Below are positions 1 through 64,000 of a stretch of DNA of 64,000 nucleotides, piece after piece. Positions within the stretch are counted from its first letter, which is position 1, and each line of letters opens with the position of its first letter. Origin of the DNA: Pseudomonadota bacterium (GTDB lineage Bacteria; Pseudomonadota; Alphaproteobacteria; Acetobacterales; Acetobacteraceae); contig JAJZFA010000027.1 in assembly GCA_021805565.1 (NCBI GenBank), positions 1-64,000 on the forward strand. Reading direction: 5' to 3'. The notes under the pieces are model-generated. The model ran no database searches. It was not told where the DNA came from and saw only the letters and a list, made by a program, of their open reading frames with translations. The translations under genes and the position numbers were made by a program.

Positions 1-150
1 GTGATCTTCCGCTGTTTCCGGAAACCGTCATACTCAGCGAAACTGCACTGCATCCTGGCCGATCCTCTCTGTCAAAGCCAGAGAATCATACCGGAAACGT
101 ATCGTAAAGGACTTTTTCAGAGTTTCCTTAAACCGTTCGCGACCTGCCGA

Positions 151-876
151 TCAATTATCTGCCACGACGGTGACCAGCGGCGTGAAGAAATATCCGCCGT
201 ACCGCACGGTTTTGATGAACGACGGATCCTTCAGGTTGGTTTCGATCTTCCGGCGCAGCCGGCTGATCTGCACGTCGATACTGCGGTCGAATACCGCCGC
301 GGCGCGCCCGTGCAAAAGATCGAGCAGATCGTCGCGGGACAGAACCTTGCGCGGTTGTTGACAGAAGATCGCCAGGATATTGAATTCCCCGCTGGTCAGC
401 GATTGTGGCGAACCGTCCGGTGCGATCAATTGCCGGCGCGCCATGTCCAGCCGCCACCCCTCGAACGCCAAAACCCGCGGCGCCTCGGCCCGCGCCGGTT
501 CCGGCATCGCACCGCGGCGCATGACGGCCCTCACCCGCGCCAACAGTTCCCGCGGATTGAAGGGCTTCGGCAGATAGTCGTCGGCACCAAGTTCCAGCCC
601 GACAATTCGATCCGTATCCGAACCCCGGCCAGTAACCATGATGATCGGAACAGAAGAACTTCCGCGCAACCGGCGGCAAATGCTGAGACCGTCTTCCCCA
701 GGCAATCCGACATCGAGAATCACGCAGTCGATCCGGCCGCTCGCCATCACCCGGTCGAGGTCCCGGCCACTTCGGGCAGACGCCACCTCATATCCGTTCT
801 CAGTCATATAATTCGACATCGCCCGGCCGATTTCGGGGTCGTCTTCGACAACGGCAATACGAGATAAATAATCCAT
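151..876 (-). CDS. OmpR/PhoB-family two-component response regulator (orphan in this window)
   Basis: A 241-residue DNA-binding response regulator, expected to act in the cytoplasm as a phosphorylation-controlled transcription factor. The receiver domain covers roughly residues 5-118: acidic pair D12/D13, phospho-acceptor D55 in ILDVGLPGEDG, switch T82 and conserved K104 in LPKPF. A winged-helix DNA-binding domain follows (about 130-235) with the usual SIDVQISRLRRKIE recognition region. Length is normal for the OmpR family. No histidine kinase is visible here; it could lie beyond the left edge, downstream of this gene. The regulon cannot be read from the sequence. Confidence 0.93.
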   Translation of the reverse strand: MDYLSRIAVVEDDPEIGRAMSNYMTENGYEVASARSGRDLDRVMASGRIDCVILDVGLPGEDGLSICRRLRGSSSVPIIMVTGRGSDTDRIVGLELGADDYLPKPFNPRELLARVRAVMRRGAMPEPARAEAPRVLAFEGWRLDMARRQLIAPDGSPQSLTSGEFNILAIFCQQPRKVLSRDDLLDLLHGRAAAVFDRSIDVQISRLRRKIETNLKDPSFIKTVRYGGYFFTPLVTVVADN

Positions 877-988
877 GACCCACCTTTCAATAACGATAAT
901 GCCACCGGATGTTACTCACAAACAAGTGTGACCTGCGTCTTGAAACAAATTGACATCTTCAGCCACGACAGCCCCGCCGGCCCCGCTG

Positions 989-1008
989 GGGTAGCCGTGG
1001 CGCTACCC
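989..1008. other. Short inverted repeat in the thiolase leader
   Basis: GGGTAGC (989-995) and GCTACCC (1002-1008) form a perfect 7-bp stem with a 6-nt loop, about 105 bp upstream of the thiolase start, in the 236-bp gap between the divergent response regulator and thiolase genes. It could be an operator or an RNA hairpin; nothing else supports a specific role. Confidence 0.3.
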
Positions 1009-1112
1009 ATCGGTATAATCGCCCGCGGCCTGAACCGAAACGCTGTTGGCGGCGGTTTGCATGGGCCTGGACCGGATCGCCGGATGACGGCGGTCCCATT
1101 GGGGAGTGGAGC

Positions 1113-2285
1113 ATGAGTTTAAGAGGAGCGGCCTATATCGCGGGGGCGTGGGAACATCCCACCCGCAAGGCGCCGGATAAATCGATTGCCCTGCTGCACG
1201 CCGAATGCGCCAAGGGCGCGCTGGCGGATGCGGGCCTGACCAAGGATGACGTGGACGGCTATTTCTGCGCCGGCGATGCGCCGGGCGGCCTGGGGCCGTT
1301 GTCCATGGTCGATTACATGAACCTGAAATGCCGTCACGTGGACAGCACCGATGTGGGCGGGTCGTCTTACCAGGTGGCGGTCGGCCACGCGATGGAAGCG
1401 ATCGCGGCCGGCCATTGCAACGTAGCCCTGATCACCCTGTCGGGCCGTCCGCGCAGCGAAGGCCAGGCCACCGGCACCGCCCCGCGCCCCGGTAACCCCG
1501 CCGCCCCGGAAATGCAGTTCGAATATCCGTACGGCCCCGCCACCGCGAACCTGTACGGTATGTGCGCCGCACGCCACATGTATGAGTACGGCACCACCAG
1601 CGAGCAACTCGCCTGGATCAAGGTCGCGGCGTCGCATCATGCGCAGCACAACCCGCACGCCATGCTGCGGGACGTGGTGACGGTGGAAGACGTTGTGAAC
1701 TCGCCGATGGTTTCCACGCCGCTGCATCGTCTGGATTGCTGCGTCATCAGCGACGGCGGCGGCGCGCTGATCCTGACCAAGCCGGAAATCGCCAAAAGTC
1801 TGAAGCGGCCGTTGGTGAAAGTCATCGGCGTCGGCGAATCCCCGAAACATCAGGCCGGCGGCGAGATCGACCTGACCTATACCGCGGCCCGCTGGTCCGG
1901 ACCGCCGGCGTGGGAAATGGCCGGCATCAAGCCGTCCGACATAAAATACGCCAGTATCTACGACAGCTTCACCATCACGGTGCTGATGCAGTTGGAGGAT
2001 CTGGGCTTCTGTAAAAAAGGCGAAGGCGGAAAATTCGTTGCGGACGGCAACCTGATTTCCGGCGTCGGCAAACTGCCGTTCAATACCGATGGCGGCGGAC
2101 TGTGTTCCAACCATCCGGCCAACCGCGGCGGGATCACCAAGATTATCGAGGCGGTACGGCAGTTGCGCGGCGAAGCGCATCCAAAAGTACAAGTCCCCAA
2201 CTGCGATCTCGCCATTGCCCACGGCACCGGCGGAGCGCTCGGTACACGCCATTGCGGCAGCACCGTGATCCTGGAACGGGAGTAA
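1113..2285 (+). CDS. Thiolase-family protein without the usual nucleophilic Cys (SCP2-thiolase/aldolase-like)
   Basis: A 390-residue thiolase-fold protein. The N-terminal Cys that becomes acylated in true thiolases is replaced by Ser in VGGSSYQVAV (residues 81-90). The C-terminal elements are present: NHPANRGG (333-340), HGTGG (370-374) and HCGST (380-384). A Tyr-rich YASIYDSF segment sits at 279-286. In characterised lipid-transfer-protein thiolases (Ltp2 type) this pattern, with a DUF35 partner, belongs to retro-aldolases acting on acyl-CoA side chains. The DUF35 gene follows after 5 bp, so a two-subunit complex is likely. GGGGAG lies 8-14 bp before the ATG. A retro-aldolase rather than ketothiolase role is inference; the substrate is unknown. 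Confidence 0.85.
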   Translation: MSLRGAAYIAGAWEHPTRKAPDKSIALLHAECAKGALADAGLTKDDVDGYFCAGDAPGGLGPLSMVDYMNLKCRHVDSTDVGGSSYQVAVGHAMEAIAAGHCNVALITLSGRPRSEGQATGTAPRPGNPAAPEMQFEYPYGPATANLYGMCAARHMYEYGTTSEQLAWIKVAASHHAQHNPHAMLRDVVTVEDVVNSPMVSTPLHRLDCCVISDGGGALILTKPEIAKSLKRPLVKVIGVGESPKHQAGGEIDLTYTAARWSGPPAWEMAGIKPSDIKYASIYDSFTITVLMQLEDLGFCKKGEGGKFVADGNLISGVGKLPFNTDGGGLCSNHPANRGGITKIIEAVRQLRGEAHPKVQVPNCDLAIAHGTGGALGTRHCGSTVILERE

Positions 2286-2290
2286 CCGAC

Positions 2291-2692
2291 ATGGCATACG
2301 TAGCAAGAAAAATTCCGTTCGTCGGCACGCCCGACACCAACCCGGAAACCAGGCCTTTCTTCGACGGCGCGGATGCCGGCAAGCTGATGATCCGCCGCTG
2401 CACAAGCTGCAAAAAGGTGCATCATTATCCGCGCGAACTCTGCCCGTTCTGCTTCGGCGACTGCACGTGGGAACAGGCGTCCGGAAAGGCGAAAATCTAT
2501 ACGCTCAGCGTGATGGAACGGGCCAGTCCCCCGTATGCCATCGGCTACGTAACGCTGGCCGAAGGTCCGTCGGTGCTCACGAATTTCGTCGATTGCGACT
2601 TCAAGGCCCTGAAGATCGGCCAGGACGTGAAGGTTGTGTTCGTGAAGACCGAGGATGGCGGGCCGTCCCTGCCATTCTTCGCACCGGCCTGA
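2291..2692 (+). CDS. DUF35 (OB-fold/zinc-ribbon) acyl-CoA-associated protein
   Basis: A 133-residue protein of the DUF35 family. It has an N-terminal rubredoxin-like zinc ribbon with ligands C37, C40, C51 and C54 (CTSC and CPFC), then a C-terminal OB-fold with the typical YVTLAEGPSVLTNFVDCD stretch. Such proteins are obligate partners of thiolase-like proteins, for example in steroid side-chain aldolases, where the OB-fold and ribbon help form the acyl-CoA site. It starts 5 bp after the thiolase stop, so translation is probably coupled. The start chosen is the ATG after GGGAGTAACCGAC. Confidence 0.9.
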   Translation: MAYVARKIPFVGTPDTNPETRPFFDGADAGKLMIRRCTSCKKVHHYPRELCPFCFGDCTWEQASGKAKIYTLSVMERASPPYAIGYVTLAEGPSVLTNFVDCDFKALKIGQDVKVVFVKTEDGGPSLPFFAPA

Positions 2693-2788
2693 TCCGGCAT
2701 CCCGTCGGTGTACGGCGGCGTCGGTCATGATTGGCCGGCGCCGCTCGTTGCAGATTGCGGATTTTTTTTGGCAAAAAAGGAATTGCTT

Positions 2789-4012
2789 ATGATTTTGGGC
2801 CGCCGTGCCATGCTGGGCGCCACCGCCGGGCTTGCTGTCCCGCGTTACGGCTTCGGACAGACACCCACAATTCGTATCGGAGTGCTGAACGACCAGTCCG
2901 GCCCGTATCGCGACGATGGCGGCCCCACGGGCGTCGTTTGCGCCAAACAGGCACTGATCGATTTCGGCGTGTCCGGCAAGGGTTGGAACGTGGAGGTTCT
3001 GTCCGCCGACCATCAGAACAAGCCGGATGTCGGTGTTTCGATCGCCAAACAATGGCTTGACCGGGACGGCGTGGACGCCATCGTCGATGTGCCCACTTCA
3101 TCCGTCGCGCTGGCTGTAAGCACGGTGTGCCGCGAGAAGAACAAAGTCTATCTCAATTCCGGCGGCGGCACCTCCGATTTGACCGGATCCCAGTGCAGCC
3201 CGAACACGATACACTGGACGTACGATTCGTACATGCTGGCGAAATCGACCGGCGGCGCGACAGTGAAGGCCGGTGGCGATTCATGGTTCTTCATCACCGC
3301 CGATTATGCCTTCGGTCAGGCCTTACAGCGCGACACCGCCGCGGTGGTTACAAAAGCGGGCGGAAAGGTGATGGGCAGCGTTGCTTACCCGTTTCCCGAA
3401 ACGACCGATTTTTCCGCCCATCTGCTGCGCGCGCAGGCGTCGGGCGCCAAGGTTCTGGGGCTTTGCATGGCAGGAGCAGATACCGAAAACTGCATCAAGC
3501 AAGCGCATGAATTCGGCCTGAACAGTTCTATGAAAATCGCCGCGCTTCTTATTCAGGTGCGTGGCGTGCGCGCGCTGGGATTGGACACAGCACAGGGGTT
3601 GCGCTGGAGCGAATCCTATTACTGGGACCTCAACGACCGGACACGGGCCTGGAACGACCGGGTGAAAGCGAAAACGCCGAACGGTGTATGGCCGAACATG
3701 ACCCAGGCTGGCGATTATGGGGTAACGCTGCATTATCTCAAGGCGATTGCCGATATGGGCGTTGCCGGTGCAAAGGCCGACGGAAAAGCGACGGTGGACC
3801 GTATGAAGGCCATCCCGACGGACGACGATTGCTTTGGACCAGGAAAAATCCGGCAGGACGGACGCACGCTGCATCCGGTTTATCTGCTGGAGGCCAAGAC
3901 GCCGGCAGAAAGCAAAGGTTCGTGGGATGTGGCTAAGGTTATTTCCGTAACGCCAATGGATGAGGCGTTCCGGCCGTTGAATGAGGGTAACTGCCCCTTG
4001 ATCGAACGTTAG
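2789..4012 (+). CDS. ABC transporter solute-binding protein, branched-chain amino acid type (Peripla_BP_6)
   Basis: A 407-residue periplasmic binding protein of the LivJ/LivK-like type-I fold. The N-terminus MILGRRAMLGATAGLAV resembles a Tat/Sec signal with a twin Arg, with maturation likely after about residue 23. The mature part opens with IRIGVLNDQSGPY, the hallmark strand-helix of these proteins, and includes a YDSYMLAKSTGGA hinge-like stretch. An ATG at 2789 with AAAAAGG upstream fits better than extending to 2708. No permease or ATPase genes are adjacent, so it must work with an ABC system elsewhere or serve as a sensor. The ligand may be an aromatic or aliphatic acid linked to the neighbouring catabolic-looking genes, but this is a guess. 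Confidence 0.88.
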   Translation: MILGRRAMLGATAGLAVPRYGFGQTPTIRIGVLNDQSGPYRDDGGPTGVVCAKQALIDFGVSGKGWNVEVLSADHQNKPDVGVSIAKQWLDRDGVDAIVDVPTSSVALAVSTVCREKNKVYLNSGGGTSDLTGSQCSPNTIHWTYDSYMLAKSTGGATVKAGGDSWFFITADYAFGQALQRDTAAVVTKAGGKVMGSVAYPFPETTDFSAHLLRAQASGAKVLGLCMAGADTENCIKQAHEFGLNSSMKIAALLIQVRGVRALGLDTAQGLRWSESYYWDLNDRTRAWNDRVKAKTPNGVWPNMTQAGDYGVTLHYLKAIADMGVAGAKADGKATVDRMKAIPTDDDCFGPGKIRQDGRTLHPVYLLEAKTPAESKGSWDVAKVISVTPMDEAFRPLNEGNCPLIER

Positions 4013-4335
4013 GCGGCCAATGACAACCTTGCGCGCATCCGGTCGCCGGAAATCCGGGGCGACCTTCGGGTTGATGTCGCGCAGGTCGGCCCGCACCGCG
4101 GGCGGCACACACCGCACCGTCCGTCGCCGAACCCGATTGGGAGAATCGGTAAGGCGCTAAGGCAACGCTGGCAAATAAGTGCGTCAGCACGCCAGCAAAG
4201 TTGCCCTGCAAAACATAAGCTTAGGGCATGGCCTAACGATTGGCTTGACGCCCCGGCATGCCGCGGGCCACGGTAAACGCGAAGCAGTATTCGTCTGAAT
4301 TGAGGTGGCGCGATCCTGCCCCAGGGGGATTTTGG
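4013..4335. other. Intergenic region with dispersed repeat, no gene seen
   Basis: This 323-bp gap lies between two solute-binding-protein genes. It holds one copy of the dispersed hairpin repeat (4157-4230). I see no convincing coding sequence; open frames here lack a ribosome-binding site and recognisable protein content. Confidence 0.6.
4157..4230 (+). repeat. Dispersed intergenic hairpin repeat A, copy 1
   Basis: About 74 bp, nearly identical to the reverse complement of 20342-20415 and related to 43948-44008. Three nested stems can be drawn: outer CTAAG (4157-4161) with CTTAG (4220-4224); GGCAAC with GTTGCC and CTGGC with GCCAG in the middle; and an apical GTGC-GTCA-GCAC hairpin. The tail CTGCAAAACATAAG between the middle stem and the outer arm is also conserved. 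No coding capacity. It looks like a REP-type or small structured element. Confidence 0.8.
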
Positions 4336-5901
4336 ATGAATCGCGAACGTCTTGCCCTGACCGCCGGCGCTATCCTGACACTCGCGTCGGCACATGCCGA
4401 ACCGTTCAAATGTCCGCATACCGGGGGGAATTTTATCTTCGCGCAGGCGGCCAATTTCGCCACCCTGGATCCGATGGCCGCGGGGACGATCTCCACGCGC
4501 AACATCGCGATGAATATTTACGAATCGCTGATGACTCGCGATGAAAATAACCATCCGATCCTGGAACTCGCCGCCGCGATGCATGAGGCGCCCGACCGTC
4601 TGACGTACACCTTTGCGCTGCGCCAGGGTGTCCATTTTCACAACGGCAGGCCATTGACATCGGCCGATGTGGTCGCGTCGTTCGATCGTTACGCGAAACT
4701 GGGCGTACGGCGCAGCACGCTGGAGAATGTGGACCGGTGGGACGCCCCGGATGCACTAACATTCGCGATACACCTTAAGACCGTGCAACCCACATTTATC
4801 GACGCGCTGTCGTCGCCCGATGTGCCCATTGCGATAATGCCCGCCGGCAGCGGCGATCCGTCCGCTCAGCAACCGAATCAGCCAATCGGAACGGGTCCGT
4901 ACCGCTTTGTTTCAGGCTTGCAAGGCGATGAAGTGAAATTGGAACGGTTCGCGGATTATCTGCCCAATAGCAATTTTCAGGAACGGACCGGGTTCGGTGG
5001 TTACAAGCAGGCGTGCTTCGATACGATAACGTTTCGTATCGTGACGGACCCCGATGCCCGCGCCGCCGGCTTGCGCTCCGGCGCCTATCAAGGTGTCGAG
5101 GACCTGACGGCGAAAGCCGCTGGCGATCTGAAGCAGGACGCGGATATCGTCCTGTTGCCTGTGCGCAACTGGTGGATTCAACTGGCGGTCCCGAATGTCT
5201 CCAACCCGCCGACCGACCGGCTTCCGATTCGAAAGGCGATCCAGGCCGCGCTCGATATGCAAGAGATCATGGATGCGGCGTCGGACGGAACATACCGGCT
5301 GAACGCCGGATTTCAGTATCCCGGAGAGCCCGATTACCTCGATGCCGGCAAGCAGACTTATAACCTGCACAATCCGGATCTGGCCCGGCGCTACCTGGCG
5401 GAGGCAGGCTATCAGGGAGAACCCGTCGTTCTGCTGACCAATACGGATTATCCATCCATGTATAATGCCGCGCTGGTCGTACAACAGCAGCTTCAGGCGG
5501 TTGGTATCGATGCCGTCATGAAGGTTGTGGGATGGCCCGCCTCGGCGGAGATGGTCCGGAACACCGCCGAAGGCTGGAACCTCGATTTCACCGCCTGGGG
5601 AACGCAACCCGCGCTGGGTGCGCGAGCAACCATGCAATTACTGGTGCGGCCCAATGCAGCCTATAAGCCGATGGCTGGCCAGGACGACCCGGATCTACGC
5701 TCTGCCTGGAACGATATGAACATGCTGCCAACGCCCGAGGGCCGCAAGGACGCTTTTGCTCGCATGCAAGCGCTGGTTTTGGATCGGGTCTATGCCATTC
5801 CGTTCGGGGTCATGGACACAGTGCAGGCGGTCCGGTCCAACGTGAACGGATTTGTGCCTTTTCGCATCCCTCGCATGGCCAACGTCTGGTTCAGTCCTTG
5901 A
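4336..5901 (+). CDS. ABC transporter solute-binding protein, peptide/nickel type (SBP_bac_5)
   Basis: A 521-residue periplasmic binding protein of the DppA/OppA family. A cleavable signal peptide is visible (MNRERLALTAGAILTLASAHA, cleavage near residue 21). Family signatures include the N-terminal TLDPMAAGTISTRNIAMNIYESL stretch, split here for length, and TYTFALRQGVHFHNGRPLTS around residues 90-110. The ATG at 4336 is preceded by CAGGGGG; a longer reading to 4258 would add a non-signal extension. It stands alone, without permease or ATPase genes, like the solute-binding gene upstream. The substrate could be a peptide, opine, sugar acid or other solute and cannot be decided from the sequence. 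Confidence 0.88.
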   Translation: MNRERLALTAGAILTLASAHAEPFKCPHTGGNFIFAQAANFATLDPMAAGTISTRNIAMNIYESLMTRDENNHPILELAAAMHEAPDRLTYTFALRQGVHFHNGRPLTSADVVASFDRYAKLGVRRSTLENVDRWDAPDALTFAIHLKTVQPTFIDALSSPDVPIAIMPAGSGDPSAQQPNQPIGTGPYRFVSGLQGDEVKLERFADYLPNSNFQERTGFGGYKQACFDTITFRIVTDPDARAAGLRSGAYQGVEDLTAKAAGDLKQDADIVLLPVRNWWIQLAVPNVSNPPTDRLPIRKAIQAALDMQEIMDAASDGTYRLNAGFQYPGEPDYLDAGKQTYNLHNPDLARRYLAEAGYQGEPVVLLTNTDYPSMYNAALVVQQQLQAVGIDAVMKVVGWPASAEMVRNTAEGWNLDFTAWGTQPALGARATMQLLVRPNAAYKPMAGQDDPDLRSAWNDMNMLPTPEGRKDAFARMQALVLDRVYAIPFGVMDTVQAVRSNVNGFVPFRIPRMANVWFSP

Positions 5902-5966
5902 CCGCCCCGGTGTGACAAGCCCGTCCCGCCCCGCTATCGTCCCCGGACGGGACAGGAGAAACGCAC

Positions 5967-6587
5967 ATGATCATCGAAGTTCGCACCTATCAACTCAAGC
6001 CGGGATCGGTGCCCGAGGTGGAAAAACGCTTTGCCGAGTGCCTGCCGGCGCGGGAGAAATTGTCGAAACTGACCGCGCTGTGGCACACCGAAATCGGCCC
6101 GTTGAACGAAATTACCCATGTCTGGACGTACGATAGCTTCGAACAGCGGATGGCTATCCGTGGCGAGGCAGTGAAGTCTGGCGTCTGGCCGCCGCCGATT
6201 GCCGAGTTCATCGTCACCATGCAAAGCGAAATCTTTCTCCCCGCGCCGTTCTCCCCCGCGTTGACGCCGCGCGAGGTGGGGCCGCTGTTCGAGATCAGAT
6301 CCTACTCGATGGCACCGGGGGCGATCCCCGGCACGATCGAACGCTGGGCCGCGAAAATCGATGAACGGGTAAAATTGTCGCCTTTGGTCGGCGCCTGGTA
6401 CACCGAACTCGGCGGGCTAAATAAATGGGTCCATATCTGGGCTTATAAAGACGTCGCCGAACGCCAGCGCATCCGGGCGGAAGCCGTCGCACGTGGCATC
6501 TGGCCCCCGACCGGCGGCGCACCCGGCCAGCTCGTGCGCCAGGAAAACAAGCTGGTCTTGCCGGCATCCTGCTCACCGTTGCGGTAG
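5967..6587 (+). CDS. NIPSNAP-family protein with two tandem domains
   Basis: A 206-residue cytoplasmic protein made of two repeats of the dimeric alpha/beta-barrel NIPSNAP domain. Repeat 1 (about 1-90) opens with IIEVRTYQLKPGSVPEVE and ends in VKSGVWPPP. Repeat 2 (about 108-195) opens with LFEIRSYSMAPGAIPGTIE and ends in VARGIWPPT. Bacterial NIPSNAP proteins often sit in catabolic clusters, but their chemistry is poorly known. AGGAG precedes the ATG by 8 bp. Only 6 bp separate it from the luciferase-like oxidoreductase downstream, so the two are probably co-transcribed and functionally linked. Confidence 0.9.
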   Translation: MIIEVRTYQLKPGSVPEVEKRFAECLPAREKLSKLTALWHTEIGPLNEITHVWTYDSFEQRMAIRGEAVKSGVWPPPIAEFIVTMQSEIFLPAPFSPALTPREVGPLFEIRSYSMAPGAIPGTIERWAAKIDERVKLSPLVGAWYTELGGLNKWVHIWAYKDVAERQRIRAEAVARGIWPPTGGAPGQLVRQENKLVLPASCSPLR

Positions 6588-6593
6588 CGCACC

Positions 6594-7736
6594 ATGAAGG
6601 CCGGAACGGCGATCAGCGTCCTCGCCCAGCCTGGACGTCCAGACGCAGCCCTCTACAACGAACATCTGGCGCTCGGCGATTTGGCGGAACCGCTGGGATT
6701 TGATTCGCTGTTCGCGCTGGAACATCACTTCACCGGCTATTCCATGTCGCCCGCGCCGCTGCAACTGCTCAGCTATTATGCCGGGCGCACGAAACGTATC
6801 GTGCTTGGCACCTGCGTCATCGTGCTGCCCTGGCACGACCCTATCCGCGTGGCGGAGCAGATCGCGCTGCTGGATGTCATCAGCGGCGGCCGCACCCTGA
6901 TCGGGTTCGGCCGTGGCGCCGCCAGCATCGAATATGCCGGATTCCGCATTCCCATGGAGGAAGCCCGGCCGCGATTCGTGGAAGCGGCGCAACTGGTCAT
7001 AAAGGCACTGAGCGAAGAATCCTTCGAATGGAACGGGGAATTCTACAAAATTCCCCACGTATCGATCCGGCCCCGGCCTATATCGAATCCGGAACGGCGA
7101 TTCCACGCATCCTCGGTCAGCCCCGAATCCGCCGAAGTCATGGCAAAGCTCGGTTTTGGGATGCTGATCGTCATGCAGAACGAATGGCCGAAAGCGGCGG
7201 AAGATGTGCACCGGTACCGCGCGATGGTGCAAAGCGTCGGACACACGCCGCGGCCGCCGATTATCCTGACCAACGTGGCCTGCGCGCCAACACGCGCCGA
7301 AGCCCGCGAGTGGGCCGCGCGCTATCTGAGCGAGAAGTGGGATTCCATCGATAATCACTACCATTTTTCGGATGGCCATTTGGGTACCGTGAAAGGATAC
7401 GAATCGTACGGCAAACTCGCGAAAACCTACACCAAGATGAAGGATGAGACCTTCCGGAACAAGGCAACCGATTTTTATCTGAGCATTCAGATCGTCGGCA
7501 CCCCGGATGATTGCATTCAGCAGATCGCCGAGTTGCGGCGCCTGACCGGCACGGATCATCTGGTGACGGAGTTTTCGTTTGGCAGCATGCCGCATCATCT
7601 GGCCGAACTGAACATGCGGCTGTTCGCCGGAAATGTGCTGCCTGTATTGCAAAGGGATCCGGCCTTTCAGGGCATTGTCGATCCGGTTCCGGAAGAAACG
7701 CGGGCGGGCGACGACCGGCTGTTCGCGCCGGCCTGA
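6594..7736 (+). CDS. Luciferase-like (LLM-class) flavin-dependent oxidoreductase
   Basis: A 380-residue TIM-barrel protein of the bacterial luciferase superfamily. Typical features are the N-terminal LGDLAEPLGFDSLFALEHHF, the LGTCVIVLPWHDPIRVAEQI strand-helix and the SGGRTLIGFGRG flavin-contacting loop (around residues 98-109). Members use FMNH2 or F420 to oxidise or cleave small organic substrates. It lies 6 bp after the NIPSNAP gene, suggesting one unit, and ends the plus-strand group that starts with the thiolase. The cofactor cannot be chosen from these residues, and no F420 biosynthesis genes are in the window. Confidence 0.88.
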   Translation: MKAGTAISVLAQPGRPDAALYNEHLALGDLAEPLGFDSLFALEHHFTGYSMSPAPLQLLSYYAGRTKRIVLGTCVIVLPWHDPIRVAEQIALLDVISGGRTLIGFGRGAASIEYAGFRIPMEEARPRFVEAAQLVIKALSEESFEWNGEFYKIPHVSIRPRPISNPERRFHASSVSPESAEVMAKLGFGMLIVMQNEWPKAAEDVHRYRAMVQSVGHTPRPPIILTNVACAPTRAEAREWAARYLSEKWDSIDNHYHFSDGHLGTVKGYESYGKLAKTYTKMKDETFRNKATDFYLSIQIVGTPDDCIQQIAELRRLTGTDHLVTEFSFGSMPHHLAELNMRLFAGNVLPVLQRDPAFQGIVDPVPEETRAGDDRLFAPA

Positions 7737-7825
7737 CGCCCCGCCCGATCGTCCTCCCGGCTTGTTTGGCCCTGGCCGCCTGCCCGTCGAATGTCGGCTG
7801 GCGCGGGGCCGGACACGCCCCAGGC

Positions 7826-9583
7826 CTACTTCGCGCGGTCGGCCTCGAACAGCGCCATCAATTCCTCGGTCGCCTGTTGCACACTTTGCATCAATTGTTT
7901 CTCATCCCGGTAGATTACGTGCGTATCCAGCAGTGTCCGTTCATCGTGATCCCGGAACAACGCGATCGACCGTTCGGCTTCCTGGGTGGAAACGCCCAAC
8001 GCCTCCAGCGCCTGTCGAGCCATTTTCAGGCTTGAATGAAACGTCTCCCGCACCAGGCCATCGACGCCGCGGTCCATCAGCAGATACGCGTTGCGCCGGT
8101 TGCGAGCCCGCGCCAGGATTTTCAGGTGCGGGAAATTCCGTTTCGCCACTTCGACAATCCGCAGCACGTCCGGCGCGTTGTCGAGCGCGACAATCAGCAG
8201 CTTCGCCTGTCCGGCCCCCGCCGCGCGCAGCAAATCGATGCGGGTCGGATCGCCGAAATAGACCTTGATGCCGAAGCGCCGCAGCACATCCACCTGACCG
8301 GGGTCGCGTTCCAGCGCGGTGAATGTAATCCCGTGCATCCGCAGCACACGCGCAACGATCTGCCCGAACCGACCGACGCCGCACAGGATTACAGGCGCGT
8401 CGGCGGCCTCGATCGTATCGAAATCCGGTTCTGGCTCCTGTTCAAGGCATGGAATCAGGAACCGTTCCGACACCGCGAACAACACCGGTGTCGCGGCCAT
8501 GGACGCCGCGGCGACCAGCGTTGCCAGCGCGGCGCTGCCGGGCGACAGCGCGCCCGCCGCCACCGCCGCGCCGAACAGTACGAAGGCGAATTCGCTGGCC
8601 TGCGGCAGTGCCAGGCTGAACCGAACCGCATCCGCCAGGCTTTGCCGGGCGATCAGGGCCAGGATGAAACAGACCGCCGCCTTCGCCGTCAGCAGTGCCG
8701 CCACGGCCCCGGCCAGCAAACCCGGATGTACCCGCGCCAGCCCCAGATCCGCCGCCATGCCGACCGAGATGAAGAAGAAGCCCAGCAACAGGCCCTCGAA
8801 CGGAGCGATGTCCGCCTGCAATTCGTGGCGGTATTCGGATTCGGACAGTAAAACCCCGGCCATGAAGGCACCGAGCGACATGGACAATCCGGCGATGCTG
8901 GCGATGAAGGCGGAGCCGGCGACGATCAGCAACGATGCCAGCGTAAACAGTTCAGGCGTGCGGGCGCCCCCCAGCGCCCGGATCAACGGCGGAATGGCGA
9001 AGCGGCCGCCGACCAGGATCACCGCTATGGCCGTCACGGCCCTGGCCACATCGTGCCACGGAACCTGATGGGGCAGGGTGTGTTCCGCGAGTAACGGGAC
9101 GATGGCGACCAGGGGAATGAACGCCAGATCCTGAAACAACAGGACCGCGAAGCCGTCGCGCCCGGCCGAACTTTGCATCAGTCCGGCCTCGGCCAGCATT
9201 GGCAGCACGATGGCGGTGGACGACATCGCCAGACCGGCGCCCAGGACAATGCTTCCCATCCACGACACGCCGGTCCAGCGGGCCAACGCCGCCAATACAA
9301 TGCCGCTGAACACGACCTGCGCCGAACCAAGCCCGAACACCGCGCGCCGCATGACCCAAAGCCGCCTGGGCCGCAGTTCCAGCCCAATCAGGAACAGCAG
9401 CATGACCACGCCGAGGGACGCGATATCGGCGATCTGGCCGATATCGCTGACCAGCCCCAGGCCGGACGGCCCGATCGCCACCCCCGCGAGCAGATAACCC
9501 AGCACGCTGCCAAGGCCGAACCGTCGGGTCAGCGGTACCGCGACAGTCGCGGCGGCGAGCAACGCGACAAGAGTCGTCAGCAT
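7826..9583 (-). CDS. Kef-family monovalent cation:proton antiporter (CPA2) with RCK domain
   Basis: A 585-residue inner-membrane protein. Residues 1-385 form the multi-span Na+/H+ exchanger domain, with an N-terminal TM that starts LTTLVALLAAATVAVPL. Residues about 398-520 form a cytosolic RCK/TrkA-N nucleotide-binding domain with the Rossmann motif VGRFGQ. Family function is K+ (or Na+) efflux in exchange for H+, gated by ligands such as glutathione adducts in KefB/KefC. The start is fixed by a TGATG overlap with the upstream dehydrogenase gene, whose stop shares one base with this ATG. The pairing with a 2-hydroxyacid dehydrogenase is unusual; KefC partners are normally quinone reductases. 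Confidence 0.92.
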   Translation of the reverse strand: MLTTLVALLAAATVAVPLTRRFGLGSVLGYLLAGVAIGPSGLGLVSDIGQIADIASLGVVMLLFLIGLELRPRRLWVMRRAVFGLGSAQVVFSGIVLAALARWTGVSWMGSIVLGAGLAMSSTAIVLPMLAEAGLMQSSAGRDGFAVLLFQDLAFIPLVAIVPLLAEHTLPHQVPWHDVARAVTAIAVILVGGRFAIPPLIRALGGARTPELFTLASLLIVAGSAFIASIAGLSMSLGAFMAGVLLSESEYRHELQADIAPFEGLLLGFFFISVGMAADLGLARVHPGLLAGAVAALLTAKAAVCFILALIARQSLADAVRFSLALPQASEFAFVLFGAAVAAGALSPGSAALATLVAAASMAATPVLFAVSERFLIPCLEQEPEPDFDTIEAADAPVILCGVGRFGQIVARVLRMHGITFTALERDPGQVDVLRRFGIKVYFGDPTRIDLLRAAGAGQAKLLIVALDNAPDVLRIVEVAKRNFPHLKILARARNRRNAYLLMDRGVDGLVRETFHSSLKMARQALEALGVSTQEAERSIALFRDHDERTLLDTHVIYRDEKQLMQSVQQATEELMALFEADRAK

Positions 9584-10563
9584 CAGTAGCCGCGCCCGAT
9601 GTCGAAACGGTTTGGCAGCGGCCGGCCGGCGCGCCACGCGCGCACATTGTCCAGGAAAATGTCGAGACTGTGCGGGTTATAGGTCGCCGGGTCGTCGGCC
9701 GAAACATGCGGGCTGACGATCAGGTTGCGGGTGGACCACACGCGGTGGCCGGGCGGCAGCGGTTCCGGCGTGAACACATCGAGTACGGCGCCGGACAGAT
9801 GCTCGTTTTCCAACAGGTCGCACAGCGCATCCTGATCCAGCAACGCGCCGCGTCCGATGTTGATCAGCCCTGCGCCGGACGGCAGGCTTTCCAGGCGCCG
9901 CCGGGTCATCAGGCCGTGAGTGGCGGCGGTCAACGGGCAGGCAAGAACCACGAATTCGGTCTCGGGCAGAACGGTGTCCAGCGCATCGGTGCCGATCACG
10001 CGGGCGCAGGCCGGATGCGGTGCCGGGTGGGCGCGGACGCCGGTGACATGCATACCGAAGCGGGCAGCCTGTCCGGCTGTCGCGGCTCCCAGGGCGCCAA
10101 GTCCCACCACTGTCAGGCGTCGCCCCGCCAGGACCGACCCCAGCCGCTTGTGCCACAGGCCCTGACGCTGGCTGGTCACCATCGCGGGAACCCGGTTCGC
10201 CAGCATCAGAATGGACATGATCGCGAATTCGCCTGCTTTCGCCGCATGTACGCCGCGGTTGTTCATCAAGGCAACGCCGGGAGGCAGCCAGTCGAACGGT
10301 GCCAGCCTGTCCAGGCCGGCATTGGTCAGGAAGATCAGCTTCAGCCGTGGCGCGGGGCAGGGGAACAGCGCCGCGATGACCCCTGCATCGCACACCAGCG
10401 CCTCCGCATCCCGCATCGCGGCGAGAAAATCGGCTTGTGCGATGCCGATGGACACATCGTGCTCGCCGCCGGCATCCGGTGCGCGCGCCACGGCGGCCTG
10501 CCACATCGGACGGGTAAAGTCGAACAGCGGGTCGTTCTCGGGGTTTTGCAGATGGATACGCAT
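9583..10563 (-). CDS. D-2-hydroxyacid dehydrogenase family (glyoxylate/hydroxypyruvate reductase-like)
   Basis: A 326-residue NAD(P)-dependent oxidoreductase. The Rossmann motif is VGLGALGAATAG, placed centrally as in GhrA-type enzymes. NIGRGALLDQDAL and the C-terminal VLDVFTPEPLPPGHRVW contain the conserved Arg and Glu region, and the SPH of VSPHVS carries the catalytic His. The family reduces 2-keto acids such as glyoxylate or hydroxypyruvate. The ATG at 10563 opens MRIHLQNPENDP, a usual beginning for this subfamily. It is translationally coupled to the Kef antiporter downstream (TGATG). Confidence 0.88.
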   Translation of the reverse strand: MRIHLQNPENDPLFDFTRPMWQAAVARAPDAGGEHDVSIGIAQADFLAAMRDAEALVCDAGVIAALFPCPAPRLKLIFLTNAGLDRLAPFDWLPPGVALMNNRGVHAAKAGEFAIMSILMLANRVPAMVTSQRQGLWHKRLGSVLAGRRLTVVGLGALGAATAGQAARFGMHVTGVRAHPAPHPACARVIGTDALDTVLPETEFVVLACPLTAATHGLMTRRRLESLPSGAGLINIGRGALLDQDALCDLLENEHLSGAVLDVFTPEPLPPGHRVWSTRNLIVSPHVSADDPATYNPHSLDIFLDNVRAWRAGRPLPNRFDIGRGY

Positions 10564-10721
10564 GCGCCGGATGCTGCCACGCCGGGTCACGCCCTGCCAG
10601 CGTCCATTGGGTGACGCAGTGCCCGAAGACCGCCGCACATGGCCAGCCGCTTATTCCGGGTATCGGCCGTCGGTGCCCAGCGCCGCCGGCCCGCGATAGG
10701 TCCGGCCCGCAATAAGTACGC

Positions 10722-11711
10722 TCACACCGGAAACCGCTCCCGGTATGCATGCGGCGGCACCGCCAGGATGCGAATGAAGCCGCGCCGCATCGTTTCCTCC
10801 GACCCAAAGCCGCAGTCCCGAGCAATCCGCTTCAACGGTAAACCCGTCTGCCCCAGCGCCTGCCGGGCTGCCTCCACCCGAATGCGTTCTACCGCTCGCG
10901 CCGGAGTAAGGCCGGTGACCTGCCGGTAACGCCGGACGAAGCTGCGTTCGCTCATGCCGGCGTGCGCGGCCAACACCGGAACCGCCAGATCGCCGCGTAA
11001 ATTTCGCTTCATCCAGTCGTGCAATTCATCGAACACCGGAATTTCGCCCGCCAGTGCCAGGTCCGCGCTGAATTGAGATTGCCCTCCAGGACGCTTGGCG
11101 AACACCACCAGATGTCGCGCCACCGAAGTGGCGATCGTCCTGCCCAGATCGGCCTCCACCAGCGCCAGTGCCATGTCGATTCCGGCCGTCACTCCGGCCG
11201 AGGTCCACAGTGCGCCATCGTTCACATAGATCGGATCCTGCTCGACCCGGACAGCGGGAAACGCCGCGGCGAGTTGGGCGCAGCGGGACCAGTGCGTTGT
11301 GGCACGCCTGCCGTTCAGCAGGCCGGTTGTCGCCAAAACAAACGCACCCGTGCAGACGGACGCGGTTCGGCGTGCAACGGCGGCGCGTTGTCTTACCCAA
11401 TCGATCAGCGATGCATCCTGGCAGGCGGCGTAACTGCCAGGACCGCCGGCGACAATCAACGTGTCGATCGGCTGTTCCGGTGGCGGCAACGGTGCGGTCA
11501 GCAGGGCCAGGCCGGACGATGAGGCGATCGGACCGGGGGTGGCGGCAACGACAGTTAACCCATACGGAAGGCTGCACCCAGGAGTGGCCGACAGGTCGTT
11601 GGCGGTGGCGAACACCTGAAACGGGCCGGTCACGTCCAGAAGCTGAACATCCGGAAACGCCAAAAGCTCAACCAGGCGCGGTGTTGGCGTGATTTGAGGG
11701 TTAATTGGCAT
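10722..11711 (-). CDS. GlxA-type transcriptional regulator (DJ-1/PfpI domain plus AraC HTH)
   Basis: A 329-residue regulator with an N-terminal DJ-1/PfpI-like class-I amidotransferase domain (about 10-200, with the nucleophile-elbow region SVCTGAFVLATTGLL) and a C-terminal AraC-type double helix-turn-helix (about 225-325, ending in SEETMRRGFIRILAVPPHAYR). GlxA-family members sense small nitrogenous or amino-acid-derived ligands through the first domain. It is transcribed divergently from a DJ-1/PfpI enzyme gene 55 bp away, and its sensor domain resembles that enzyme (CTGxxVL and ATTHW are shared). Control of the neighbour is a reasonable inference. Confidence 0.92.
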   Translation of the reverse strand: MPINPQITPTPRLVELLAFPDVQLLDVTGPFQVFATANDLSATPGCSLPYGLTVVAATPGPIASSSGLALLTAPLPPPEQPIDTLIVAGGPGSYAACQDASLIDWVRQRAAVARRTASVCTGAFVLATTGLLNGRRATTHWSRCAQLAAAFPAVRVEQDPIYVNDGALWTSAGVTAGIDMALALVEADLGRTIATSVARHLVVFAKRPGGQSQFSADLALAGEIPVFDELHDWMKRNLRGDLAVPVLAAHAGMSERSFVRRYRQVTGLTPARAVERIRVEAARQALGQTGLPLKRIARDCGFGSEETMRRGFIRILAVPPHAYRERFPV

Positions 11712-11724
11712 ATCCGCCAGACGG

Positions 11725-11734
11725 TGCCATGGCA
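11725..11734. promoter_or_regulatory. Palindrome in the glxA-like/isonitrile-hydratase intergenic region, candidate operator
   Basis: TGCCATGGCA is a perfect 10-bp palindrome lying centrally in the 55-bp gap between the two divergent start codons. The position suits an operator for the GlxA-type regulator or an autoregulatory site. The site is short, so chance occurrence is possible. Confidence 0.35.
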
Positions 11735-11766
11735 GAACCCAATTGTCCAGACACAGGAGACCCGGA

Positions 11767-12450
11767 GTGACCCAGTACCGCATCGGCTTGCTTGCTTTTC
11801 CCGCGATGACGCAGTTGGACCTGACCGGCCCGTTGCAGGTGTTCGCCGGTCTTCCTGGCGCTGTCACGCACGTGCTGTGGAAAACCCCCGGCCCCATCGA
11901 AACCCACGGCGGCCTGACGCTGCTGCCCGACACCACGTTCGCGGACTGTCCCCCGCTGGACGTGATCTGTGTGCCCGGCGGCGCCGGGGTCATGGCCCTG
12001 ATCGAGGACCAGACAGTTTTGTCGTTCCTGCGCGAACGGGCGGCGCAGGCCCGGTTCGTCGGATCGATCTGCACCGGATCGCTGGTGCTGGGCGCGGCCG
12101 GGCTGCTGCGCGGCCGGAAGGCGACGACCCACTGGGCCTGGACGGATTTGTTGGTGCCGTTCGGCGCGATTCCCACCGCAGGGCGGGTGGTGCGCGACGG
12201 AAAATTCATGACCGGCGGCGGCGTCACCGCGGGGATCGATTTCGCGCTGACCATGGTTGCCGAACTCGCCGGACAAGATATCGCGGAAAGTATCCAGTTG
12301 GGGATCGAATACGCCCCCGAACCGCCCTTCAGCGCCGGCAGTCCGGACACGGCTCGGCCGGAGCTTGTGGCCGCCGTCCGGGTTCGGATGGCCGGGCTCC
12401 GGACTGAGCGGGAGGCCACGGTGGCGAACGCGGCGGCCAGGCTGGTTTAG
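11767..12450 (+). CDS. inhA: DJ-1/PfpI-family protein, isonitrile (cyclohexyl-isocyanide) hydratase-like
   Basis: A 227-residue cytoplasmic protein of the DJ-1/PfpI superfamily. It keeps the Asp and Cys that Pseudomonas InhA uses to hydrate isonitriles to N-formamides: D18 in LDLTGPLQV and C102 in ICTGSLVL, each one residue from the InhA positions Asp17 and Cys101. ATTHWAW (119-125) is another signature of that group. A GTG start at 11767 is chosen because AGGAG lies about 8 bp upstream; a longer frame to 11743 has no such site. It is divergent from a GlxA-type regulator that probably controls it. Exact substrate is inferred from family only. Confidence 0.82.
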   Translation: MTQYRIGLLAFPAMTQLDLTGPLQVFAGLPGAVTHVLWKTPGPIETHGGLTLLPDTTFADCPPLDVICVPGGAGVMALIEDQTVLSFLRERAAQARFVGSICTGSLVLGAAGLLRGRKATTHWAWTDLLVPFGAIPTAGRVVRDGKFMTGGGVTAGIDFALTMVAELAGQDIAESIQLGIEYAPEPPFSAGSPDTARPELVAAVRVRMAGLRTEREATVANAAARLV

Positions 12451-12676
12451 CGAACGATCTTTCCCGCGGGAGCCTGTGGCGAGGCGGCAGCGAACGATCG
12501 AACACGGCGCGCGGACGGTGGGGGCGACCAGCGCGGCTGCCCCGGTGCCGCCAAGCCGCAAAAGCGGTGCGGCAAATCGACGGGCCGGGGGAATTCGCCG
12601 GCGATCGGAGCGATCATCCCCGTCTTACGGTTGAAATCGCTTGCCGCCGGTTCGGCGGTCAGCGCATTTTCCGGTC

Positions 12677-14140
12677 ATGAGCGCAACTAATCCTGTACAG
12701 CAACCGGTTGGGACGCAGGCATCGGCCCCCGTACCGCCGCCTACCGTCAATGGCGAAACCGTGGAGCAGGTGCTGGCGCGCGCGCAGGCAGCGGCGCAGG
12801 CGAAACGGTTGAACGAGGCAACCGGTATTTGCGCCGACGTTCTGGCCGTTGTTCCCAACCACCCCGCCGCATTGGCGTTGCAAGGCATCGTCGCCGCGAT
12901 GGCGGGCGATCCGGAGCGCGGGGTGACACTGTTGCGCCAGGCGACCCAGATCCGGCCCGGACAAGCGACCTGGTACGCGCATCTCAGTTCGCTGTGCCGG
13001 ACCACCTACCGCATCGAGGAGGCCCTGGCGACGGGGCAGGAATCCATCCGGCTGGATCCGAACAATCCCGAACATCTGGTCAATCTGTCGCTGATTTTCG
13101 TGGACGCGGATGACCGGGACCGTTCGATGGCCTGCCTGCTGCGGGCGCTGGGCCTGAAGCACGACCATGCCGATGGCCATTTGGCTTTGGCGCAAACCCT
13201 GCTGGCGACCGGCGATTTCGATCCAGGCTGGCTGGAGTACGAATGGCGCAACCTGACCGAGGCCGGGAAAGCGACGATGCCGGCGATGACCTCGGCGCCG
13301 TGGAACGGCATGGCGATCCCGAACGGACGGCTGTTGCTGGTCGGCGATCAGGGCTACGGCGACACCATTCAGTTTGCGCGGTACATCCCGATGGCGGCGG
13401 AACGCTGTCAGGAACTGATCCTGGGATGCAGCGCCGAAATGGGTCCGCTGCTCGCGAATATCCCGGGCGTTGCGCAATATTGTCACCGGTGGACAGACGT
13501 ACCGGGCCATGCGGCGCATTGCCGCCTGTCCAGTCTGCCGTATCTGTTTCGCACGCAACCGGACACAATCCCATCCGGCATACCTTATCTAAAGGCCGAT
13601 CCGGTTCGCGTCGCGCAATGGCGCGATCGTCTGGCGGTGATGCTGCCGGCCGGTCGTAAACGGATCGGGCTGGCCTGGACGGGGCGCCCGACGCATCCGA
13701 ACGACCGGCGGCGTTCATTGCCTTTGGCGGACCTGATCTCGCTCGCCGATGCGGGGCCGGCCGCTTTTGTCTCATTGCAGAAGCCGATGCCGGCGCGCGA
13801 CCTGGAATCGATAGTGCGGTTCCCCGGCATGACCGATCTATCGGATGCGTTGACCGATTTTGGCGAAACGGCCGCGCTGATGGAAAACCTGGATCTGGTG
13901 ATTACCGTGGATACGTCGATGGGCCATCTGGCCGGCGCCCTGGGAAAGCCCGTGTGGATTTTGATCCCGAAGGCGGCCGACTGGCGATGGATGCTGGACC
14001 GCGAGGACAGCCCATGGTACCCATCGGTTCGGTTGTTCCGTCAGCAGAAGCCGGGTGGCTGGAATGAACCGATGGGCCGCCTTCGGACCGCGTTACAGGG
14101 CCTGTTGGCAGGGTTGCCGTCGGGTCCAGCCGGCTCCTGA
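12677..14140 (+). CDS. TPR-repeat protein with a glycosyltransferase-9-like C-terminal domain
   Basis: A 487-residue protein. After a Pro-rich start, about residues 28-190 hold tetratricopeptide repeats (for example LNEATGICADVLAVVPNHP and IEEALATGQESIRLDPNNP). The second half resembles heptosyltransferase/GT9 folds: GDQGYGDTIQFARYIPM, RIGLAWTGRPTHPNDRRRS, and VITVDTSMGHLAGALGKPVW, where the Asp-Thr-x-x-x-His pattern is the GT9 acceptor/NDP-sugar region. Proteins with this layout are thought to glycosylate proteins or surface polymers, but characterised examples are few. It stands alone with about 226 bp of empty sequence upstream. The ATG at 12677 is chosen over 12641; the signal at either is weak. 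Confidence 0.8.
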   Translation: MSATNPVQQPVGTQASAPVPPPTVNGETVEQVLARAQAAAQAKRLNEATGICADVLAVVPNHPAALALQGIVAAMAGDPERGVTLLRQATQIRPGQATWYAHLSSLCRTTYRIEEALATGQESIRLDPNNPEHLVNLSLIFVDADDRDRSMACLLRALGLKHDHADGHLALAQTLLATGDFDPGWLEYEWRNLTEAGKATMPAMTSAPWNGMAIPNGRLLLVGDQGYGDTIQFARYIPMAAERCQELILGCSAEMGPLLANIPGVAQYCHRWTDVPGHAAHCRLSSLPYLFRTQPDTIPSGIPYLKADPVRVAQWRDRLAVMLPAGRKRIGLAWTGRPTHPNDRRRSLPLADLISLADAGPAAFVSLQKPMPARDLESIVRFPGMTDLSDALTDFGETAALMENLDLVITVDTSMGHLAGALGKPVWILIPKAADWRWMLDREDSPWYPSVRLFRQQKPGGWNEPMGRLRTALQGLLAGLPSGPAGS

Positions 14141-14305
14141 ACAAATCCGGGCCACCTACCGAATGCCGATCGCGCGTGAGCCGGTCATCCCGGAAGCGTT
14201 GCCGCCGCTTCTGGACAAGTTTCCGCCAAATGCCCGTCGCCCGGCGCGGGTGCATGACCACTGCGTGCCGCACGTGCCAGATTGCCCGATGAAGGAGATA
14301 CCGGC

Positions 14306-15385
14306 ATGCCCACGCCCCATCCCGCCCTGACCCGGACACAGGCGTTTTGCGCCGCCTATAACCTGCGTATTCCCATTCTGCTGGCGCCGATGGCGGGTGC
14401 GTGTCCGGCCGGGTTGTCCATTGCCATCGCCGGCGCGGGCGGCATGGGGGCCTGCGGCGGACTGACGATGCAGCCCGCCGCGATCGCCGCCTGGGCGGCG
14501 GAGGTACGCGCCGCCACCAACGGCGGGTTTCAGCTCAATCTGTGGATTCCCGACCCGCCGCCGGTACGGAACGAAGCGGCCGAGGCCGCCGTCCGAACGT
14601 TCCTCGGCACCTGGGGCCCCGCGGTTCCGCCCGGCGCTGGGGACGCGACCCCGCCGGATTTCGCCGCCCAGTGCGAGGCGCTGCTGAAAGCCGGACCATC
14701 GGTGATTTCGTCCATCATGGGTCTTTACCCGCCGGACTTTGTTACCCGCATGAAAGCACAGGGTATCCGGTGGTTCGCCACCGTGACCACGGTGCGGGAG
14801 GCGCTGGACGCCGAAGCCGCCGGCGCCGACGCGATCGTGGCGCAGGGCATGGAAGCCGGCGGCCATCGCGGCGCATTCGACGCCGCTCGGGCCGAAACCG
14901 CCATGGTCGGCCTGTTCGCGCTGCTGCCCGCAATCGTGGACGCGGTGAAATGTCCGGTGATCGCCACGGGCGGCATCGCCGACGCGCGCGGGGTCGCCGC
15001 CGCGCTGATCCTGGGTGCGTCGGCCGTCCAGATCGGCACCGGCTTTCTGCGCACGCCGGAAGCGAAGCTGCCACCCGCCTGGGCGGATGCGATCGGCCTG
15101 TCCCGGCCGGAGGAAACCCTGGTCACCCGCGCCTTCTCCGGCCGAACCGGACGCAGCGTCGCGACAGCCTACGCTCGGGCGGCATCGGCGCCGGATGCAC
15201 CGCCGCCCGCGCCATACCCTGTGCAACGCGCGCTAACCCAGGCCATGCGCGATGCCGCCACCAAGGCGGGCGATATCGATCGCATGCAGGCGTGGGCCGG
15301 TCAGTCGGCTTCTATGGCGCAGGCCCGTCCCGCCGCCGACGTGGCCCGCGACCTGTGGGACGGCGCGCGCGACCTGCTGCGATAG
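14306..15385 (+). CDS. Nitronate monooxygenase-family FMN enzyme
   Basis: A 359-residue TIM-barrel flavoenzyme. The N-terminal PILLAPMAGACPAG, the central VAQGMEAGGHRG containing the catalytic-type His, and the phosphate-binding VIATGGIADARG are all present. The family oxidises nitronates and relieves propionate-3-nitronate toxicity; some members act as 2-nitropropane dioxygenases or enoyl reductases. AAGGAG sits 8 bp upstream of the ATG. The gene is convergent with the YggS-type gene, with only 24 bp between stops. Confidence 0.9.
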   Translation: MPTPHPALTRTQAFCAAYNLRIPILLAPMAGACPAGLSIAIAGAGGMGACGGLTMQPAAIAAWAAEVRAATNGGFQLNLWIPDPPPVRNEAAEAAVRTFLGTWGPAVPPGAGDATPPDFAAQCEALLKAGPSVISSIMGLYPPDFVTRMKAQGIRWFATVTTVREALDAEAAGADAIVAQGMEAGGHRGAFDAARAETAMVGLFALLPAIVDAVKCPVIATGGIADARGVAAALILGASAVQIGTGFLRTPEAKLPPAWADAIGLSRPEETLVTRAFSGRTGRSVATAYARAASAPDAPPPAPYPVQRALTQAMRDAATKAGDIDRMQAWAGQSASMAQARPAADVARDLWDGARDLLR

Positions 15386-15409
15386 CAAAGCCGGTTTGCG
15401 ACCGGGGTG

Positions 15410-16072
15410 TCAGCGCGACCCGAAAATCGCGCTGCCGACCCGAACCCAGGTCGCGCCGCAGGCGATGGCGGCCTCAAAATCGCCGGACATGCCCATCGAC
15501 ACCGTCGCCAGCCCGTGCCGAACCGCACGATCCGCCAGCCACGTAAAATGCGGCCTGGGATCCTGTCCGGCGGGCGGCACACACATCAGTCCGGTCAGGG
15601 CCGAACCGAACCGGTCTTTGCATTCATCGATGAACCCGTCCGCATCGTCGCGTGCAATGCCCGATTTCTGCGGTTCCGAACCGGTGTTCACCTCAATCAA
15701 AAGCGTCGGTGTGCGGCCTTCCTTTGCGATCGCCGCCTCGATCGCATCTGCCAGCTTGGGGCGATCGAGCGTTTCGATCGCGTCGGCGATCCTGACGGCC
15801 TCGCGGGCCTTGTTGGTCTGCAGGCCACCGATAAGATGCAGGCTGAGCCGATGCTGGCCGCGCAAGGCCGAAAACTTCGCCACTGCTTCCTGAACGCGGT
15901 TTTCGCCAAACACCCGTTGCCCGGCGGCGATGGCCTCGGCGACGGCCTCGGCTGGCTTGGTTTTCGATACCGCGACCAGCACGATATCCTTCGGATCGCG
16001 CCCGGCGGCGATGGCCGCGTTGGCGATACGCTCCTGTATCCGGCGCAGAGTGTCGGCGATCGGTTCGGTCAT
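15410..16072 (-). CDS. YggS-family pyridoxal-phosphate homeostasis protein
   Basis: A 220-residue PLP-binding protein of the YggS/PROSC family with a single TIM-barrel domain. The PLP lysine is K37 in VAVSKTKP, and the family stretches FGENRVQEA, HLIGGLQTNK and the phosphate-contacting GMSGDFEAAI are present. These proteins carry no known catalytic activity but hold free PLP in balance and affect amino-acid and keto-acid pools. Length is normal. It lies at the left of the hisS operon but on the opposite strand. Confidence 0.95.
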   Translation of the reverse strand: MTEPIADTLRRIQERIANAAIAAGRDPKDIVLVAVSKTKPAEAVAEAIAAGQRVFGENRVQEAVAKFSALRGQHRLSLHLIGGLQTNKAREAVRIADAIETLDRPKLADAIEAAIAKEGRTPTLLIEVNTGSEPQKSGIARDDADGFIDECKDRFGSALTGLMCVPPAGQDPRPHFTWLADRAVRHGLATVSMGMSGDFEAAIACGATWVRVGSAIFGSR

Positions 16073-16392
16073 GGCAGGTTCAATACCCCGGATACGGCGG
16101 CGGCTCTACCTGTAACCGGGCCTCCGCCGGTGAAACGTCGCCTGCGATCGGCGACCCTAATCAGGGCGGAACCCGCGCTTTGTGCGGCAAAGCCAGCCGG
16201 CGGGCCGTTGAGGAATCGGCAGGGATTTGGTCGCCATCCTCGGTTAACCACTTGGTCAGGGTTATGACCAACCGGCCGCTACGATTTTTTATGGTGCGCC
16301 GCGGCCCGGAGATCTGGGGCGCCGAACGCGGGTAGCTTGCCGCCCCGCCTCGCCGCTATAATGCCCTGAACACGGACACCAAGGACCGCATT

Positions 16393-17624
16393 TTGACCGC
16401 TCTTCAGCCCGCCCGCGGCACCCATGACTTTATCGGCGAAGAACAGCGCCGCTTTCATCGCGTCACCGAAGTCGCCCGGCGCGTCGCGGCCACCTATGGC
16501 TTCGACGAATGGATGACCCCCATCTTCGAGGATACCGGCGTCTTTGCCCGCACCCTGGGCGAAACCTCCGACGTCGTTACCAAGGAAATGTACACGTTCG
16601 ACGACCGGGGCGGCGAGTCCATCACATTGAGACCGGAAGGCACCGCCGGGGTCTGCCGAGCCCTGGTGTCCAACGGCATGACTCAGTCCCTGCCCCAAAA
16701 AGTGTTCTACGCCGGGCCGATGTTCCGCTACGAACGGCCGCAGAAAGGCCGCTTCCGCCAGTTTCACCAGATTGGCACCGAACTGATCGGCCCCGCCGAA
16801 CCGTTGGCGGACGCCGAAGTCATCGCCTGCGGCTGGGATATTCTGAAGGCGCTGGGTGTGGCGGACAACACGGTGCTGGAACTGAACACCCTGGGCGACA
16901 GGGAAAGCCGCGACGCTTACCGCGATGCCCTGGTCGGTTACTTCGCCGCCCATCGCGCCGGATTGTCGGAGGACAGCCTGAACCGGCTTGAACGCAACCC
17001 TATGCGCATCCTGGACAGCAAGGACGACGCCGACCGCCGCATCGTCGCCGGTGCCCCCACCATCGCCGCATACCTGACCGAACCAGCGTCCGCCTTTTAC
17101 AAAAAGCTCCAGGACCAGCTGGTCCGCTTCCGCGTGCCGTTCACCGAAAACCCAAGGATCGTCCGCGGCCTCGACTATTACGGCCACACCGCCTTCGAAT
17201 TCGTTACAACGAAGCTCGGCTCCCAGGGCACGGTCATGGCCGGCGGCCGGTACGATGGGCTGGTCGCCGAAATGGGTGGCCCGGTCACGCCCGCCGTCGG
17301 CTGGGCCGCCGGAATAGAGCGCCTGTCCATGCTGATGGAAGCCGCCCCGTCCGCGCCGTCGTCCGTCGCCGTCATCCCGGTCGGCGATGCGGCCGAAGCG
17401 GTCGCCATCGACATTCTGCAAGCCCTCCGGAGCAACGGAATCCGGGCGGAAATAGCCTATCGCGGGAACCTGAAGCGGCGGATGGAGCGGGCCAACAAAA
17501 CCGGCGCCCGCGCGGCGGTCATCCTGGGCGACGACGACATCGCCGCCGGCGTGGCACAGGTGAAAGACCTGACCTCGGGCACCCAGGACGCTGTGCCGTT
17601 CTCCCACATCCCGTCCCGCCTGCG

Positions 17625-17628
<4 letters not shown>
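16393..17628 (+). CDS. hisS: Histidine--tRNA ligase
   Basis: A 411-residue class-II aminoacyl-tRNA synthetase that charges tRNA-His in the cytoplasm. Motif 2 is [18 protein letters not shown], the histidine-specific loop is [12 protein letters not shown], and motif 3 is [12 protein letters not shown]. The C-terminal anticodon-binding domain begins near residue 320. A TTG start codon at 16393 is the only good choice, opening [17 protein letters not shown], the family N-terminus. The last codon and stop overlap the prfA start (ATGA), so hisS-prfA-prmC form one translationally coupled unit. Confidence 0.97.
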
Positions 17629-18676
<1,048 letters not shown>

Positions 18677-18680
<4 letters not shown>

Positions 18681-19534
18681 CGCAGGGCTGCATCGTGACC
18701 GTCACTGTCGCACAGGCTATCCGCGATGGGGCCGCCCGATTGGACGGCATTGCCGACAACCCGCGCCTGGAATCCCGCCTGCTGCTCGCGCACGCCCTCG
18801 GCGTTACGCAAAACGACCTGATCCGCGAACCCGGCCTCGTGGTGAATACGTCGGCGTTTCAGGCGCTGCTGACCCGCCGCATCGATCGCGAGCCCGTGGC
18901 GTTGATCGTCGGGCACCGTGAATTCTGGAGCATGGATTTTCAGGTCTCCCCCGCTACGCTGGTGCCCCGTCCGGATTCGGAAACCCTGATCCAGGCGGCG
19001 CTGGATGCGTTCCGCGGTCGCCCGCCGCCGGAGAGGATCCTCGATCTTGGCACCGGAACCGGCTGCCTGCTGCTGGCACTGCTGACGGAGTTCCCGGCAG
19101 CCTTCGGTATCGGCATCGACCTGAACCCGGTAGCTGCCGCTCTCGCCAAGGGCAATGCCGCCCGTTTTGGTCTGGCCGGCCGATCCTCATTCATGGCTGG
19201 AAACTGGACCAATGCGCTATCCGGCTCCTTCGGCCTGATTATTGCCAACCCGCCTTACATTCGCGCCGCCGACATCGAGGCACTGATGCCGGAGGTGGCG
19301 CGGCACGAACCCAGAGCGGCTCTGGACGGCGGTGCGGATGGGTACGATGCGTATCGCGCGATCGTCCCACAGCTTGTGCGGCATCTGAGCCGCGATGGAT
19401 CGGCCGTCCTCGAACTTGGTGCCGGACAGGCCGGCTATGTCATGCAATGCGGCCGGGAAGCTGGGCTGGAAGCGTCCGTTCGCCATGATCTGGCGGGGAT
19501 TGCCCGTGCTGTCGTCCTGACATGGCAGACCTGA
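18677..19534 (+). CDS. prmC: Release factor glutamine methyltransferase
   Basis: A 285-residue SAM-dependent N5-glutamine methyltransferase that modifies the GGQ Gln of RF1 and RF2. The N-terminal helical domain carries LVPRPDSET (95-103). The SAM-binding motif is [10 protein letters not shown] (121-130) and the catalytic NPPY is at 191-194. It overlaps prfA by ATGA. An internal GTG a few codons later could be an alternative start, but the overlap supports 18677. Confidence 0.97.
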
Positions 19535-19761
19535 AAAAAATTATTTGGCAGCGCCGGGCGTCCGGTGTACGTTGATCGGGTGGTAAGGGTGATGCTTGGC
19601 AGCGTCACGGTTCACGAAGGCGCCGCTTCGAAAGTCCTTCGTATGCCATCATAAACGCCGATGGATCGTGGTTAGCCAAAGGAATGCTTCGCGGACGCTG
19701 TTCCGGAGCGTCCGCCATCCCCACCGGTCCACCGACAACGGGAAAGCAAGACGGCATTAGT

Positions 19762-20277
19762 ATGAACATGAAGCGCATGCGTGGCCGTAACCATCGCTCT
19801 GGCGGCGGTAACGGTGGTGGTGGCGGCGGGTCGGGCGGACCCATCCGGCATAATTCGGGCGGCGGCGTTCCGCTGAATCGCAACCATGTCTTCGATAGCA
19901 ACGGGCCCGAAATTCGTATTCGCGGCACCTCTCAGCAGCTTTTCGAGAAATATCTCCAACTCGGCCGCGATGCGACCAGCAGCGGCGACCGGGTAACGGC
20001 CGAGGCGTTTTTTCAGCATGCGGAGCATTATTTCCGGATTCTGAACGCGATGAATCAGGCGCAGCAGCAAGGGCAGCCGAACGGTCCCGCGCAGCAACAG
20101 CATCCGCAGGCCAATCAACGGCGGAACTATCAGCAGGGCGACAGTTTCCAGGGCAGCGAAGACGGCCAGGGCAACGACGATTACGCCGAACAGCGGAACG
20201 ACGCCCGGCCGGCCGGCATTGGCGACCAGCCGGAAGCACGCGAAATCCCCATTGTTGCGTCCCCGCCGGAAGGCTGA
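19762..20277 (+). CDS. DUF4167-domain protein
   Basis: A 171-residue, low-complexity basic protein found almost only in alphaproteobacteria. After MNMKRMRGRNHRSGGGN, a glycine run, residues about 38-95 form the conserved core (FDSNGPEIRIRGTSQQLFEK, then a helix with DRVTAEAFFQHAEHYFRI). The rest is Gln/Asn-rich. The core suggests RNA or nucleic-acid contact, but function is unknown. It follows prmC by 227 bp in the order usual for Rhodospirillales and Rhizobiales. The ATG at 19762 is taken because the family begins with this Arg-rich segment; its ribosome-binding site is weak. Confidence 0.9.
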   Translation: MNMKRMRGRNHRSGGGNGGGGGGSGGPIRHNSGGGVPLNRNHVFDSNGPEIRIRGTSQQLFEKYLQLGRDATSSGDRVTAEAFFQHAEHYFRILNAMNQAQQQGQPNGPAQQQHPQANQRRNYQQGDSFQGSEDGQGNDDYAEQRNDARPAGIGDQPEAREIPIVASPPEG

Positions 20278-20341
20278 CCGGCCTTGTCGCGAATGCGTTA
20301 GTCCATGCCCAACAATTATCGCTTCGGATTGCGGTGTCGGG

Positions 20342-20415
20342 CATGCCCTAAGCTCATGTTTTGCACGGCAACTTTGCTGGCGTGCTGCCGCACTTATTTG
20401 CCAGCGTTGCCTTAG
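20342..20415 (-). repeat. Dispersed intergenic hairpin repeat A, copy 2
   Basis: The reverse complement is nearly identical to copy 1 at 4157-4230: outer CTAAG/CTTAG, GGCAAC/GTTGCC, CTGGC/GCCAG and apical GTGC-GGCA-GCAC, with loop GGCA instead of GTCA. The end of the element supplies the TAA stop codon (20414-20412) of the Nudix gene, so the element abuts that reading frame exactly. Confidence 0.8.
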
Positions 20416-21248
20416 TCGCGGCTCAACGCGGCACGCAAGTCCGCCGCTTCGGGTCCGGCGATCGTTCCGGTGCGGATAAACAGGTCGATCAGCACAAGAT
20501 TGACGTTGAACTTGAAATCGTCCGTGTCGCGAACCGCCGCCAGGGCGCGGGCGAGCGGCCACAGTTCGAATGCCTCGACCTCGCCGTCGGCGGCGACCGG
20601 GATGAAGTCGTCCGGCAGAACCAGATCGTAGCAGTGGAGTACGTCGCGGCGAAGCCCCTCGGCCCTGTCCATGGCATATTCGATGACTCCCGCGCGGACC
20701 GCCCGGACTGCCAGTGCGGCCGGGATGGATGCTTCCTCGGCGGCTTCTTTCACCAGCGTTTCGAGAATTCCGAACCCGGCCGGCACGCCGCCCGCGACGA
20801 CGTTGTCCAGCTTTCCCGGATCCAGCAGCTTGTCGTTCGCCCGGCGGGCGATCCATAGATGCAGACCGTCCGGCCGGTGTACCAGCCCGTTGACATGAAC
20901 CCCGGCCGCCTGGATGCCGAAGGATGGAATCGCCCCGCGGTCGATCTTGGTCAGGACCGAACCATCCGGGTGGGCGCGCACATCGAACGCCTCCCCCCGC
21001 CAGCGATACAGCCCGCGGACGGATAAATCCCATGCAAGGTCCGGCAGGGCCGCCGGATCGGTCAGCGCGATGCAATTTTGCGAGCACACGATCCCCGGCA
21101 TCCCCAGCAGCGCCTGCGCGATGCGGTCGGATACCCAGCCGACCGCATGCCGGCCGACCAGGAACGGAAGGCGCTGCCCGGGCAGACTGGCATTGTTGCA
21201 GGCACGCACATGGCGCTGAAATCCGGTTCCTCGTGGATATCGATCCAA
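20412..21248 (-). CDS. Nudix hydrolase with N-terminal DUF4743 domain
   Basis: A 278-residue protein. Residues about 10-120 are the DUF4743 domain (FQRHVRACNNASLPG). The Nudix fold follows at 125-265 with a divergent Nudix box, GGVPAGFGILETLVKEAAEE around residues 166-185, keeping the Glu pairs that bind the metal. Eukaryotic relatives (Nudt20/24-like) hydrolyse damaged thiamine diphosphate analogues. A TTG start at 21248 is chosen because AAAGG lies 8 bp upstream and the family N-terminus follows at once. It is divergent from the ABC exporter gene, 36 bp apart. The substrate is inferred from distant relatives. Confidence 0.88.
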   Translation of the reverse strand: MDRYPRGTGFQRHVRACNNASLPGQRLPFLVGRHAVGWVSDRIAQALLGMPGIVCSQNCIALTDPAALPDLAWDLSVRGLYRWRGEAFDVRAHPDGSVLTKIDRGAIPSFGIQAAGVHVNGLVHRPDGLHLWIARRANDKLLDPGKLDNVVAGGVPAGFGILETLVKEAAEEASIPAALAVRAVRAGVIEYAMDRAEGLRRDVLHCYDLVLPDDFIPVAADGEVEAFELWPLARALAAVRDTDDFKFNVNLVLIDLFIRTGTIAGPEAADLRAALSRD

Positions 21249-21284
21249 GTCGCTCGCCTTTCAAACAACGCGAGAGCATGCCAC

Positions 21285-23150
21285 ATGCCGAGCATGAGAA
21301 GAACCAGCCCCCTGCCCGCGCATGCTGACTTACCGCCATCGCTGCGGATACAACGATCTACCTTCCAGACCATTCTGTCGTTTCTGCCCTATTTGTGGCC
21401 GACCGGAAATCCAGGCGCGCGCATCCGCGTCGTGACGGCGACGGTGTTCATGGTGCTGTCCAAGATCGCCACCGTCTATGTACCGGTCATCTATGGTCGG
21501 ATCATCGATTCGCTGGCACCGAACGACATCGTGCCGGCCGCATTCGTCGTTCCGGTCGCGCTGATCCTGGCTTACGGTGCGATCCGCATCGGGTCCGCCG
21601 GTTTCGGCGAAATCCGCGACGCACTGTTCGCATCGGTACAGCAACGGGCGGTGCGGCTGCTGGCGCTGCGCACATTCCGCCATCTGCATGCGGTCAGTCT
21701 GCGCTTTCACCTGGACCGCCAGACCGGCGGTCTGTCCCGGGTCATCGACCGGGCGATCCTGGGCATGCAGTCGGTGCTGCGCCTAGCGGTGTTCAATGTC
21801 GTCCCGACGGCGCTGGAACTGGTGATGGTCACCGCCATCATATGGCACATGTTCGACTGGCGTTATGCGGCGGTGACCTGCATCGCGGTGCTGGTTTATG
21901 TCGCCTTCACCGCCGTCCTGGCCGGCCGCCGGGGCCGCTATCGCCGTACCATGAACGACACCGATAACGACGCTTCGACGAAATCGCTGGACAGCCTGAT
22001 CAACTACGAAACGGTGAAGTATTTCGGCAACGAGGAGCATGAGGCGCAGCGGTACGACCATGCCCTGGCGCGCTACGAACGCGCCGCCGTCCGGGTGCAG
22101 GTCTCGTTGAATGCGCTGAACCTGGGTCAGGCCGCGATTATCGCTGTCGGATTGACCCTGATCATGCTGCTGGCGGCGTCCGGCATGCGCGACGGAAGCA
22201 TGACGGTCGGCAAATTCGTCGTGGTGAACACCTATCTGATGCAGTTGTATCAGCCGCTGAACTTCCTGGGCGTGGTCTATATGACCATCAAGCAGGGCCT
22301 GGTCGATATGGAGCAGATGTTCGCCTTGCTGCGCGTCGAGCGGGAAATCGCCGATGCGCCCGGCGCCAGGTCGCTGACCGCGCATTTGTCGGAAGGCTCC
22401 GCGGGCGAGGTCGTCTTCGAAAACGTGCGATTCGGCTATGAAGCAAACCGCGCGATCCTGAAGGGCATCGACTTCTCCGTTCCCGCCGGCGGCAAGCTGG
22501 CAATTGTCGGACCCACCGGCGCGGGAAAATCCACCATCAACCGCCTGCTGTTCCGGTTCTACGACGTAACCGGCGGGCGCATTCTGATCGACGGCCAGGA
22601 TATCCGGACAGTGACCCAGGACAGCCTGCGCGCCGCCATCGGCGTGGTGCCCCAGGATACGGTACTGTTCAACGACACGATCCGCTACAACATCGGATAT
22701 GGGCGGCCGGGTGCATCGCAGGCGGAAATCGAACAGGCGGCCCGTAGCGCGCAGGTGCATGATTTTGTGCTGAAACTGCCCGAAGGCTACGACACGCGCG
22801 TGGGCGAGCGCGGACTGAAGCTGTCCGGCGGCGAGAAGCAGCGCGTCGCCATCGCCCGCACTCTGTTGAAGGATCCGCGCATTCTGATCCTCGATGAGGC
22901 CACCAGCGCCCTGGACAGCCGCACGGAGCAGGAAATCCAGTCTGCGTTGAGCATTGTGTCGCAGCGCCGAACCACCCTGGTGATTGCCCACCGCCTGTCC
23001 ACGGTCGTCGATGCCGATGAGATCATCGTGTTACAGGATGGTCAGGTCGCCGAACGGGGCAACCATGCCGCGCTGTTGGCGGCGGGCGGGCTCTATGCCC
23101 GCATGTGGGCGCTGCAAGCCGCCGAACACGATCTTGAACCCACCGGCTGA
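21285..23150 (+). CDS. Atm1/HMT1-type ABC exporter (fused permease and ATPase)
   Basis: A 621-residue half-transporter with an N-terminal six-helix transmembrane domain (about 35-345) and a C-terminal ATPase. Walker A is GPTGAGKST, the Q-loop is VVPQDTVLF, the signature is LSGGEKQRVAIA and Walker B is ILILDEATSALD. YGRIIDSLAP and LINYETVKYFGNEEHEA in the membrane part are marks of the Atm1 family, which exports glutathione-linked sulfur species or heavy metals from the cytoplasm. ATG codons at 21285 and 21294 are both possible starts. It works as a homodimer. Confidence 0.95.
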   Translation: MPSMRRTSPLPAHADLPPSLRIQRSTFQTILSFLPYLWPTGNPGARIRVVTATVFMVLSKIATVYVPVIYGRIIDSLAPNDIVPAAFVVPVALILAYGAIRIGSAGFGEIRDALFASVQQRAVRLLALRTFRHLHAVSLRFHLDRQTGGLSRVIDRAILGMQSVLRLAVFNVVPTALELVMVTAIIWHMFDWRYAAVTCIAVLVYVAFTAVLAGRRGRYRRTMNDTDNDASTKSLDSLINYETVKYFGNEEHEAQRYDHALARYERAAVRVQVSLNALNLGQAAIIAVGLTLIMLLAASGMRDGSMTVGKFVVVNTYLMQLYQPLNFLGVVYMTIKQGLVDMEQMFALLRVEREIADAPGARSLTAHLSEGSAGEVVFENVRFGYEANRAILKGIDFSVPAGGKLAIVGPTGAGKSTINRLLFRFYDVTGGRILIDGQDIRTVTQDSLRAAIGVVPQDTVLFNDTIRYNIGYGRPGASQAEIEQAARSAQVHDFVLKLPEGYDTRVGERGLKLSGGEKQRVAIARTLLKDPRILILDEATSALDSRTEQEIQSALSIVSQRRTTLVIAHRLSTVVDADEIIVLQDGQVAERGNHAALLAAGGLYARMWALQAAEHDLEPTG

Positions 23151-23280
23151 AGATGCTGGTACGCAACCTCGCTTGGCGCATCGTCATCGATGCACAGCAC
23201 CCGCTTTGCTTGAGCCGACCGCTTTAGTTGCATAGTGACGGACCTGCCGCCGCTTCTGCCCACACGAAAGGATCAACCCG

Positions 23281-23535
23281 ATGAATGGCGACCCGCACGA
23301 CGCCCCTGCCCACCTGAGCCACGCCGGGGCAGTGGTCGATAAGGCGATCGAGTACATGATGGGTCAGAACCTTGGTTCACTGGCGATCGCTTCGGCGCTC
23401 CTTGGGGGGTCGATGGCCCTGCTGGCCAGGTCGATGACGGACGATGCGATTGTCGATATTCTCACCAACGCAATCGGCAGTGTCCGGTCCGGCGAACTGC
23501 GAGACCATCAGGGCATGAACGGGTCCGGTGAATGA
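23281..23535 (+). CDS. Small putative membrane protein, unknown function
   Basis: An 84-residue protein that I do not recognise. It has one likely membrane-embedded stretch, LGSLAIASALLGGSMALLA (about residues 31-49), flanked by polar tails. AAAGGA lies 8 bp before the ATG, which supports a real gene. Its last codons overlap the FkbM methyltransferase start by 4 bp (ATGA), so the two are co-translated and it may anchor or assist that enzyme. No homologue is known to me. Confidence 0.65.
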   Translation: MNGDPHDAPAHLSHAGAVVDKAIEYMMGQNLGSLAIASALLGGSMALLARSMTDDAIVDILTNAIGSVRSGELRDHQGMNGSGE

Positions 23536-24386
23536 ACCAAGCCGGTGGCCCCCGGATCGCCCCGCCGATGCGCCGGACGAGGCCCGGTTCGGGACCGGAG
23601 GGTTCCTCGTCGCCAGATTTGTTGGCCCATCTGCGGAACATCCGGGCCCCGGACGGATTATACCGCTTCAAGCCTGGGGTCGGTTGGGCCACCCATGTTT
23701 GGAAGGCCCTGACACGCCAGGACCATAGGCACTGGAGGCCGTTCATCGCCCGGTATCTGCCGCGCGACGGCGTCGCCATCGACGTGGGCGCGCATGGCGG
23801 ACAATTCACGCGGCTGCTGTCTAACCTGGCCCCTGACGGTCTGGTGATCGCGGTCGAACCGAGTAGCTATGCTCGGTCGATTCTGCGACTGGCGCTTTGG
23901 ATCAGGCGGGCACGAAATGTCCTGGTCGTGGCAACCGGACTGGGCGACCGGGCCGGGCTGGCGATGATCCGCACACCGATCAAACGGCGCGGCGACATGG
24001 GTTATGGACTGACCACATTTTCCGCGTTGACCCGCGCATCCGTGGCCGAACCGGTGCCGATCGTAACGCTGGACTCAATGGTGGAAACGCTTGGGCTGAC
24101 CGCTGTGCACCTGATCAAAGCCGATATCGAAGGGTTCGAGGCAGCCATGATCGCCGGCGGCATCCAAACGATCGAGCAATTCAGACCCGCAATTCTGCTG
24201 GAAATGAGCGCGCCATTGTTGTTGCGGACGGGGGCGTCCCTGGACGATCTGTGGGCGCGGATGGTCGGGCTTGGTTACACGCCGTACCGGTCGGGGGACG
24301 CCAGCCAGGACCTGCAGCCATGCACCGACGGCCCGGAGGATGGAGACTTCGTTTGGATATCCAAGACCGGTGGCGATATCGCGTAG
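23532..24386 (+). CDS. FkbM-family methyltransferase
   Basis: A 284-residue SAM-dependent methyltransferase. The SAM-binding motif is AIDVGAHGGQFTRLL (about 77-91), followed by VIAVEPSSYA. The family C-terminal LIKADIEGFEAAMI is present with its Asp and Glu. FkbM enzymes O-methylate sugars, polyketides or surface polysaccharides; the acceptor here is unknown. The first 40 residues are Pro/Arg-rich and not typical of the fold. The start is fixed by an ATGA overlap with the preceding small membrane protein. Confidence 0.9.
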   Translation: MNQAGGPRIAPPMRRTRPGSGPEGSSSPDLLAHLRNIRAPDGLYRFKPGVGWATHVWKALTRQDHRHWRPFIARYLPRDGVAIDVGAHGGQFTRLLSNLAPDGLVIAVEPSSYARSILRLALWIRRARNVLVVATGLGDRAGLAMIRTPIKRRGDMGYGLTTFSALTRASVAEPVPIVTLDSMVETLGLTAVHLIKADIEGFEAAMIAGGIQTIEQFRPAILLEMSAPLLLRTGASLDDLWARMVGLGYTPYRSGDASQDLQPCTDGPEDGDFVWISKTGGDIA

Positions 24387-24471
24387 CCGAATTATGCCGG
24401 GACTTCCTTGACGCGCGCGGCTCGTGCCGCCATAACGCGCGCTTACCGAATAGACCGAGGAATTAAGTGCG

Positions 24472-24774
24472 ATGTCGCGTCGCTGTGAAATTACGGGTAA
24501 AGGCGTATTGTCTGGCAACAATGTCAGCCACGCCAACAACAAGACCCGTCGCCGTTTCCTGCCCAATCTGCAGGTGACGTCGCTGTTGTCCGACATCCTG
24601 GGCCATGAGGTTCGCATGCGTATGTCAACCCGTGCCATCCGCACGGTGGAGCATAATGGCGGAATCGATGCATTTTTGCTGGCAACGCCGAACACGAAGC
24701 TTACCATCGAAGGCAAGACGCTGAAGCGCCGGATCGAGAAGGCGCAAATTAAGCGCGCCGCATCGGCAGCCTGA
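24472..24774 (+). CDS. rpmB: 50S ribosomal protein L28
   Basis: A 100-residue ribosomal protein of the large subunit. It opens with the family segment [20 protein letters not shown], followed by [13 protein letters not shown], and ends in a basic helix, ERKAQ-like [14 protein letters not shown]. The length is usual for alphaproteobacteria, which carry a C-terminal extension. It stands alone, as rpmB often does in this group, with a GC-rich hairpin just after the stop. Confidence 0.98.
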
Positions 24775-24779
24775 CCTGA

Positions 24780-24800
24780 ATGCGGCCAGACCGGCCGCAT
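24780..24800 (+). terminator. GC-rich hairpin after rpmB
   Basis: ATGCGGCC (24780-24787) pairs perfectly with GGCCGCAT (24793-24800) around a 5-nt loop, 6 bp after the rpmB stop. There is no T-tract behind it, so it may act with other factors or only stabilise the 3' end. Confidence 0.5.
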
Positions 24801-25321
24801 CGATGCTGACGTAGCCGGGCTGTCCAAGGAACACTGCCGCTTTTAGCACTGCCAAAGATGCACAAGGGCGTTGCTGGATAGACGTAGGCTGGCCTTGCGG
24901 TGCTTGCGCAAGGACATGTCCCTGGAGTGGCAATTTCGTCCTTCGCGCCGGGGACGTTCCGCTGCGGATCGTGCCTGCTTGGCCGTCGGCCATCGGCGAT
25001 TAAATTATTGGGCTGCGTCTGACAGAGGTGCAGTGCGCCTTTTCGGAATCGCACCGCTTTCGACCGAAAGCAGCCTGAGCACTCGGGATGGGTCAGTCTG
25101 GCGAGGATGCCCGGCCGGCGCGAACGGTATCGGAAGCCACGGCCCATCCGAATGCGAGGCCCGGATGATTGGAAAAAACCAACCGGAAAAATGTCCGTTG
25201 GCCGAATGCGCTTATGCGTCAGATAGCGGCTCGTCGCGGTTCCCGTGGGCTGGCGGTCCTACGCCGGCACCATGTTTGGCCGGTTATGAAGGGGTCCAGG
25301 CCATATCGCGGTGATTAGATC
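24801..25321. other. Long gap, no gene seen
   Basis: About 520 bp between rpmB and the minus-strand Gly/His-rich lipoprotein gene. Open frames exist on both strands but none has a recognisable domain, a good ribosome-binding site or proper signal features. I see no clear repeat or structured RNA. Confidence 0.5.
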
Positions 25322-25687
25322 CTATCGATGGCCTCCCCCGCCATGTCCTCCGCCACCGTGACCGCCAAACCCGCCGTGCCCGCCGAAACCATGGCCCGCG
25401 AAACCGCCATGACCCCCGGCAAACCCATCATGACCGCCGAAGCCATGACCCATTCCGTCATGGCGCCAGCCGCTGTGATCCCAGCCATGGTGCCAGCCGT
25501 CCCAACCGCCGCCATATCCGCCGTATCCGCCATATGACCCGATGAACCCGCCATATCCGCCGTCATATCCACCAAAGCCAGGGCTGTAGCCAATGCCGTC
25601 GCCATACCCACTGTCATATCCCGGACCGATGGCGCACGCCGCAAGTGTCAGACAGGCCAGAACGATCGGCGCCGCGGCCTTTGCCAT
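25322..25687 (-). CDS. Gly/His-rich lipoprotein, unknown function
   Basis: A 121-residue protein. MAKAAAPIVLACLTLAACAIG is a lipoprotein signal with lipobox LAAC, so Cys18 is likely lipidated. The mature part is composed of Gly, Tyr, Trp and His: first GYD/GGY repeats, then WHHGWDHSGWRHDGMGH, then many GGHGGF repeats, ending in HHR-like GGGGHR. Such His-rich stretches may bind metals, but this is inference. The ATG at 25687 is preferred because it opens the signal peptide; an ATG at 25837 that overlaps the upstream gene would add 50 residues unlike a signal. Confidence 0.7.
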   Translation of the reverse strand: MAKAAAPIVLACLTLAACAIGPGYDSGYGDGIGYSPGFGGYDGGYGGFIGSYGGYGGYGGGWDGWHHGWDHSGWRHDGMGHGFGGHDGFAGGHGGFAGHGFGGHGGFGGHGGGGHGGGGHR

Positions 25688-25833
25688 CGCGGCGATTCCA
25701 TTCGCAAAAATAAAAACCGGCGACTGAAATGGTCTGGCGCGGGCCTTGAGCAAAAACACCACAGGCCGCCCCCCGTCACGCTGGTCCAAACGACGGTTTG
25801 ATCCGAACTTTGCGGCTTCTGGAGGGTCTTGCG

Positions 25834-26313
25834 TCATCTCCGGTCATAAACATCGATGTATGTCAAAACCGCTCCGCTCGGTGCGGTCATCGCTCCGTTG
25901 CACGTCATTTTCAGGTTATCTTTCGAAACAGAGCAGGTTAGCTTATCGGTCTCTCCGGCTGGGCCCTTGAACGTCCCCTGCAAAGCTCCGTTTGTCAGAA
26001 GGAACGCCGCGGTCGTATCGCTGCTGATCGGATAGAATTCCCCGTTGCCGGGTGTATCGAACGTCTCGATCGAGGCACGTCCTTGCGCATCGGTGACGGT
26101 GATCGACCATCTGACGTGCGTGCTGTCCACACGGGTAAAATCTGCCTGCATATCGGCGGGCATGACATCGCCGGGAGGAATTCTCGACTCGGCCTTGTTA
26201 AGCCGCCATTTGCCGACGAACGCATTCCCATCCGCCCAGGCGGTGCCGGTAGCCATGATTGCCCATAATCCAACGAACAGGACTATGAACCTGATACCGT
26301 GAGCCTGCTGCAT
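25834..26313 (-). CDS. Exported protein of unknown function
   Basis: A 159-residue protein that I cannot name with confidence. A Sec signal peptide spans about residues 1-28 (RFIVLFVGLWAIMATGTAWA), giving a mature protein beginning near DGNAFVGKWRLNKAESR. That opening resembles small periplasmic lipocalin-like or beta-barrel proteins (GKWRLN motif). A strong AGGAGG site precedes the ATG. Two Cys residues in TCSVSKDNLKMTCNG could form a disulfide in the periplasm. The Gly/His-rich lipoprotein gene follows on the same strand. Confidence 0.75.
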   Translation of the reverse strand: MQQAHGIRFIVLFVGLWAIMATGTAWADGNAFVGKWRLNKAESRIPPGDVMPADMQADFTRVDSTHVRWSITVTDAQGRASIETFDTPGNGEFYPISSDTTAAFLLTNGALQGTFKGPAGETDKLTCSVSKDNLKMTCNGAMTAPSGAVLTYIDVYDRR

Positions 26314-26656
26314 GTGCCCTCCTGCGCTAGCGACGGATAGTTAGGTGGTGCTGACCCGACGGGATGTCCCCATGGGTCCGACCCGAGAGAATAGCATCTG
26401 ATATTGGCTACAAACGGGATACTTTAAAGGCCGCATGCGTGGCTGTTCGCGCCCCATCGCCCCGCCAGCGACGACGAACGGCCGGCGTTCCGCGGCCGTT
26501 GCCGCCCGAGACGATCGCCGATGCGCATTTCGCCGCCGCCTGGTACGCGCGGTTCCGGATCGCCAGTCCTTTGCCGTGTCATCAACCAGACACTTGCGGA
26601 TCGCCTCTCATCCGCCTATTCGGGGGCGCCAAGGTAGCGGAAAGGCTCGCCCGCCC

Positions 26657-28177
26657 ATGGCATTCGATAATCCCCAGCAAACACAGACCTCCATCACCCA
26701 TCCCGGGGGACTTTATCCACGGGTTGAGGAGGCCCTGGCATTCGACGACGTACTGGTCGTTCCGGCTTATTCCCAGGTCTTGCCGTCAGCGACCAGCACC
26801 GTCACGCGGCTGACGCGCACCATCGCGCTGAATATTCCGTTGCTGTCCGCGGCGATGGACACCGTGACCGAAGCCGAGATGGCGATCATCATGGCACAGC
26901 TTGGCGGCATGGGGGTCATCCACAAAAACCTGACGCCGGAGGAACAGGCGGCGCAGGTTCGCCGCGTGAAGAAATTCGAGTCCGGAATGGTGGTGAATCC
27001 GCTGACCATCCACCCGGACCAAACGCTTGCCGATGCCAGGCTGCTCATGACCAGCCACCGGATCAGCGGCATTCCGGTGGTGGAGCGCGACACCAACCGG
27101 CTGGTCGGGATCGTGACCAACCGCGACGTCCGCTTCGCCACCGAACCCAGTCTTAAAGTGTATGAACTGATGACCCGGGAAAACCTGGTCACGGTCACCT
27201 CCGACGTGGGCGCCGAACGGGCGCGGCATTTGCTCCACAAACACCGGATCGAGAAGCTGATCGTCGTTGACGACGCGTATCGCTGCATCGGGCTGATCAC
27301 CGTCAAGGACATGGACAAGGCGGAATCGCATCCGCTCGCCAACAAAGACGAACTGGGACGCCTGCGCGTCGCCGCCGCGACCGGCGTCGGGCCGGACGGC
27401 GAAGCCCGCGCCCGGACGCTGATCGCCGCGGAGGCCGATGTCGTCGTCGTCGATACCGCGCACGGGCATTCCGCCGGGGTGCTGCGGACGATCGAGGCGA
27501 TCAAGAAAGCCTCCAACACCGCCCAGGTGATCGCCGGCAATGTGGCCACGCCCGAGGGCGCGCGGGCGTTGATCGAGGCTGGGGTGGACGCGGTAAAGAT
27601 CGGTATCGGTCCTGGCAGTATCTGCACAACCCGTATCGTTGCCGGTGTCGGGGTGCCGCAGTTTACCGCCGTGATGGAAACCTCCGCCGCCTGCCGCGAA
27701 CACGGCATTCCGTCGATCGCCGATGGCGGCATGCGGACCAGCGGCGACATGGTGAAGGCCATCGCCGCCGGCGCCGATTGCTGCATGATCGGCAGCCTGC
27801 TGGCCGGCACGGATGAGGCGCCGGGCGAGGTGTTTCTGTATCAGGGGCGGTCGTACAAATCCTATCGCGGCATGGGCAGTCTGGGCGCGATGGCGCGCGG
27901 GTCGGCCGACCGGTATTTCCAACAGGACATCAAGGATCAGTTGAAACTCGTGCCCGAAGGCGTCGAAGGCCGCGTTGGATACAAAGGGCCTGTTGGCAAT
28001 GTGGTGCATCAGCTTGTTGGTGGGCTGAAGGCGGGCATGGGCTACACCGGCAGCGCGGATATCGCGTCCTTGCAGGCGAACACGCGATTCCGCCGCGTCA
28101 CCGGTGCCGGTTTGCGGGAAAGCCACGTGCATGACGTGGCGATCGATCGGGAGGCGCCGAACTACCGGCAGGATTGA
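26657..28177 (+). CDS. guaB: Inosine-5'-monophosphate dehydrogenase
   Basis: A 506-residue enzyme oxidising IMP to XMP with NAD+, the first committed step to GMP. The catalytic barrel is split by two CBS domains (about 110-222). The active-site Cys is C323 in [13 protein letters not shown]. The flap region and C-terminal [20 protein letters not shown] are present. The ATG at 26657 opens [10 protein letters not shown]; earlier codons in the frame are not family-like. A normal cytoplasmic tetramer of usual length. Confidence 0.97.
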
Positions 28178-28210
28178 GCGCCGTACCGGCAGGCTGTAGG
28201 GTCCACCGCC

Positions 28211-28699
28211 ATGGAGCCGTTCTGGAAGACAAAGTCGCTGGAGCAAATGAGCAGGGAAGAATGGGAATCCCTGTGCGACGGCTGCGGCCGTTGCTGTCTG
28301 CACAAGTTGCGTCATGAGGATACGAACGAGCTTTCATTCACGAATGTCGCCTGCCGTTTGTTGGACCTGCATACCTGCCAGTGCAGCGATTATCCTCGCC
28401 GGCAACGGCGGGTGCCCGATTGCGTCAGCCTGACTCCCGCGGCGCTGCGGGAGATCGACTGGCTACCCCCATCCTGCGCCTATCGCCGTTTACGCGACGG
28501 CAAGGATTTGGCCTGGTGGCATCCGCTGGTATCGGGCGACCCCGAGACAGTGCATTCCGCCGGTGTATCGGTGCGCGGCCGGGCCATCGGCGAGCGACAG
28601 GCCGGTGCACTGGAAGATCACGTTGTGGGATGGCCGGGCGCGGCGCCCCGGGTGCGGCGGCCAAGGGACAATGGCACCAAGGAGACTTCGGAATGTTGA
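28211..28699 (+). CDS. YcgN/YkgJ-family cysteine-cluster protein
   Basis: A 162-residue protein of the UPF0260 (YcgN) type. It opens with [20 protein letters not shown], then a CxxCxxCC-type cluster CDGCGRCC (about 23-30), with further conserved Cys in [12 protein letters not shown] and at C81 and C99. The Cys set suggests bound zinc or iron-sulfur; function is unknown. It lies 33 bp after guaB and overlaps the next gene by 7 bp, so it probably belongs to that unit. Confidence 0.9.
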
Positions 28700-29613
28700 A
28701 AGACGCTTTGTATGGCGGGATCAATGCCGCCGTGGTGACGCCGATGAATGCCGATCTGTCGATCGATCTCGATCGGATGGCGGCCCACTCGCGCTGGTTG
28801 CTGGCCAACGGCTGTAACGGCCTGGCGGTTCTGGGTACGACCGGGGAAGCGAACAGCCTGGGCGTCGATGAGCGGATGACTGTGCTGGAAGGGTTGGTCG
28901 CGCGCGGTATTCCGGCGGCGAAAATGTTGCCCGGCACGGGAACGACGGCGATTACCGATACGGTTTTACTAACCCGCCGGGCGGCCGCACTGGGCTGCCG
29001 TGGGGCGCTGCTATTGCCGCCTTTCTACTATAAAAATCCGTCCGACGACGGACTTCTGGCCTATTTTAATGAGGTAATTCAGCGGGTTGGTGGCGATATC
29101 GCGATTTATCTCTACAATTTTCCCCAGCAGTCGGCGATCCCGTTTTCCGTCGAATTCATCGGCCGTCTGTTGAAGGCCAACCCTGGCAAGGTCAAGGGTA
29201 TCAAGGACAGTTCCGGGAATTACGAGAACGGCCTGTCTTATGTGGAGGCGTTCGCACGCGATGGGTTCGAGGTTTATGCCGGCGACGATTCGTTGCTGAA
29301 ACCGCTGCTGGAACGGGGCAGTGCCGGTTCCATCACGGCGGCGTCGAACGTGAACTGCGCGCTTGGCGCTCAGGTTTATGCCAATTGGGATAATGCGGAC
29401 GGCGCCGCGGCGCAGGATGTTCTGTCGGCGACGCGCAAGGCGGTCATCTCCGTGCCGCTGATTCCTGGTCTGAAGGCGCTGGTGGCCCGCAATACCGGGG
29501 ATTCCCGGTGGCTGAATATCCGGCCGCCACACCTGAAGCTGACCGATGCGCAGACGACGGCGCTGTTCGGAGCGTTCGATGCCAGCGGGATCGCGTTGGC
29601 GAAGGCAGCCTGA
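28693..29613 (+). CDS. DapA-family aldolase/lyase (dihydrodipicolinate synthase-like)
   Basis: A 306-residue class-I aldolase of the DapA/NanA superfamily. The Schiff-base lysine is K171 in [11 protein letters not shown], the catalytic Tyr is Y141 in YLYNFPQQS, and the substrate-carboxylate loop [11 protein letters not shown] is at 47-57. Whether it is DapA itself or a catabolic relative (for example a 4-hydroxy-2-oxoacid or sugar-acid lyase) is open: the NFPQQS segment and lone position favour a relative. AAGGAG precedes the ATG, inside the end of the upstream gene. Confidence 0.88.
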
Positions 29614-29730
29614 CCGCCACTCGTCTGTTTTACCCGAAAATCGGCGCTACGGCGGATCTTGCTCGGTTTCGAGACGACGCACCACGAATCCAATCGACGC
29701 CTGCCAAACAGAACACGTTCGGTTCCCCGC

Positions 29731-30567
29731 CTATTTCAACCCGAACCCCATGGCATGCAGCGCCGCGACCATTTTATCGCGGCCCGCCATTGCGGTCAGT
29801 TTGCCCATGCGGCCGATAACGCGGCTGGTCCAGGTGCTTGCGGCCATCTCTTGTCGTGCGGAGAAATCGGCCATTAGCCCGTCGTAAGCCGTTCGGCGTG
29901 CCGCTTCGCCGGTTGTGTCGTAAACCTCCCGGTGCAGCACCACGTCTTGCGGCAGGCGCGGCTTCACTTCGCTGCCGGAGCCGGCGGCATAGCCAACGCA
30001 CATGCCGAACAATCCGAAGGCGCCTTGCGGCAGGCCGGCGATGCGAGCCACTTCCGACGGGTTGTTGCGCAGCGCGCCGATATAGACGCACGACAATCCG
30101 AGGGACTCGGCGGCAACCGTCGCGTTTTGTGCCGCCAGGGCGGCATCGATCGCGGCGACCAGGAATGTTTCCTGATAGGGAATCGTGGCGAGTTCGACAC
30201 CTGAGTCGGCCGCGAGGCGCTGGTTGCGGGAGATGTCAGCAACCCAGATCAGAAATAGCGGACACTGCTCGATATGCTTCTGATTGGCCGCCACCACCGC
30301 GAGCGCGGCTTTCTTACCGGGCTCGGTGACCGCGATCACCGACCAGGCCTGCAGGTTCGAACTGGTGGCGGCCGACTGGGCCGCCGCGACCAGTGTTTCC
30401 AGCGTGCCGTGCGGCAAGGCGTCCGGGCGATAGGCGCGAACCGAGCGATGCGACAACAACAGGGCGATATGGTCGTTCCATGGCCCGACGGCCGGCGATG
30501 CCGCGACACCGTAGCGAAGCGCCAGCGCTTCAGCCGCCGGCGAGACGGATGGGATAGAGATGTCCAT
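29731..30567 (-). CDS. Nitroreductase-family FMN oxidoreductase (NfsA/FRP-like)
   Basis: A 278-residue flavoprotein. The FMN-binding opening HRSVRAYRPDALP is at about 43-55, the TSSNLQAWSVIAVTEP loop at about 77-92 and the C-terminal family segment LPQGAFGLFGMCVGY at about 175-189. NfsA/FRP-type enzymes use NADPH to reduce nitroaromatics, quinones or flavin. The ATG at 30567 is preferred; the frame extends further upstream with unlikely sequence. It is convergent with the DapA-like gene. Confidence 0.9.
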   Translation of the reverse strand: MDISIPSVSPAAEALALRYGVAASPAVGPWNDHIALLLSHRSVRAYRPDALPHGTLETLVAAAQSAATSSNLQAWSVIAVTEPGKKAALAVVAANQKHIEQCPLFLIWVADISRNQRLAADSGVELATIPYQETFLVAAIDAALAAQNATVAAESLGLSCVYIGALRNNPSEVARIAGLPQGAFGLFGMCVGYAAGSGSEVKPRLPQDVVLHREVYDTTGEAARRTAYDGLMADFSARQEMAASTWTSRVIGRMGKLTAMAGRDKMVAALHAMGFGLK

Positions 30568-30688
30568 GATAAAAAATCCTGTAACTGGATACCCGGTCGT
30601 GTGCGAACATAGCCTTGGTCGGGGCCGGATCTGGGGCCGGTCGCACACGATCCGCAGGCTGGACGATGGCCTCCCCGTAGCAAGGCGA

Positions 30689-31213
30689 TCAGTGGCCGGT
30701 GCCGGTTGGCGCGCCTCCGCCGGGTGCATTGGCGCCGGTTCCCGTCACGCCGCCCAACGGATTGAAGCGGCCGATATTGCCGATCAGCTGTTGCATGAAC
30801 GATGCATCTGTCCCCGGCGACGCGGTTTTGCGGGCGATCATCGTTACCGGCAATCCGTCGGCCTTGCTGACTTTGTCAACCGATTTCAGGACGCCCTTAT
30901 CGTCGAAATGTAAAACGACAACGCTCTGGTCGAGTTCGCCCATCGTGTTGGCCACGCGCTGCTGGGTCACCTCGGTGATATAGAGCCAGGTGTTATCGTC
31001 GAACGTATCCCGCGCCGTAGGCGAACCCAGGATCGCCGACACATCGGCCTTGGAGGACGTCCCCGGATTCAGCTCCTTCATCGCCTCGGAATCCACCTTG
31101 TTGCCGCGCAACTGCGGCGGCGGCATCAGCCACCCGCAGGAACAAACGAGCAGACAGGACACCAGCACCAGGCGGCGGAGCGGAAATGGCCAATTCGAGC
31201 ACGGTATGGGCAA
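30689..31213 (-). CDS. bamE: Outer-membrane assembly factor BamE (SmpA/OmlA), lipoprotein
   Basis: A 174-residue outer-membrane lipoprotein of the BAM complex. A lipobox signal LVSCLLVCSCGW gives a lipidated Cys near residue 26. The BamE core follows: LNPGTSSKADVSAILGSPTA, then DDNTWLYITEV and VVVLHFDDKGVLKSVDKV. A Gly/Ala/Thr-rich tail of about 30 residues is added. A TTG codon at 31213 is the only plausible start that includes the signal. It is divergent from the bc1-chaperone gene, the order typical of alphaproteobacteria. Confidence 0.92.
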   Translation of the reverse strand: MPIPCSNWPFPLRRLVLVSCLLVCSCGWLMPPPQLRGNKVDSEAMKELNPGTSSKADVSAILGSPTARDTFDDNTWLYITEVTQQRVANTMGELDQSVVVLHFDDKGVLKSVDKVSKADGLPVTMIARKTASPGTDASFMQQLIGNIGRFNPLGGVTGTGANAPGGGAPTGTGH

Positions 31214-31326
31214 CGGGGTATCCCACGAATTCTGGCGACAGGCTGGTTGGATCGGCGACAGGTCTTATCTATAGGTACGTCTCACGGCCGGATCGGCTAT
31301 GTCAATGAACATATGGCCGACAGGCC

Positions 31327-31914
31327 TTGGAACGAAACCCCGGCCCGAGCGCCGCGGAAACAGGTGAGGCGCGATTGGCTGGATTTCTTCGCAGACGCAA
31401 TAAATTCGAACGTCCTGCCTTTCAGCTTTACGGGGCAGCGGTGGCGGCGGCGCGCGACCCTTATCTGTATGCCACGCTGGGCGTGCCGGATACGCTCGAC
31501 GGGCGTTTCGATGCCATCGCGCTTTATGTTTATCTGATCGTGCGCCGTCTCGACATGGAAGCCGATCCCGGCCCGGCGCTGGCGCAGGCAATCTTTGACG
31601 CCATGTTCCTGGATATGGACATCAACTTGCGGGAGATGGGCGTCGGCGACCTGTCGGTCGGTAAGCGGAACCGAGCGATGTGGGAAGCATTTCACGGCCG
31701 CAGTGCGGCCTATGCCGCGGCATGGAACGACACGGCGGCGCTACAGGCCGCGTTCGCGCGAAATTTCTGGCGTGGCGCCGATCCCGGGGCCGGGTCGGCG
31801 GCGGAACTGGTTCGTATCGCGCGCGCGCAGTCGGGCTATCTCGCGGATCAGGACATTCAGGCGCTGTTGCGGGGCGAGGTCCAGTTTCGGCCGCCGATGG
31901 AAGCCGCCCGATGA
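31327..31914 (+). CDS. Ubiquinol-cytochrome c chaperone family (CBP3-like)
   Basis: A 195-residue cytoplasmic protein of the ubiquinol-cytochrome-c chaperone family, linked to assembly of the cytochrome bc1 complex. The conserved start of the domain, FLRRRNKFERPAFQLYG, is at about 20-36; DAMFLDMDINLREMGVGD and KRNRAMWEAFHGRS follow. Only TTG starts are in frame. 31327 gives the longest reading; 31375, preceded by AGGTGAGG with ideal spacing, would give MAGFLRRR and is at least as likely. It overlaps the DUF177 gene by 4 bp (ATGA). Confidence 0.88.
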   Translation: MERNPGPSAAETGEARLAGFLRRRNKFERPAFQLYGAAVAAARDPYLYATLGVPDTLDGRFDAIALYVYLIVRRLDMEADPGPALAQAIFDAMFLDMDINLREMGVGDLSVGKRNRAMWEAFHGRSAAYAAAWNDTAALQAAFARNFWRGADPGAGSAAELVRIARAQSGYLADQDIQALLRGEVQFRPPMEAAR

Positions 31915-32396
31915 TCCCCGAGCTCCACCGTCCGCTATCGCTGGACCGTATCGGATCGCAGGGGCTCGATCTGACCGTTGAGGCCAGTCAGGCGGAATGC
32001 GCGGCCATTGCGATACGGATGAACCTGCCGGCGGTTCTTGCGCTCACCTGCGTCTTCCACCTGGTCCGGGAACGCCGCGACATCGTACTTGCCCGCGGCG
32101 TTCTCCGTGCGCGAATCATCCAGACCTGCGTTGTCAGCCTCGAGCCGTTCGAAGCGCCGGTTGAGGAGGTGTTTCACGTCCGTTTTGTCCCGTCCGGCGA
32201 AGAAACCGACGACCCAGACCCGGAATCCGACGATGAAATTCCCTATGAGGGCAACGAAATCGATCCCGGCGAAGCCGCGGCCGAACAGCTCGGCCTGGCC
32301 CTCGATCCCTATCCGCGGATGCAAGGCGTGGAAATGCCGGACACCGGCGACGAACCCGACCCGCATCCGTTCGCTGCCTTGCGCCGGTTGAACTGA
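31911..32396 (+). CDS. DUF177/YceD-family protein
   Basis: A 161-residue cytoplasmic protein. The DUF177 core VLRARIIQTCVVSLEPFEAP, around residues 63-82, and the acidic tail (EEVFHVRFVPSGEETDDPD) are typical. In many bacteria it precedes rpmF and plsX and influences 23S rRNA expression or processing. Here neither follows: the next gene is convergent with only 6 bp between stops. It overlaps the preceding chaperone gene, an arrangement found in several alphaproteobacteria. Confidence 0.92.
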   Translation: MIPELHRPLSLDRIGSQGLDLTVEASQAECAAIAIRMNLPAVLALTCVFHLVRERRDIVLARGVLRARIIQTCVVSLEPFEAPVEEVFHVRFVPSGEETDDPDPESDDEIPYEGNEIDPGEAAAEQLGLALDPYPRMQGVEMPDTGDEPDPHPFAALRRLN

Positions 32397-32402
32397 CCGG
32401 CC

Positions 32403-33266
32403 TCACGCCGGGACGGGCGCTGCGCTGCCGCGGACTTCGGCCCGGTGTTGGGCATAGGACCGGGTGAATTCGGCGCCAAACAGAAAAATTTGCGCCGAGT
32501 AGTAAATCCACAACAGCGACGCCAGAACCGAACCGGCGGCGCCATAGCTGGAGGCAATGGCGCTGGTTCCGAGGTAAATGCCGATGGCTAACTTTCCGAA
32601 CGTGATCAGCAGCGCGGTGACACAGGCGCCGACGATCGTGTCGCGCCACTCCAGGCGGCGGTCAGGCAGGATTTTGTAGATCGCCGCGAAAATCACCGCC
32701 AGAAACACCAGTGAAATGGCGAAATTCAACAGGTGAAGCAGGATTTCGCTAAACGGCATTACACTGTTCAAGGCCTGTCCGACGGCGGCGATGGCTGCCC
32801 CGGCGATCACCGAGACCAGCAGCAAAAATCCCAGTGTCACCACCAAGGTCAAGCTGGTCAGGCGTGCCTTGATCAGGCGCATAACCGTCGTGCCCCGCGG
32901 TTCGGTGCGCCAAATCGCGTTCAAGGCGGATTGCATCTCGCTGAAGACCCCGCTGGCGGTCACGATCAGCGATACCAGTCCAATCGCGGTGGCGACCAGC
33001 CCAGCCTTATGATTAGACGCGCTGCCGATCGCCAGTTGCAGAAAGCCCGCGCTCTCGGGCCCCATGGTCTGGCTAAGCCGCGTCATCAACGCGCCGCGCG
33101 CCGCGTCTTCCCCGAATGCCAGCCCGGCGACGGCGACAACGATCAACAGCACCGGCCCGATCGATGTCACCGCGTAGAATGCGATGGCTGCCCCGCGCGA
33201 CAGGGCGCCGTCTTCGATAAATCCCTCGGCGCTGCGTTTGGTGACAATCCAAAGTGTTTTCAACAT
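32403..33266 (-). CDS. YihY/BrkB-family inner-membrane protein
   Basis: A 287-residue integral membrane protein with about six helices. The opening WIVTKRSAEGFIEDGALSRG followed by AAIAFYAVTSIGPVLLIVV is the family signature, and the end LLWIYYSAQIFLFGAEFTR is equally typical. Despite the older name 'RNase BN' the family is not a nuclease; a role in transport or envelope stress is assumed. The ATG at 33266 is chosen over the much longer upstream frame, which lacks family sequence. Confidence 0.92.
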   Translation of the reverse strand: MLKTLWIVTKRSAEGFIEDGALSRGAAIAFYAVTSIGPVLLIVVAVAGLAFGEDAARGALMTRLSQTMGPESAGFLQLAIGSASNHKAGLVATAIGLVSLIVTASGVFSEMQSALNAIWRTEPRGTTVMRLIKARLTSLTLVVTLGFLLLVSVIAGAAIAAVGQALNSVMPFSEILLHLLNFAISLVFLAVIFAAIYKILPDRRLEWRDTIVGACVTALLITFGKLAIGIYLGTSAIASSYGAAGSVLASLLWIYYSAQIFLFGAEFTRSYAQHRAEVRGSAAPVPA

Positions 33267-33324
33267 ACAAGTCCCGGTCCGACCCACCGTCAACGCGCCA
33301 GGACGGTTCGGGGTTGCGAGCCGG

Positions 33325-33798
33325 TTATCCGTCGGCGCGCGGCACCCAGGGAATCCTGGCGACGGAAATACCCTCCTCGGCCAGGCTTTCGGCCTGCTCC
33401 TCGCTGGTTTCCCCATAAATGCTTTTGGGTTCCGCCTCGCCGCGATGAATGGCCCGCGCCCGGTTCGCGAAATCCTGACCGACATAGTCGGAGGTCTTTT
33501 CGACTTCGGCGCGCAATTTTTGCAGCGCCGCCAGCATCTGTGCGGGCATCCGGCCGGTCGCGGTTTTCTCCGGCGTCGCGGGCGCGGTTTTCGCCGGCGG
33601 GGGCGCGGACTCCGTCGTCATGGGAAGACTGTCCCGTTTCGACAGGGCAGGCGCCATCAAAGCACGTTCCACATCGGTGCCGCCGCATTCGGGGCAATCG
33701 ATCAGGCCGCGCTTCGCCTGCTTTTCGAAACTGACGCTATCCTTGAACCAGCCGTCGAAATCGTGGTCCTGGCCGCATCGCAACTGGTAGTGGATCAT
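33325..33798 (-). CDS. DUF1178-family protein
   Basis: A 157-residue protein typical of alphaproteobacteria. Residues 1-45 form a zinc-ribbon-like unit: IHYQLRCGQDHDFDGWFKDS with C8, and CPECGG near 35-40. The C-terminal half (TSDYVGQDFANRARAIHRGE, then KSIYGETSEEQAESLAEEGI) is the conserved family end. Function is unknown. The ATG at 33798 opens the family N-terminus. It lies on the same strand as the glutaredoxin and CCA-adding genes upstream. Confidence 0.92.
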   Translation of the reverse strand: MIHYQLRCGQDHDFDGWFKDSVSFEKQAKRGLIDCPECGGTDVERALMAPALSKRDSLPMTTESAPPPAKTAPATPEKTATGRMPAQMLAALQKLRAEVEKTSDYVGQDFANRARAIHRGEAEPKSIYGETSEEQAESLAEEGISVARIPWVPRADG

Positions 33799-33872
33799 TC
33801 CCGGCCCTGACAAAGCCCCGATACCGTAACGCACATTAGTCTCGCACTCCCGCCGTGACAGGGCCAGAGCAT

Positions 33873-34133
33873 TCAGCCAATCCCCAGCAACGGATCCAGC
33901 TTTCCCGCTCGGTCCAACGCCACGAGCTCGTCACAGCCGCCGATATGCTGGCCGTCGATGAATATTTGCGGTGCCGAGGTCCGTCCGCCCGATCTTTCGC
34001 GGGCTTGTGCCCGAGCAGCCGAACCGGCGGGTGCGTCGATCTCGCGGAAGGGCACGCCCTTGCCGGTCAGGAGATGAACCGCCCGCTCACAGAACGGGCA
34101 CCAGGGTTGGGTATAGATTTCGATATCCGGCAT
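33873..34133 (-). CDS. grxC: Glutaredoxin 3-type thiol oxidoreductase
   Basis: An 86-residue monodomain glutaredoxin. The active site is CPFC (12-15) in YTQPWCPFCERAV; the cis-Pro TSAPQIFI and the GSH-binding GGCDELVALD follow. It reduces disulfides with glutathione in the cytoplasm. It starts 5 bp after the CCA-adding enzyme stop, so they are probably co-transcribed, together with DUF1178. Length matches GrxC. Confidence 0.95.
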   Translation of the reverse strand: MPDIEIYTQPWCPFCERAVHLLTGKGVPFREIDAPAGSAARAQARERSGGRTSAPQIFIDGQHIGGCDELVALDRAGKLDPLLGIG

Positions 34134-34138
34134 GTGTC

Positions 34139-35290
34139 TCACCTTGTGTCCAGCATGTTGGGCAGATTCGTCCGTCGCGCAAGTTCTGTCAGGCAGGCTG
34201 TCCGGTCCGCGACGCATCCGCCGTCCAGCCACCATTGCCGTACGCCACGCAGTAGTACGCCGATGGCGGGACCGGCGCCGACCCCTAGCGCCACCGCATC
34301 GCGGCCTTCCAACGGAAACGACGGGCGCGGCATCGCGGTCAAACGCCGCCGCACCGCCGCATCGCCATCCAGCCATGCCCGCCCGATCAGGTCGGCGGGG
34401 TCGCGATCCGCCAGCAAGCGCCGCAAATCCGCATCGGACCCGGTTGCAAGGGGCGTTGCGCCCAGCCGGACCAGGCGGTCGCGGTCCTCGTTCGCCAGCT
34501 TCAGTCGCTGCGCAAGCGCCATGGGATCGCCCGTCAGCATCCCCGCGAGGCGCAGAATCGGATCCGGCGGCAGCCGGTCCAGGTCTGGCATCGCGCCGGC
34601 TTCCGGGACGACCGCTTTCCAGATTCCCAGTCGGTCCATCAGGGTAACGCATGCGGACGGGTCCGGTGCGGCCAGGATCAGGCGCAGTTCGTGCCACAGC
34701 CTTTCGGCCGGCAGGCGGGCAAGTCCAGGCGTCCCTGCCTGAAGCGCACTCGTCGTCCGCGGATCGGGCGCCAGCGTTCCAAACCGGACGAAGAACCGAA
34801 AGAAGCGCAATATCCGAAGATAATCCTCGGCGATGCGGCTAGCCGGATCGCCGATGAACCGGACGCGGCCGGCCGCAAGGTCGGTTCGGCCGTCGAAATA
34901 GTCGAACACCGTGCCGTCCCGTGTCATCGACATGGCGTTGATGGTGAAATCCCGGCGCGAGGCGTCCTGCCGCCAATCCGTGGTGAACGCCACGGTCGCG
35001 TGGCGGCCGTCCGTGTCGATATCGCGGCGCAGCGTCGTGATCTCGAAACCCCGTCCATCGACGACCGCCGTGACCGTGCCATGCGTCAGCCCGGTCGGCA
35101 CCGCTTTCAACCCGGCTTGCCGCAGGGCCGTCAGCACGGCGCCCGGTTCATCCGGCGTCGCCATATCCAGGTCCGCCACGGCACGTCCGGCCAGGGCATC
35201 CCGTACTGCGCCGCCGACAACGCGCGCGTCCGGCAATACATTCCAGACTCGGCTCAGGGCCGGATCGCCGAGGAAAGACGGGATTGTCAT
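34139..35290 (-). CDS. CCA tRNA nucleotidyltransferase/poly(A) polymerase family
   Basis: A 383-residue class-II nucleotidyltransferase. The N-terminal catalytic domain includes VVGGAVRDALAGR (about 23-35) and the metal-binding DLDMAT (D38, D40); RRDFTINAMSM and FIGDPASRIAEDYLRILRFF carry the nucleotide-recognition and flexible-loop motifs. It adds or repairs the 3' CCA of tRNA; no other such gene is in the window. It overlaps the DUF6111 gene by 4 bp (ATGA) at its start. Confidence 0.92.
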   Translation of the reverse strand: MTIPSFLGDPALSRVWNVLPDARVVGGAVRDALAGRAVADLDMATPDEPGAVLTALRQAGLKAVPTGLTHGTVTAVVDGRGFEITTLRRDIDTDGRHATVAFTTDWRQDASRRDFTINAMSMTRDGTVFDYFDGRTDLAAGRVRFIGDPASRIAEDYLRILRFFRFFVRFGTLAPDPRTTSALQAGTPGLARLPAERLWHELRLILAAPDPSACVTLMDRLGIWKAVVPEAGAMPDLDRLPPDPILRLAGMLTGDPMALAQRLKLANEDRDRLVRLGATPLATGSDADLRRLLADRDPADLIGRAWLDGDAAVRRRLTAMPRPSFPLEGRDAVALGVGAGPAIGVLLRGVRQWWLDGGCVADRTACLTELARRTNLPNMLDTR

Positions 35291-35535
35291 CGTGGCACCG
35301 CCGAACCGGCCGGCACGATCCCGCCGTCGTGGATCTGGGCGGGAATATATGGCGTCCGGCCATCGCCGGCGTCGAGGTACCAGCCCCACAGCAGTGCCAG
35401 CACCGCCAGGACAACCAGCGTGACAAGGCCACCCAGCAGCCAGGCCGGCGGTGCGGGGGCCGGCGACAGCATCCGCCACACGGCGAAGCCGATAAAGGGC
35501 GTAAGAAACAGCACGATCTCAACGATGCGCGGCAA
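35287..35535 (-). CDS. DUF6111-family small membrane protein
   Basis: An 82-residue protein with two predicted membrane helices: IVEIVLFLTPFIGFAVW (4-20) and LLGGLVTLVVLAVLALLWGW (33-52). The C-terminal part has the family stretch TPYIPAQIHDGGIVPAG. Such proteins sit just before the CCA-adding gene in many alphaproteobacteria, and here the two overlap by ATGA. Function unknown. Confidence 0.88.
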   Translation of the reverse strand: MPRIVEIVLFLTPFIGFAVWRMLSPAPAPPAWLLGGLVTLVVLAVLALLWGWYLDAGDGRTPYIPAQIHDGGIVPAGSAVPR

Positions 35536-35610
35536 CGCGGCGGAGTCCCTTCGATGCCGCCCCGGCGTGGCGCGCGATACTGGCCCGCGCCGACGGTCCG
35601 GCGGCTTGCT

Positions 35611-36495
35611 TCAAGGCTGTGGGGTGGCGAAAATCGTTTCGACGGTTCGCGTCAGACTCTCCCGCCAGGGCGGCAGGCGCACCCCGAACACCTCGTGCAG
35701 CCGGGTGCAGTCCAATTGGGAATTGGCCGGACGCTTCGCCGGAGTCGGCCAGCCGGCGGTGGCGATCGGCACCACCTCGGGCACGGGGGCGCCGAACCGC
35801 GCGGCTTCCTCGAATGTCGCGGCGGCGAGGCCGAACCAGGTCGTGGCACCCGAACCGGCGGCATGGAACACGCCGCGATATTCCGGCTGCCACCCCGTCG
35901 AATCCAAACGGGCGATAATGGCCATGATCGCACTGGCAAGGTCGAAGGCCGTGGTCGGACACCCGTGTTGGTCGCCGACCACGGTCAATCTGGGCCGGGT
36001 TTTGCTCAAGGTCAGCATGGTGCGTACGAAGTTCTTGCCTGTGGCGCCATACACCCAGGCAGTCCGGAGAACTATGGCTCTAGCACCGGATGCCAGGACT
36101 GCATCCTCGCCGGCCAGTTTGCTGGCACCATAGACCCCTTGCGGTGCGACCGGGTCTGATTCGGTGTATGGGTCGGTTTTGGTTCCGTCGAAAACGTAGT
36201 CCGTGGAGACGTGTATCAATGGAATATCCGCCGCCTCGCACAGGCGGGCCAGGATTGCCGGCCCGTCGCGATTAGCCCGGTAAGCGGCAGCGGCATCGGT
36301 CTCGGCCGCGTCCACTGCTGTATAGGCCGCGGCGTTGACCACGATCCGGGGCGCGGCCGCGCGAAATGACGCCTCAATCGTGTCTGGCCGATCGAAGTCG
36401 AAATCCGGCCGGCCGATGCGTACTACGCCCGCGGCGGTTGCCAGAGCCGACGCGAGTTGTCCCGAACCGCCGGTGACGAGGATGTGCCCCGTCAT
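35611..36495 (-). CDS. rfbD: dTDP-4-dehydrorhamnose reductase
   Basis: A 294-residue short-chain dehydrogenase family enzyme, the last step to dTDP-L-rhamnose. The Rossmann motif is ILVTGGSGQLASAL (5-18). The STDYVFDG region and the YGASKLAGE active-site motif (Tyr, Lys) are present. It closes the run rfbB-rfbA-rfbC-rfbD and starts 30 bp after rfbC. The product feeds surface polysaccharide synthesis; no glycosyltransferase using it is adjacent. Confidence 0.95.
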   Translation of the reverse strand: MTGHILVTGGSGQLASALATAAGVVRIGRPDFDFDRPDTIEASFRAAAPRIVVNAAAYTAVDAAETDAAAAYRANRDGPAILARLCEAADIPLIHVSTDYVFDGTKTDPYTESDPVAPQGVYGASKLAGEDAVLASGARAIVLRTAWVYGATGKNFVRTMLTLSKTRPRLTVVGDQHGCPTTAFDLASAIMAIIARLDSTGWQPEYRGVFHAAGSGATTWFGLAAATFEEAARFGAPVPEVVPIATAGWPTPAKRPANSQLDCTRLHEVFGVRLPPWRESLTRTVETIFATPQP

Positions 36496-36525
36496 GGCCG
36501 GACCATTGTCATGCCGGCTACCGGA

Positions 36526-37079
36526 CTAATCATGGAACAGCGGCGGCAAATCCCGCAGCCGGGGCAATACCTTGTCCTTGTCCGACAGCATCGCCTGATC
36601 CGCCGGGACCGGCCACGCGATGCCGATGTCGGGGTCGTTCCAGATCACCCCGCGCTCCGCCGCCTTGTCGTATGCGCCGGTCACCTTGTAGATCACCTCG
36701 GTTTCCTCGGTCAGGGTGCAATAGGCGTGCAGAAACCCGGCCGGCACCCATATCTGCGTCCCGTTCTCCGCACCGATCTCCGCCCCCACCCACTGCCCGA
36801 ACGTCGCCGAACCGTGCCGCACATCGACGGCAACGTCGAAGATCGTGCCCTTCACGCAGCGCACCAGCTTGCCTTGCGCGTTGGGCCCAATCTGGCAGTG
36901 CAGGCCACGCACAACCCCGGCCGTGTTCGATACCGCATGGTTGTCCTGGATGAACGGTCCGGGAATACCGGCCTCCGCGAACCGCCCCTGGTTCCAGGTT
37001 TCGGAAAAATATCCGCGCGGATCGGCGAAGCGGGGCGGAGTGATCAGCTTTACGTCGGCAATCGCCAGCGCTTCGACCT

Positions 37080-37083
<4 letters not shown>
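36526..37083 (-). CDS. rfbC: dTDP-4-dehydrorhamnose 3,5-epimerase
   Basis: A 185-residue cupin-fold epimerase. Motifs [19 protein letters not shown] and VVRGLHCQ, containing the catalytic His, and VWVPAG-like [13 protein letters not shown] with its Tyr are present. It converts the 4-keto-6-deoxyglucose intermediate to the rhamno form. A GTG start at 37083 overlaps the rfbA stop (GTGA), so the start is well fixed. Length is the family norm. Confidence 0.95.
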
Positions 37084-37951
<868 letters not shown>

Positions 37952-37955
<4 letters not shown>

Positions 37956-39028
37956 GCTGCTTTCTCCTTGCCGGTGGCGACCGTTCCAAGCCGCTGCCCG
38001 GCATAACGGGCCAACCTTAGCGTTTCCCACCACGCGCGACGATCCAGGTACCAGTCGATGGTGCGGGCCAGCCCGCTCTCGAAATCGTGCGGTGCTTTCC
38101 AGTCCAATGCCTGTTCGCTGCGCGACGGGTCGATCTCATAGCGGAAATCATGACCGGGGCGGTCGGCGACGAACCGGATCAGCCGTTCGCGCGGGCCGCC
38201 CGGATCGGGAACACGCCTGTCCAAATGCGCGCAAATCGCCCTCACCACCTCCAGATTGGTGCGCGGCTGCCGCCCGCCGATGGCATAGGTCTGACCAGGC
38301 GTTCCGGTTTCCGCGATGCGCACCAGGGCTTCCGCGTGGTCTTCCACGAACAGCCAGTCGCGCGTGTTGGAGCCGTCGCCATAAACCGGCAGTTCTTTGC
38401 CTTCCAGCGCGTTCAGCGTCACCAGCGGGATGAGTTTTTCCGGGAATTGCCAGGGGCCGTAGTTGTTGCAGGTGTTGGAAACGATCGTGGGCAATTTATA
38501 GGTATGGCTCCATGCGCGGACCAAATGATCGGACGCGGCCTTGGTCGCCGAATACGGGCTGCGCGGATCGTACGGCGTGTTTTCGGTGAAGGGCGGATCG
38601 TCATGATCCAGCGCGCCGAATACCTCATCGGTTGAGACGTGGTGAAACCGGAACGCTGCCTTTCTGTTCGCCGGCAAGCCATCATAGTGGCGGCGTGCCG
38701 CCTCCAGCAGGATGAACGTGCCAACGACGTTGGTCTGCACGAAATCCGCCGGCCCGTCGATCGAGCGATCGACATGGCTTTCCGCCGCCAGATGCATCAC
38801 CGCATCCGGATCGTGGGTCTCAAAAATCTGGCGCATCGCGGCGGCGTCCGCAATATCGGCCTTTATCAGTGTATGCCGGTTGTGCCGCAGCCCATCTTCA
38901 AGCGCATCTTCCGATGCGGCATAGGTCATTTTATCGACGTTGATCACCACATGGCCGGTGTGGTGCAGCAGGCGCCTGACGACGGCGGACCCGATAAACC
39001 CACACCCGCCGGTCAGCAAAAGCTTCAT
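37952..39028 (-). CDS. rfbB: dTDP-glucose 4,6-dehydratase
   Basis: A 358-residue extended short-chain dehydrogenase with bound NAD+. The Rossmann motif is [18 protein letters not shown] (4-21); HVSTDEVFG and [15 protein letters not shown] carry the catalytic Thr-Asp-Glu region, Tyr and Lys. First gene of the rfbBACD unit, so a promoter should lie in the 185 bp between it and the small lipoprotein gene, but none stands out. Confidence 0.96.
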
Positions 39029-39213
39029 GGAGCCGCACATCCCTGCCGTTTCGCGAGCCGTCCGGTAACACCGATTGGCCAACTGCGGCAACCATCGCCT
39101 GCCCGTTCCGGATAGAAACAGCGTGACTGGCGTTTTTTATCGTGCCGGCGGCCAGATCGACTGGGCCGTCCGGCGTGCGCCGCGACGATGCCCGCCGCGC
39201 CGCGCCGACGCGT

Positions 39214-39339
39214 TCAGTAGCCCCAGTACGGATGCGGCCGGTAGTAGGGCCCCCAGGCAGGTGCAACGACACAGCCCGATAGCGCGGCCGCAAGTGCCAG
39301 CGCGGCGGCCACTTTGATCGTGAATTTCGCAGGCAGCAT
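39214..39339 (-). CDS. Very small lipoprotein
   Basis: A 41-residue peptide, MLPAKFTIKVAAALALAAAL then SGCVVAP, with a clear lipobox (LSGC, Cys23). The mature part is only about 19 residues, rich in Pro, Tyr and Trp (YYRPHPYWGY). Small lipoproteins of this form occur in alphaproteobacteria with unknown roles. The Cys, charged start and hydrophobic core support a real gene, though the size limits certainty. Confidence 0.6.
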   Translation of the reverse strand: MLPAKFTIKVAAALALAAALSGCVVAPAWGPYYRPHPYWGY

Positions 39340-39760
39340 GATTGAAGACTCCTGGTTGGCAGGGGGCCTCGTTCGATTACGACCATTCGTGCAACGCCAG
39401 GGATGCAATGCTATTCGAATTGTAACACGGCCGGCGTGTCCCGTTGCGTTGCCATGGTACCGGACGGAGTTGCACCGGACGGAGTTGCACGTGCCCACCG
39501 AGCGGACACACAACAATCAGGCATCGCGGGAACGGTCGCTGCCAGGGCAATATCCGCTGGCGGAGTTCTCGTATGGATAAAGTCAGGAATCTAAATATGG
39601 CAACCGCGGCAAAAGACGACGGCGGACAAGGCGGTTACGGTCCAGGGTCGGCGGGTTGGACAGCCGGCCGGCTCATTTTGCGCCGATGCCTCGGTACCTC
39701 CCGACACTGCGATCCGGTCCGTCACGGTACCTGGGGGCGGCGAGGCGGCGGCATGCCGTC
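39340..39760. other. Gap with a 15-bp tandem duplication, no gene seen
   Basis: About 420 bp between divergent genes. It holds two exact adjacent copies of CGGACGGAGTTGCAC (39461-39475 and 39476-39490). Several small overlapping frames here lack recognisable content. Promoters for the lipoprotein and for the phospholipase D gene should be here but are not evident by eye. Confidence 0.5.
39461..39490. repeat. 15-bp perfect tandem duplication
   Basis: CGGACGGAGTTGCAC occurs twice in direct succession. It lies in non-coding sequence and may be a recent slippage or duplication event, or a pair of regulatory half-sites. Confidence 0.75.
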
Positions 39761-41185
39761 ATGAACGATGTCTGGCAGCGCCTGCTGCCGGTGCGAGCCG
39801 ACGCGATGCTGGCGGTCGGGCTGGTATTGGCCATTGGCGTGACCATCCACGTCCTTTTGCACAAACGCGAGGTGGCGTCGGCGGTCGGCTGGATCGGGCT
39901 GGTGTGGTTCGCGCCGATTCTGGGGACCATGATCTACCTGGTACTGGGGATCAACCGGGTGAAGCGGCGTGCCCGGCGGCTTCGGTCGCAGGACCGAACC
40001 GCCGCCCAGGTGTTGCCACGGCATCCGGACAGCATGGAGGACAGGCTTGAGCCGCTGGGCCGCGGCGTCGGCCGCATCACCGGGCGGCCATTGGTGGCCG
40101 GCACCGGGGTGACGATCTATCGGAACGGCGACGCCGCCTATCCGCCCATGCTGGCGGCGATCGCCAGTGCGCGGGCCAGTGTTGCGATGTCGTCGTATTT
40201 GTTCCGCGACGATCTGTGGGGTGGACAGTTTATCGACGCACTGGCCGAAGCGAGGGCGCGCGGCGTCGCGGTCCGGGTGATTATCGACGGCATCGGCGGC
40301 GGCTGGATCCGGTCGTCCGCATACCGCCGGTTACGCCGCACCGGGGTAGCGGCCGCTCGGTTCATGCACTCGCCGCTCCCCTGGCGTATGCCGTTCCTGA
40401 ACCTGCGCAGTCATAAGAAAGTCCTGCTGATCGACGGAGTCCTGGGCTTCACCGGCGGCATGAATATCGGCGATGAAAATGTGATGGCCACGCATCCGGC
40501 GACGCCGGTGCAGGATCTGCATTTCGGGATCGAAGGCCCAGTGGTGCGCCAGTTGCTTGAGACCTTCCTGGAAGACTGGGTCTTCGTCACCGGCGAGGAT
40601 CTGCAAGGCGAGGCCTGGCTACCAGATATCCGGCCACGCACGGGGGTTCCGGCCCGGGTCATCGATTCCGGGCCGGATGAGGATTTAGAGAAGATCGAAT
40701 TCGCGGTGCTACAGGCCATCGGTTGCGCGCGCTCCTGCATCGCCGTGACAACGCCGTATTTTCTGCCCGACGGGCGTCTGCTGGCAGCCCTGTCGCTGGC
40801 GGCCATGCGGGGCGTCGCGGTCGATATCGTTATACCGGAAAAAAGCAATCACCCGCTGGTGGATTGGGCGACACGGGCGAATGTCGGGCCGTTGCTGGCC
40901 GACGGGGCCCGGATCTGGCACAGTCCGTCACCGTTTCATCATACGAAGATGATGGTGGTTGACCGGGAATGGTGCCTGATCGGCAGTTGCAACTGGGACA
41001 TACGGTCGTTCCGGCTGAATTTCGAACTGTGCATGGAAGTGTATGATTCGGCCCTGGCGACCGCGTTGACAGCTTCGATGGACGCCATCCGGGGTCCGCG
41101 ACTGACGCAGCATGACCTCGACGCCCGGTCCTTCCCGGTTCGCCTGCGGGACGCGGCCGCGCGACTGCTGCTGCCATACCTGTAA
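39761..41185 (+). CDS. Phospholipase D-family protein, cardiolipin synthase-like
   Basis: A 474-residue membrane enzyme. Two N-terminal helices, AMLAVGLVLAIGVTIHVLL (about 15-33) and AVGWIGLVWFAPILGTMIYLV (PLDc_N type, split here for length), precede two PLD domains. HKD motif 1 is HKKVLLID in LRSHKKVLLIDGVLGFTGG; motif 2 is HTKMMVVD in HHTKMMVVDREWCLIGS. Cardiolipin synthases of this group transfer phosphatidyl groups between phosphatidylglycerol molecules. The ATG at 39761 is chosen; a frame extending to 39656 is not hydrophobic at its start. Confidence 0.92.
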   Translation: MNDVWQRLLPVRADAMLAVGLVLAIGVTIHVLLHKREVASAVGWIGLVWFAPILGTMIYLVLGINRVKRRARRLRSQDRTAAQVLPRHPDSMEDRLEPLGRGVGRITGRPLVAGTGVTIYRNGDAAYPPMLAAIASARASVAMSSYLFRDDLWGGQFIDALAEARARGVAVRVIIDGIGGGWIRSSAYRRLRRTGVAAARFMHSPLPWRMPFLNLRSHKKVLLIDGVLGFTGGMNIGDENVMATHPATPVQDLHFGIEGPVVRQLLETFLEDWVFVTGEDLQGEAWLPDIRPRTGVPARVIDSGPDEDLEKIEFAVLQAIGCARSCIAVTTPYFLPDGRLLAALSLAAMRGVAVDIVIPEKSNHPLVDWATRANVGPLLADGARIWHSPSPFHHTKMMVVDREWCLIGSCNWDIRSFRLNFELCMEVYDSALATALTASMDAIRGPRLTQHDLDARSFPVRLRDAAARLLLPYL

Positions 41186-41291
41186 CGACACCGGCTGCCG
41201 ACCGTCTGTCCGAAATGTGTTGCCGCCAGGGGATAGAAATGCCAACTGTGGATTGCGCGCCGTCCGGTCCCATCCCTATTTATCGGCATCG

Positions 41292-41927
41292 ATGATCAAA
41301 CTTGTCAGTTGGAATCTGCTTCGCCTGACTGGGGCTTCGCTGGACGATGTAATCCGGCTTATCCGCCGGGAAAGTCCCGATCTTCTGCTGATGCAGGAGG
41401 TTACCGGCGCGATGGACGGATTGCCCGGACGGGTGGGCGGCCACTACCAGCGCAATCTTCTGCCGGGCCGTATTCATGGGCTGGCCGTCTGGAGTCCGGA
41501 GCCGTTTCAAGGATTGCCAGTGGTCATGCCGCTCCAGGCCGGCGCCATGTTCAACCGCATCTGCCAGATCGTCGCGCTCGGTTCGCTGACCGTGGCGAAC
41601 GTTCATTTGTCGCACGGCCAAATACTCAATCGCCGCCAGCTTAGGCGGATCGCCGGCGTCCTGCCGTACCGATCCGCCGTAGTGGGGGACTATAACCTGA
41701 TTGGCCCGGCTCTGGTGCCGGGGTTTCGCGATGTCGGGCCGCGCGAGCCGACGCATGTCGCGGGCGACGTGGTACCGCTGCGATTGGACCGCTGCCTGAT
41801 ACGCGGCATGGCCTGTCTGGGCACGCGGGCGCTGATGCGCGAAGCGTCCGACCATCGGCCGATCGTGATCGATCTGGGTGTTGCCGCGCCGAACATGCGT
41901 GTCCGGGGATTGGACGCGGTAGCATAG
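41292..41927 (+). CDS. Endonuclease/exonuclease/phosphatase (EEP) family protein
   Basis: A 211-residue metal-dependent phosphoesterase of the EEP fold. Family motifs: VSWNLLR (4-10), LLLMQEV (about 31-37), the DYN of VVGDYNLIG and the C-terminal catalytic SDHRPIVIDL. It is short for the family but complete. In several bacteria such a gene follows a cardiolipin-synthase-like gene, as here, suggesting a joint function; the substrate (nucleic acid or phospholipid) is unknown. Confidence 0.88.
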   Translation: MIKLVSWNLLRLTGASLDDVIRLIRRESPDLLLMQEVTGAMDGLPGRVGGHYQRNLLPGRIHGLAVWSPEPFQGLPVVMPLQAGAMFNRICQIVALGSLTVANVHLSHGQILNRRQLRRIAGVLPYRSAVVGDYNLIGPALVPGFRDVGPREPTHVAGDVVPLRLDRCLIRGMACLGTRALMREASDHRPIVIDLGVAAPNMRVRGLDAVA

Positions 41928-42124
41928 ATCTGCCGGCGACTGTCGCGGACGGCCGATCCGGTTAGAGCGCCGATCCGGACACCGGGATCAGGGCACCTGT
42001 CCGCCGGACTTCTTCCCTGTGTCGCCAATGCCGGATATGGCCAATGCTGGGCAATCCGGATACAGATTTAAGGGTATTCCGGTGCGGCGATCGCGCGGGG
42101 CGGTGAACTACGGGAGACGACCCA

Positions 42125-43666
42125 ATGAATGGCGCCGAAAGTCTTGTGCATTCGCTGCTGAAAAGCGACGTGACCACATGCTTTTCCAACCCTGGCACGT
42201 CGGAGATGCACTTCGTCGCCGCCCTGGACCGGGTTCCCGGCATGCACTGCGTTCTCGGACTGTTCGAGGGTGTGGTGACAGGCGCGGCCGACGGCTACGC
42301 CCGGATGGCGGGCAAGCCGGCGGCGACGCTGCTACATTGCGGCCCCGGTCTCGCCAACGGACTGGCCAATCTGCACAATGCGCGGCGCGCGGCCACGCCG
42401 GTTGTCAATATCGTCGGCGATCAAGCGACGTATCATCGGCCGCTGGATTCCCCGCTGACAGCCGATACCGAGGGTTTCGCGCGCGGCGTTTCCGGCTGGG
42501 TGCGCACCTCGATGGACGTGCGCACGGTGGGCGCCGACGCCGCCGCCGCCGTCCAGGCATCGATGATGGCGCCCGGCCAGGTCGCCACGCTGATCCTGCC
42601 GTCGGACACGTCGTGGAACGACGGCGGTATCGTCGCCGGCGCGCTACCGAGGTTGCCCACCGCACCGGCCTCGCCCAATCAGATCGAGGCGGCGGCGGAT
42701 GCGTTGCGGCGCGGCGGTCCGGGTATCGTGCTGCTGCTGGGCGGTATCGCGCTGCACGCGGAAGGCCTCGCGCTGGCGCACCGCATCCAGGCCGCGACCG
42801 GTTGCCGGGTTCTCGCTCAGGGCTCCAACGCCCGGATGGCGCGCGGGCAGGGCCGGCTGGCGATCGAGCGCGTGCCATACGTCGTCGATGCCGCGGTCAA
42901 GGCGATGGAGGGAACCCGGCACCTGATCCTGGCCGGATCGCGCAAGCCGGTCACGTTCTTCGCTTATCCGAACAAGCCGCAGACCTCGATCCCGGACGAT
43001 GCGCAAATCCACATCTTGTCGCGGCCCGAACAGGATGTGGTGGACTCGTTGGCGCGACTTGCCGATGCGCTGGGCTGCCCAAAGGTCGCGGCGCCGGACA
43101 ACGGCAAACGCCCCGAACCGGGCCGAGGCGCGCTAACACCCGAAGCGGTTGCCGCCACACTGGGCGCTTTGATGCCGGACCATGCGGTGATCGCGGACGA
43201 ATCGGTCAGTTTCGGCCGCGGTTTCTTCGGTGCGACCAAGGCGGCGCCCCCGCACGACTGGCTGAACGTAACCGGCGGAGCGATCGGCGGCGGCATGCCG
43301 ATGGCGACCGGTGCGGCGATCGGCGCACCCGGACGGCGGGTGATCAATCTACAGGCCGACGGATCCGCGATGTACACGGTGCAGGCGCTGTGGACTCAGG
43401 CGCGGGAAAAACTGGATATCACCACCGTTTTACTGTCGAACCGGAAATACCAGATTCTGCTGGGCGAACTGGCAAACGTCGGGGCTAACCCTGGCCGCAC
43501 GGCGCTGGATATGATGGATATCGGCAATCCCGATATTAACTGGCCCGCGCTGGCCGGGTCGCTGGGGGTGGAAGCGGCGCGCACCGATACAGCCGAAGGC
43601 TTCGCCGATCTTCTCGCCCATTCGCTGAAACGGCCGGGCCCGTTCCTGATCGAACTGCTGATCTAG
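42125..43666 (+). CDS. Thiamine-diphosphate enzyme, acetolactate synthase large-subunit-like
   Basis: A 513-residue ThDP enzyme. The PYR domain opens with VTTCFSNPGTSEMHFVAALD; the conserved Glu is in FEGVVTGAADGYARMAGKPA. The ThDP/Mg domain has LQADGSAMYTVQALW to LLSNRKYQILLGEL, with Ala replacing Gly in the usual GDG motif. The subfamily is annotated as acetolactate synthase, but related proteins are benzoylformate or oxalyl-CoA-type decarboxylases. No small regulatory subunit (ilvN) lies nearby, arguing against a role in branched-chain amino-acid synthesis. Confidence 0.88.
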   Translation: MNGAESLVHSLLKSDVTTCFSNPGTSEMHFVAALDRVPGMHCVLGLFEGVVTGAADGYARMAGKPAATLLHCGPGLANGLANLHNARRAATPVVNIVGDQATYHRPLDSPLTADTEGFARGVSGWVRTSMDVRTVGADAAAAVQASMMAPGQVATLILPSDTSWNDGGIVAGALPRLPTAPASPNQIEAAADALRRGGPGIVLLLGGIALHAEGLALAHRIQAATGCRVLAQGSNARMARGQGRLAIERVPYVVDAAVKAMEGTRHLILAGSRKPVTFFAYPNKPQTSIPDDAQIHILSRPEQDVVDSLARLADALGCPKVAAPDNGKRPEPGRGALTPEAVAATLGALMPDHAVIADESVSFGRGFFGATKAAPPHDWLNVTGGAIGGGMPMATGAAIGAPGRRVINLQADGSAMYTVQALWTQAREKLDITTVLLSNRKYQILLGELANVGANPGRTALDMMDIGNPDINWPALAGSLGVEAARTDTAEGFADLLAHSLKRPGPFLIELLI

Positions 43667-44069
43667 CGACGGCATCGGCAACACCGAGCGTCAGTGCGCG
43701 GATAAAGATGCTTGTCCGAACAAAAAATCGGAGTACGGCCGTCGCCCCGTTCCGGAGCGATCGGTGCCGAACGCCCAAAGAACGAACCGTTGTTAAAAAG
43801 ACACGATTGAATCTGGCTTGACCGTAGCCGCGAAAGTGCCGACGCGCGATGCGAGCCGCGGTCACCGGGATCCTCGCCAAGATCGAACGCCCTCGCGCCG
43901 AACGCGGGAGAGCCACCGCTGCCTGGGTTTTCGCGTGGCAAATAAAAGATAAGGTAACACTGGCAATAAGTGCGTCAGCAAAGGTGCCTCGCAAAACATA
44001 AACTTATCGCTTGCTCGACGCTGCCGCTCGCAGCGGTTATTGTCGAGAAAGCCATAAGGACCCCAGACG
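43667..44069. other. Intergenic region with dispersed repeat, no gene seen
   Basis: 403 bp between the ThDP enzyme and an LLM-class oxidoreductase. It contains the third, decayed copy of repeat A (43948-44008). The part before it has several A-rich runs and no coding content that I can recognise. Confidence 0.55.
43948..44008 (+). repeat. Dispersed intergenic hairpin repeat A, copy 3 (diverged)
   Basis: Related to 4157-4230: GATAAG-GTAACACTGGC, AATAAGTGCGTCAGCA, then CGCAAAACATAAACTTATC. Part of the right inner arm (GCCAG) is deleted. The outer stem is kept with paired changes: CTAAG/CTTAG in copies 1 and 2 has become ATAAG/CTTAT here (GATAAG at 43948-43953, CTTATC at 44003-44008), which argues for conserved base pairing. 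Confidence 0.75.
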
Positions 44070-44924
44070 ATGAAAATTGGCGCCGTCATGTTCTTTACCG
44101 CCGACTCGATGCAGCCGGCCGCGTTGGGCCGGGCGCTGGAACAGCGCGGGTTCGAGTCGTTGTGGGTGCCGGAGCATACCCATGTCCCCTCGACCCGGAC
44201 GACACCCTATGTCGGCGGCGGTCCCCTGCCCCGGCCATACTATGACATCTACGATCCCTTTCTGGCGCTGACCGCGGTTGCGGCAGCGACCGAGACTCTG
44301 AAAATTGGCACCGGTATCGCCCTGGTGGTGCAGCGCGATCCGATCGTGACCGCGAAAATGGTTTCGACGATCGACCAACTGTCCCAAGGCCGATTTCTGT
44401 TCGGAGTCGGCAACGGCTGGAACCGCGACGAGATCGAAAATCACGGCACCTCCTTCCCCACACGCAACAAACTCGCTCGGGAACGGATCGAGGCGATGCA
44501 AACGATCTGGACTCAGGACGAACCATCGTTCGATGGCGAATTTGTCAAATTCGGCCCCATGAGCCAGTGGCCAAAGCCGTTTCAGAAGCCGTATCCTCCG
44601 ATCATTGTCGGCGGTGCGTTCCCACACGCGGCGAAGCGGGCGATCCGTTACGGCAACGGCTGGATTCCGCGCGCCGACCGGCTGGAACACGACGGGGTCG
44701 GCGTCGTCATCGGACGCTTCCGCGCGATGGCAACCGAGGCCGGGCGCGACCCGGCATCCCTGCCGATCAGCATATTCCGCGTGCCGGACGACCTGACCAA
44801 ACTCAGATTTTGCCAGGAAATCGGCGTCGATCGGGTCGTTTTCAGCCTGCCCGCCGGCGACGCGGAGACAATCTTGCCGATCCTGGACCGGTGGGTACGG
44901 GTCAGGCAGGACCTTGGATACTGA
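44070..44924 (+). CDS. LLM-class flavin-dependent oxidoreductase
   Basis: A 284-residue member of the luciferase-like superfamily, shorter than the one at 6.6 kb and of a different subgroup. It opens with KIGAVMFFTADSMQPAALG; LWVPEHTHVP, ALVVQRDPIVTAKMVSTIDQ and GRFLFGVGNGWNRDEIENHG (about 111-130) are family hallmarks. AAGGA lies 9 bp upstream of the ATG. The cofactor could be F420 or FMN, and the substrate is unknown. It stands alone behind a repeat element. Confidence 0.88.
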   Translation: MKIGAVMFFTADSMQPAALGRALEQRGFESLWVPEHTHVPSTRTTPYVGGGPLPRPYYDIYDPFLALTAVAAATETLKIGTGIALVVQRDPIVTAKMVSTIDQLSQGRFLFGVGNGWNRDEIENHGTSFPTRNKLARERIEAMQTIWTQDEPSFDGEFVKFGPMSQWPKPFQKPYPPIIVGGAFPHAAKRAIRYGNGWIPRADRLEHDGVGVVIGRFRAMATEAGRDPASLPISIFRVPDDLTKLRFCQEIGVDRVVFSLPAGDAETILPILDRWVRVRQDLGY

Positions 44925-44996
44925 ACCGAGCGTTGCACGCCATGATCGCCTCGCCGAACAGGGGACCGGCCGGGAACAATCCCTGGGCGACGGGTC

Positions 44997-45145
44997 ATAC
45001 CAACCCGCTTAAAGGCCGACCCATGAAGAATGGGTCGCCGCGGCTTGGTATAAGTCTTTTTTGGCGCGCCGCCGCCCGCCAACCCGGCGCGCGATACCAA
45101 TCGGCGGAACGGATGGAAGAATCATCCTTTCCGCCGATTGGTATC
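44997..45145. repeat. Hairpin repeat B array at the 3' end of the acpXL cluster
   Basis: Alternating ATACCAA and TTGGTAT boxes form a hairpin series: ATACCAA (44997-45003) with TTGGTAT (45045-45051), enclosing CGACCCAT (45017-45024) and ATGGGTCG (45030-45037); then TTGGTAT with ATACCAA (45094-45100), enclosing GGCGCGCC and GGCGCGCG; and finally GATACCAATCGGCGGAA (45093-45109), a perfect 17-bp match to TTCCGCCGATTGGTATC (45129-45145). The last arm enters the fabF1XL stop. A bidirectional terminator or mobile repeat are both possible; related elements lie at 48579-48658. Confidence 0.8.
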
Positions 45146-46421
45146 AGTCCACGGCGCCGATCACCAGACAGACGTTCTGTCCGCCAAAACCGAAGGAATT
45201 GGAAATTGCGTGCCGCACACGCGCCGGTCTTGCGATGTTCGGAACGCAATCCACGGGCAATGCCGGGTCGGGCGTATCATAGTTGATCGTCGGCGGTAGC
45301 AGACCGTTACGAATGCTCAGCAGCGAGAATATCGCTTCCACCGCGCCCGCCGCCGTCAGGGTATGTCCGATACCCGACTTGTTCGACGACATCGGAATGG
45401 AACCGGCTCGGTCTCCAAACACCGCGGACACACCGATCCATTCCATTTTGTCGTTCTCGGGCGTGCCGGTGCCGTGCGCGTTGATGTAATCCACGTCGTC
45501 CGGCGTTAACCCGGCGTCGTCCAGGGCATTCCGCATACAGGCGATGATTGGCTTGCCGTCCGGCGACGATCGCGTGCGGTGGAACCCGTCCGCCACTTCG
45601 CCGCAGCCCTCGATTATGCCCAGGATCGTGGCGCCACGAGCCCGCGCGCCGGACAGGCTTTCCAGCACCAGAGCGCCGGCGCCTTCCGCCATCACGAACC
45701 CCTCGCGGTCCTTGCTGAACGGGCGCGACGCCGACGATGGCGGATCGTTGCGCGTCGATAAGGCCGACAGCAGGGAGAACCGGATCAGGCTCTCGGGATT
45801 GACCGAGGCATCCGTGCCGACCACCAGGGCAGCGTCCGTCTCGCCCCTGCGGATGGCCTCGACGCCAAGTTGGATCGCCGTCCCACCGGACGCGCAAGCG
45901 GTCGAGGTCGCGATCGGCGAGCCTTTCGTACCGAACCGCTCCGCAAGGTTTTCGCCGACGGAACCGAAAAGAAAGCGCCGGTAATAAGGCTCGAACGCAC
46001 CATTGCCGGCGACCCGTAACAGATCGTCGTATGTCACGGTGCCAGTCGCTCCGGACGCCGCGGCCAGCGCGAGGCGCTGCGTCCATTCCATTTCGACGGG
46101 TGGCAGAGCGAGGAACAGCGGCCCCGGAAAGTCGCCGATCCGGCCTATCGCGGCTTCTGTCACGGCTTCTTCGATCACCAGTTCGGCCATGCGCTGCGAC
46201 AGAGCTGGGGCGGACATGTCTTCGACAGGGATGAAATCGACGGTCCCGGCGATCGCGGTACGCATGCCGCCGGTCGGGAAGCGGGTAATGCGGCGTATGC
46301 CGGAAACGCCGCTGGTCAGGGCTGTCCAGTTCGTTGCCTGGCCCTGACCGAGCGATGTGATGACACCCATGCCGGTTACCGCGACGATAGGGCGGCCCAG
46401 CCGATCGGTATCCTGTGCCAT
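45144..46421 (-). CDS. fabF1XL: 3-oxoacyl-ACP synthase of the AcpXL pathway
   Basis: A 425-residue condensing enzyme with an intact Cys-His-His triad: C176 in TACASGG, H316 in NAHGTGT and H353 in IGHTLTAAG. In rhizobial clusters the equivalent enzyme elongates acyl chains on AcpXL to the very long chain (28 carbons, (omega-1)-hydroxy) found in lipid A. ATG at 46421 is favoured because AAGGG is 8 bp upstream; ATG at 46427 is also possible. It is the last gene of the unit; its stop is part of a strong hairpin. Assignment rests on context with acpXL. Confidence 0.9.
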   Translation of the reverse strand: MAQDTDRLGRPIVAVTGMGVITSLGQGQATNWTALTSGVSGIRRITRFPTGGMRTAIAGTVDFIPVEDMSAPALSQRMAELVIEEAVTEAAIGRIGDFPGPLFLALPPVEMEWTQRLALAAASGATGTVTYDDLLRVAGNGAFEPYYRRFLFGSVGENLAERFGTKGSPIATSTACASGGTAIQLGVEAIRRGETDAALVVGTDASVNPESLIRFSLLSALSTRNDPPSSASRPFSKDREGFVMAEGAGALVLESLSGARARGATILGIIEGCGEVADGFHRTRSSPDGKPIIACMRNALDDAGLTPDDVDYINAHGTGTPENDKMEWIGVSAVFGDRAGSIPMSSNKSGIGHTLTAAGAVEAIFSLLSIRNGLLPPTINYDTPDPALPVDCVPNIARPARVRHAISNSFGFGGQNVCLVIGAVD

Positions 46422-46432
46422 CGTCATGTCCC

Positions 46433-47614
46433 TTATGCGGCAGTCATCAGGGCCAGCGCCTCGCCGCGCCAATGTCCCCACGATGTCACCAGCGCCTGCG
46501 TTAAAGGTGCGGTCATTGCCTGTTCGGCCGGTTCCAGCGGCGGGAAAAGCGCCCCATGCCGCACCGCGAGCGCTCCGAGGACCAGACTGGCCAGAAATGA
46601 CGGTTCCAGCGAGTGACCCAACGCGGTCGCCGTGGCCCGCACCGGCAGGCCAATCTCATCCAGGAAGGCCTTTTCTTCAATGGTCGGCGCCGCGACGCCC
46701 GACGCGCCGGATATCGCGGCCGAACCCGCCCGATCGAAGTGTCCGGCCATTTCGTGCAATTGTGCCTTGGCGTTGGCTGTTGCCTCGCCGGGCATCCGGC
46801 GGCTGCGATCCGTGCGGATGGACGCAATGTGGGCATAGGCCGTTGCGCCGCGAGCGGTGGCATGGGCGCGGCTTTCGATGACAAGGAAGCAGCCGACCGA
46901 CCCCAGGATCATTCCGCCGCCGCCCGCTTGCCGTGCCCAGACCGGCTGGAACGGGGGCCGCCTTTGCAGGCCGCCCATTTCGTAGTGCAGAATCACATCC
47001 GGCCGTTCGGCATTATAAGACCCGCCGGCCAGCATGATGTCGCCCTGGCCGGCGGAGATGCGAGCACAGGCGATGCGAACGGCGTCCGCACCGCTGGATT
47101 CCTCGCCCATGAAGGTGCGGGAGGAGCCGATAACGCCATGCACGATCGAAATGTTGCCAGCCAGCAGGTTGGACAACTGCGCCAGGAATAATGTGGGCCG
47201 CAGGTCGCCCAGCAGACGTTCGTTCAAATACGTGCCTGGATCCGGTGCCTGCGGATATCCGGACAGAATAGCGGAATCGACGGCGTAATCGCGCTCCCCG
47301 CCGCCGGCTGCAACGATCATGCCCATGCGCGACAGCAGATCGGCGTTGCCCTTCACGCCAGCCGATTCCAGAGCCTGCCCGGCGGCGAAGACGCCCATGC
47401 GCTGCCAGGCTTCCATCTGCCGCTGATCGCCCCGTTTGGGAATTTGCGAGTCCAGGTCCAGCGGCGCCAGCGGATGCACCGCGAACGGAGCAAATCTGGT
47501 CGTGTCCACGACCGGGACAAAGCTGTTCAACGCCTGCCAATGTGCCTCGGCGCCCGATCCGAGGCAGGATACAATGCCGATCCCGGTAATCAGGGCGTCG
47601 CGCTCATGCGCCAT
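46433..47614 (-). CDS. fabF2XL: Beta-ketoacyl synthase-like partner (chain-length-factor type) of the AcpXL pathway
   Basis: A 393-residue ketosynthase-fold protein. The catalytic Cys position is not Cys: the segment reads GSSRTFMGEESSGADA, and the two catalytic His motifs (HGTGT and GHT) are not recognisable. This resembles chain-length factors that dimerise with an active ketosynthase. It sits between fabZXL, whose end it overlaps by 11 bp, and fabF1XL, which begins 11 bp later, as in rhizobial acpXL clusters. A heterodimer with the next gene product is inferred. Confidence 0.88.
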   Translation of the reverse strand: MAHERDALITGIGIVSCLGSGAEAHWQALNSFVPVVDTTRFAPFAVHPLAPLDLDSQIPKRGDQRQMEAWQRMGVFAAGQALESAGVKGNADLLSRMGMIVAAGGGERDYAVDSAILSGYPQAPDPGTYLNERLLGDLRPTLFLAQLSNLLAGNISIVHGVIGSSRTFMGEESSGADAVRIACARISAGQGDIMLAGGSYNAERPDVILHYEMGGLQRRPPFQPVWARQAGGGGMILGSVGCFLVIESRAHATARGATAYAHIASIRTDRSRRMPGEATANAKAQLHEMAGHFDRAGSAAISGASGVAAPTIEEKAFLDEIGLPVRATATALGHSLEPSFLASLVLGALAVRHGALFPPLEPAEQAMTAPLTQALVTSWGHWRGEALALMTAA

Positions 47615-48077
47615 TTTGAAATTCCTCGGGCAGTCCGATCCGGCGGGCGGTTTCCACCATCGCGGCCTTCAGCGTCTCATTTGGAAACGATACGACGCCA
47701 TAGCGGATTTCGGCTTCCGCCACTGTCTTGCCGCCAACCTTGATATGAGCCTTCGCAACCGCGTAGCCGGAGCCTTCGTGCACCAGGGTCGCGTTCGCGT
47801 CCAGGGCCTGGCCGGGCGCGACGAATGCCCGCATCTTGGCCTTTTCCACCTGCATCAAAAACGGCATTTTGGCACAACGCTGGGTGGCCAGCACCAGCCA
47901 GCCGCCGGTTTGCGCCATGATTTCGATCATCAGCACGCCGGGCAGAATCGGGTAACCGGGAAAATGCCCTTCGAACACCGGGGACCGTTCGGGAACCTGA
48001 CATGCGGTCGCGATCCGCCGGCCGGAAACGTCCAGCGTGACGATCCGATCGACCATCTGGAAGTATTCCAGGCGCAT
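47604..48077 (-). CDS. fabZXL: 3-hydroxyacyl-ACP dehydratase of the AcpXL pathway (hotdog fold)
   Basis: A 157-residue FabZ/FabA-like dehydratase. Catalytic residues are H38 in FEGHFPGYPILPG and E52 in MIEIMAQTGGW. YFQMVDRIV at the start is typical. It removes water from 3-hydroxyacyl-AcpXL during very-long-chain acyl elongation. It follows acpXL by 33 bp on the same strand and overlaps fabF2XL, an order conserved with Rhizobiales. Confidence 0.92.
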   Translation of the reverse strand: MRLEYFQMVDRIVTLDVSGRRIATACQVPERSPVFEGHFPGYPILPGVLMIEIMAQTGGWLVLATQRCAKMPFLMQVEKAKMRAFVAPGQALDANATLVHEGSGYAVAKAHIKVGGKTVAEAEIRYGVVSFPNETLKAAMVETARRIGLPEEFQNGA

Positions 48078-48110
48078 CGGATTACCGTTGCAGGGCGTTT
48101 CTGGGCCGGG

Positions 48111-48392
48111 TCAGACGGACTTCGCCGCGACCAGTTTATCGATGTTGGCGCAAAGGTTTTTCAGGACAAAATATTCATCGGTTGTTACCGTTCCGGCGTT
48201 TACATCCTGCGTCCATTGCTCCAAGGGCATCTTGATGCCAAATGCTTTGTCTATGGCGAACGCGACATCGAGAAAGTCCAGGCTGTCGATACCCAGATCG
48301 TTGATCGCATGGCTTTCCGGCGTAATCTTGCCAGGTTCGATGTCGCAAGTGTCGGAGATGATCCCCGCCACGGTCTCGTAAGTCGATGCCAT
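48111..48392 (-). CDS. acpXL: Acyl carrier protein AcpXL for very-long-chain acyl groups
   Basis: A 93-residue acyl carrier protein. The phosphopantetheine Ser is S37 in [10 protein letters not shown]. The sequence closely follows rhizobial Acp[35 protein letters not shown] and [18 protein letters not shown] match that family, not the housekeeping AcpP. It carries 27-hydroxyoctacosanoate-type chains for transfer to lipid A. As the first gene of the unit it should have a promoter upstream in the 397-bp gap. Confidence 0.95.
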
Positions 48393-48789
48393 GATCCAGC
48401 CCCTGAGAAAGTTCGGGGGCACTATCATTGTCGCACCCGCGGTGCAAGAGTCAGGAATCCCCGTAACGTGGCAAGCGCTTGAACGGGTAGGGCGAGTCCG
48501 GCGTCGTTGAAAGTTATGGTTCATCGCGGGACTGGGGGCGATGACTTTGCTGACTCAGGCCACCAGCCGGAAAACCCCTGGTATGCGCGCCCGCTTGGCG
48601 GGTGGCGGCGCGCGCAACAGCGACGATACCAGCGGTTGGTGATGATGGCGGTTGGTATATCAGTGCCGAACAGGATCAGAACTGGCCCGGCAGAGTCAGG
48701 CGAAAGCCCTGGCGTGACCATTCCGCATGATTGCGCCATCCGGCGCGTCCCCGCACACTGTCCCGGTCATCTTCCTCGGAGACCAGCCA
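48393..48789. other. Intergenic region with repeat B, no gene seen
   Basis: 397 bp between divergent acpXL and CoA-ester-lyase genes. It contains hairpin repeat B (48579-48658) and must hold both promoters. No coding content is recognisable. Confidence 0.55.
48579..48658. repeat. Hairpin repeat B at the 5' side of the acpXL cluster
   Basis: CTGGTAT (48579-48585) pairs with ATACCAG (48626-48632), enclosing GCGCGC/GCGCGC; GATACCA (48625-48631) also faces TTGGTAT (48652-48658). The order of (C/T)TGGTAT, GCGCGC-rich arms, GATACCA and TTGGTAT matches 45045-45145 at the other end of the cluster, with different spacers. Confidence 0.65.
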
Positions 48790-49674
48790 ATGTGGCCCAT
48801 TCGTTCCGCGCTGTTCGTACCCGCCCATCGCCGCGACTGGGTGGCAAAGGCCATCCGGGTTTCGCCCGGCGCCGCGATCCTGGACATTGAGGATTCGGTC
48901 CCGCCCCAGTTCAAGCCTCAGGCGATGTCGTATCTGAAAAGCGAAATCCACGAATTGCGCGATGCCGGCGTTGGCGCGTTTGTCCGCATTCAGCCGCTGT
49001 TCGACGGGACCGGGGCGGAAATAGAAGCCGCCGTCACCGATGGGCTGACCGCCATCGTGCCCCCCAAAGTATCCAGCCCCGATGAAATCCGCCGTCTGCA
49101 CGATTTGCTGAGTTACGCCGAGGGCCGCGCCGGGGTCGAACACGGATCGATCGGCATTGTACCGCTGCCGGAAACCGCGCAGGGCATGTACGATGCGTAT
49201 CGTCTGGCCAAGGCCAGCCCGCGCGTGCGTGGCATTCACGGCGCGCTGAGCGGCCCGGTTTCCGGCGATTTCGCTCGGGCATTCGGCTTCCGCGCGACCT
49301 CGGGCGGGGAGGAACAACTGTATCTGGCGTCGAAAATGGTGCTGGACAGCCGGGCGGGCGGGGCAATGTATCCGATTGCGGGGATTTTCGGGACCCCGCA
49401 GGAGGATTTGGCGGCGGTGGAGGTGTTGATCCGCCGCGCCCGCGACATCGGCTATTCCGGGGTCGCGGTGATGCACCCGTCGCATGTGGCGATCGCCAAC
49501 GCGGTGTATCGCCCAACGGAGCAGGAGGTCGCCTATTTCACAGGCTTGCTGGAAGCGTTCGACGCGGCGGAAAAGGCGGGCCTGGGTGCAGTCAGCTATC
49601 AGGGCGCCATGATCGATTACGCAATGCTGCCGTTGGCGGGCGAGGTCCTCGCCGAGGCCGCGCGCAACCGCTAG
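48790..49674 (+). CDS. CoA-ester lyase (HpcH/HpaI aldolase/citrate lyase beta family)
   Basis: A 294-residue TIM-barrel lyase. It opens with WPIRSALFVPAHRRDWVAKA, followed by the metal-binding AAILDIEDSVPP with its Asp/Glu, and later GIHGALSGPVSGDF. Relatives cleave malyl-, citramalyl- or citryl-CoA. The ATG at 48790 has GGAGA 8 bp upstream; the frame open to 48727 adds a non-family extension. Its substrate is not determinable; no CoA-transferase is adjacent. Confidence 0.88.
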   Translation: MWPIRSALFVPAHRRDWVAKAIRVSPGAAILDIEDSVPPQFKPQAMSYLKSEIHELRDAGVGAFVRIQPLFDGTGAEIEAAVTDGLTAIVPPKVSSPDEIRRLHDLLSYAEGRAGVEHGSIGIVPLPETAQGMYDAYRLAKASPRVRGIHGALSGPVSGDFARAFGFRATSGGEEQLYLASKMVLDSRAGGAMYPIAGIFGTPQEDLAAVEVLIRRARDIGYSGVAVMHPSHVAIANAVYRPTEQEVAYFTGLLEAFDAAEKAGLGAVSYQGAMIDYAMLPLAGEVLAEAARNR

Positions 49675-49713
49675 CATGGTTTCCATTCAACGCGACACGC
49701 AGCCGGAGGCGAT

Positions 49714-52350
49714 ATGCCAGCAGACGCGATGACGACCGACGCCGCCCCAAAAGAAATCAGGCTGGCCGATTATGCGCCGCCGCCGTTTCTGATCGACACC
49801 GTCGATCTGCATTTCGATTTGAACGAAACCGCGACCACCGTCCTCGCGAAGCTTTCGGTGCGGCGCAATCCGGTGGCGCCGGCCGATGCGCCGCTGCACC
49901 TGGATGGCGAGGCGCTGACGCTGGTCCGCCTGATCCGCAACGGCATCGCCCTGACGCAAGCCGACTATCGTGAAATCCCCGGAGGCCTGACGATCCCGGA
50001 CATGCCGGAAGCCTGCACTCTGGAAATCGAAACCCGTATTTCGCCGGAGGCCAACACCGAACTCAGCGGCTTGTATGTGTCCGGCGGCAATTATTTCACG
50101 CAATGCGAGGCTCAGGGTTTCCGCCGGATCACCTACTTCCCCGACCGCCCGGATACGATGTCGCGTTATACGACAACCCTTGTTGGGTCTTGCCCGGTGA
50201 TGCTGTCGAACGGCAATCCGGGTGCGGAGATCGATCTGGGCGGCGGACGGCGTTCGGTGACGTGGACCGATCCCCATCCCAAGCCTTGCTATTTGTTCGC
50301 GCTGGTGGCGGGCGATCTTGTTTCGGTCAAAGATAGTTTTGTCACACGCTCCGGCCGATCCGTCGCGCTGGGGATTTACGTGCGCCGCGGCGATGAGGAC
50401 CGGTGCGCCCACGCCATGCGGTCGCTGAAAAAATCCATGGCTTGGGATGAGGAAGTTTTCGGGCTGGAATACGATCTGGACGTTTTCAACATCGCCGCCG
50501 TGTCCGATTTCAATATGGGGGCGATGGAAAACAAGGGCCTGAATGTTTTCAATACGAAATACGTTCTGGCGCGCCCGGAAACCGCGACCGATACCGACTA
50601 TCAGGGTATCGAAACGGTTATCGCCCATGAATACTTCCATAACTGGACCGGCAACCGGGTTACTTGCCGGGACTGGTTTCAGCTTTCGCTGAAGGAAGGG
50701 CTGACGGTCTATCGCGACCAGGAATTCTCCGCCGACCAGGCCAGCCGAGCGGTGAAACGCATCGGCGATGTCAGGGGGCTGCGGGCGGCGCAGTTCCGCG
50801 AGGATAACGGGCCGCTCGCGCACCCGGTCCAGCCGGCGAGTTACCTCGCGATCGACAATTTCTATACCGCGACGATCTACAACAAAGGGGCCGAGGTCAT
50901 CCGCATGATGGCCACCATCATCGGCCGGACCGCTTTCCGCCGGGGGATGGATCTGTATTTCGCGCGTCACGACAACCACGCGGTCACGATCGACGATTTT
51001 GTGCGGGCGATGCAGGATGCGTCCGGCGTCGATCTGAACAGTTTCAGGCTTTGGTATCATCAGGCCGGCACGCCCGAGGTATCGGTGCGGGACGCGTACG
51101 ATCCGGCTACGAAGCGTTATTCGCTTACCCTCCGGCAGTCCACCAAACCGACCCCAGGACAGCCCGATAAGTATCCGGTGGTTATTCCGGTCGCGATCGG
51201 ATTGTTGGACGGCAATGGACAGGAACTTGCCACCCGGCTGGATGGCGAGCCGTATCCAGTGCCCGGCACGCGGATTTTGCTGGCCACGGAAACCGAGAAC
51301 CATTTCGAGTTCGTCGATGTCGCCAGCGCGCCGGTGCCGTCGCTGCTGCGGGATTTCTCCGCCCCGGTGAAGCTAACCGGTTTAACCCCGGACCGGTTGC
51401 GCTTTCTCGCGGCGCACGACACGGACCCGTTCGTGCGCTGGGACTCCGGCCAGCAGTTTGCCGCCACGGTGCTGCTGGACATGGTCGCCGCTATCCAGTC
51501 TGGCGAGGAACCGGCGGTGGACCCGGCGCTGATCGAGGCGATGGCGTCCACGCTTCGGCAGGAACCGGCGTTCGCGGCGGAAGCCCTGGCACTTCCGGGG
51601 GAGGCGACCCTTGCCGACAAAATGGAGGTTGTGGATGCCGATGCCATCCACACCGCCCGCGATTTCGCGCGCCGGGCGATCGGCGTGGCCCTTGGCGAAA
51701 CGCTGCGCGCGACGTACGACGGTTTGACGGATACCGGCGGCTACACGATCGACGGGCCGGCGATCGGGCGTCGTTCGTTGCGGAACACGTGCCTTGCGTA
51801 TCTTGTCGCGGCGGGCGACCGGCCGGCGGTGGAACTGGCGAAGGCGCAGTTCGATGCCGGCGGAAACATGACCGACGTCCTGGCCGCACTCGGTATCCTG
51901 TCGGGCGTGGATTGTCCCGAACGGCTCGATGCCCTGGCGGCGTTCTATAGCGCGTGGCGCGGCGATCCGCTTGTGCTGGACAAGTGGTTCGCGATCCAGG
52001 CGCTGTCGCCGCTGCCCGGTACGGTGCCTTCGGTGGAAGCGCTGAAGTCGCATCCGGACTTCGATGTACGCAATCCGAACCGGATACGGTCGCTGATGGG
52101 TAGTTTCGCGAGCAATCAGGTGCGGTTCCACGACGCGTCGGGATCGGGGTACCGGCTGTATGGGGATACTATCCTTCAACTCGATCCGGCCAATGGTCAG
52201 TTGGCGGCGCGCATGGTGTCGCCGCTGGGCCAGTGGCGGCGGTTCGATGCCGGCCGCCAAACGCTTATGAAGGCCCAGCTTCAACGCATTCTCGATCTGC
52301 CGGGTTTGTCGCGCAATACGTTCGAGATGGCGTCGAAAAGCATCGCCTGA
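49714..52350 (+). CDS. pepN: Aminopeptidase N (M1 family)
   Basis: An 878-residue cytoplasmic zinc aminopeptidase. GAMEN (269-273) binds the peptide N-terminus; HEYFH (305-309) is the HEXXH zinc motif, with the third ligand Glu about 19 residues on in LKEGLTVYRDQEF. DUF3458 Ig-like and C-terminal helical domains follow. Length and motifs match gamma/alphaproteobacterial PepN. GGAGG precedes the ATG. It is convergent with cynS. Confidence 0.97.
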   Translation: MPADAMTTDAAPKEIRLADYAPPPFLIDTVDLHFDLNETATTVLAKLSVRRNPVAPADAPLHLDGEALTLVRLIRNGIALTQADYREIPGGLTIPDMPEACTLEIETRISPEANTELSGLYVSGGNYFTQCEAQGFRRITYFPDRPDTMSRYTTTLVGSCPVMLSNGNPGAEIDLGGGRRSVTWTDPHPKPCYLFALVAGDLVSVKDSFVTRSGRSVALGIYVRRGDEDRCAHAMRSLKKSMAWDEEVFGLEYDLDVFNIAAVSDFNMGAMENKGLNVFNTKYVLARPETATDTDYQGIETVIAHEYFHNWTGNRVTCRDWFQLSLKEGLTVYRDQEFSADQASRAVKRIGDVRGLRAAQFREDNGPLAHPVQPASYLAIDNFYTATIYNKGAEVIRMMATIIGRTAFRRGMDLYFARHDNHAVTIDDFVRAMQDASGVDLNSFRLWYHQAGTPEVSVRDAYDPATKRYSLTLRQSTKPTPGQPDKYPVVIPVAIGLLDGNGQELATRLDGEPYPVPGTRILLATETENHFEFVDVASAPVPSLLRDFSAPVKLTGLTPDRLRFLAAHDTDPFVRWDSGQQFAATVLLDMVAAIQSGEEPAVDPALIEAMASTLRQEPAFAAEALALPGEATLADKMEVVDADAIHTARDFARRAIGVALGETLRATYDGLTDTGGYTIDGPAIGRRSLRNTCLAYLVAAGDRPAVELAKAQFDAGGNMTDVLAALGILSGVDCPERLDALAAFYSAWRGDPLVLDKWFAIQALSPLPGTVPSVEALKSHPDFDVRNPNRIRSLMGSFASNQVRFHDASGSGYRLYGDTILQLDPANGQLAARMVSPLGQWRRFDAGRQTLMKAQLQRILDLPGLSRNTFEMASKSIA

Positions 52351-52356
52351 CGGGGG

Positions 52357-52386
52357 GGCGGCGACCGTCCTGGTTCTGGCGCCGCC
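52357..52386. terminator. Hairpin between convergent pepN and cynS
   Basis: GGCGGCG (52357-52363) pairs perfectly with CGCCGCC (52380-52386) around a 16-nt loop, in the 55-bp gap between the two stop codons. Position fits a bidirectional terminator; there is no T-tract. Confidence 0.45.
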
Positions 52387-52405
52387 GCCTGGGATCGCCG
52401 ACGGT

Positions 52406-52888
52406 TCAGTCTTCTTTATAGCCGGCTTCGGGAATACCCTGCTCGTTACCGTAATATTTATACGGCAGGAACTTCCCCGACATCGTCAGCTTCACCCGGT
52501 CGCCCTTGGGATGTGCCTCGCGTTCGATGCGCATATCGAAGTCGATGGCCGACATGATGCCGTCGCCGAATTCCTCCTCGATCAAGGCTTTCCACGCGGG
52601 GCCATTGACCATCGCCATCTCATAAAAGCGGTAAAGCAACGGATCGGTTGGAGGCATGGGGGACCCGCGATACGGCACCTCGTTCAACATCCGCTCCTCG
52701 GCGATGCTCAATCCGAACAGGGCGGCGGCCTTCCTGGCCAGCGGCTTCACCAGTTTCATTTGGCCTAACAGCGCACCGACGACCAGAACCTCCGACATGC
52801 CGCCGATCTCGCCGCAGATATACGCCCAGTTCCAGTCCTTCTCCCGCTTGATATCCAGGATTTTCTCGGTCAGTTCCGTCCGGGTCAT
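52406..52888 (-). CDS. cynS: Cyanate hydratase (cyanase)
   Basis: A 160-residue enzyme converting cyanate and bicarbonate to ammonia and CO2. The catalytic residues R87, E90 and S113 keep the E. coli spacing (R96, E99, S122); they lie in LLYRFYEMAMVNG and GDGIMSAIDF. The N-terminal helical domain includes the LTEKILDIKREKDWNWAYI segment. The decamer is typical of the family. No cynT carbonic anhydrase or cynR regulator is next to it. A double CDGSH gene lies 79 bp upstream on the same strand. Confidence 0.97.
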   Translation of the reverse strand: MTRTELTEKILDIKREKDWNWAYICGEIGGMSEVLVVGALLGQMKLVKPLARKAAALFGLSIAEERMLNEVPYRGSPMPPTDPLLYRFYEMAMVNGPAWKALIEEEFGDGIMSAIDFDMRIEREAHPKGDRVKLTMSGKFLPYKYYGNEQGIPEAGYKED

Positions 52889-52967
52889 TCGCCAACTCCA
52901 TAGAATCGCTTTGTATTCCGGCCACGGCCGCCGGCCTGTTATCGCCTGACCCGTAGGATGCCGGTTA

Positions 52968-53216
52968 CTACGGCAGGGTTTTGTGCGATCCGTCGCAGCG
53001 CGGCGCATTGGCGGTGGCCCGGCACCCGCAGAACCATACCGCGCCCGCTTCCGCCGCATCGAATTTCACAGGGGAGAACGCCGATCCCTTATGCGACCCG
53101 TCGCAAAATGGCTGCTTGGCGCTTTGGCCGCAGGCGCACCACCAATACGATTTTCCCGCCTCTACGTCGATTTTGTAAGGCGCTTTCTGGGCAACGACCG
53201 GCAACGATGCAGACAT
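52968..53216 (-). CDS. Small protein with two CDGSH iron-sulfur motifs
   Basis: An 82-residue protein. Two motifs of the form CxC-x2-(S/T)-x3-P-x-CDGSH are visible: CACGQSAKQPFCDGSH and CGCRATANAPRCDGSH. Each should hold a [2Fe-2S] cluster with three Cys and one His ligand, as in mitoNEET-like and bacterial CDGSH proteins. The tandem layout is common in bacteria. The role is electron transfer or cluster donation, not established. It is near cynS without overlap. Confidence 0.92.
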   Translation of the reverse strand: MSASLPVVAQKAPYKIDVEAGKSYWWCACGQSAKQPFCDGSHKGSAFSPVKFDAAEAGAVWFCGCRATANAPRCDGSHKTLP

Positions 53217-53397
53217 GGTTTTTCTCCTTGTGCGGGTGTCACGCCGTAGGTTCGGCGCGGTGCCACCGCTATACCGTAACCGGCCGGCAGGTCTTCGGAA
53301 AGGGCCACCTGGTGCGCCCTGTATCGACGGTCATCAAGCAGCGCCGTTGGCATCGTCCCGGTTTCGTACGCGTTGCCCGCCAGCCCGGCCCCTGGCG

Positions 53398-55056
53398 TTA
53401 CTCGCCGATCCGCCACGGCGAACGATCCGTCCAGTGCATGAGTGCATCCGTCGCCCAGGCCGTGGATTTATCCGTGTGACACACGTTGCAGGCGTTCGGG
53501 ATTTTCAGGCTATCGGTCCGGTCCGGATAAACGAAACGAAACGTATGGCTGCTGACATTAACATCGGCGATCGTTTGCTCGATCTTCGGCATGTGACAGG
53601 AAACGCACTGACTACCGGTGCTGCCGGCGGCGTGATGCGTATGCTGCTCGATGGTCGCCGCATGCGGCCCATTTTGCGTGTTCGGCCCATGGCAGGTCAG
53701 GCAAACCTCGTTCACCGGCGCCCGCAGCATCGCCTCGTTGTCCGATCCATGCGGGTCGTGGCAACTGAAACAGGTGACGCCACGATTATACATCAGGCTG
53801 CCAACGAAATCGTTGCCCTGCATGCGGTTCTTGTGCCCGGTGCCATCGGCGAAATGGGTAAAAGTCGTCTCGCCGAGTTTATGTTCCTCCAGCTTCCAGA
53901 AATCGCGAAGGTTGAGTCCGACGTGATAGCCGACCGGCCAATCGTAGTATTTTCCGCCGATCGGATTTGCCGGCGGCTGGCCTTGCGAATGGCACTGGAT
54001 GCAGGTGTCGCTCGCGTTCACATAGCCGAACCGCGCGGGATTCAAGATCGTCCGCCGCACCGGATTTGCGACATGCGCGCTGCCCGGCCCGTGACAGCGT
54101 TCGCAGCCGACGTTCCATTCCGCGACGGTTTTCGTGTCGATGTTGTAATCGACCGAATGGCACCCGTCGCACAGCGGCCCGGTCGGCCGTTTGGCGTTGT
54201 CCGGCGGGTATAGCGGCGCCCACCAGTCCGCATTGTTGGGGACAAAGTATTTCCGCCAGATTTTATGCGTCACGTCCCACTGTGCCGGCAGCGGGAAATA
54301 ATCGTCGCCCACTTTTGTAAAGTAGCGCTGCTTCCATTTGCTGCCATAGACGAACGCGATATCGTCCTTGCCGAATGTCACTAACGGATCGGGCTTGCTC
54401 AGATCCGGGGTAATCGCTTCAGGATGCGTTTTCGGATCGAGCACGACGTTCGCCATGCGGGTTTTTTTCCAGCGGTCGTAAATCGCGGTATGGCATGACT
54501 GGCAGGCTTCGGACCCAACATAGTGTGCGGTTTCGCTGGATTTCACCGGATCGGCCGGCCCTGAATCGTCGGTTGGCGGCGCGGTTGCCGGTAAATGCCT
54601 CAGATAGGCCACAACCTGCCAAACCGCGGTATCGGGCATCGGCCAGGCCGGCATGGCCGTGTTCCGGATGCCGTTGCGGATGTGATAGAACATTTCGCCG
54701 TCGGTCAGCGCCTGGATGTTCATGGCGCGCAGGGCCGGTGGCCGTGGGTAAACGCCCGCGCCGATCTCGGTTTTTCCGCCCCCGTCATAGCCGTGACAGA
54801 TTTCGCATTTTTGCCGGAACACATCGCGGCCCGCCGCGATATCGGCCGGATCGCTGCCCAACGGATCGACCCGTACCCGATCCACCGCTGGCACACTTTG
54901 CCGAAGCAGCCACGTGGCCACGGCGATTTCAGCTTTGGGGGGTTCGTTTCGAGCGCTGGACAAGCCGGTAATGGCGGAGCGGAAGGCGATAACGGCGACA
55001 ACCGCCAAAACCACGGCTACAGTGACAACGATCGACGCGCGGCGCCACCGAACCAT
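53398..55056 (-). CDS. Nine-haem periplasmic c-type cytochrome with N-terminal anchor
   Basis: A 552-residue protein with nine CxxCH haem sites: CEICH, CQSCH, CDGCH, CERCH, CIQCH, CFSCH, CLTCH, CVSCH and CNVCH. Residues about 7-25 form a membrane anchor (IVVTVAVVLAVVAVIAF). The first site sits in a cytochrome c-like domain (RDVFRQKCEICHGYDGGGK, about 77-95); the other eight lie in a cytochrome c554/NrfA-like multihaem part. No lysine-type (CxxCK) site, so it is not a standard NrfA. It follows the MsrP and small membrane protein genes and probably carries electrons to or from MsrP. Confidence 0.92.
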   Translation of the reverse strand: MVRWRRASIVVTVAVVLAVVAVIAFRSAITGLSSARNEPPKAEIAVATWLLRQSVPAVDRVRVDPLGSDPADIAAGRDVFRQKCEICHGYDGGGKTEIGAGVYPRPPALRAMNIQALTDGEMFYHIRNGIRNTAMPAWPMPDTAVWQVVAYLRHLPATAPPTDDSGPADPVKSSETAHYVGSEACQSCHTAIYDRWKKTRMANVVLDPKTHPEAITPDLSKPDPLVTFGKDDIAFVYGSKWKQRYFTKVGDDYFPLPAQWDVTHKIWRKYFVPNNADWWAPLYPPDNAKRPTGPLCDGCHSVDYNIDTKTVAEWNVGCERCHGPGSAHVANPVRRTILNPARFGYVNASDTCIQCHSQGQPPANPIGGKYYDWPVGYHVGLNLRDFWKLEEHKLGETTFTHFADGTGHKNRMQGNDFVGSLMYNRGVTCFSCHDPHGSDNEAMLRAPVNEVCLTCHGPNTQNGPHAATIEQHTHHAAGSTGSQCVSCHMPKIEQTIADVNVSSHTFRFVYPDRTDSLKIPNACNVCHTDKSTAWATDALMHWTDRSPWRIGE

Positions 55057-55082
55057 CGTTCCGCCTCCCTAAAACCCGAAGC

Positions 55083-55391
55083 TTACCCGCGCCGGCGGGA
55101 CGGGTGCGTGGTCTTACGGTAGGATAACGACATCGACAGACCGACACAAACGATTCCCGCCGATGCCGGCACCAGCCAGGCAGGCCGCACCAGCAGGGGC
55201 TGGATCATCGCGGTCCAAACCCAGTTTCCCAACACCCGTCCCGACCAGGCGGGCAGGTTGTCCGCCATGTCGCGGTTCAGCAGTTCAAGGGCGCGCCCGA
55301 GCGATATGCTCTCCGGGCCGAACGTCGCAATTCCGACGGCGGCTACCAAAAGGATGGCGGAGAGCACGGCCAGGGCACGTTGTGCAATCAC
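55083..55391 (-). CDS. Small membrane protein between msrP and the multihaem cytochrome
   Basis: A 102-residue protein with two likely membrane helices: ALAVLSAILLVAAVGIATF (about 6-24) and LVPASAGIVCVGLSMSL (about 73-90). No haem motif or other known domain can be seen. GTG start at 55391 overlaps the msrP stop (GTGA), so it is translated with msrP. It could anchor or link the molybdoenzyme and cytochrome. It is too short and lacks the His pattern to be the usual haem-b partner MsrQ. Confidence 0.75.
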   Translation of the reverse strand: MIAQRALAVLSAILLVAAVGIATFGPESISLGRALELLNRDMADNLPAWSGRVLGNWVWTAMIQPLLVRPAWLVPASAGIVCVGLSMSLSYRKTTHPSRRRG

Positions 55392-56305
55392 ATGAACAGC
55401 TTTTCATTCTTCTGGTTGGAGTATAGCGCCGCTACCTGATCGGCATAGCCATTAAAAATTTGCGTGGGCACCCTTTCATTGCTGCCCAGCAGCCGTTCCG
55501 TCGCCTGGCTCCAGCGCGGATGCGGAACGGCGGGATTTACGTTGGCCCAGAACCCATATTCGGACGGCCCGATCGCTTCCCAGAAGGTTGCCGGACGCTT
55601 ATCCGCGAACGTGATCTTGACGATCGCCTTGGCCGATTTAAAGCCGTATTTCCATGGCAAAGTCAGCCGCAACGGCCCACCGTTCTGCGGAGGCAACGGC
55701 TTTCCGTACATCCCTGTCGAGATGAACGCAAGGTCGTTGGCTGCTTCCTCGATCGTCACGCCTTCCACATAAGGCCAGGGATAAAACGGCGCGCTCAGGC
55801 CGGGCATCACTTTATCCTGTGTGGTCTCGAATACGACGAATTTCGCGGATCCGAGCGGTTCGGCGATTTTCAGAAGCTGGGAAAGCGGAAAACCCGTCCA
55901 GGGTACCGTCATCGCCCATGCCTCTACGCACCGGTGGCGATAAATGCGCTCCTCCAGCGATACCTGCTTCAACAGGTCGTCGATGCCGATCGTGCGCGGC
56001 TGCTTGACCATGCCGCCCAGTTCGATCGTCCACGGGCGCTGCTTCAAGACCTGCGCGTCGCGCCACAGGTTCTTGCTTTCGCTGAACTCATAATAATTGT
56101 TGTAAGTCGTGGCATCTTTTTCGCCGGTCACCGCACGCCCCGGCGTGAACGCCGGATTGACCGGAATGTCGGCGCGCGCGGCAAGGGCCGGCAGAATGGA
56201 TAGCGCCGCCGCGCCTCCGATCAACGCCCGGCGGTTCAAAGCAATATGTTCCGGCGTCACCCGCCGATCCGTCACTTCCCAGCCACGCCGCCGGACGATA
56301 TTCAT
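55388..56305 (-). CDS. msrP: MsrP (YedY) molybdopterin-dependent methionine-sulfoxide reductase
   Basis: A 305-residue periplasmic molybdoenzyme. A Tat signal (NRRALIGGAAALSILPALAA, about 24-43) precedes ATTYNNYYEF, typical of MsrP. The Mo ligand is C126 in YRHRCVEAWAMTVPW. PLPPQNGGPLRL and KYGFKSAKAIVKI complete the fold. MsrP repairs oxidised Met in periplasmic proteins, drawing electrons from the quinone pool via MsrQ; here a small membrane protein and a nine-haem cytochrome follow instead. AGGAA precedes the ATG. Confidence 0.93.
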   Translation of the reverse strand: MNIVRRRGWEVTDRRVTPEHIALNRRALIGGAAALSILPALAARADIPVNPAFTPGRAVTGEKDATTYNNYYEFSESKNLWRDAQVLKQRPWTIELGGMVKQPRTIGIDDLLKQVSLEERIYRHRCVEAWAMTVPWTGFPLSQLLKIAEPLGSAKFVVFETTQDKVMPGLSAPFYPWPYVEGVTIEEAANDLAFISTGMYGKPLPPQNGGPLRLTLPWKYGFKSAKAIVKITFADKRPATFWEAIGPSEYGFWANVNPAVPHPRWSQATERLLGSNERVPTQIFNGYADQVAALYSNQKNEKLFM

Positions 56306-56490
56306 TGTGGTTCCTTTCTGTTTACGTTCCTATACGCGCCCTGCACAACGAGCGATCACACCCGTATAAAATCTCACAGAATAGTATAGTGCTGCATCGC
56401 AGGCGATGCGCGAACTTAAAGATTGGACAGGTGGCCAAGGCAACCTGCCCCACTGCCCTGGGACGCCGGTATGAACAAGGAAACCGCCCG

Positions 56491-57666
56491 GTGCTGAATA
56501 GCGCGAACCGCATTTTAATCACCCATACCGGCAGCCTGCCGCGACCGGCCGCCCTGACCGGACTGTATTCCAGACGAGCGGATGGGGCGGCAATCGACGA
56601 AGCCGCGCTGGATGCGGCCGGAAAACAGGCGACCCGCCATGTGGTGGCCCAGCAGATCGGCGCCGGGATCGATATCGGCAATAACGGGGAACAGCAGCGC
56701 GAGGCGTTTTTCCTGTACGTCCGCCGCCGCATGAGCGGCTTCGGCGGAAGCTGGAACCGCCGCCCGATGGCCGATATCGCGAAATATCCGGGCTTTCGCG
56801 CCTGGACGGCGGATCAGGAAGGAACACGGCCATCCGTCAGCGCTCGGGGCGGACTACCCAAGGCGATCGGCGCGGTGACCTATCTGGACCCCGCCCTGAT
56901 AAAAGCCGAGTGCGACGATTTCCTGGCGGCCCTGGCTGAAGCCGAAGGCGGATTCGCCGAGGCGTTCATGACCGCGCCATCGCCCGGCATCATCGCCGCC
57001 GCCCTGCTAAACGAGCATTACGACACGGAAAACGCCTATCTCCACGCCCTGGGCCAGGCGCTGCGGGTGGAATACGAGGCAATCGTGGGCGCCGGATTTC
57101 TGTTGCAGATCGACGCGCCCGATCTCGCCCTGGAGCGTCATGTCTCCTTCCAGGACCGTCCGCTCGGTGATTTCCTCGACTTCGCCGAACGGGTCGTAGG
57201 GACGATCAATGAAGCGTTGGAGACTATTCCGCGCGACCGCGTCCGTATCCACGCCTGCTGGGGAAACTATGAGGCGCCGCACGATTGCGATGTCGATTTG
57301 CAGGACATCCTTCCCACCATCGCACAGGCCAAGGTCGGCGGGTGGGTGTTGCCGTTCGCCAATCCCCGGCACGCGCACGAATACCGGTGCCTGAAAAACC
57401 TGCCGATGGACGATGGCCAGGTGGTCATTGCCGGGGTGATCGATCCGCTCACCAATTTCGTCGAACACCCCGAAGTGGTCGCGGACCGGTTGGAGCGCGT
57501 CGCCCAGGTCATTGGCGACCCGGTTCGCGTCCTGGCCGGGACCGATTGCGGGTTCGACAGCTCCGCCGGCCGGGGGCGGGTGGCGGAAGACGTGGTTTGG
57601 GCGAAACTGCGCGCCATGGCCGACGGCGCCAGGATCGCCTCGATCCGGCTGGGAATGCGCGGTTAA
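56491..57666 (+). CDS. MetE-like cobalamin-independent methionine synthase C-terminal domain protein
   Basis: A 391-residue stand-alone version of the C-terminal catalytic barrel of MetE. HACWGNYEAPH (about 250-260) has His and Cys of the zinc site, and AGTDCGFDSS supplies the second Cys. ITHTGSLPRP at the start is characteristic. It lacks the N-terminal folate-binding half, so it may use a different methyl donor or demethylate other compounds. A GTG start with AAGGA upstream is chosen. It is divergent from msrP, and its stop shares bases with that of the acyl-CoA ligase. Confidence 0.88.
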   Translation: MLNSANRILITHTGSLPRPAALTGLYSRRADGAAIDEAALDAAGKQATRHVVAQQIGAGIDIGNNGEQQREAFFLYVRRRMSGFGGSWNRRPMADIAKYPGFRAWTADQEGTRPSVSARGGLPKAIGAVTYLDPALIKAECDDFLAALAEAEGGFAEAFMTAPSPGIIAAALLNEHYDTENAYLHALGQALRVEYEAIVGAGFLLQIDAPDLALERHVSFQDRPLGDFLDFAERVVGTINEALETIPRDRVRIHACWGNYEAPHDCDVDLQDILPTIAQAKVGGWVLPFANPRHAHEYRCLKNLPMDDGQVVIAGVIDPLTNFVEHPEVVADRLERVAQVIGDPVRVLAGTDCGFDSSAGRGRVAEDVVWAKLRAMADGARIASIRLGMRG

Positions 57667-59165
57667 ACGTCCCCGTACCGAGCCCGCAATGTCGGCTTAT
57701 GCACCTTTCCCGTCGCGTTGCGCGGCAGGGCGTCGATAAACACAACCGAGTGGGGAAGCTTATATCGCGCCAGATTGGCAGCGCAGTGCGCGACAATATC
57801 GTCTTCGGTCACGGTGCTGCCAGGCTTTGCAACAACGACCGCCCGCCCGACCTGCCCCCACCGCGCATCCGCGATGCCGATCACCGAGGCTTCGGCGATC
57901 GATTTATGTTCGTACAGCACATTCTCGACCTCGGCCGGATAAACGTTCTCGCCGCCGGAAATATACATATCCTTCCACCGATCGACGATAAAATAGAAGC
58001 CGTCCGCGTCCACCACGGCGGCGTCGCCGGTATGCAGCCAGCCATCGGTGAAGGCCGCGGCGGTTGCTTCCGGCTGCTTCCAGTAGCCTTTCGCGATGTT
58101 CGGTCCCTTTACCCACAATTCGCCGATCGTGCCGGACGGCGCATCCGCCCCGTCGTCGCCCACCACGCGCATTTCCATGTTCAGCACGGGTTTGCCGGCG
58201 GACCCTGCCTTCCGTACCGCATCCTCGCGATCCAGCACCAGAACCAGCGGGCTGGTTTCCGTCATGCCATAGCCCTGTTGCAGCACCGCCCCCCTGGCCT
58301 GCCAGGTTTGCAGGATGGCATCCGGCGTCGGGGCGCCACCCACCCCGGCGAAGACCAGGCCGCTCATGCTGGTTTCCGCGAACCGTGGGTGCTGCGCCAT
58401 GAACTGATAGTTTGCCGGTACGCCGAACAGATGCGTGACTCCGATTCCAGGATCGCCGATCAGCCGCAACGCCTCCCCAGGGTCGAAGCTACGCATGATG
58501 GCTACCGAACCGCCGGCCTGAAACGTGGGATACGCGAAGACATTCAGGCCACCGGTATGAAATAGCGGCAATATTCCCAAAAACACCGTGGACCGCGTGA
58601 CGCCAGCCAGTTGCATGCTGTGGACGGTGTTCCAGAAGTTCATCCCATGCGTAACGATCGCTCCCTTCGGACGCCCTGTCGTACCGGATGTGTAAAGAAT
58701 GGTCGAAATATCGTCCAGCGTCGCGGGCACCGGCCGGGGCCGGTCCGGTCCACCCTTGGCGACTTCGTCGAACGACACGGTGTGTTCGATCCCCGCGTCC
58801 CGCGACAGTTCCATTGCCCGGGCGGCGAATTCCGGATCGAACACCATCGCCGACGGGGCGCAGTCCGCCAGGATGGCGCGCAATTCGGCGTTTGCCAGCC
58901 GCCAGTTCAGCGGCACGAAAATCGCCCCAATACGGCCGCAGGCGAACTGTACCGCGAACGTATCCACGGTGTTGGGCGCCAGCACCGCGATCCGGTCGCC
59001 GGACCCGATCCCGGTTCGGCCCTGAAACCAGCCCGCCATATGCGAAACGCGAGCGTCGAACGCCGCGTAAGTGTAATGTTGCCCGCTGGCCAAATCCGTC
59101 GCCGCCAGGGACTCGGGCCGCCGCAGGGCGTGATGGGCGATACAATCGTAATATGGAATAGACAC
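57663..59165 (-). CDS. Acyl-CoA synthetase (AMP-forming, ANL superfamily)
   Basis: A 500-residue ligase with all core motifs: YTSGTTGRPKGAIVTH (phosphate loop), GYGMTETSP, GWLHTGDAAVVDADG and the C-terminal catalytic Lys in LPRNATGKVHK. It activates a carboxylic acid to its CoA thioester. A GTG start at 59165 has GGGAGG upstream. It lies 17 bp after the cytochrome P450 gene on the same strand, so oxidation and CoA activation of one substrate are plausible. Confidence 0.92.
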   Translation of the reverse strand: MSIPYYDCIAHHALRRPESLAATDLASGQHYTYAAFDARVSHMAGWFQGRTGIGSGDRIAVLAPNTVDTFAVQFACGRIGAIFVPLNWRLANAELRAILADCAPSAMVFDPEFAARAMELSRDAGIEHTVSFDEVAKGGPDRPRPVPATLDDISTILYTSGTTGRPKGAIVTHGMNFWNTVHSMQLAGVTRSTVFLGILPLFHTGGLNVFAYPTFQAGGSVAIMRSFDPGEALRLIGDPGIGVTHLFGVPANYQFMAQHPRFAETSMSGLVFAGVGGAPTPDAILQTWQARGAVLQQGYGMTETSPLVLVLDREDAVRKAGSAGKPVLNMEMRVVGDDGADAPSGTIGELWVKGPNIAKGYWKQPEATAAAFTDGWLHTGDAAVVDADGFYFIVDRWKDMYISGGENVYPAEVENVLYEHKSIAEASVIGIADARWGQVGRAVVVAKPGSTVTEDDIVAHCAANLARYKLPHSVVFIDALPRNATGKVHKPTLRARYGDV

Positions 59166-59182
59166 CGGCACCTCCCGTTGTG

Positions 59183-60442
59183 TTAGGCCGGAATCCGCAC
59201 CGGCAACGAACCGATCGATCGCAGCACGTTGGAATATCCCCGCTCCGGTTCGCCAACCACCTCGATCGGCGGGAAATTCCGCTTGAGGATTTCTTCCCAC
59301 AAGATCGTCAGTTGCATTTCCGCCAGCCGGTTGCCGACGCAGCGATGGATGCCGAACCCGAACGACAGATGCTGGCGCGGGCGCGCCCGGTCGATGATGA
59401 AATCGTCGGCCCGATCGATCGCGCCTTCGTCGCGATTGCCAGACAGATACCACATCGCCACTTTGTCGCCCCGCCGGATCGTCTTGCCGGCGAGTTCGGT
59501 ATCCGCCAGCGCGGTGCGCCGCATATGGATCACCGGTGTCTGCCAGCGGATGACTTCCGGCACCATGCTGGTTACCAGTGCCGGATTTGCCAGCAGCTTC
59601 CGGTATTCGGCGGGGAACCGATTCAGCGCCAATACACTGCCAGAAATGGAGTTTCGCGTGGTGTCGTTGCCGCCGACGATCAACAGGATCAGATTGCCCA
59701 TGAATTCATGCGGGCGGGACGGAAGGTCGCGCGTGGCTTCGCCGTGCGCCAGCATCGAAATCAGGTCCGGCCGTGCCGGCTGCCTGGCGCGTTCGTTCCA
59801 CAGCGCGGTAAAGTAAGTCAGCGCCTTGTCGAGTTCCGCGTTGCGTTTTGATTCAGAATCGATCTCGGTGCCGGCCCGCGTATTCATCGTTGCCACGTTG
59901 GACCAATAAGTCAGCTTGCGCCGGTCTTCGAACGGAAAATCGAAGAGCGTCGTCAGCATTTGCGTGGTCAGTTCCACTGAAACCCGATCCACCCAATCGA
60001 ACGTCTCGCCGCGCGGAAGATCGTCCAGAATGCGGCCCGCGCGTTCCCGAATGGTGCCGGAAAGGTTAGCCAAATTCATCGGCGCGACGATCGGTGCGAC
60101 GATCTTGCGCTGCTCATCGTGTTTGGGCGGGTCCATCGAGATGAAACTCGGCCGCCGGGAATCCAGCGGAACGTCCCGCAGCACGACGCCGCCCATCGTT
60201 GCGTCGGATGAAAACGCGGTATGGTTGATATCCACCGCCATGATGTCGCGATACCGAGTCACCGACCAATATCGGCCGTATATGCCGCTGTCACACCAAT
60301 GCACCGGGTCTTCCCGGCGCAAACGGTCAAAATACGGTCTCCATGTATCGTTCTGATAGAGCAGCGGATTGCTCACGTCGATCCGGCCGATCGGCGTGGA
60401 ATAGGCGTCTTCGTACGGGTCGAACCCAACTGGCGCGTTCAT
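59183..60442 (-). CDS. Cytochrome P450 (CYP)
   Basis: A 419-residue soluble P450. The haem-binding loop is FGFGIHRCVGNRLAEMQ with axial Cys; the I-helix has LLIVGGNDTTRN with the acid-Thr pair; and EVIR in MVPEVIRWQTP forms the ExxR motif. The length and lack of a membrane anchor fit bacterial class-I enzymes, which need a ferredoxin and reductase not found here. It starts the unit with the acyl-CoA synthetase. A 19-bp palindrome lies about 134 bp upstream. Confidence 0.95.
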   Translation of the reverse strand: MNAPVGFDPYEDAYSTPIGRIDVSNPLLYQNDTWRPYFDRLRREDPVHWCDSGIYGRYWSVTRYRDIMAVDINHTAFSSDATMGGVVLRDVPLDSRRPSFISMDPPKHDEQRKIVAPIVAPMNLANLSGTIRERAGRILDDLPRGETFDWVDRVSVELTTQMLTTLFDFPFEDRRKLTYWSNVATMNTRAGTEIDSESKRNAELDKALTYFTALWNERARQPARPDLISMLAHGEATRDLPSRPHEFMGNLILLIVGGNDTTRNSISGSVLALNRFPAEYRKLLANPALVTSMVPEVIRWQTPVIHMRRTALADTELAGKTIRRGDKVAMWYLSGNRDEGAIDRADDFIIDRARPRQHLSFGFGIHRCVGNRLAEMQLTILWEEILKRNFPPIEVVGEPERGYSNVLRSIGSLPVRIPA

Positions 60443-60575
60443 CGTCTGCCTCCCTGATGGCAGCCATGTCTGGCGATCCGCACTCTGGGGTCCGGTTCCG
60501 CCGGCTGGCACCTTAGCACGGATTTGGTGGGATGGTGGAAAACCTGTGCGCAGGGTAGTATCCTGCCCCGATGAT

Positions 60576-60594
60576 TTGGCGCAGCTTGCGCCAA
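60576..60594. promoter_or_regulatory. 19-bp perfect palindrome upstream of the P450 gene, candidate operator
   Basis: TTGGCGCAGCTTGCGCCAA: arms TTGGCGCA and TGCGCCAA around GCT. It is the kind of site bound by TetR-type dimers. The distance to the P450 start is 134 bp. No regulator gene is close by. Confidence 0.5.
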
Positions 60595-60628
60595 GGCAAT
60601 GGGACCGGAAGGCCACTGAAAACAAAAA

Positions 60629-60688
60629 GCTAGTGCCTTGCTTCCCCGACACAGCTAACAGTCAAAGTGGTTGACGCAAGGCACTAGC
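60629..60688. repeat. 13-bp inverted repeat flanking a GTCAA-TTGAC site
   Basis: GCTAGTGCCTTGC (60629-60641) and GCAAGGCACTAGC (60676-60688) are perfect inverted copies 34 bp apart. Inside lies GTCAA-AGTGG-TTGAC (60661-60675). It may be an operator complex or the ends of a tiny mobile repeat. Confidence 0.6.
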
Positions 60689-61299
60689 GGGTCGGTTTGG
60701 ATTTCATGGTTTGACCCGACGGTGCCGCACTTGATGCGCTCCCGAGGCCGAGGCTGGCCGACGGACGAACGGCGGATTTTGGATGCGCTCTGGCAACACG
60801 TAGGAATTTCATGTTGAAATTGCCGATGGCGGCATTCAATTCCGAACAGATAATCATGTCACATTTCGATACGATGATTCGCTTTGGCGGATACGTAATC
60901 TCTACTGACAAAATGTATTCTCAACATCGCTGCTGCACGGTTAACTGAGCGCCTGCCTCGCTAAACGCGAGGAATTTTGCGGGCTTCCGGGGGAAATTTG
61001 GTGTGCATGATTTGAATCTGATCAGCGATGCAGTCTGCCATTTCAAGCAAAAATCTCATTGGAATAGCTACAGACAACCGCGCGGCAAAAGTCTCCAATT
61101 ACACATTAGGATAGCTCATTTTGGCGGCAGTAATCTAAAATCCGTTGACTGCAACAAAGGGAATCACGATCGGATACAGATGCTAATCTGTAATAGAAAT
61201 TAGCACATCGATTTATAGAGCATTTTCACCGGACGCCCGCGATAATTTAGGCAATCTTAATTGATAGAACTGTCAACACGACGGTTGTTTATCAGCTTG

Positions 61300-62742
61300 T
61301 CAGGGTCGGCGCTCCGTCGCGAACGCGATCAGTGCGTCGCGTTGCACTTTCCCATTTGGATTGCGCGGAATCTGGTTGATCTGGATGATGAAGGCGGGCG
61401 CCTTTTGCCCCAGCACCTGCTGGCAAACACCATGCAGCACGGATGCGTCAACCGGTCTTGGGGCCACGATCGCCGCCCATATCTGCACGACGCCCATCCG
61501 GTCCGGCACCCCGAATGCCGCCGCGTCGGTGACGGGCGGCACGGCAAGCAGCACGTCTTCCACGATGTTCGGGCTGAGTTTGATACCGCCCGCATTGATA
61601 AAGTCGCTCGCTCGCCCGGACACGGTCAGCAATCCGTCGGCCGACACCGAACCGATGTCCCCGCAATAGAACCAGCCGTCCCGGAAAACCGTCTCCGACG
61701 CCACCGGATCGCCAAGATAGCCGCCGATAACGTTGGCACCGCGCATCCTCAGGATACCATCGGTGCCGGGCGGCAATGGCCGGTCATCGGAATCCACGGC
61801 CTGAACCTGTATCCCCGCATGAACGTAACCCACCGCGCCGGGAATCTGGGACATGGCGGACACTGGCCCGGACGCGATGCCGCCGGCCTCCGTCGCGCCG
61901 AAATGCGAGAAGATCGTGTTGCACAGGCGTTGCCGGACGGCGGCACCCAGTTGCGGCGGCAGGGCGCTGCCGCTGACTTCGATCAGTTGCAAAGACGGCG
62001 GACGCGCCGCGCCGGCCGGCATCGTGGCGAGAACCTGCCGCAAGGAAACCGGGGCGATCGACAAAGCGCCAACCCGGTGCCGTTTGATCGTCATCACCGC
62101 TTCGGCGGGGTTGGTTAACACAAGCGTGCCGCCGCTCCAGAACGTGCGCAGGACGCGCGTGCAGCCCCAGGTAATGCCCATCCCGGCGGCGCAAATCTGC
62201 ACAGGCTCCAACTGGCCGATCGCCAGCCAGCTATCGGCGACCCGGCTTGCCATCATGTCGTGGCTGATGGCCGAAAAATGCGGTGTGCCGGTGGTGCCGG
62301 ACGACGCGAAGATACGGAACACCCCCGGCCCGCCGACCGCGTCTGGCGTATCGGTATCGTCAGCGGACACGCCGCCATAAATGGCTTCGATCGGCACACA
62401 CCGAACGCCCGGTTTCGCGACCCCTCCGGTTTCGACGATACAAACATCCATAGATTCGGCGGGCAGCGCCAGATCGGCTGACGCGACGCCGATCCGAGCG
62501 AGCGCCAGGGCAACGATCAGTCCGGGAAATTCGTCGGGTCCCGTGATGCCAAGCCCGGCCGTCTGGCCCGCGGCAATACCCACGACGGCTAGGCCATGCG
62601 CGGCTACAGCGATCGTCCGGTCCAACGCACGGTATGAAACGCTGCTGCCATCGGCCCTGATGACCGCGACGCCCGTGGGGTTCATCCGCGCGATCCGGCG
62701 GATGGGGCCGGTGACGTTCATGCCGCTGAGCAACAAAGACAC
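61300..62742 (-). CDS. AMP-forming ligase of the ANL superfamily, short N-terminal region
   Basis: A 480-residue adenylating enzyme. The phosphate loop reads ASSGTTGTPHFSAISH, with His where Lys is usual. HFGATEAGGIASG, GWFYCGDIGSVSADG and the C-terminal Lys in RNPNGKVQRDAL are present. The N-terminal region before the phosphate loop is shorter than in typical acyl-CoA synthetases. The start is GTG at 62742 or ATG at 62721. The substrate could be an acyl or aryl acid. It is alone between the AT-rich gap and the PEP-CTERM gene. Confidence 0.85.
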   Translation of the reverse strand: MSLLLSGMNVTGPIRRIARMNPTGVAVIRADGSSVSYRALDRTIAVAAHGLAVVGIAAGQTAGLGITGPDEFPGLIVALALARIGVASADLALPAESMDVCIVETGGVAKPGVRCVPIEAIYGGVSADDTDTPDAVGGPGVFRIFASSGTTGTPHFSAISHDMMASRVADSWLAIGQLEPVQICAAGMGITWGCTRVLRTFWSGGTLVLTNPAEAVMTIKRHRVGALSIAPVSLRQVLATMPAGAARPPSLQLIEVSGSALPPQLGAAVRQRLCNTIFSHFGATEAGGIASGPVSAMSQIPGAVGYVHAGIQVQAVDSDDRPLPPGTDGILRMRGANVIGGYLGDPVASETVFRDGWFYCGDIGSVSADGLLTVSGRASDFINAGGIKLSPNIVEDVLLAVPPVTDAAAFGVPDRMGVVQIWAAIVAPRPVDASVLHGVCQQVLGQKAPAFIIQINQIPRNPNGKVQRDALIAFATERRP

Positions 62743-62809
62743 AATCCAATAATACGGCTATGCGACACCCATAGCCGACTCACAACGCCGCATTCTGCCG
62801 CGGATCGCG

Positions 62810-63637
62810 TTATACGGCCACGCCCGGTTTCCGCCCGCCGCGTCGCCGGCCGATCCATCCGGTTACAATCGCGCCGAACGTCAGCAGCGACGCACTGACC
62901 GGTTCGGGAACGGGTTGACCGGCGGAAATAACGCCGCTGATCGCGTAGATACGGGCCGATGATAGTTGCGGAGAAACAGACCCGAAATCGATGGCCGTAC
63001 CATTTACCTGACCGACAGAACCATATCCGGACGTGGTTGCCGGAGATCCCAAGGTCGCGTCGAATACCGTCGCGCCAATCGTTTGAATGTTCCGCGCACC
63101 GGCCGAGGTTGATCCAGTCCAGACATAATTCGAGGTAAGCGATCTTCCAACCAATGCATTACCAAACTGATCCTGGTTAATGCCACTCAATAAGGAGGTC
63201 GTTGCCGCAGTGAACAAGGCGGTGCTCGATGCGGCGACTTCGGTTCCGGAAACCAAATAGATCGGGACGTTGGAGCAACCTGGCGTGCAAGCGATGTTGT
63301 TTATCGCCGACACGGTGTCCGTGCTCGCTACCGCCGTCCAGATCGTGCTTGGCAGGCTTGTATCCAGCGCCGCCTGAGTTGTGGCGAATGTGTTATAGGT
63401 ACCAATCGCCGACGACGCAGCCGCGGTCGTGCCGGAGGTAGCGAAGATCAGCCGATAATCGGCAACGCCTGCCGGCGGAATGAATGCGGCGTGCGCCGGC
63501 GACGGTAACCCGAACAAACACGCCAAGGCGGTAACACCGAGAAGCGATATGTTGGATACCGACACCGGGGATACCGAGACCGGGTTCGTCGCCGCCGGAA
63601 CATGATCGCAATCGCTTATACGCACCAAAATTCCCAT
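62810..63637 (-). CDS. PEP-CTERM-sorted exported protein
   Basis: A 275-residue secreted protein. A signal peptide ends at about residue 50 (LLGVTALACLFGLPSPAHA); the N-terminus before it is unusually long, and an internal GTG could be the true start. The body is Ser/Thr/Ala-rich with one CTPGC pair. The end, VPEPVSASLLTFGAIVTGW followed by RRRGGRK, is a PEP-CTERM sorting signal: PEP motif, hydrophobic span and basic tail, recognised by an exosortase. No exosortase gene is in the window. Function otherwise unknown. Confidence 0.85.
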   Translation of the reverse strand: MGILVRISDCDHVPAATNPVSVSPVSVSNISLLGVTALACLFGLPSPAHAAFIPPAGVADYRLIFATSGTTAAASSAIGTYNTFATTQAALDTSLPSTIWTAVASTDTVSAINNIACTPGCSNVPIYLVSGTEVAASSTALFTAATTSLLSGINQDQFGNALVGRSLTSNYVWTGSTSAGARNIQTIGATVFDATLGSPATTSGYGSVGQVNGTAIDFGSVSPQLSSARIYAISGVISAGQPVPEPVSASLLTFGAIVTGWIGRRRGGRKPGVAV

Positions 63638-63828
63638 TTTAATACCTATATCCTGTCATCGACCAAAACAGAGAGCACAAACCGTGCCAGAATAATTTCC
63701 GACATTATATCAAACGGTTACGAAAACGTCGTTCTGGCCCGCCACTCAGTCTGTAAAATTTTCCGACAGCGTAACCACACTGCCCATCCCGACAAGCGCC
63801 GATCCGTCAAAAACCGCCCCGCTCCCCG

Positions 63829-64000
63829 TCAGCGCCGGGACAGTTCGTACAACGCCACCGACGCGGCGGCGGATACGTTCAAACTCTCGATCGCCCCCGC
63901 GATCGTCAGCCCGGCGAGTTCGTCGCAGGTTTCGCGCGTTAAGCGGCGCAGGCCGTCGCCTTCGGACCCCAGCACCAGCGCCACGCGCCGGCCGGCGAAG
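63829..64000 (-). CDS. SpoU/TrmH-family RNA 2'-O-methyltransferase, 3' end only
   Basis: The last 56 codons of a gene running off the right edge. They read [15 protein letters not shown], then [20 protein letters not shown] and YELSRR before the stop. LGSEGDGLR and the [12 protein letters not shown] knot motif are the SAM-binding trefoil-knot signatures of SpoU/TrmH methyltransferases, likely RlmB (23S rRNA Gm2251). The start lies outside the window. Confidence 0.92.

Follow-up and report, generated by a model that had tools for sequence, protein, structure and literature searches.

NIPSNAP domains form a widespread family that includes human members. Solved single-domain members (2ap6 and 1vqs, Atu4242; 1vqy, Atu5224; 5ixu, 5kak and 5k9f) carry titles without an assigned function. 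According to the passages available from the papers concerned, NipSnap has been counted as a eukaryotic-like domain (PMC12993501), a NIPSNAP gene appears in expression tables with no tested activity (PMC4201530, PMC5557065), and a NIPSNAP family gene with a putative role only lies in the riboflavin synthesis operon of Aeromonas salmonicida, which is another tie between NIPSNAP and flavin (PMC10012899). Searches for literature joining NIPSNAP with luciferase-like, or with dimeric alpha-beta barrel, found none, with most subscription journals outside the search. Searches joining it with gene cluster and degradation, operon, flavin (best 20 of 23) or dioxygenase gave no bacterial activity in titles and abstract openings. 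The preliminary description of the DNA analysed here had stated that tandem NIPSNAP proteins have no assigned chemistry, and the titles, abstract openings and passages searched agree with it in containing no tested activity of a bacterial NIPSNAP.

The window, as the whole stretch of 64,000 nucleotides is called below, comes from a member of the Acetobacteraceae and encodes a tandem NIPSNAP protein ahead of a luciferase-like (LLM) flavin oxidoreductase. Each of the solved single-domain NIPSNAP structures matches one half of this protein, in sequence as well as in fold (rmsd 1.5-2.3 over about 102 columns); they have one domain per chain, whereas the window protein has two fused.

The gene pair and its products

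The features of the locus are listed in Table 1.

Table 1. Features of the NIPSNAP-LLM locus in the window
Feature	Coordinates	Strand	Length and basis
Family-5 solute-binding protein, peptide/nickel-type ABC transporter	4336..5901	+	PF00496; start as given by the gene caller, longest ORF begins at 4258
AGGAG, ribosome-binding-like site ahead of the NIPSNAP ATG	5954..5958	+	Read from sequence
Tandem NIPSNAP gene	5967..6587	+	206 aa, ATG; ORF, PF07978 in two stretches, AlphaFold (AF2) model
NIPSNAP domain 1	5976..6257	+	PF07978, 82.8 bits (genome profile search)
NIPSNAP domain 2	6288..6578	+	PF07978, 77.2 bits (genome profile search)
Spacer from NIPSNAP stop to LLM start, without a Shine-Dalgarno-like run	6588..6593	+	6 bp; read from sequence
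LLM (luciferase-like) flavin oxidoreductase gene	6594..7736	+	380 aa, ATG; PF00296, nearest solved chains 8cbb and 7bip, orthologues

The two open reading frames lie on the same strand in one common reading frame, 6 bp apart. The first matches PF07978 in two stretches (E 1.8e-46, 157 bits; gathering score 22.3 bits) and the second PF00296, Bac_luciferase (E 3.4e-62, 211 bits; gathering score 27.9 bits). Neither is a chance reading frame, since dN is far below dS in six relatives (0.11-0.24 against about 1.0-1.7 for the NIPSNAP, 0.06-0.13 against about 1.1-1.6 for the LLM). The halves of the NIPSNAP protein align with 39% identity over 98 columns (E 1e-26). The reading frames, the Pfam matches and this alignment bear out the initial call of a duplicated NIPSNAP 6 bp before an LLM gene. 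The AGGAG ahead of the NIPSNAP start, with no such run in the gap before the LLM, would fit coupled translation of the pair, although weakly, because such a run does precede the LLM gene in several relatives. Promoter-like and terminator-like matches around the operon were at or below chance level.

The WPPP and WPPT motifs, which had been placed at the ends of the repeats, do occupy equivalent places (residues 74-77 and 179-182) but stand before the last strand and not at the end. The AlphaFold model, made from an alignment of 62 sequences, has a mean pLDDT of 93.7 and a pTM of 0.89 and consists of two ferredoxin-like repeats; by Foldseek comparison to 5ixu, 2ap6 and 5kak this predicted fold is the ferredoxin-like alpha/beta fold of the solved NIPSNAP proteins. 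These and other single NIPSNAP structures match one half, and two-domain proteins match the whole chain, namely 2pgc (TM 0.72 by query length), 3mcs, 3f44, the chlorite dismutase-like 3dtz and the coproheme decarboxylase 9mhr. The built-in pseudo-dimer of the preliminary description is supported, as a model, by the AlphaFold prediction and by both kinds of match. From a viral fold library, the single good match over the whole chain was a giant-virus antibiotic-biosynthesis monooxygenase (TM 0.71, 7% identity).

Among 62 sequences from the wider clade of the window protein, nine positions that correspond between the two halves show no variation in either half: E4/E109, R6/R111, Y8/Y113, R29/R134, G44/G149, N47/N152, H51/H156, W53/W158 and Y55/Y160. 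These residues probably line a pocket, and from the sequence neither of the two predicted pockets looks abandoned in the window protein. In the five sampled members of a distant tandem lineage of the genus, lineage C, G149 is the only one of these residues that is not kept. In another tandem lineage two members (L082, L083) retain most of the residues in their second half, whereas the first half has lost the majority. A tree of 102 domains (30 single domains and 36 from each half) mostly separates first from second halves, which indicates that the duplication is old; the tree is compatible with one duplication or with two.

The nearest solved chains to the LLM are 8cbb, titled as an alkanal monooxygenase alpha chain (150 bits), and 7bip, which we take to be RslO1 (123.7 bits). 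Among the best 25 of 31 matches, the LLM stays below every NCBIfam subfamily cut-off: it scores 118 bits against 600 for bacterial luciferase alpha (NF052254), 86.9 against 412.9 for TIGR04027 (KPN_01858) and 81.6 against 468.5 for TIGR04028 (KPN_01854), the last two being LLM/SBP families. For the F420-dependent LLM class (TIGR03619) the score is 112.9 against 166.9. Dependence on F420 is not claimed for this LLM, as the F420 subfamily cut-offs are unreached among those matches despite two F420-related genes elsewhere in the genome. These genes, in a separately fetched segment (L305, G000:C58:176000-190000), encode CofD (6392-7357; TIGR01819, 304 bits against a cut-off of 257) and, one gene away, an F420-dependent glucose-6-phosphate dehydrogenase (8120-9124; TIGR03554, 479 against 420), and their proximity suggests that the organism probably makes and uses F420. 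A predicted LLM structure from a 7-row alignment (mean pLDDT 44.1) was left out of the analysis. The window's genome (G000) contains 49 PF00296 matches in 4.5 Mb, which was judged many and raises the probability of chance adjacency to an LLM. A second LLM gene lies inside the window at 44070-44924.

Linkage and operon layouts within the genus

Linkage was scored when an LLM gene lay on the same strand at a distance below 1.5 kb. Near relatives have record titles of Rhodopila, Acidisphaera or Acetobacteraceae. Of the 59 genomes searched, own genome counted, 35 contain a NIPSNAP match; for relatives of the locus, the best 80 of 494 were kept, and among their 81 tandem ORFs 25 are LLM-linked. An orthologue of the LLM (at least 81% identity) is present in 23 of 33 genomes of the genus, again with the own genome counted, and in none of the other ten. 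One of the 23 (G005, L301) was excluded from the linkage count as a contig end cuts the locus. In 21 of the 22 judgeable genomes a tandem NIPSNAP lies upstream of the orthologue on the same strand, either adjacent or separated from it by a single gene. The outcome named beforehand as speaking against the pairing, a linkage not conserved in related genomes, therefore did not arise in the genus. The exception (G021, L300) has the LLM and no NIPSNAP in 14 kb by profile search of all ORFs. The outer neighbours of the pair fall into at least five different sets, and this, together with dS values of about 1.0-1.7, makes a lack of time to rearrange an unlikely cause of the linkage. Of 19 LLM paralogues at 62-72% identity, loci were fetched for 10, and none of these contains a NIPSNAP; the rough chance expectation of LLM adjacency from LLM density is 2.5%.

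Three layouts were found, with LigB, M20 and VOC families typed by Pfam from one member each and the other LigB members by blast cluster and profile. In layout (a) a binding protein, two permeases and two ATPases precede NIPSNAP and LLM (L093-L095; the contig of L096 starts within the second permease), and a VOC (glyoxalase) gene lies downstream. The window and L091 keep the binding protein alone, the two permeases and two ATPases being absent from the window. Layout (b), at ten loci, has the order NIPSNAP, LigB, LLM, and an M20 dipeptidase then follows the LLM in four of them. Layout (c) consists of NIPSNAP and LLM without transporter or LigB (L103, L105-L107). The LigB gene is found in relatives and is absent from the window; the member in L044 matches PF02900 with 52.1 bits (gathering score 26.3). 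LigB and the ABC transporter are each limited to part of the genus. Further upstream in the window, at 1113-2692, a thiolase-like gene is followed by a ChsH2-type zinc-ribbon/OB gene, with two solute-binding proteins just downstream; such an arrangement is known from steroid side-chain aldolases. The thiolase and ChsH2-like pair was not counted with the unit, being found in only one of 60 loci (L048), 7-8 kb from the NIPSNAP.

A second tandem NIPSNAP, with 60-66% identity to the first type, is also present in 14 of 18 genus genomes with the first type and usually stands without an LLM. Three genomes (G004, G007, G027) lack the first type. The gene ahead of LigB and LLM in these is 62-63% identical to the window NIPSNAP, and their LLMs are 81-84% identical to that of the window. 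Among the 112 tandem proteins placed in a tree, those of G007 and G027 lie within the second lineage, with the G004 protein as sister to it. This tree was built by a quick method, its support values are SH-aLRT only, and it leaves open the fork at which some of the operon branch joins the second paralogue. The simplest reading of these sequences is in-place replacement or gene conversion at the NIPSNAP slot, with the direction of the swap a matter of inference; it suggests that a NIPSNAP is required by the LLM operon. One gene of the second lineage (L143) has a different LLM 78 bp upstream.

Tandem NIPSNAP genes in other lineages

The tandem NIPSNAP of lineage C is about 30% identical to that of the window and has a same-strand LLM within 1.5 kb at all 13 genus loci. 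An LLM of one cluster lies directly upstream at 12 of them (the L079 member was typed to the NtaA/DmoA family), an LLM of another cluster directly downstream at 11 (the L079 member was typed to the Rv3520c family), and a third LLM is present at nine, with TauD and SDR genes near. The downstream part of this arrangement recurs in L359, which is from outside the genus.

Among the 112 tandem proteins of the tree, 39 are LLM-linked, 59 are unlinked and 14 were left unscored for too little flank; L139, called as a single domain, was left out. The linkage label is clustered, as it requires 8 changes on the tree against 32.6 with shuffled labels. An LLM lies directly downstream of the tandem NIPSNAP in L149 and L154, and L165 (titled Reyranella) has an LLM upstream and TauD with a second LLM downstream. 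A pair from Dehalococcoidia (L169), counted among the 39 linked rows, was not used as operon evidence because a terminator-like hairpin separates its two genes.

Samples were also drawn from the phylum, class and family, with the best few candidates per genome scored. In the phylum sample of 398 genomes, with about 5-8 kb inspected on each side, no LLM was found near a tandem NIPSNAP at 12 loci outside the own genome. In the class and family samples 54 of the matches yielded a tandem locus for inspection, with a same-strand LLM within about 1.5 kb in three and an opposite-strand LLM in two; one locus is from the window's genus (L340), one repeats L083 (L349), and eight were counted with clipped flanks (L334, L339, L343, L344, L346, L350, L354, L357). 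As a control, single-domain NIPSNAP genes had a same-strand LLM within 1.5 kb at none of 28 fetched loci, three of which have less than 1.5 kb on one side (L246, L249, L255); near-misses were a same-strand LLM at 1,501 bp (L264) and an opposite-strand LLM close by (L248). The survey of co-occurrence of double NIPSNAP and LLM genes that the preliminary description had called for thus found the pairing conserved in the genus but rare in the phylum, class and family samples. Linkage as a general rule for tandem NIPSNAPs is rejected on these counts (0/12 and 3/54), and its suggested value as a clue to tandem NIPSNAP chemistry holds for this operon and not for tandem NIPSNAPs at large.

Other surroundings were seen in these samples. 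In the lineage that includes L082 and L083, the gene before the NIPSNAP comes from one blast cluster at four of eight loci of the phylum sample (L234, L235, L237, L238), and its L234 member is a KstD-like FAD_binding_2 protein. Two tandem NIPSNAP genes in a row, with four domains, occur in records titled SAR202 and Dehalococcoidia (L152, 4566-5930; L162, 7441-8802). In Binatia and Deltaproteobacteria (L151, L153, L155-L158, L160) the NIPSNAP follows a very long ORF with ABC-ATPase similarity (1,890 aa in L157, 1,958 aa in L153).

Proposed role and comparison with known systems

With moderate confidence, the pair is read as the core of a catabolic operon specific to this lineage of Acetobacteraceae, where the tandem NIPSNAP, with both pockets kept, would be an accessory enzyme of the LLM reaction. 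The peptide-type ABC transporter, present in part of the genus and reduced to the binding protein in the window, would import an organic compound, and the LLM, presumably co-transcribed with the NIPSNAP, would oxidise it with reduced flavin (probably FMN) and oxygen. The tandem NIPSNAP, as a predicted one-chain pseudo-dimeric alpha/beta-barrel, may convert the substrate or product of the LLM by acid-base chemistry, acting as an isomerase, tautomerase or cofactor-free oxygenase. Where a LigB-type extradiol dioxygenase is encoded between the two, it could then cleave a ring.

The catabolic-operon reading is favoured by linkage in 21 of 22 genomes amid at least five sets of outer neighbours, by the transporter genes upstream (L093-L096), LigB in ten loci and the M20 dipeptidase in four, by the occupation of one slot by NIPSNAPs of two branches, by the constant LLM linkage of lineage C (13/13), and by the nine residues invariant in both halves, with controls at 0/28 and 0/10 and a rough chance expectation of 2.5% from LLM density. 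Against it stand the tandem NIPSNAPs outside the genus, most of which have no LLM (0/12; 51 of 54 without one on the same strand), the LLM alone in G021, the ten genomes without an orthologue and the usually LLM-free second paralogue. The patchy distribution of LigB and transporter, the LLM-rich genome, the loss of one pocket's residues in L082 and L083, the hairpin in L169 and the absence of a catalytic activity of a bacterial NIPSNAP from the literature searched also count against it.

The upstream position and conserved pairing would likewise suit a non-catalytic NIPSNAP that either docks on the LLM or binds its substrate, product or flavin, and that shields a reactive intermediate or passes it on. 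A carrier would explain two NIPSNAP branches in one slot as well as an enzyme does, and the solved NIPSNAP entries listed have no function name; nine mostly polar or aromatic invariant positions in both halves, however, are seemingly more than docking requires, and tandem relatives elsewhere mostly lack an LLM, which leaves such a partner somewhat unlikely. It is unlikely that the genes are independent, with a separate general function for the NIPSNAP and the transcript alone in common with the LLM in this lineage. The LLM-free second paralogue, the mostly LLM-free tandem relatives in varied surroundings and the one genus genome with the LLM alone would fit independence, but the pair is retained in 21 of 22 judgeable genomes though its outer neighbourhood changed, NIPSNAPs of two branches share the slot, and a second tandem lineage of the same genus is found with LLMs. 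Foldseek matches to the putative monooxygenases 3mcs and 3f44, the anthrone oxidase-like 5f9p, the coproheme decarboxylase 9mhr and the haem-bound HmoB 4fvc raise the further idea of a cofactor-free or haem-using oxygenase of anthrone-oxidase or coproheme-decarboxylase type, making a quinone or phenol for the LLM or LigB. This is quite improbable, as identity in these matches is 6-12% and the fold is common to many activities.

More broadly, and with considerable doubt, tandem NIPSNAPs might be partner enzymes that can be recruited by flavin-dependent oxidoreductases where cyclic compounds are broken down, these oxidoreductases being LLMs in two separate lineages of the genus and in scattered cases elsewhere, and KstD-like FAD dehydrogenases in one other lineage. 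If true, the NIPSNAP family would thereby gain a first chemistry in bacteria. The pairing in the genus hints at a joint role in the breakdown of an organic compound, and a conserved partner that is a defined oxygenase, sometimes accompanied by a ring-cleaving dioxygenase and an uptake system, offers a concrete assay for the step that the NIPSNAP would add.

The tie considered here between the window protein and the eukaryotic mitochondrial NIPSNAP1-4 is the shared name of the domain. The two-domain barrel proteins that it resembles in fold over the whole chain (2pgc, from a marine metagenome, 3mcs, 3f44, 3dtz and 9mhr) have 8-12% identity to it and are absent from the sequence-search matches. 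For the LLM, a described case for comparison is that of progesterone degradation in Caenibius tardaugens: NIPSNAP does not occur in that text, and the enzyme is a catabolic LLM encoded in a small bacterial gene cluster (PMC12239570).
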